Part shown: piece by piece, positions 1 through 9,060 of the stretch
Numbering within the stretch: the stretch's first letter is position 1
How the letters are laid out: every line of letters begins with the position of its first letter
Source of the DNA: a bacterium
GTDB lineage: Bacteria > Planctomycetota > J058 > JAJDCP01
Assembly (NCBI GenBank): GCA_030428695.1
Contig: JAUIEM010000400.1
Span: 1 to 9,060 of the forward strand
Reading direction: 5' to 3'
Length of the DNA: 9,060 nucleotides
Position numbers and translations under genes: made by a program
Notes under the pieces: generated by a model
The model's input: the letters and a program-made list of their open reading frames with translations, nothing else
What the model was told of the DNA's origin: nothing
Database searches by the model: none

Positions 1-1
1 A

Positions 2-226
2 GCCGACGCCGCCGCCGGAGCCGACGGAGCCGCGGGCGACGCCGCGGCGGGCGCTGACGGAGCTGCGGGTGCCGCATCGGGAGCCGCGGGTGCCGCCGGA
101 GCGGACGGCGCAGCGGGCGACGCCGGCGCTGCAGCGGCCGCGGCCGCTGGTGCCGGGGCCGGAACGGCAGGAGCCGGAGCCGCGGGCATCGCCGCGGGCG
201 CGGGAACCGGGGCCGCCGCGACCAGC
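2..226 (+). repeat. Gly-X-Y-like low-complexity coding repeat
   Basis: In the frame of the partial protein this stretch encodes mostly GAA, GAD and GDA triplets, with glycine at every third position over several runs, broken by a few phase slips. At DNA level it is a degenerate array of gccggagccg- and gcgggcgac-like words. No proline is present in these triplets, unlike typical collagen-like proteins, so a collagen fold is uncertain and a flexible Ala/Gly linker is equally possible. Confidence 0.6.
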
Positions 227-1615
227 GAGAGCAAGGACGCGGCCGGAACGTCCGACGGCTCGAAGTCCGGCAGCAGCCTGGGCACGGCGGCGAAGGTCAG
301 CCTGGCCGGCGCGGTCGGCATGGCCGGCGCCTCGATCATGGGCGGCGGAGCGGCCGCCGGGGCGACCGCGGGCGGTGCCGGGGCGGGCGGTGGCGTACCG
401 CTTACCCGTCCCCAGGCCGAGATCGCGACCGGGCGCTACATCCAGAAGCGCGTGAAGGAAGAGCTCGGCTTCGACCCGGCCGACGAGCTGCTGCGTCCGA
501 GCGGGGACGCCGAGCAGGCGAAGCTCGCCGCGCAGCTGCGCAAGGAGTCCAAGGGCAAGGTCGGCATCGACCTGGTCGAGACGACGGCTCCCGGGCCCTT
601 CCTCAGCGAGGAGCAGCGCCAGGAGCTGGCCCAGCAGGTCGTCGAGCAGACCGAGGCCGAGCTCAGCTTCGAGCTGCCCGAGGTCATGCAGGACAACGAG
701 CAGCCGCAGCATCCGATCGCGACGCAGATCTGCAACGAGGTCAAGCGCCAGGCCGGCATCAAGATGCCGGACGAGCTCGGCGTCACGCTCGCTCCGTCAC
801 GCGCTGGTGGAACCTCGACGACGGCGGGGGCCGCCGAGAGCGAGACGACCGACGAGGCAACGACGACGGACGATACCGCGAAGTCGGACTCCACAGCCAA
901 GACCGACCCGGAGACCGGCGAGGCCGACGTCCCGTCCGGCGACGCGCTGGTCGACTTCGCCGCGATGGAGGAAGCCCAGTCCGCCGCCGACGCCGGCGCG
1001 AGCGTTGAGGACGCGACCGCGGACGATGCGGGCACGGACGACGCGAGCGCCAGCGCCACGGACGACGCGAGCGCCAGCGCCACGGACGAGGCCAAGCCCA
1101 CAGAGGTCAGCACCCTCAGCCCCGAAGAGCTCGAGAAGAGCGATCGCATCGCCTACGACGCCCGTCAGACCGGCCTGGAGTGGGAAGCCGAGGCCAAGGC
1201 CGCGGCGGAAGCCGAGAAGGATGGCGGCGAGAAGGCAGAGGCGGACGAGGGCGGAGAGACGGAATCCGCGCCGGACGAGACGGCGGGAAGCAGCGAAGGG
1301 GACGACGTCGTCGAGCCGACCCCCGCGGTCGAAGAGCTCTCGCCCGAGGAGCAGGCCGCGCGCGACGAAGAGGATGGGAGCGCGCCCGCGGAAGACACGG
1401 AGCCGTCCGAGGACAGCGCAGCCAGCGGTGAAGCGGGAGAAGACAAGCCCGCCGCGGACGAAGCGGACGACAAACCCGTCGCGTCCCCGACCGAGACCGC
1501 GTCGAAGATCGTCGAAGATGCCGTCGCGGTGCTCCAGGAGCTCGGCTTCTCGCCCGCGGCCGATCCCGACGCGCTGAAGAAGGATGCGGACGCCGCCCCG
1601 AAGACGGACGCCTGA
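2..1615 (+). CDS. Partial Ala/Gly/Asp-rich protein with long acidic C-terminus, function unknown
   Basis: The reading frame is open from the left edge, so the true start lies outside; 537 residues are visible before the TGA. An ATG at 320 is in frame but sits inside continuous coding-like sequence, so I do not take it as the start. Visible residues 1-75 are Gly-Ala-Ala/Gly-Ala-Asp triplets. Residues about 95-130 form a small-residue hydrophobic stretch (SLAGAVGMAGASIMGGG) that might be a membrane or membrane-like segment. Residues about 135-265 look globular and charged (VKEELGFDPADEL, HPIATQICNEVKRQAG). The rest is a disordered acidic tail rich in Asp, Glu, Ala, Ser and Thr with LSPEE motifs, ending in a predicted helix (IVEDAVAVLQELGFSP) that resembles the earlier ELGFDPADEL segment. 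I do not recognise the family. An envelope or surface role is possible but unproven. No clear terminator follows. Confidence 0.7.
   Translation, partial: ADAAAGADGAAGDAAAGADGAAGAASGAAGAAGADGAAGDAGAAAAAAAGAGAGTAGAGAAGIAAGAGTGAAATSESKDAAGTSDGSKSGSSLGTAAKVSLAGAVGMAGASIMGGGAAAGATAGGAGAGGGVPLTRPQAEIATGRYIQKRVKEELGFDPADELLRPSGDAEQAKLAAQLRKESKGKVGIDLVETTAPGPFLSEEQRQELAQQVVEQTEAELSFELPEVMQDNEQPQHPIATQICNEVKRQAGIKMPDELGVTLAPSRAGGTSTTAGAAESETTDEATTTDDTAKSDSTAKTDPETGEADVPSGDALVDFAAMEEAQSAADAGASVEDATADDAGTDDASASATDDASASATDEAKPTEVSTLSPEELEKSDRIAYDARQTGLEWEAEAKAAAEAEKDGGEKAEADEGGETESAPDETAGSSEGDDVVEPTPAVEELSPEEQAARDEEDGSAPAEDTEPSEDSAASGEAGEDKPAADEADDKPVASPTETASKIVEDAVAVLQELGFSPAADPDALKKDADAAPKTDA
1037..1084 (+). 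repeat. Two perfect 24-bp tandem units within coding sequence
   Basis: Two identical 24-base units (1037-1060 and 1061-1084) each encode DDASASAT within the acidic tail. The following bases gacga begin a third, broken unit. The unit is a multiple of three, so copy-number change would keep the frame. This is probably slippage or recent duplication in a disordered tail. Confidence 0.85.
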
Positions 1616-1678
1616 TCCGGGCACCTCAGCCCACGGCGCGGTGATCCTTCCGGCAACGCCAGGACCTTCCTCCCGATC

Positions 1679-1694
1679 GACGGGCGGGGGTAAA
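1679..1694 (-). repeat. Truncated REP-like element
   Basis: gacgggcgggggtaaa matches the first half of the full element at 1741 and then diverges, so only one stem arm and the loop start remain. Orientation is given relative to the copy at 1840, taken as plus. Confidence 0.5.
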
Positions 1695-1740
1695 GAGGCT
1701 GTCTCAAGGAACCCGTTGACGCACGTCCCCACGCCTGCGG

Positions 1741-1772
1741 CGGGCGGGGGTAAACCCCGCCCCTACATTGGA
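1741..1772 (-). repeat. REP-like palindromic element, copy 1
   Basis: A perfect 8-bp stem gggcgggg (1742-1749) with ccccgccc (1755-1762) closes a 5-base loop gtaaa and is followed by ctacattgga. It is a near-exact inverse of the element at 1840-1872. The two copies differ inside the stem at a pair of positions that still pair (C-G here, A-T there). Confidence 0.8.
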
Positions 1773-1839
1773 TTCCGACGCAGTCTACGGGTGATCTCGG
1801 ACGTGCGGCATGCGTGCCTTGCTTGGGCTGATGGTCCTA

Positions 1840-1872
1840 TCCGAATGTAGGGGAGGGGTTTACCCCCTCCCG
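1840..1872 (+). repeat. REP-like palindromic element, copy 2
   Basis: tccgaatgtag leads into a perfect 8-bp stem gggagggg (1851-1858) with cccctccc (1864-1871) and the 5-base loop tttac. It is inverted relative to copy 1, with 67 bases between them, so the pair could also form one long cruciform or hairpin, as in paired REP arrangements. Confidence 0.8.
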
Positions 1873-2050
1873 TCGTAGTTCGGGAACCGACCTCTCGCGA
1901 GACAGAACGGACGCTGAGGTCAGTCACAACCTGGTATCGTGTACCTGCGCAGGAACGGAGCGGCGTTCGGGGATCTGTGGACGCTCTTCCAGAGGGCTGA
2001 CCACCTATCTCGCGAGCGACTTCTGCGCAGCGCAACCGTCCCACCCCAAA

Positions 2051-2055
2051 GGGAG
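2051..2055 (+). promoter_or_regulatory. Ribosome binding site deciding the LRR gene start
   Basis: gggag lies 6 bases before the ATG at 2062. The in-frame candidate at 1939 adds 41 residues that resemble no domain, and the recognisable repeat-companion domain begins immediately after the ATG at 2062. Confidence 0.7.
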
Positions 2056-2061
2056 CTTCCG

Positions 2062-3435
2062 ATGCAGCACGAAGACCTTCTCGAGGCCGTGGCCGCCGCG
2101 CCGGACGACGATGCCCCCCGCCTGCGCTATGCGGACCTCCTGCGCGAGCGCGGAGATCCCCGCGGGGAGTTCATCCGCCTGCAGTGTGAGCGGGCGCGCT
2201 TGCCGGACGACGATCCGCGCGCGAGCGCTCTGGAGCAGCGGGCGTCCGCGCTCCTTGAGGAGAACCGGCGAACCTGGCTCGGAGCGACGCTGAGCGAGGC
2301 CCTCGGGCGCGATGTCTGGAGGCGCGGCTTCCTGGTCGCGCTCGTCCTCGACTTCGGTGCCGGGGACGACGTCTTCTCCGCGCTCACCGAGCACGTCTGT
2401 CTGCGCCAGCTCGCTGCCGAAGGCGGAGAGCTCACGGCCGCGGGGCTCGCGGCCCTGGCGAAGCTGCCGCTACGTGTCCTCGACCTCTCCGGCGCACAGA
2501 TCGACGACGCGGAGCTCGTCCACCTGCAGGGTCTGACCTCACTCCATACCCTCAACCTGACCCTGGCGACCGTCGGAGACGCGGGGCTGGCGGCGCTGGC
2601 GGGGCTGCCCTCACTGCGGCAGCTGCAGCTGGCCGGGACGCAGATCAGCGACGACGGATTGCCCTCCCTCGCGCGGCTGCACTCCCTGCAGACCCTGGAT
2701 CTCAGCGAGGTCTGCGTCAGCGGCGAGGGGCTCTCCGTGCTCGCGGAGCTGACGTCCCTGACCGTCCTCCTCCTGGAAGGTGACGGCGAGCTCGGCGACG
2801 ACGGCCTGGTCCCGCTGGGGAAGCTGCCCGCGCTCCGCCGCCTCCAGCTCACCAACCAGGAGATCACCGACGCCGGCCTGCTCCACCTCGCGGAGCTGAC
2901 CGGGCTGACCGAGCTCGGTCTCGCGCGCAACCAGCTCAGCGACGCCGGCCTCGTCCACCTGGGGAAGCTCTCCCGGCTGGAGAGCCTGAACCTCTCCGGC
3001 AACGAGGTGACGGACGCGGGCCTGGCTCACCTGGCCCCGTTCAGCTCCCTGACCGCGCTCGACCTCTCCAATACCCAGGTCGGCGACGCGGGCCTGGCGC
3101 ATCTGCAGTCCTGGCCGGCCTTGCGCACCCTCAACCTGTCCTTCACCGCGGTCAGCGACGCCGGGCTGGCCGCGATCGCCGCGCTGCAGAACCTGACCGA
3201 GCTGCACCTCAACGGCGCCCGCATCCGCGGTCCCGGGCTGGCCGCCCTGGCGGAGCTCGGCACGTTGGAGCGGCTGTTCCTCGCCGGCAACCGGATCGAC
3301 GGGGAGGGGGTCGCGCACTTGCGGCGTCTGACCCACCTGCGCCGCCTGTTCATCAATCCCGCCGACGTCGGCGAGACCGCCTGGGAAGAGCTGCAGGACA
3401 GCCTCCGCATCGGCAGCGGACACGTCGTCCGGTGA
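2062..3435 (+). CDS. TIGR02996-domain leucine-rich-repeat protein
   Basis: A 457-residue protein. Residues about 4-45 (LRYADLLRERGDPRGEFIRLQ) match the repeat-companion domain TIGR02996 in wording. That domain is known mainly from Planctomycetota and Myxococcota, where it precedes repeats of several kinds. Residues 114-448 are about 14 leucine-rich repeats of 24 residues, consensus L..L.LS.T.V.DAGLAHLA.L..; this GLAHL style resembles the ribonuclease-inhibitor-like or internalin-like bacterial class. Only the first, one 25-residue and the last repeats deviate. There is no signal peptide or membrane segment from the chosen start, so a cytoplasmic protein-binding role is likely; the partner is unknown. 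The disrupted lipoprotein gene starts 57 bases downstream on the same strand, so the two could have been co-transcribed. Confidence 0.85.
   Translation: MQHEDLLEAVAAAPDDDAPRLRYADLLRERGDPRGEFIRLQCERARLPDDDPRASALEQRASALLEENRRTWLGATLSEALGRDVWRRGFLVALVLDFGAGDDVFSALTEHVCLRQLAAEGGELTAAGLAALAKLPLRVLDLSGAQIDDAELVHLQGLTSLHTLNLTLATVGDAGLAALAGLPSLRQLQLAGTQISDDGLPSLARLHSLQTLDLSEVCVSGEGLSVLAELTSLTVLLLEGDGELGDDGLVPLGKLPALRRLQLTNQEITDAGLLHLAELTGLTELGLARNQLSDAGLVHLGKLSRLESLNLSGNEVTDAGLAHLAPFSSLTALDLSNTQVGDAGLAHLQSWPALRTLNLSFTAVSDAGLAAIAALQNLTELHLNGARIRGPGLAALAELGTLERLFLAGNRIDGEGVAHLRRLTHLRRLFINPADVGETAWEELQDSLRIGSGHVVR
2401..3405 (+). repeat. Leucine-rich-repeat-coding array, 72-bp period
   Basis: Fourteen consecutive units of about 72 bases encode the 24-residue repeats. 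Units near the middle (gacgccggcctg and gacgcgggcctg, encoding DAGL) are most alike, which suggests growth by internal duplication. Confidence 0.8.
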
Positions 3436-3478
3436 CGGTCCGGTGACGGCCGGGCGCTTCGATCGCTCCGAGGAAACC

Positions 3479-3484
3479 AGGAGG
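3479..3484 (+). promoter_or_regulatory. Ribosome binding site before a CTG start
   Basis: A full aggagg lies 8 bases before ctg at 3493. No ATG, GTG or TTG in frame is better placed: the GTG at 3508 would leave only ten residues before the lipobox cysteine and no basic residue. The site therefore favours a rare CTG start, unless the original start was altered by mutation. Confidence 0.5.
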
Positions 3485-3492
3485 ACGCAGCG

Positions 3493-3678
3493 CTGGCCGC
3501 ACGGTCGGTGCTCCTGTGCCTGCTTCTCGCCGCGGGGTGCAGCAGCACGCGCCACGCAGTCTCCGGGGAGCGGCCGCTGCCGGCGACGCCCGAGGAGCTG
3601 ATCGCCGAGCTCGCTGCCCACGACGGCCCGTTGCCCTGGGTGACCGATCTGATGTTCGCGTCGGGGCAAGCACCGTGA
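3493..3678 (+). pseudogene. Lipoprotein gene, N-terminal fragment cut by repeat copy A
   Basis: From the CTG at 3493 this encodes 61 residues. AARSVLLCLLLAAGCSS is a lipoprotein signal: an arginine, a hydrophobic core and a lipobox LAAGC with the lipidated cysteine at residue 16. The mature part (LPATPEELIAELAAHDGPLP) looks genuine up to about base 3658. The last residues and the TGA at 3676 come from the start of the dispersed repeat. Coding-like sequence resumes at 4062, beyond a duplicate of the bases at the break. I infer a single lipoprotein gene interrupted by insertion. The mature protein would sit on a membrane facing the periplasm; its function is unknown. Alternatively, it is a genuine very short lipoprotein. 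Confidence 0.55.
3646..3658 (+). repeat. Left direct repeat flanking repeat copy A
   Basis: gatctgatgttcg here and gatcggatgttcg at 4049-4061 agree at 12 of 13 positions, with the last 8 (gatgttcg) perfect. They sit at the two edges of copy A, so they look like a target-site duplication. Confidence 0.55.
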
Positions 3679-4019
3679 CGTACACGGGTCCCCGGGGAAC
3701 GAGGTGTTTGTTGGCTCGTCGATGCCCCCCTGTGAGTCCCCCGGTGGGGGACCACCGTGTAGGGAGCAATACTGTCGGAGGTTGGGCGACCATCGCCCTG
3801 ATTGCGCCACCTCCTCGCTCTCCTCTCACCTCCGTGCCCTCGTACCTCGGGCCCGATCGGCCGCTTCGCTGTGTTCCTCGGAGAAGAGACCTGCGGTGGT
3901 GTCGCAAACAGGGCTGCCACCCAACTCCTCTTGTGTAGCCTCCAGCCCTTGACCCTCACTCCTCGTTCCTCGGAGCGGGGGTCGGCGGGAACGCGTGCCA
4001 AGGCCGTGCGACAATCCGA
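3655..4019 (+). repeat. Dispersed structured repeat, copy A
   Basis: This stretch aligns with 6297-6619 (copy B). From caagcaccg to the Cs and Ts near 3825 there are about 11 differences in 160 bases, and from cggagaagag near 3879 to gtgccaag at 4002 about 7 in 124. Copy A carries about 45 extra bases between these blocks, consistent with one small indel plus a deletion in B between two cctcgg words. Shared features are a closing stem ggggca (3663-3668)/tgcccc (3723-3728), a hairpin gtccccc/gggggac (3736-3752), a two-tier hairpin ggaggt..gggcga/tcgccc..acctcc (3777-3814) and a stem near 3951-3983. The strand is arbitrary. If mobile, the inserted unit would run from 3659 to about 4048. I see no terminal inverted repeats. 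Confidence 0.8.
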
Positions 4020-4048
4020 CGCGACGCGCGCGGGGAATCGGAGTCGAA

Positions 4049-4061
4049 GATCGGATGTTCG
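4049..4061 (+). repeat. Right direct repeat flanking repeat copy A
   Basis: gatcggatgttcg is the partner of 3646-3658. The offset between the two is 403 bases, not a multiple of three, so the insertion also changes frame. Confidence 0.55.
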
Positions 4062-4326
4062 GCGGCGAAGCTCCCGCCGAGAGCCTGGCCTCCGCTCCGC
4101 GAACCGCGAGGCGGTCGACCTGATCGAGCAAAACCTCGGGAGCACGACCAGCCCCTCGTGCCACCCGCTGATCGCCGACACCCTCCGCACCTACTGGAGC
4201 CGGGGCGACGCCTCCTGTAACCAGAGGCTCTTCGACCACCTGCAGGCGGACCTCGAGGACGAGCGCTTTCCGGACCCCCAGGCAGCCGCACGCGTCCAAC
4301 TCTACTTCCCCGATGGCAGGCCCTAG
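4062..4326 (+). pseudogene. Lipoprotein gene, C-terminal fragment after repeat copy A
   Basis: Coding-like sequence ends at TAG 4324-4326 with NREAVDLIEQNL, HPLIADTLRTYW and QRLFDHLQADLEDERF, with G or C at most third codon positions. The fragment is in the frame of the N-terminal piece without removing the repeat. The bases just after the direct repeat read best in another frame (GGEAPAESLAS, from the ATG at 4055), which continues the N-terminal piece once the 403-base insert is removed. A second frame change near 4085-4105 would then be needed, so the gene looks broken twice. A GTG at 4006 could start a 106-residue ORF instead, but it lies within the repeat and has no good ribosome site. 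I do not recognise the protein family. Confidence 0.45.
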
Positions 4327-4338
4327 GAGGCTCCTGGG
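4321..4338 (+). terminator. Weak hairpin at the end of the lipoprotein remnant
   Basis: ccctagga and tcctggg pair with one bulged t around a ggc loop, overlapping the TAG stop. No T-tract follows, so termination is doubtful. Confidence 0.2.
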
Positions 4339-4377
4339 CCTTCACAACCGACGGCTGGAATCCTCCTCGCGCCGCGC

Positions 4378-4383
4378 TACGAT
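4378..4383 (+). promoter_or_regulatory. Possible -10 box for the Uma2 pair
   Basis: tacgat matches the -10 consensus at four of six bases, with a poor -35 candidate (ctggaa, 4355-4360) 17 bases upstream. It would place a start about 18-20 bases before the Uma2 ATG. Weak evidence. Confidence 0.15.
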
Positions 4384-4395
4384 GAGAGGGACACG

Positions 4396-4401
4396 AAGGA
4401 G
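4396..4401 (+). promoter_or_regulatory. Ribosome binding site deciding the first Uma2 start
   Basis: aaggag lies 7 bases before the ATG at 4409. The in-frame ATGs at 4313 and 4382 lack such a site, and the paralogue's similarity begins just after residue 9 from this start. Confidence 0.7.
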
Positions 4402-4408
4402 TCCCGCG

Positions 4409-5269
4409 ATGGCCCCGACCACGCACATCACCCGGCCGCCCCGCTGTCTGCGCGTCGTGCGCGAAGCTCCGCCCGCGCTGTGGAAGGCGCGGGTCGACTG
4501 GAGCTCCTGGTACCTGACCGATGAGGAAGACATGGGCGAGAGCCCACTGCAGACCGAGATCATCTGGCTCTTCCGCAGCATCCTCGCCGTGCTGATCGAG
4601 CAGCGGGACTGGCATGTGCATCTCTCGGCCGACCAGTTCTTCGGCTGGATGCGAAGCGAGCCCCTGGTCCGCGTCTCGCCGGATGTCTTCGTCGTCGAAG
4701 GCGGGCCGCCCACGCCGCTGCCGAAGAGCTACCAGACCTGGCGGCCGGGTCATCGCGCGCCGTTGTTCGCGCTCGAGGTCGTCTCGGACGAGTGGCGCAA
4801 GGACTACGACCTCAACCCGCAGAAGTACGCCGAGCTCGGTGTGCGCGAGCTGGCCATCTACGATCCGCATCCGAGCCCCCGCACCCCGGAACGGGTGACC
4901 CTCCAGGTCTATCAGGCGCTGGAGGACGGAACCTTCGCGCGGGTGTACGCTGGCCCGGGACCGTTCCGATCGTCGACGCTGGAGGCCTATCTGGTCCCGA
5001 CGGGCTCCGGCGACCGCGCCCGTCTGCGCCTCGCCCGCGACGCGGACGGCAACGACCTGCATCCGTCGGAAGCGGAGCGGTCCGCCTCCCGCGCCCACGC
5101 GCTCGAGTCCGAGCGGGAGAAGCGCGCCGAGGCCGAGCGGAAGCGCGCCGAGGCCGAGCGGAAGCGCGCCGAGGCCGAACGCGCGCTCCGCGCCGAGAGA
5201 GCCGAGCGCGCCCGGCTCGAAGCAGAGCTGAACGAGCTCCGGGCGCGCCGCGACCGCGACGGAAGCTGA
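4409..5269 (+). CDS. Uma2 family (DUF820) nuclease-fold protein with C-terminal coiled coil
   Basis: A 286-residue protein. Residues about 50-195 match the Uma2 (DUF820) PD-(D/E)XK restriction-endonuclease-like fold: VSPDVFVVEGG (D92), PLFALEVVSDE (E123) and NPQKYAELGVRELAIYDP (K139), so all three metal and catalytic positions are present. Family members are abundant in cyanobacteria, Planctomycetota, Myxococcota and Chloroflexota; most have no proven function, although DNA cleavage or a role with mobile elements is often proposed. Residues about 221-282 are a charged Glu/Arg/Lys/Ala coiled coil that includes three heptads KRAEAER; it is absent from the paralogue downstream. The next gene starts after 47 bases, so co-transcription is likely. 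No signal peptide is visible, so the protein is probably cytoplasmic. Confidence 0.85.
   Translation: MAPTTHITRPPRCLRVVREAPPALWKARVDWSSWYLTDEEDMGESPLQTEIIWLFRSILAVLIEQRDWHVHLSADQFFGWMRSEPLVRVSPDVFVVEGGPPTPLPKSYQTWRPGHRAPLFALEVVSDEWRKDYDLNPQKYAELGVRELAIYDPHPSPRTPERVTLQVYQALEDGTFARVYAGPGPFRSSTLEAYLVPTGSGDRARLRLARDADGNDLHPSEAERSASRAHALESEREKRAEAERKRAEAERKRAEAERALRAERAERARLEAELNELRARRDRDGS
5120..5182 (+). repeat. Three 21-bp tandem units encoding coiled-coil heptads
   Basis: aagcgcgccgaggccgagcg(g) occurs at 5120-5140 and 5141-5161 identically, and at 5162-5182 with two changes near the end. Each unit encodes KRAEAER, exactly one heptad, so copy-number change would lengthen the coiled coil in register. 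Confidence 0.9.
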
Positions 5270-5316
5270 ACGAAGTCCAGAAGACATGCTCCCGGCATGG
5301 AGGGACGCCCCCGCCG

Positions 5317-5994
5317 ATGGAACCGACCCGGCCGCCCCGCTCCCTGCGCGTCCTGCGCGAGGCTCCGCCCGCTCTGTGGCAGGCGCGGGTGGATTGGAGC
5401 TCGTGGACCCTGAGCGACGCGGAGGCCAAGGCCCCGAGCCCCCTCCGCGAGGCGATCAGCCTGTCCTTGCGCAGCGCCATCGCGGGGCTGATCGAACAGC
5501 GGGGCGGGGGTCTCCACGTCGGCGGAAGGCAGCTCTTCGCCTGGATGCCGGACGAGCCCCTGGTTCGCGTCTGCCCGGACGTCTACCTGCTCGAAGGGGC
5601 GCCGCCCGCGTCCCTGCCGAAGGGCTACCAGACCTGGCGGCCGGACCACCGTCCGCCCCTCTTCGCCCTCGAGGTCGTCACCGACTGGCGCAGGGACTAC
5701 GAGCTTCTCCCTCAGAAGCACGCCGCGCTCGGCGTCCGCGAGCTCGTCATCGTCGATCCCGCTCCGGACACCCGCGAGCCGGCGCAGGTCCCGCTCCAGG
5801 TCTACCGGACGCTCGAGGACGGAGCCTTCGCCGAGGTCTACCACGGGCCGGGCCCCTGCCGTTCCTCCGCTCTCGACGCCTGGATCGTGCTGGCAGGGCA
5901 GGGCGCACAGACCCGCCTGCGCCTGGTCTCCGAAGTTGACGGCGGGGAGCCGGCGCGGAACGAAGCCGGGCAAGAGCGGGGAGGCGGCGCATGA
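5317..5994 (+). CDS. Second Uma2 family (DUF820) protein, paralogue of the preceding gene
   Basis: A 225-residue protein closely similar to the preceding one over its first 200 residues (shared PPALW.ARVDWSSW, SYQTWRP-like and LQVYR.LEDG.FA stretches), so a tandem duplication is clear. The nuclease-fold residues are kept: CPDVYLLEG (D88), LFALEVVTDW (E119) and LPQKHAALGVRELVIVDP (K134). The spacing from D to E is identical to the first copy, and one residue is missing between E and K. It lacks the coiled-coil tail and ends in a short Gly/Glu-rich tail. A ggaggg at 5299-5304 precedes the ATG by 12 bases, longer than usual. Its TGA overlaps the next gene's ATG (ATGA), which suggests coupled translation. 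Its substrate is unknown. Confidence 0.85.
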   Translation: MEPTRPPRSLRVLREAPPALWQARVDWSSWTLSDAEAKAPSPLREAISLSLRSAIAGLIEQRGGGLHVGGRQLFAWMPDEPLVRVCPDVYLLEGAPPASLPKGYQTWRPDHRPPLFALEVVTDWRRDYELLPQKHAALGVRELVIVDPAPDTREPAQVPLQVYRTLEDGAFAEVYHGPGPCRSSALDAWIVLAGQGAQTRLRLVSEVDGGEPARNEAGQERGGGA

Positions 5995-6282
5995 GTCAAC
6001 GCGACGGCCAGGACACGGAGTTCCACTGCGGTGACTGTTCCCGCAGGTACGTTCGCCCGTTCTCCGCGCTCGTCGCGATGCTGCGTCGCGGGCGCACGCA
6101 GTGCCAGTTCTGCGGGGGCGCCCGCGATCCGCGCCTACAATGCCGTGCGCGCGCTGTTCGGTCCCGGTGTCGAGGGGAGCGCCGCGAGCGTCGCGACGCC
6201 CAACGCCATCGCAAGCCGCCTGCGTGCGCTCGGCTGGGACGAACAGGAGGCCCGCACCGCGGCGGCGGTGCTGAAGCCCTGA
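5991..6282 (+). pseudogene. Small zinc-ribbon protein gene with a frameshift at G5
   Basis: The ATG overlaps the stop of the second Uma2 gene. The first frame encodes FHCGDCSRRYVRPF and RRGRTQCQFCG, two CxxC pairs (C13/C16 and C39/C42) typical of a small zinc ribbon. After a run of five G (6114-6118) this frame turns into Arg/Cys-rich nonsense. The +1 frame gives a natural continuation (APAIRAYNAVRALFGPG, ASRLRALGWDEQEA) ending in TGA at 6282. Removing one G gives a coherent 96-residue protein. The error could be in the assembly, a real inactivating mutation, or much less likely a programmed shift. The C-terminal part looks helical and may bind a partner. Translational coupling suggests it worked with the Uma2 proteins. 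Confidence 0.65.
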
Positions 6283-6460
6283 GTATCCAAACGCGTTTTG
6301 GCGTTCGGGCAAGCACCGTAACGCACACCGGTCCCCGGGGAACGAGGTGTTTGTTGGCTTGTTGATGCCCCCCCTGTGAGTCCCCCGGTGGGGGACCACC
6401 GTGTCGCGTGCAACACTGTCGGAGGTTGGGCGACCATCGCCCTGATTGCGCCACCTCCTC

Positions 6461-6493
6461 GATCTCCTCTCCTCGTACCTCGGAGAAGAGATC
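6461..6493. other. Stem-loop with TCGTACCTC loop in repeat copy B
   Basis: gatctcctctcc (6461-6472) pairs with ggagaagagatc (6482-6493) at 11 of 12 positions, around the 9-base loop tcgtacctc. In copy A the arms are partly retained but an extra 45 or so bases fill the loop. Confidence 0.6.
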
Positions 6494-6552
6494 TGCGGTG
6501 GTGTCGCAAACAGGGCTGCCGCCCAACTCCTCTTGTGTAGCCTGCAGCCCTT

Positions 6553-6585
6553 GACCCTCGCTCCTCGTGCCTCGGAGCGAGGGTC
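6553..6585. other. Stem-loop with TCGTGCCTC loop in repeat copy B
   Basis: gaccctcgctcc (6553-6564) pairs perfectly with ggagcgagggtc (6574-6585) over 12 bp, around the loop tcgtgcctc. In copy A (3951-3983) the same stem has one A-C mismatch and one G-T pair. Confidence 0.7.
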
Positions 6586-6620
6586 GGCGGGAACGTGTGC
6601 CAAGCTGGTCAGAATCCGAT

Positions 6621-6656
6621 CGTAGGGGCGGGGTCTACCCGGTCTACCCCCGCCCG
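6621..6656 (+). repeat. REP-like palindromic element, copy 3
   Basis: The stem gggcgggg (6626-6633) pairs with ccccgccc (6648-6655). The loop is 14 bases instead of 5 because ggtctaccc is tandemly duplicated (6632-6640 and 6641-6649). It has the same orientation as the copy at 1840 and the same lead-in (tccga, then gtag). It lies directly after repeat copy B. Confidence 0.75.
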
Positions 6657-6659
6657 CGA

Positions 6660-6676
6660 GACGGGATGAACCCGTC
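6660..6676 (-). terminator. Small hairpin downstream of the molybdenum-enzyme operon
   Basis: gacggg and cccgtc form a perfect 6-bp stem with an atgaa loop, 64 bases beyond the stop of the beta-subunit gene. There is no T-tract on either strand, so its role as terminator between convergent transcripts is uncertain. Confidence 0.25.
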
Positions 6677-6740
6677 GCAAGTGCCAAGATCGGCCTGCTT
6701 CGGAGGCTCTCACCGATCCGCTATGCAATTCACGCGGCGC

Positions 6741-7712
6741 TCAGCCCGTGGCGAGCCGCAGCAGCAGGCGCTCGGTCAGCACGCCGACCATCTCCTTGCG
6801 GTACTGCGGGGAGAGCCAGACGTTCCGGTAGGGGGTGGTCTTGTCCTTGACCTGGCCCGCGATCGCGGCGGCGGCCTCGGCGGTCAGGGGCTGGCCGGCG
6901 AAGGTGTCGGTGACCGCGTCCATCACCAGCGGCGTGGTGTTGGTCGCGTTGACGACCACGGTCAGCTGCGCGATGCTGCCGTCGTCGGCCAGGCGCAGGC
7001 CCGCCGCGACGCCGGCCAGGGGGAAGTCGATCGTGTCGCGGATGCGCAGCTTCTCGTAGCCGGCGCGCAGGCTGGGCGCGTCGTCGGGGAAGCGCACGTC
7101 GGTCAGGATCTCGTTCTTCTTCTTGACGAAGCGGGCGATGCCGTCGTGGCGGAAGAAGTCCCGGAGCGGCACCCGCCGCCGTCCGTCGGGTCCCGCGAGG
7201 CCGACGTCCGCCCCGTAGCACATCAGCACGGGGGCGGTGTCGCCGGAGTAGGTCGCGTAGCAGATCTCCTTCTGCGGCACGACCAGGCACACGTCGCCGT
7301 CGGCCTTGAGGCAGTAGCCCTTGGCTTCGCGCCAGAAGTGGGACTGGTTGAAGTAGTAGCAGCGCGTGTCGAGCAGCAGGTTCCCGCCGAGGGTCGCGTG
7401 GTTGCGGATCAGCGGCGAGGCGACGGTGGCCGCGGCCTCGACCAGCCCCGGGTAGCGCTCGGCGACCACCGGGTGCTCGCCGAGGGCGCTGAGGCTGACC
7501 AGGGCGCCGATCTGCGAGCCCGAGATCGAGGTCAGCTCGTCGATGCCGCCGAGGAAGATCACGTGCTTGCGCGGATTGAGCCGCTGCTTGTAGTTCGGCA
7601 GGAGGTCGGTGCCGCCGGCGAGGAAGTCGAAGTCCCCGCCGACGCTCGCGGCGAGGTCGAGGGCCTCGTCGACCGTCTGCGGCTCGTGCAGCTCGAAGGA
7701 GGGAAGGATCAT
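6741..7712 (-). CDS. Molybdenum hydroxylase FAD subunit, 4-hydroxybenzoyl-CoA reductase beta type
   Basis: A 323-residue member of the xanthine oxidase family medium subunit. FAD-binding motifs are LAGGTDLLP (31-39) and IRNHATLGGNLLLDTR (102-117), followed by a typical C-terminal flavoprotein domain. Between them lies an insertion with four cysteines, C118, C134, C142 and C151. This spacing (15, 7 and 8 residues between) equals that recalled for the Thauera 4-hydroxybenzoyl-CoA reductase beta subunit (122, 138, 146, 155), where they bind an extra [4Fe-4S] cluster that helps deliver low-potential electrons. That enzyme removes the phenolic hydroxyl from 4-hydroxybenzoyl-CoA to give benzoyl-CoA in anaerobic aromatic degradation. 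The substrate here could be a different aromatic. The gene follows the alpha subunit after 36 bases, with gagga as ribosome site. I give no symbol because substrate identity is unproven. Confidence 0.88.
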   Translation of the reverse strand: MILPSFELHEPQTVDEALDLAASVGGDFDFLAGGTDLLPNYKQRLNPRKHVIFLGGIDELTSISGSQIGALVSLSALGEHPVVAERYPGLVEAAATVASPLIRNHATLGGNLLLDTRCYYFNQSHFWREAKGYCLKADGDVCLVVPQKEICYATYSGDTAPVLMCYGADVGLAGPDGRRRVPLRDFFRHDGIARFVKKKNEILTDVRFPDDAPSLRAGYEKLRIRDTIDFPLAGVAAGLRLADDGSIAQLTVVVNATNTTPLVMDAVTDTFAGQPLTAEAAAAIAGQVKDKTTPYRNVWLSPQYRKEMVGVLTERLLLRLATG

Positions 7713-7719
7713 CAGCTCG

Positions 7720-7724
7720 TCCTC
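7720..7724 (-). promoter_or_regulatory. Ribosome binding site of the beta subunit
   Basis: On the minus strand gagga lies 7 bases before the ATG at 7712, within the short gap after the alpha-subunit stop. Confidence 0.6.
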
Positions 7725-7748
7725 GGGAGGTTGCGCGGGATCACGGAA

Positions 7749-9059
7749 TCAGGCGTCGGACTGGGCCAACTCGGGCTGGCGCTGCTCGCGCTTCTTCTTC
7801 TGCTGCATCGCCTTCCAGACGATGTCGGGCGTCATCGGCAGCTCGCGCATCCGGACCCCGACCGCGTCGTGGATCGCGTTGGCGACGGCGGGCAGGATCG
7901 GCAGCAGTGGCCCTTCCCCGCACTCCTTGGCGCCGTAGGGGCCTTCGGGGTCGTTGGTCTCGACCAGGATCACCTCGACGTCCGGCATCTGCATCGGGCT
8001 CGGGGTGCGGTAGTCGAGGAGGTTGGCGTTGAGGATGCCGGCCTTGTTGTAGCGGAAGTCCTCCATCAGGGCCTGGCCGAGGCCCATGTGGATCGAGCCC
8101 TCGATCTGTCCCTCGACCGACAGCGGGTTGAGCGCCTTGCCGCAGTCGTGGGCCGCCCAGACCTTCTCGACCTGGACGTAGCCGGTGTCGGGGTCGACGA
8201 CGACCTCGGTGATGAAGGCCGAGAAGCTGTAGGTCGGCGCGAGGCCGGCCGCGGCGCCCTTGTGGCTGCCGCCCATCTTCGGCGGGCCCTGGTAGGCGCC
8301 CTTGGCGATCAGCGCCCCGTTCTCGGCGAGGGCCTCCTCGAGGGCGTCGGCGAAGCTGATCCGGATATCCGGATTCGGCGCGAACACGAGCTCCTCCCGG
8401 TCGAGCACGAAGCCTTCCCAGGGGTAGCCGGTCTTCTTCCCTGCCGCCCGCACCAGCTTGTCCTTGATCTTCAGGGCCGCCCGCCGCGCGGCGTTGCCCG
8501 CCATGAAGGTCACGCGCGAGCTGTAGCTGCCGAGGTCGATCGGCGCGGTGTCGCTGTTCCCGCTGTAGACCCGGATCCGCCCGAGGTCGCAGCGCAGCAC
8601 CTCGGCGACGCACTGGGCGAGCATCGTGTCCGAGCCCTGGCCGATCTCGGCCGCCATGCTGTGGACCGTGATGCCGCCGTCCATGTCGATCTTGATGTGG
8701 ACGGTCGACTGCGGCAGCTTCGTCCAGTGGATCGGCAGGGCGCTGCCCGAGATGTAGAAGCCGCAAGCGACGCCGATCCCGCGCCCGAACGGCATCTTCC
8801 CGTGCTTGTCGACCCAGCCGGAGGCGGCGCGCGCCCGCTCGAGGCACTCGACGACGCCGTTGGAGGTGATGCGGAACTCGTTGATCGTCTTGGTGAAGCT
8901 CGGCAGGGCGTTGTCGATGCGGAACTGCACCGGATCCTGCTTCGACCGCTCGCACAGCTCGTCGATCAGCGTCTCGTAGGCGAAGCGCGTGTTGACCGCG
9001 CCGTGCCCGCGCATCGCCCCGCAGGGCGGCTTGTTGCTGTAGACCCGGCGGCAGCGAAA
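7749..9059 (-). CDS. Molybdopterin-binding alpha subunit of the same hydroxylase, C-terminal part
   Basis: The frame is open through the right edge, so the gene begins outside; 436 residues are visible, rather more than half of the usual roughly 770. The ATG at 9014 lies inside the conserved motif PPCGAMRGHG (residues 11-20), so it is not the start. Other molybdenum-cofactor motifs are EIGQGSDT (138-145), DCGKALNP with GQIEGSIHMGLGQAL (from 305), and GAKECGEGPLLP (376-387), whose GEG glutamate (about 382) corresponds to the catalytic glutamate of the xanthine oxidase family. GAKE.GEG wording is close to 4-hydroxybenzoyl-CoA reductase alpha subunits. It would bind the molybdenum cofactor and the substrate in the cytoplasm and pair with the downstream beta subunit. 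The 2Fe-2S gamma subunit is not visible. Confidence 0.88.
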   Translation of the reverse strand, partial: FRCRRVYSNKPPCGAMRGHGAVNTRFAYETLIDELCERSKQDPVQFRIDNALPSFTKTINEFRITSNGVVECLERARAASGWVDKHGKMPFGRGIGVACGFYISGSALPIHWTKLPQSTVHIKIDMDGGITVHSMAAEIGQGSDTMLAQCVAEVLRCDLGRIRVYSGNSDTAPIDLGSYSSRVTFMAGNAARRAALKIKDKLVRAAGKKTGYPWEGFVLDREELVFAPNPDIRISFADALEEALAENGALIAKGAYQGPPKMGGSHKGAAAGLAPTYSFSAFITEVVVDPDTGYVQVEKVWAAHDCGKALNPLSVEGQIEGSIHMGLGQALMEDFRYNKAGILNANLLDYRTPSPMQMPDVEVILVETNDPEGPYGAKECGEGPLLPILPAVANAIHDAVGVRMRELPMTPDIVWKAMQQKKKREQRQPELAQSDA

Positions 9060-9060
9060 G

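Follow-up and report, generated by a model that had tools for sequence, protein, structure and literature searches.

HEARO and other large structured bacterial RNAs are multi-hairpin molecules a few hundred nucleotides in length. Repeats with hairpin potential are likewise known from bacterial DNA: SLS repeat families emerged from genome-wide clustering (Cozzuto et al. 2008, PMC2267715), the MITE-like repeats RU-1/ERIC, RU-2, RU-3 and Correia are small, apparently non-autonomous, hairpin-forming and located in or beside genes (Delihas 2007, PMC2229807), RU-1, RU-2 and RU-3 measure 127, 168 and 103 bp (PMC2759123), and REPs span 20-40 bp (PMC3733652). The sequence analyzed here, a 9,060-nt stretch of planctomycetotal DNA (hereafter the window), carries two copies of a repeat that shares traits with each of these. 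It is repeated, apparently non-coding and of high folding aptitude like the SLS families, but those were drawn from whole genomes, whereas this repeat is known from two copies in 9 kb (PMC2267715). With the RU and Correia repeats it has in common small size, apparent lack of autonomy, hairpins and a position in or beside genes (PMC2229807); at ~300-340 bp, however, it is longer than RU-1, RU-2 and RU-3 (PMC2759123), and unlike the MITE-like repeats it gives no clear sign of inverted ends, of a target duplication or of a parent transposase. It is also roughly ten times longer than REPs and comprises several different hairpins (PMC3733652). Three GTAG-tagged palindromes resembling REPs do occur in the window (1749-1766, 1847-1864 and 6622-6639), the last directly adjoining the end of the sequence common to the two copies, and the genome therefore probably carries small palindromic repeats. 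With HEARO and the other large structured RNAs the repeat shares its layout, yet no Rfam model matched it at E ≤ 1, which agrees with the original prediction of a multi-hairpin repeat for which no named family is known.

The prediction of two near-identical copies was confirmed. The copies lie in direct orientation with a core identity of ~93% (20 substitutions in 297 aligned positions), and their local alignment (309 identities in 388 positions, 45 of them gaps) has an E value of 1e-91, so that the likeness is not due to chance. Three ungapped blocks link segments of 3633-4002 to segments of 6276-6604: one of 130 nt at 94% identity, one of 103 nt at 95% and, on the left, one of 98 nt at 83% that takes in flank. 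Two indels distinguish the cores, one of 42 nt close to the two-tier hairpin's tip and one of 1 nt in a C run; outside the core, the copies differ by 2 nt on the right and by 1 nt at the far left of the alignment. The edges initially proposed (3655 on the left, 4019 and 6619 on the right) turned out to be approximate: strong identity extends from GGGCAAGCACCG (3664/6307) to GTGCCAAG (4002/6604), and to the right of the latter the short AATCCGA alone is clearly common to both copies. The 31 nt at and to the left of the core edge agree at 19 positions (P ~5e-4 against random pairs of window segments, with the edge picked after looking), and the left end is therefore not sharp. As had been foreseen, both copies contain the short GTCCCCC/GGGGGAC hairpin, a two-tier hairpin and a 3′ hairpin (Table 1).

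Table 1. Positions of the repeat copies, their sequence features and neighboring genes in the window
Feature	Position	Length	Remarks
Copy 1, well-conserved core	3664..4002	339 bp	weaker similarity on the left from ~3633; short AATCCGA ends at 4019
Copy 1, short hairpin GTCCCCC/GGGGGAC	3736..3752		from sequence; predicted in copy 1 folds of both strands
Copy 1, two-tier hairpin	3777..3928		outer arms GGAGGTTGGGC / ACCCAACTCC
Block present in copy 1 only	~3831-3872	42 bp	position alignment-dependent; near tip of two-tier hairpin
CCTCGTACC in copy 1 two-tier hairpin	3838-3846
Copy 1, 3′ hairpin	3951..3983		from sequence and folds of both strands
Copy 2, well-conserved core	6307..6604	298 bp	short AATCCGA ends at 6619
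Copy 2, short hairpin GTCCCCC/GGGGGAC	6380..6396		from sequence; predicted in copy 2 folds of both strands
Copy 2, two-tier hairpin	6421..6530		outer arms GGAGGTTGGGC / GCCCAACTCC
CCTCGTACC in copy 2 two-tier hairpin	6471-6479		in tip loop
Copy 2, 3′ hairpin	6553..6585		GACCCTCGCTCC/GGAGCGAGGGTC; from sequence and folds of both strands
TIGR02996 and leucine-rich-repeat protein
Uma2 paralogues (two)
Small gene			weak zinc-ribbon match; frame change
Subunits nearest 4-hydroxybenzoyl-CoA reductase alpha/beta models			below curated cut-offs; alpha cut by window end

Among the explanations considered, the best is that of a non-autonomous, non-coding repeat confined to its lineage and of the stem-loop-forming or MITE-like kind, to which we give about an even chance; most likely, it is an ordinary small repeat of this non-autonomous type in a poorly sampled lineage. 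A transposase or some other trans-acting machinery, or else recombination, would have copied such a repeat within the genome, with slow divergence of the copies afterwards. It would be mobile, its folded (single-stranded) form may be what the machinery recognizes, and further copies beyond these two would be expected. This account draws support from two ~93% identical copies in different flanks and from a copy 2 that folds far better than shuffled sequence, as well as from the apparent lack of coding, the REP-like palindromes nearby and the frames beside copy 1 that look like a split gene (see below). Against it, a clear target-site duplication and perfect inverted ends common to both copies are missing, the left end is not sharp and the fold of copy 1 is weak. 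The repeat had been proposed to be mobile, and this would follow from the presence of two near-identical copies in unlike surroundings, the genes and DNA on either side of copy 1 differing from those around copy 2. An 8-bp direct repeat, GATGTTCG, flanks copy 1 at 3651 and 4054, its right member lying ~50 bases beyond the core; for flanks of 40 x 60 nt its chance value is 0.078, and for the wider flanks searched it is higher. The flanks of copy 2 hold no direct repeat of at least 7 bp, and by eye no perfect terminal inverted repeat is common to both copies: copy 1 has GCGTCGG and CCGACGC at its two outer ends, but these are not kept in copy 2, which ends in AATCCGATCG. Pfam and NCBIfam scans of window frames, covering some of the 48 listed ORFs, detected no transposase. 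The layout of the repeat resembles that of known small palindromic repeats, but with no hallmark of a MITE clearly present we do not file it as one.

Searches for relatives returned nothing convincing in phages, plasmids, word scans of viral contigs and of a species-genome collection, or a sample of 697 genomes from two phyla; these searches were run without a positive control and would miss diverged copies. The single Rfam match of the window at E ≤ 1 (E = 0.7, 8672-8716) falls within another gene and outside the repeat, and was discarded as a known RNA family for it. No tRNA or tmRNA was found, and the phage and plasmid DNA collections contained no match to the repeat. An 18-mer exact-word scan of the species-genome collection gave eight stretches that aligned over words of 18-21 nt, other pieces having E values of at least 0.17. 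Seven exact-word scans of viral contigs gave 1, 0, 0, 0, 4, 0 and 0 stretches, the single one being a 21-nt match and the four comprising matches of 17-18 nt to copy 2 and of 49 nt at 73% (E = 0.04) to copy 1; we judge all of these short matches to be chance. A whole-genome DNA search with copy 2 (E ≤ 0.001 per genome, at most two candidates scored per listed genome) gave matches in 4 of the 398 genomes sampled from one phylum and in none of the 299 from another, neither phylum being known as that of the window. The four matches are pieces of 25-64 bases (best E = 4.6e-7 per genome), three of which fall within positions 106-200 of the query, with two of those overlapping, and alignment of both copies with their flanks to the 3-kb loci revealed no element around them; in our judgment they are due to chance or composition. 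Within the literature searched, general work on bacterial stem-loop repeats came up, and no report of this repeat itself.

Less probable, though next in rank, is that the copies are what is left of something larger: a remnant of a longer element (an insertion-sequence end, an intron or a piece of a retroelement), or an old segmental duplication, part of which was left twice. Fuzzy edges and the partial identity of the left flanks are what such an origin would leave. Between the copies lie two Uma2 paralogues that are 70-80% alike in aligned blocks, and the locus has therefore been duplicated before. However, the order of parts (repeat, gene tail, Uma2, Uma2, small gene, repeat) is not that of a tandem unit, and neither Rfam for the repeat nor Pfam and PHROGs for the tested frames returned a match. 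A plasmid search with the TIGR02996 and leucine-rich-repeat protein retrieved two records with weak partial matches, and a search for TIGR02996 was negative in all 3 genomes examined as well as in all 14 controls.

Copy 1 might also have interrupted a gene. To its left, a lipoprotein-like open frame with a third-position GC of 0.92 runs from 3508 to a stop codon inside the repeat (3676-3678), and to its right a second coding-looking frame ends at 4326; as an unproven guess, the two look like one split gene. No homologue was retrieved with a query comprising both halves (E ≤ 10, 213 candidates) or with the downstream frame plus part of copy 1 (E ≤ 1, 244 candidates), so that gene interruption stays a guess.

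Folding was compared with that of shuffled sequences. For copy 2 (6297-6619), the predicted energies were −158.4 kcal/mol (plus strand, z = −4.9) and −169.0 kcal/mol (minus strand, z = −7.7), and on neither strand did any of 100 shuffles fold as well. For copy 1 (3655-4019), the plus strand was matched by 25 of 100 shuffles (z = −0.68) and the minus strand by none of 100 (z = −2.66). Rough z values were also obtained for 59 tiles of 300 nt over the window, with 25 shuffles each. The tile covering copy 2 (6301-6600) was the lowest of the 59 on each strand (−6.7 plus, −6.3 minus), other low plus-strand values coming from 451-750 (−5.4) and 8401-8700 (−3.9), while the tiles over copy 1 were unremarkable, with values near 0 (−1.0/−3.2 for its exact core). 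Folding above random sequence, a trait of SLS families, is thus strong in copy 2 and weak in copy 1. A preference for a minus-strand RNA, favored by the whole-copy folds, was dropped given the similar tile values of copy 2 on both strands, and on these models a strand preference of the predicted fold is not established. The plus-strand minimum-energy fold of copy 1 pairs the region of the two-tier hairpin differently. The closing stem ascribed to both copies is weak: copy 2 has a 6-bp stem, GCACAC/GTGTGC, and the same columns of copy 1 show, by inspection, one G-U and one broken pair.

That the repeat is a structured non-coding RNA, or an RNA-bearing element, of an undescribed family, whose folded transcript would perhaps pair CCTCGTNCC loops with an upstream GGAACGAGG, is a tentative reading that we consider rather unlikely. 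The strong fold of copy 2, above all on the minus strand, speaks for it, and so does a structure fitted to both copies by alifold, in which substitutions fall mostly outside pairs: no pair is broken, 2 (minus) and 3 (plus) pairs are compensatory, and the paired columns (188 of 322 on the minus strand, 208 of 322 on the plus strand) contain 6 and 12 of the 31 substitutions, respectively, figures that flatter the fold, as the structure was chosen to fit both copies and flank columns were included. When a structure was instead derived from a single copy and imposed on its counterpart, with randomly placed substitutions for comparison, five to nine pairs were broken. Three of the four tests resembled random substitution (plus/copy 1: 9 broken pairs against a random mean of 8.1, P = 0.75; minus/copy 1 and minus/copy 2: 6 against 8.9 each, P = 0.13 each), and the fourth, plus/copy 2, gave 5 against 9.3 (P = 0.04). 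Compensatory pairs numbered 0, 1, 0 and 1 (plus/copy 1, plus/copy 2, minus/copy 1, minus/copy 2), with P values of at least 0.17 against random placement and the low power of two sequences; 23, 1, 13 and 0 pairs, in the same order, were set aside for gaps. Covariation from two sequences neither supports nor excludes the fold and cannot decide on it. The label RNA-bearing thus found no support, as both strands fold, with an unstable preference between them, and the copies show no clear covariation; an RNA function is no more than possible. No promoter- or terminator-like site was found in 3400-6800, which says little at chance expectations of 0.1 and 1.1 and with a promoter type that may not apply.

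The loops add a further suggestion. Each copy has two occurrences of CCTCGTNCC, located in or close to the tips of its two-tier and 3′ hairpins, and this sequence is complementary to the upstream GGAACGAGG at 9/9 positions for the 3′ hairpin of copy 1 and at 8/9 for the others. In the 3′ hairpin of copy 1, CCTCGTTCC (3961-3969) exactly complements GGAACGAGG (3696-3704); its counterpart in copy 2, CCTCGTGCC (6563-6571), complements GGAACGAGG (6339-6347) at 8/9 positions. However, a distant 9-nt complement was also present in 114 of 500 shuffled cores, so that loop pairing is a guess, and kissing between CCTCGTNCC and GGAACGAGG is indistinguishable from chance. The boldest version, in which undescribed mobile structured elements of an unsampled high-GC lineage would have the CCTCGTNCC loops of two hairpins kiss the upstream GGAACGAGG, giving a compact RNA or single-stranded DNA fold recognized by a mobilizing enzyme, is improbable by our estimate.

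By its sequence, the repeat appears to be non-coding. The original prediction held that no reading frame is shared, which is not exact, as one frame of the minus strand has no stop in either copy and is preserved by the 42-nt indel; all plus-strand frames meet stops at aligned codons in both copies. Nevertheless, the open frame has 7 synonymous and 17 non-synonymous changed codons (24 in total), much like the other five frames (5-10 and 13-18), and therefore looks non-coding; none of the frames shows constraint at the protein level. At E ≤ 1, Pfam had no match for three minus-strand frames, one plus-strand frame of copy 1 and one frame running on from copy 1, and PHROGs had none for the same three minus-strand frames and the copy 1 plus-strand frame. 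At the same threshold, the minus-strand frame of copy 2 had no homologue in the protein collection among 9 candidates and the frame running on from copy 1 had none among 244. On these grounds we reject a protein-coding reading, and a diverged gene present twice, with its minus-strand frame still open in both copies, is very improbable.

The non-autonomous repeat therefore ranks first, ahead of the remnant or duplication, the structured RNA and the coding gene, in this order. At present, it joins the numerous lineage-specific repeats on record for bacteria as a further hairpin-rich orphan. Should additional copies exist and show covariation, the repeat would represent a new structured element of an unsampled lineage and offer a handle on the mobile DNA of that lineage.

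Three GTAG-tagged palindromes in the window are REP-like and, as judged from their sequence, are to be regarded as candidate REPs only. The window self-comparison shows the two leftmost as an inverted pair with 35-nt arms of 89% complementarity. The start of the third directly adjoins copy 2 of the hairpin-rich, apparently non-coding repeat.

Further features of the window and the REP-like palindromes
Feature	Position	Strand	Basis or remark
Open frame, alanine-rich	2-1615		Start repetitive
GTAG-tagged REP-like palindromes (n = 3)	1742-1766, 1847-1871, 6622-6655		Sequence
TIGR02996 domain, then leucine-rich repeats	2062-3435		
Uma2-family paralogue, first of two neighbours	4408-5269		
Uma2-family paralogue, second of two neighbours	5304-5994		
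Small gene	5991-6282		Resembles a zinc ribbon weakly (E 0.034, which misses the cut-off)

Pfam and NCBIfam scans of the alanine-rich open frame returned no match. Positions 451-750 fold unusually strongly on the plus strand (z = -5.4 for folding energy against 25 shuffles), and the window self-comparison placed a 33-nt inverted repeat inside this segment.

The two Uma2 paralogues share DNA blocks that are 70-80% alike, the first having a charged, repetitive tail. The C-terminal part of the small gene apparently carries on in a different frame, seemingly reflecting a frameshift or a sequencing error.
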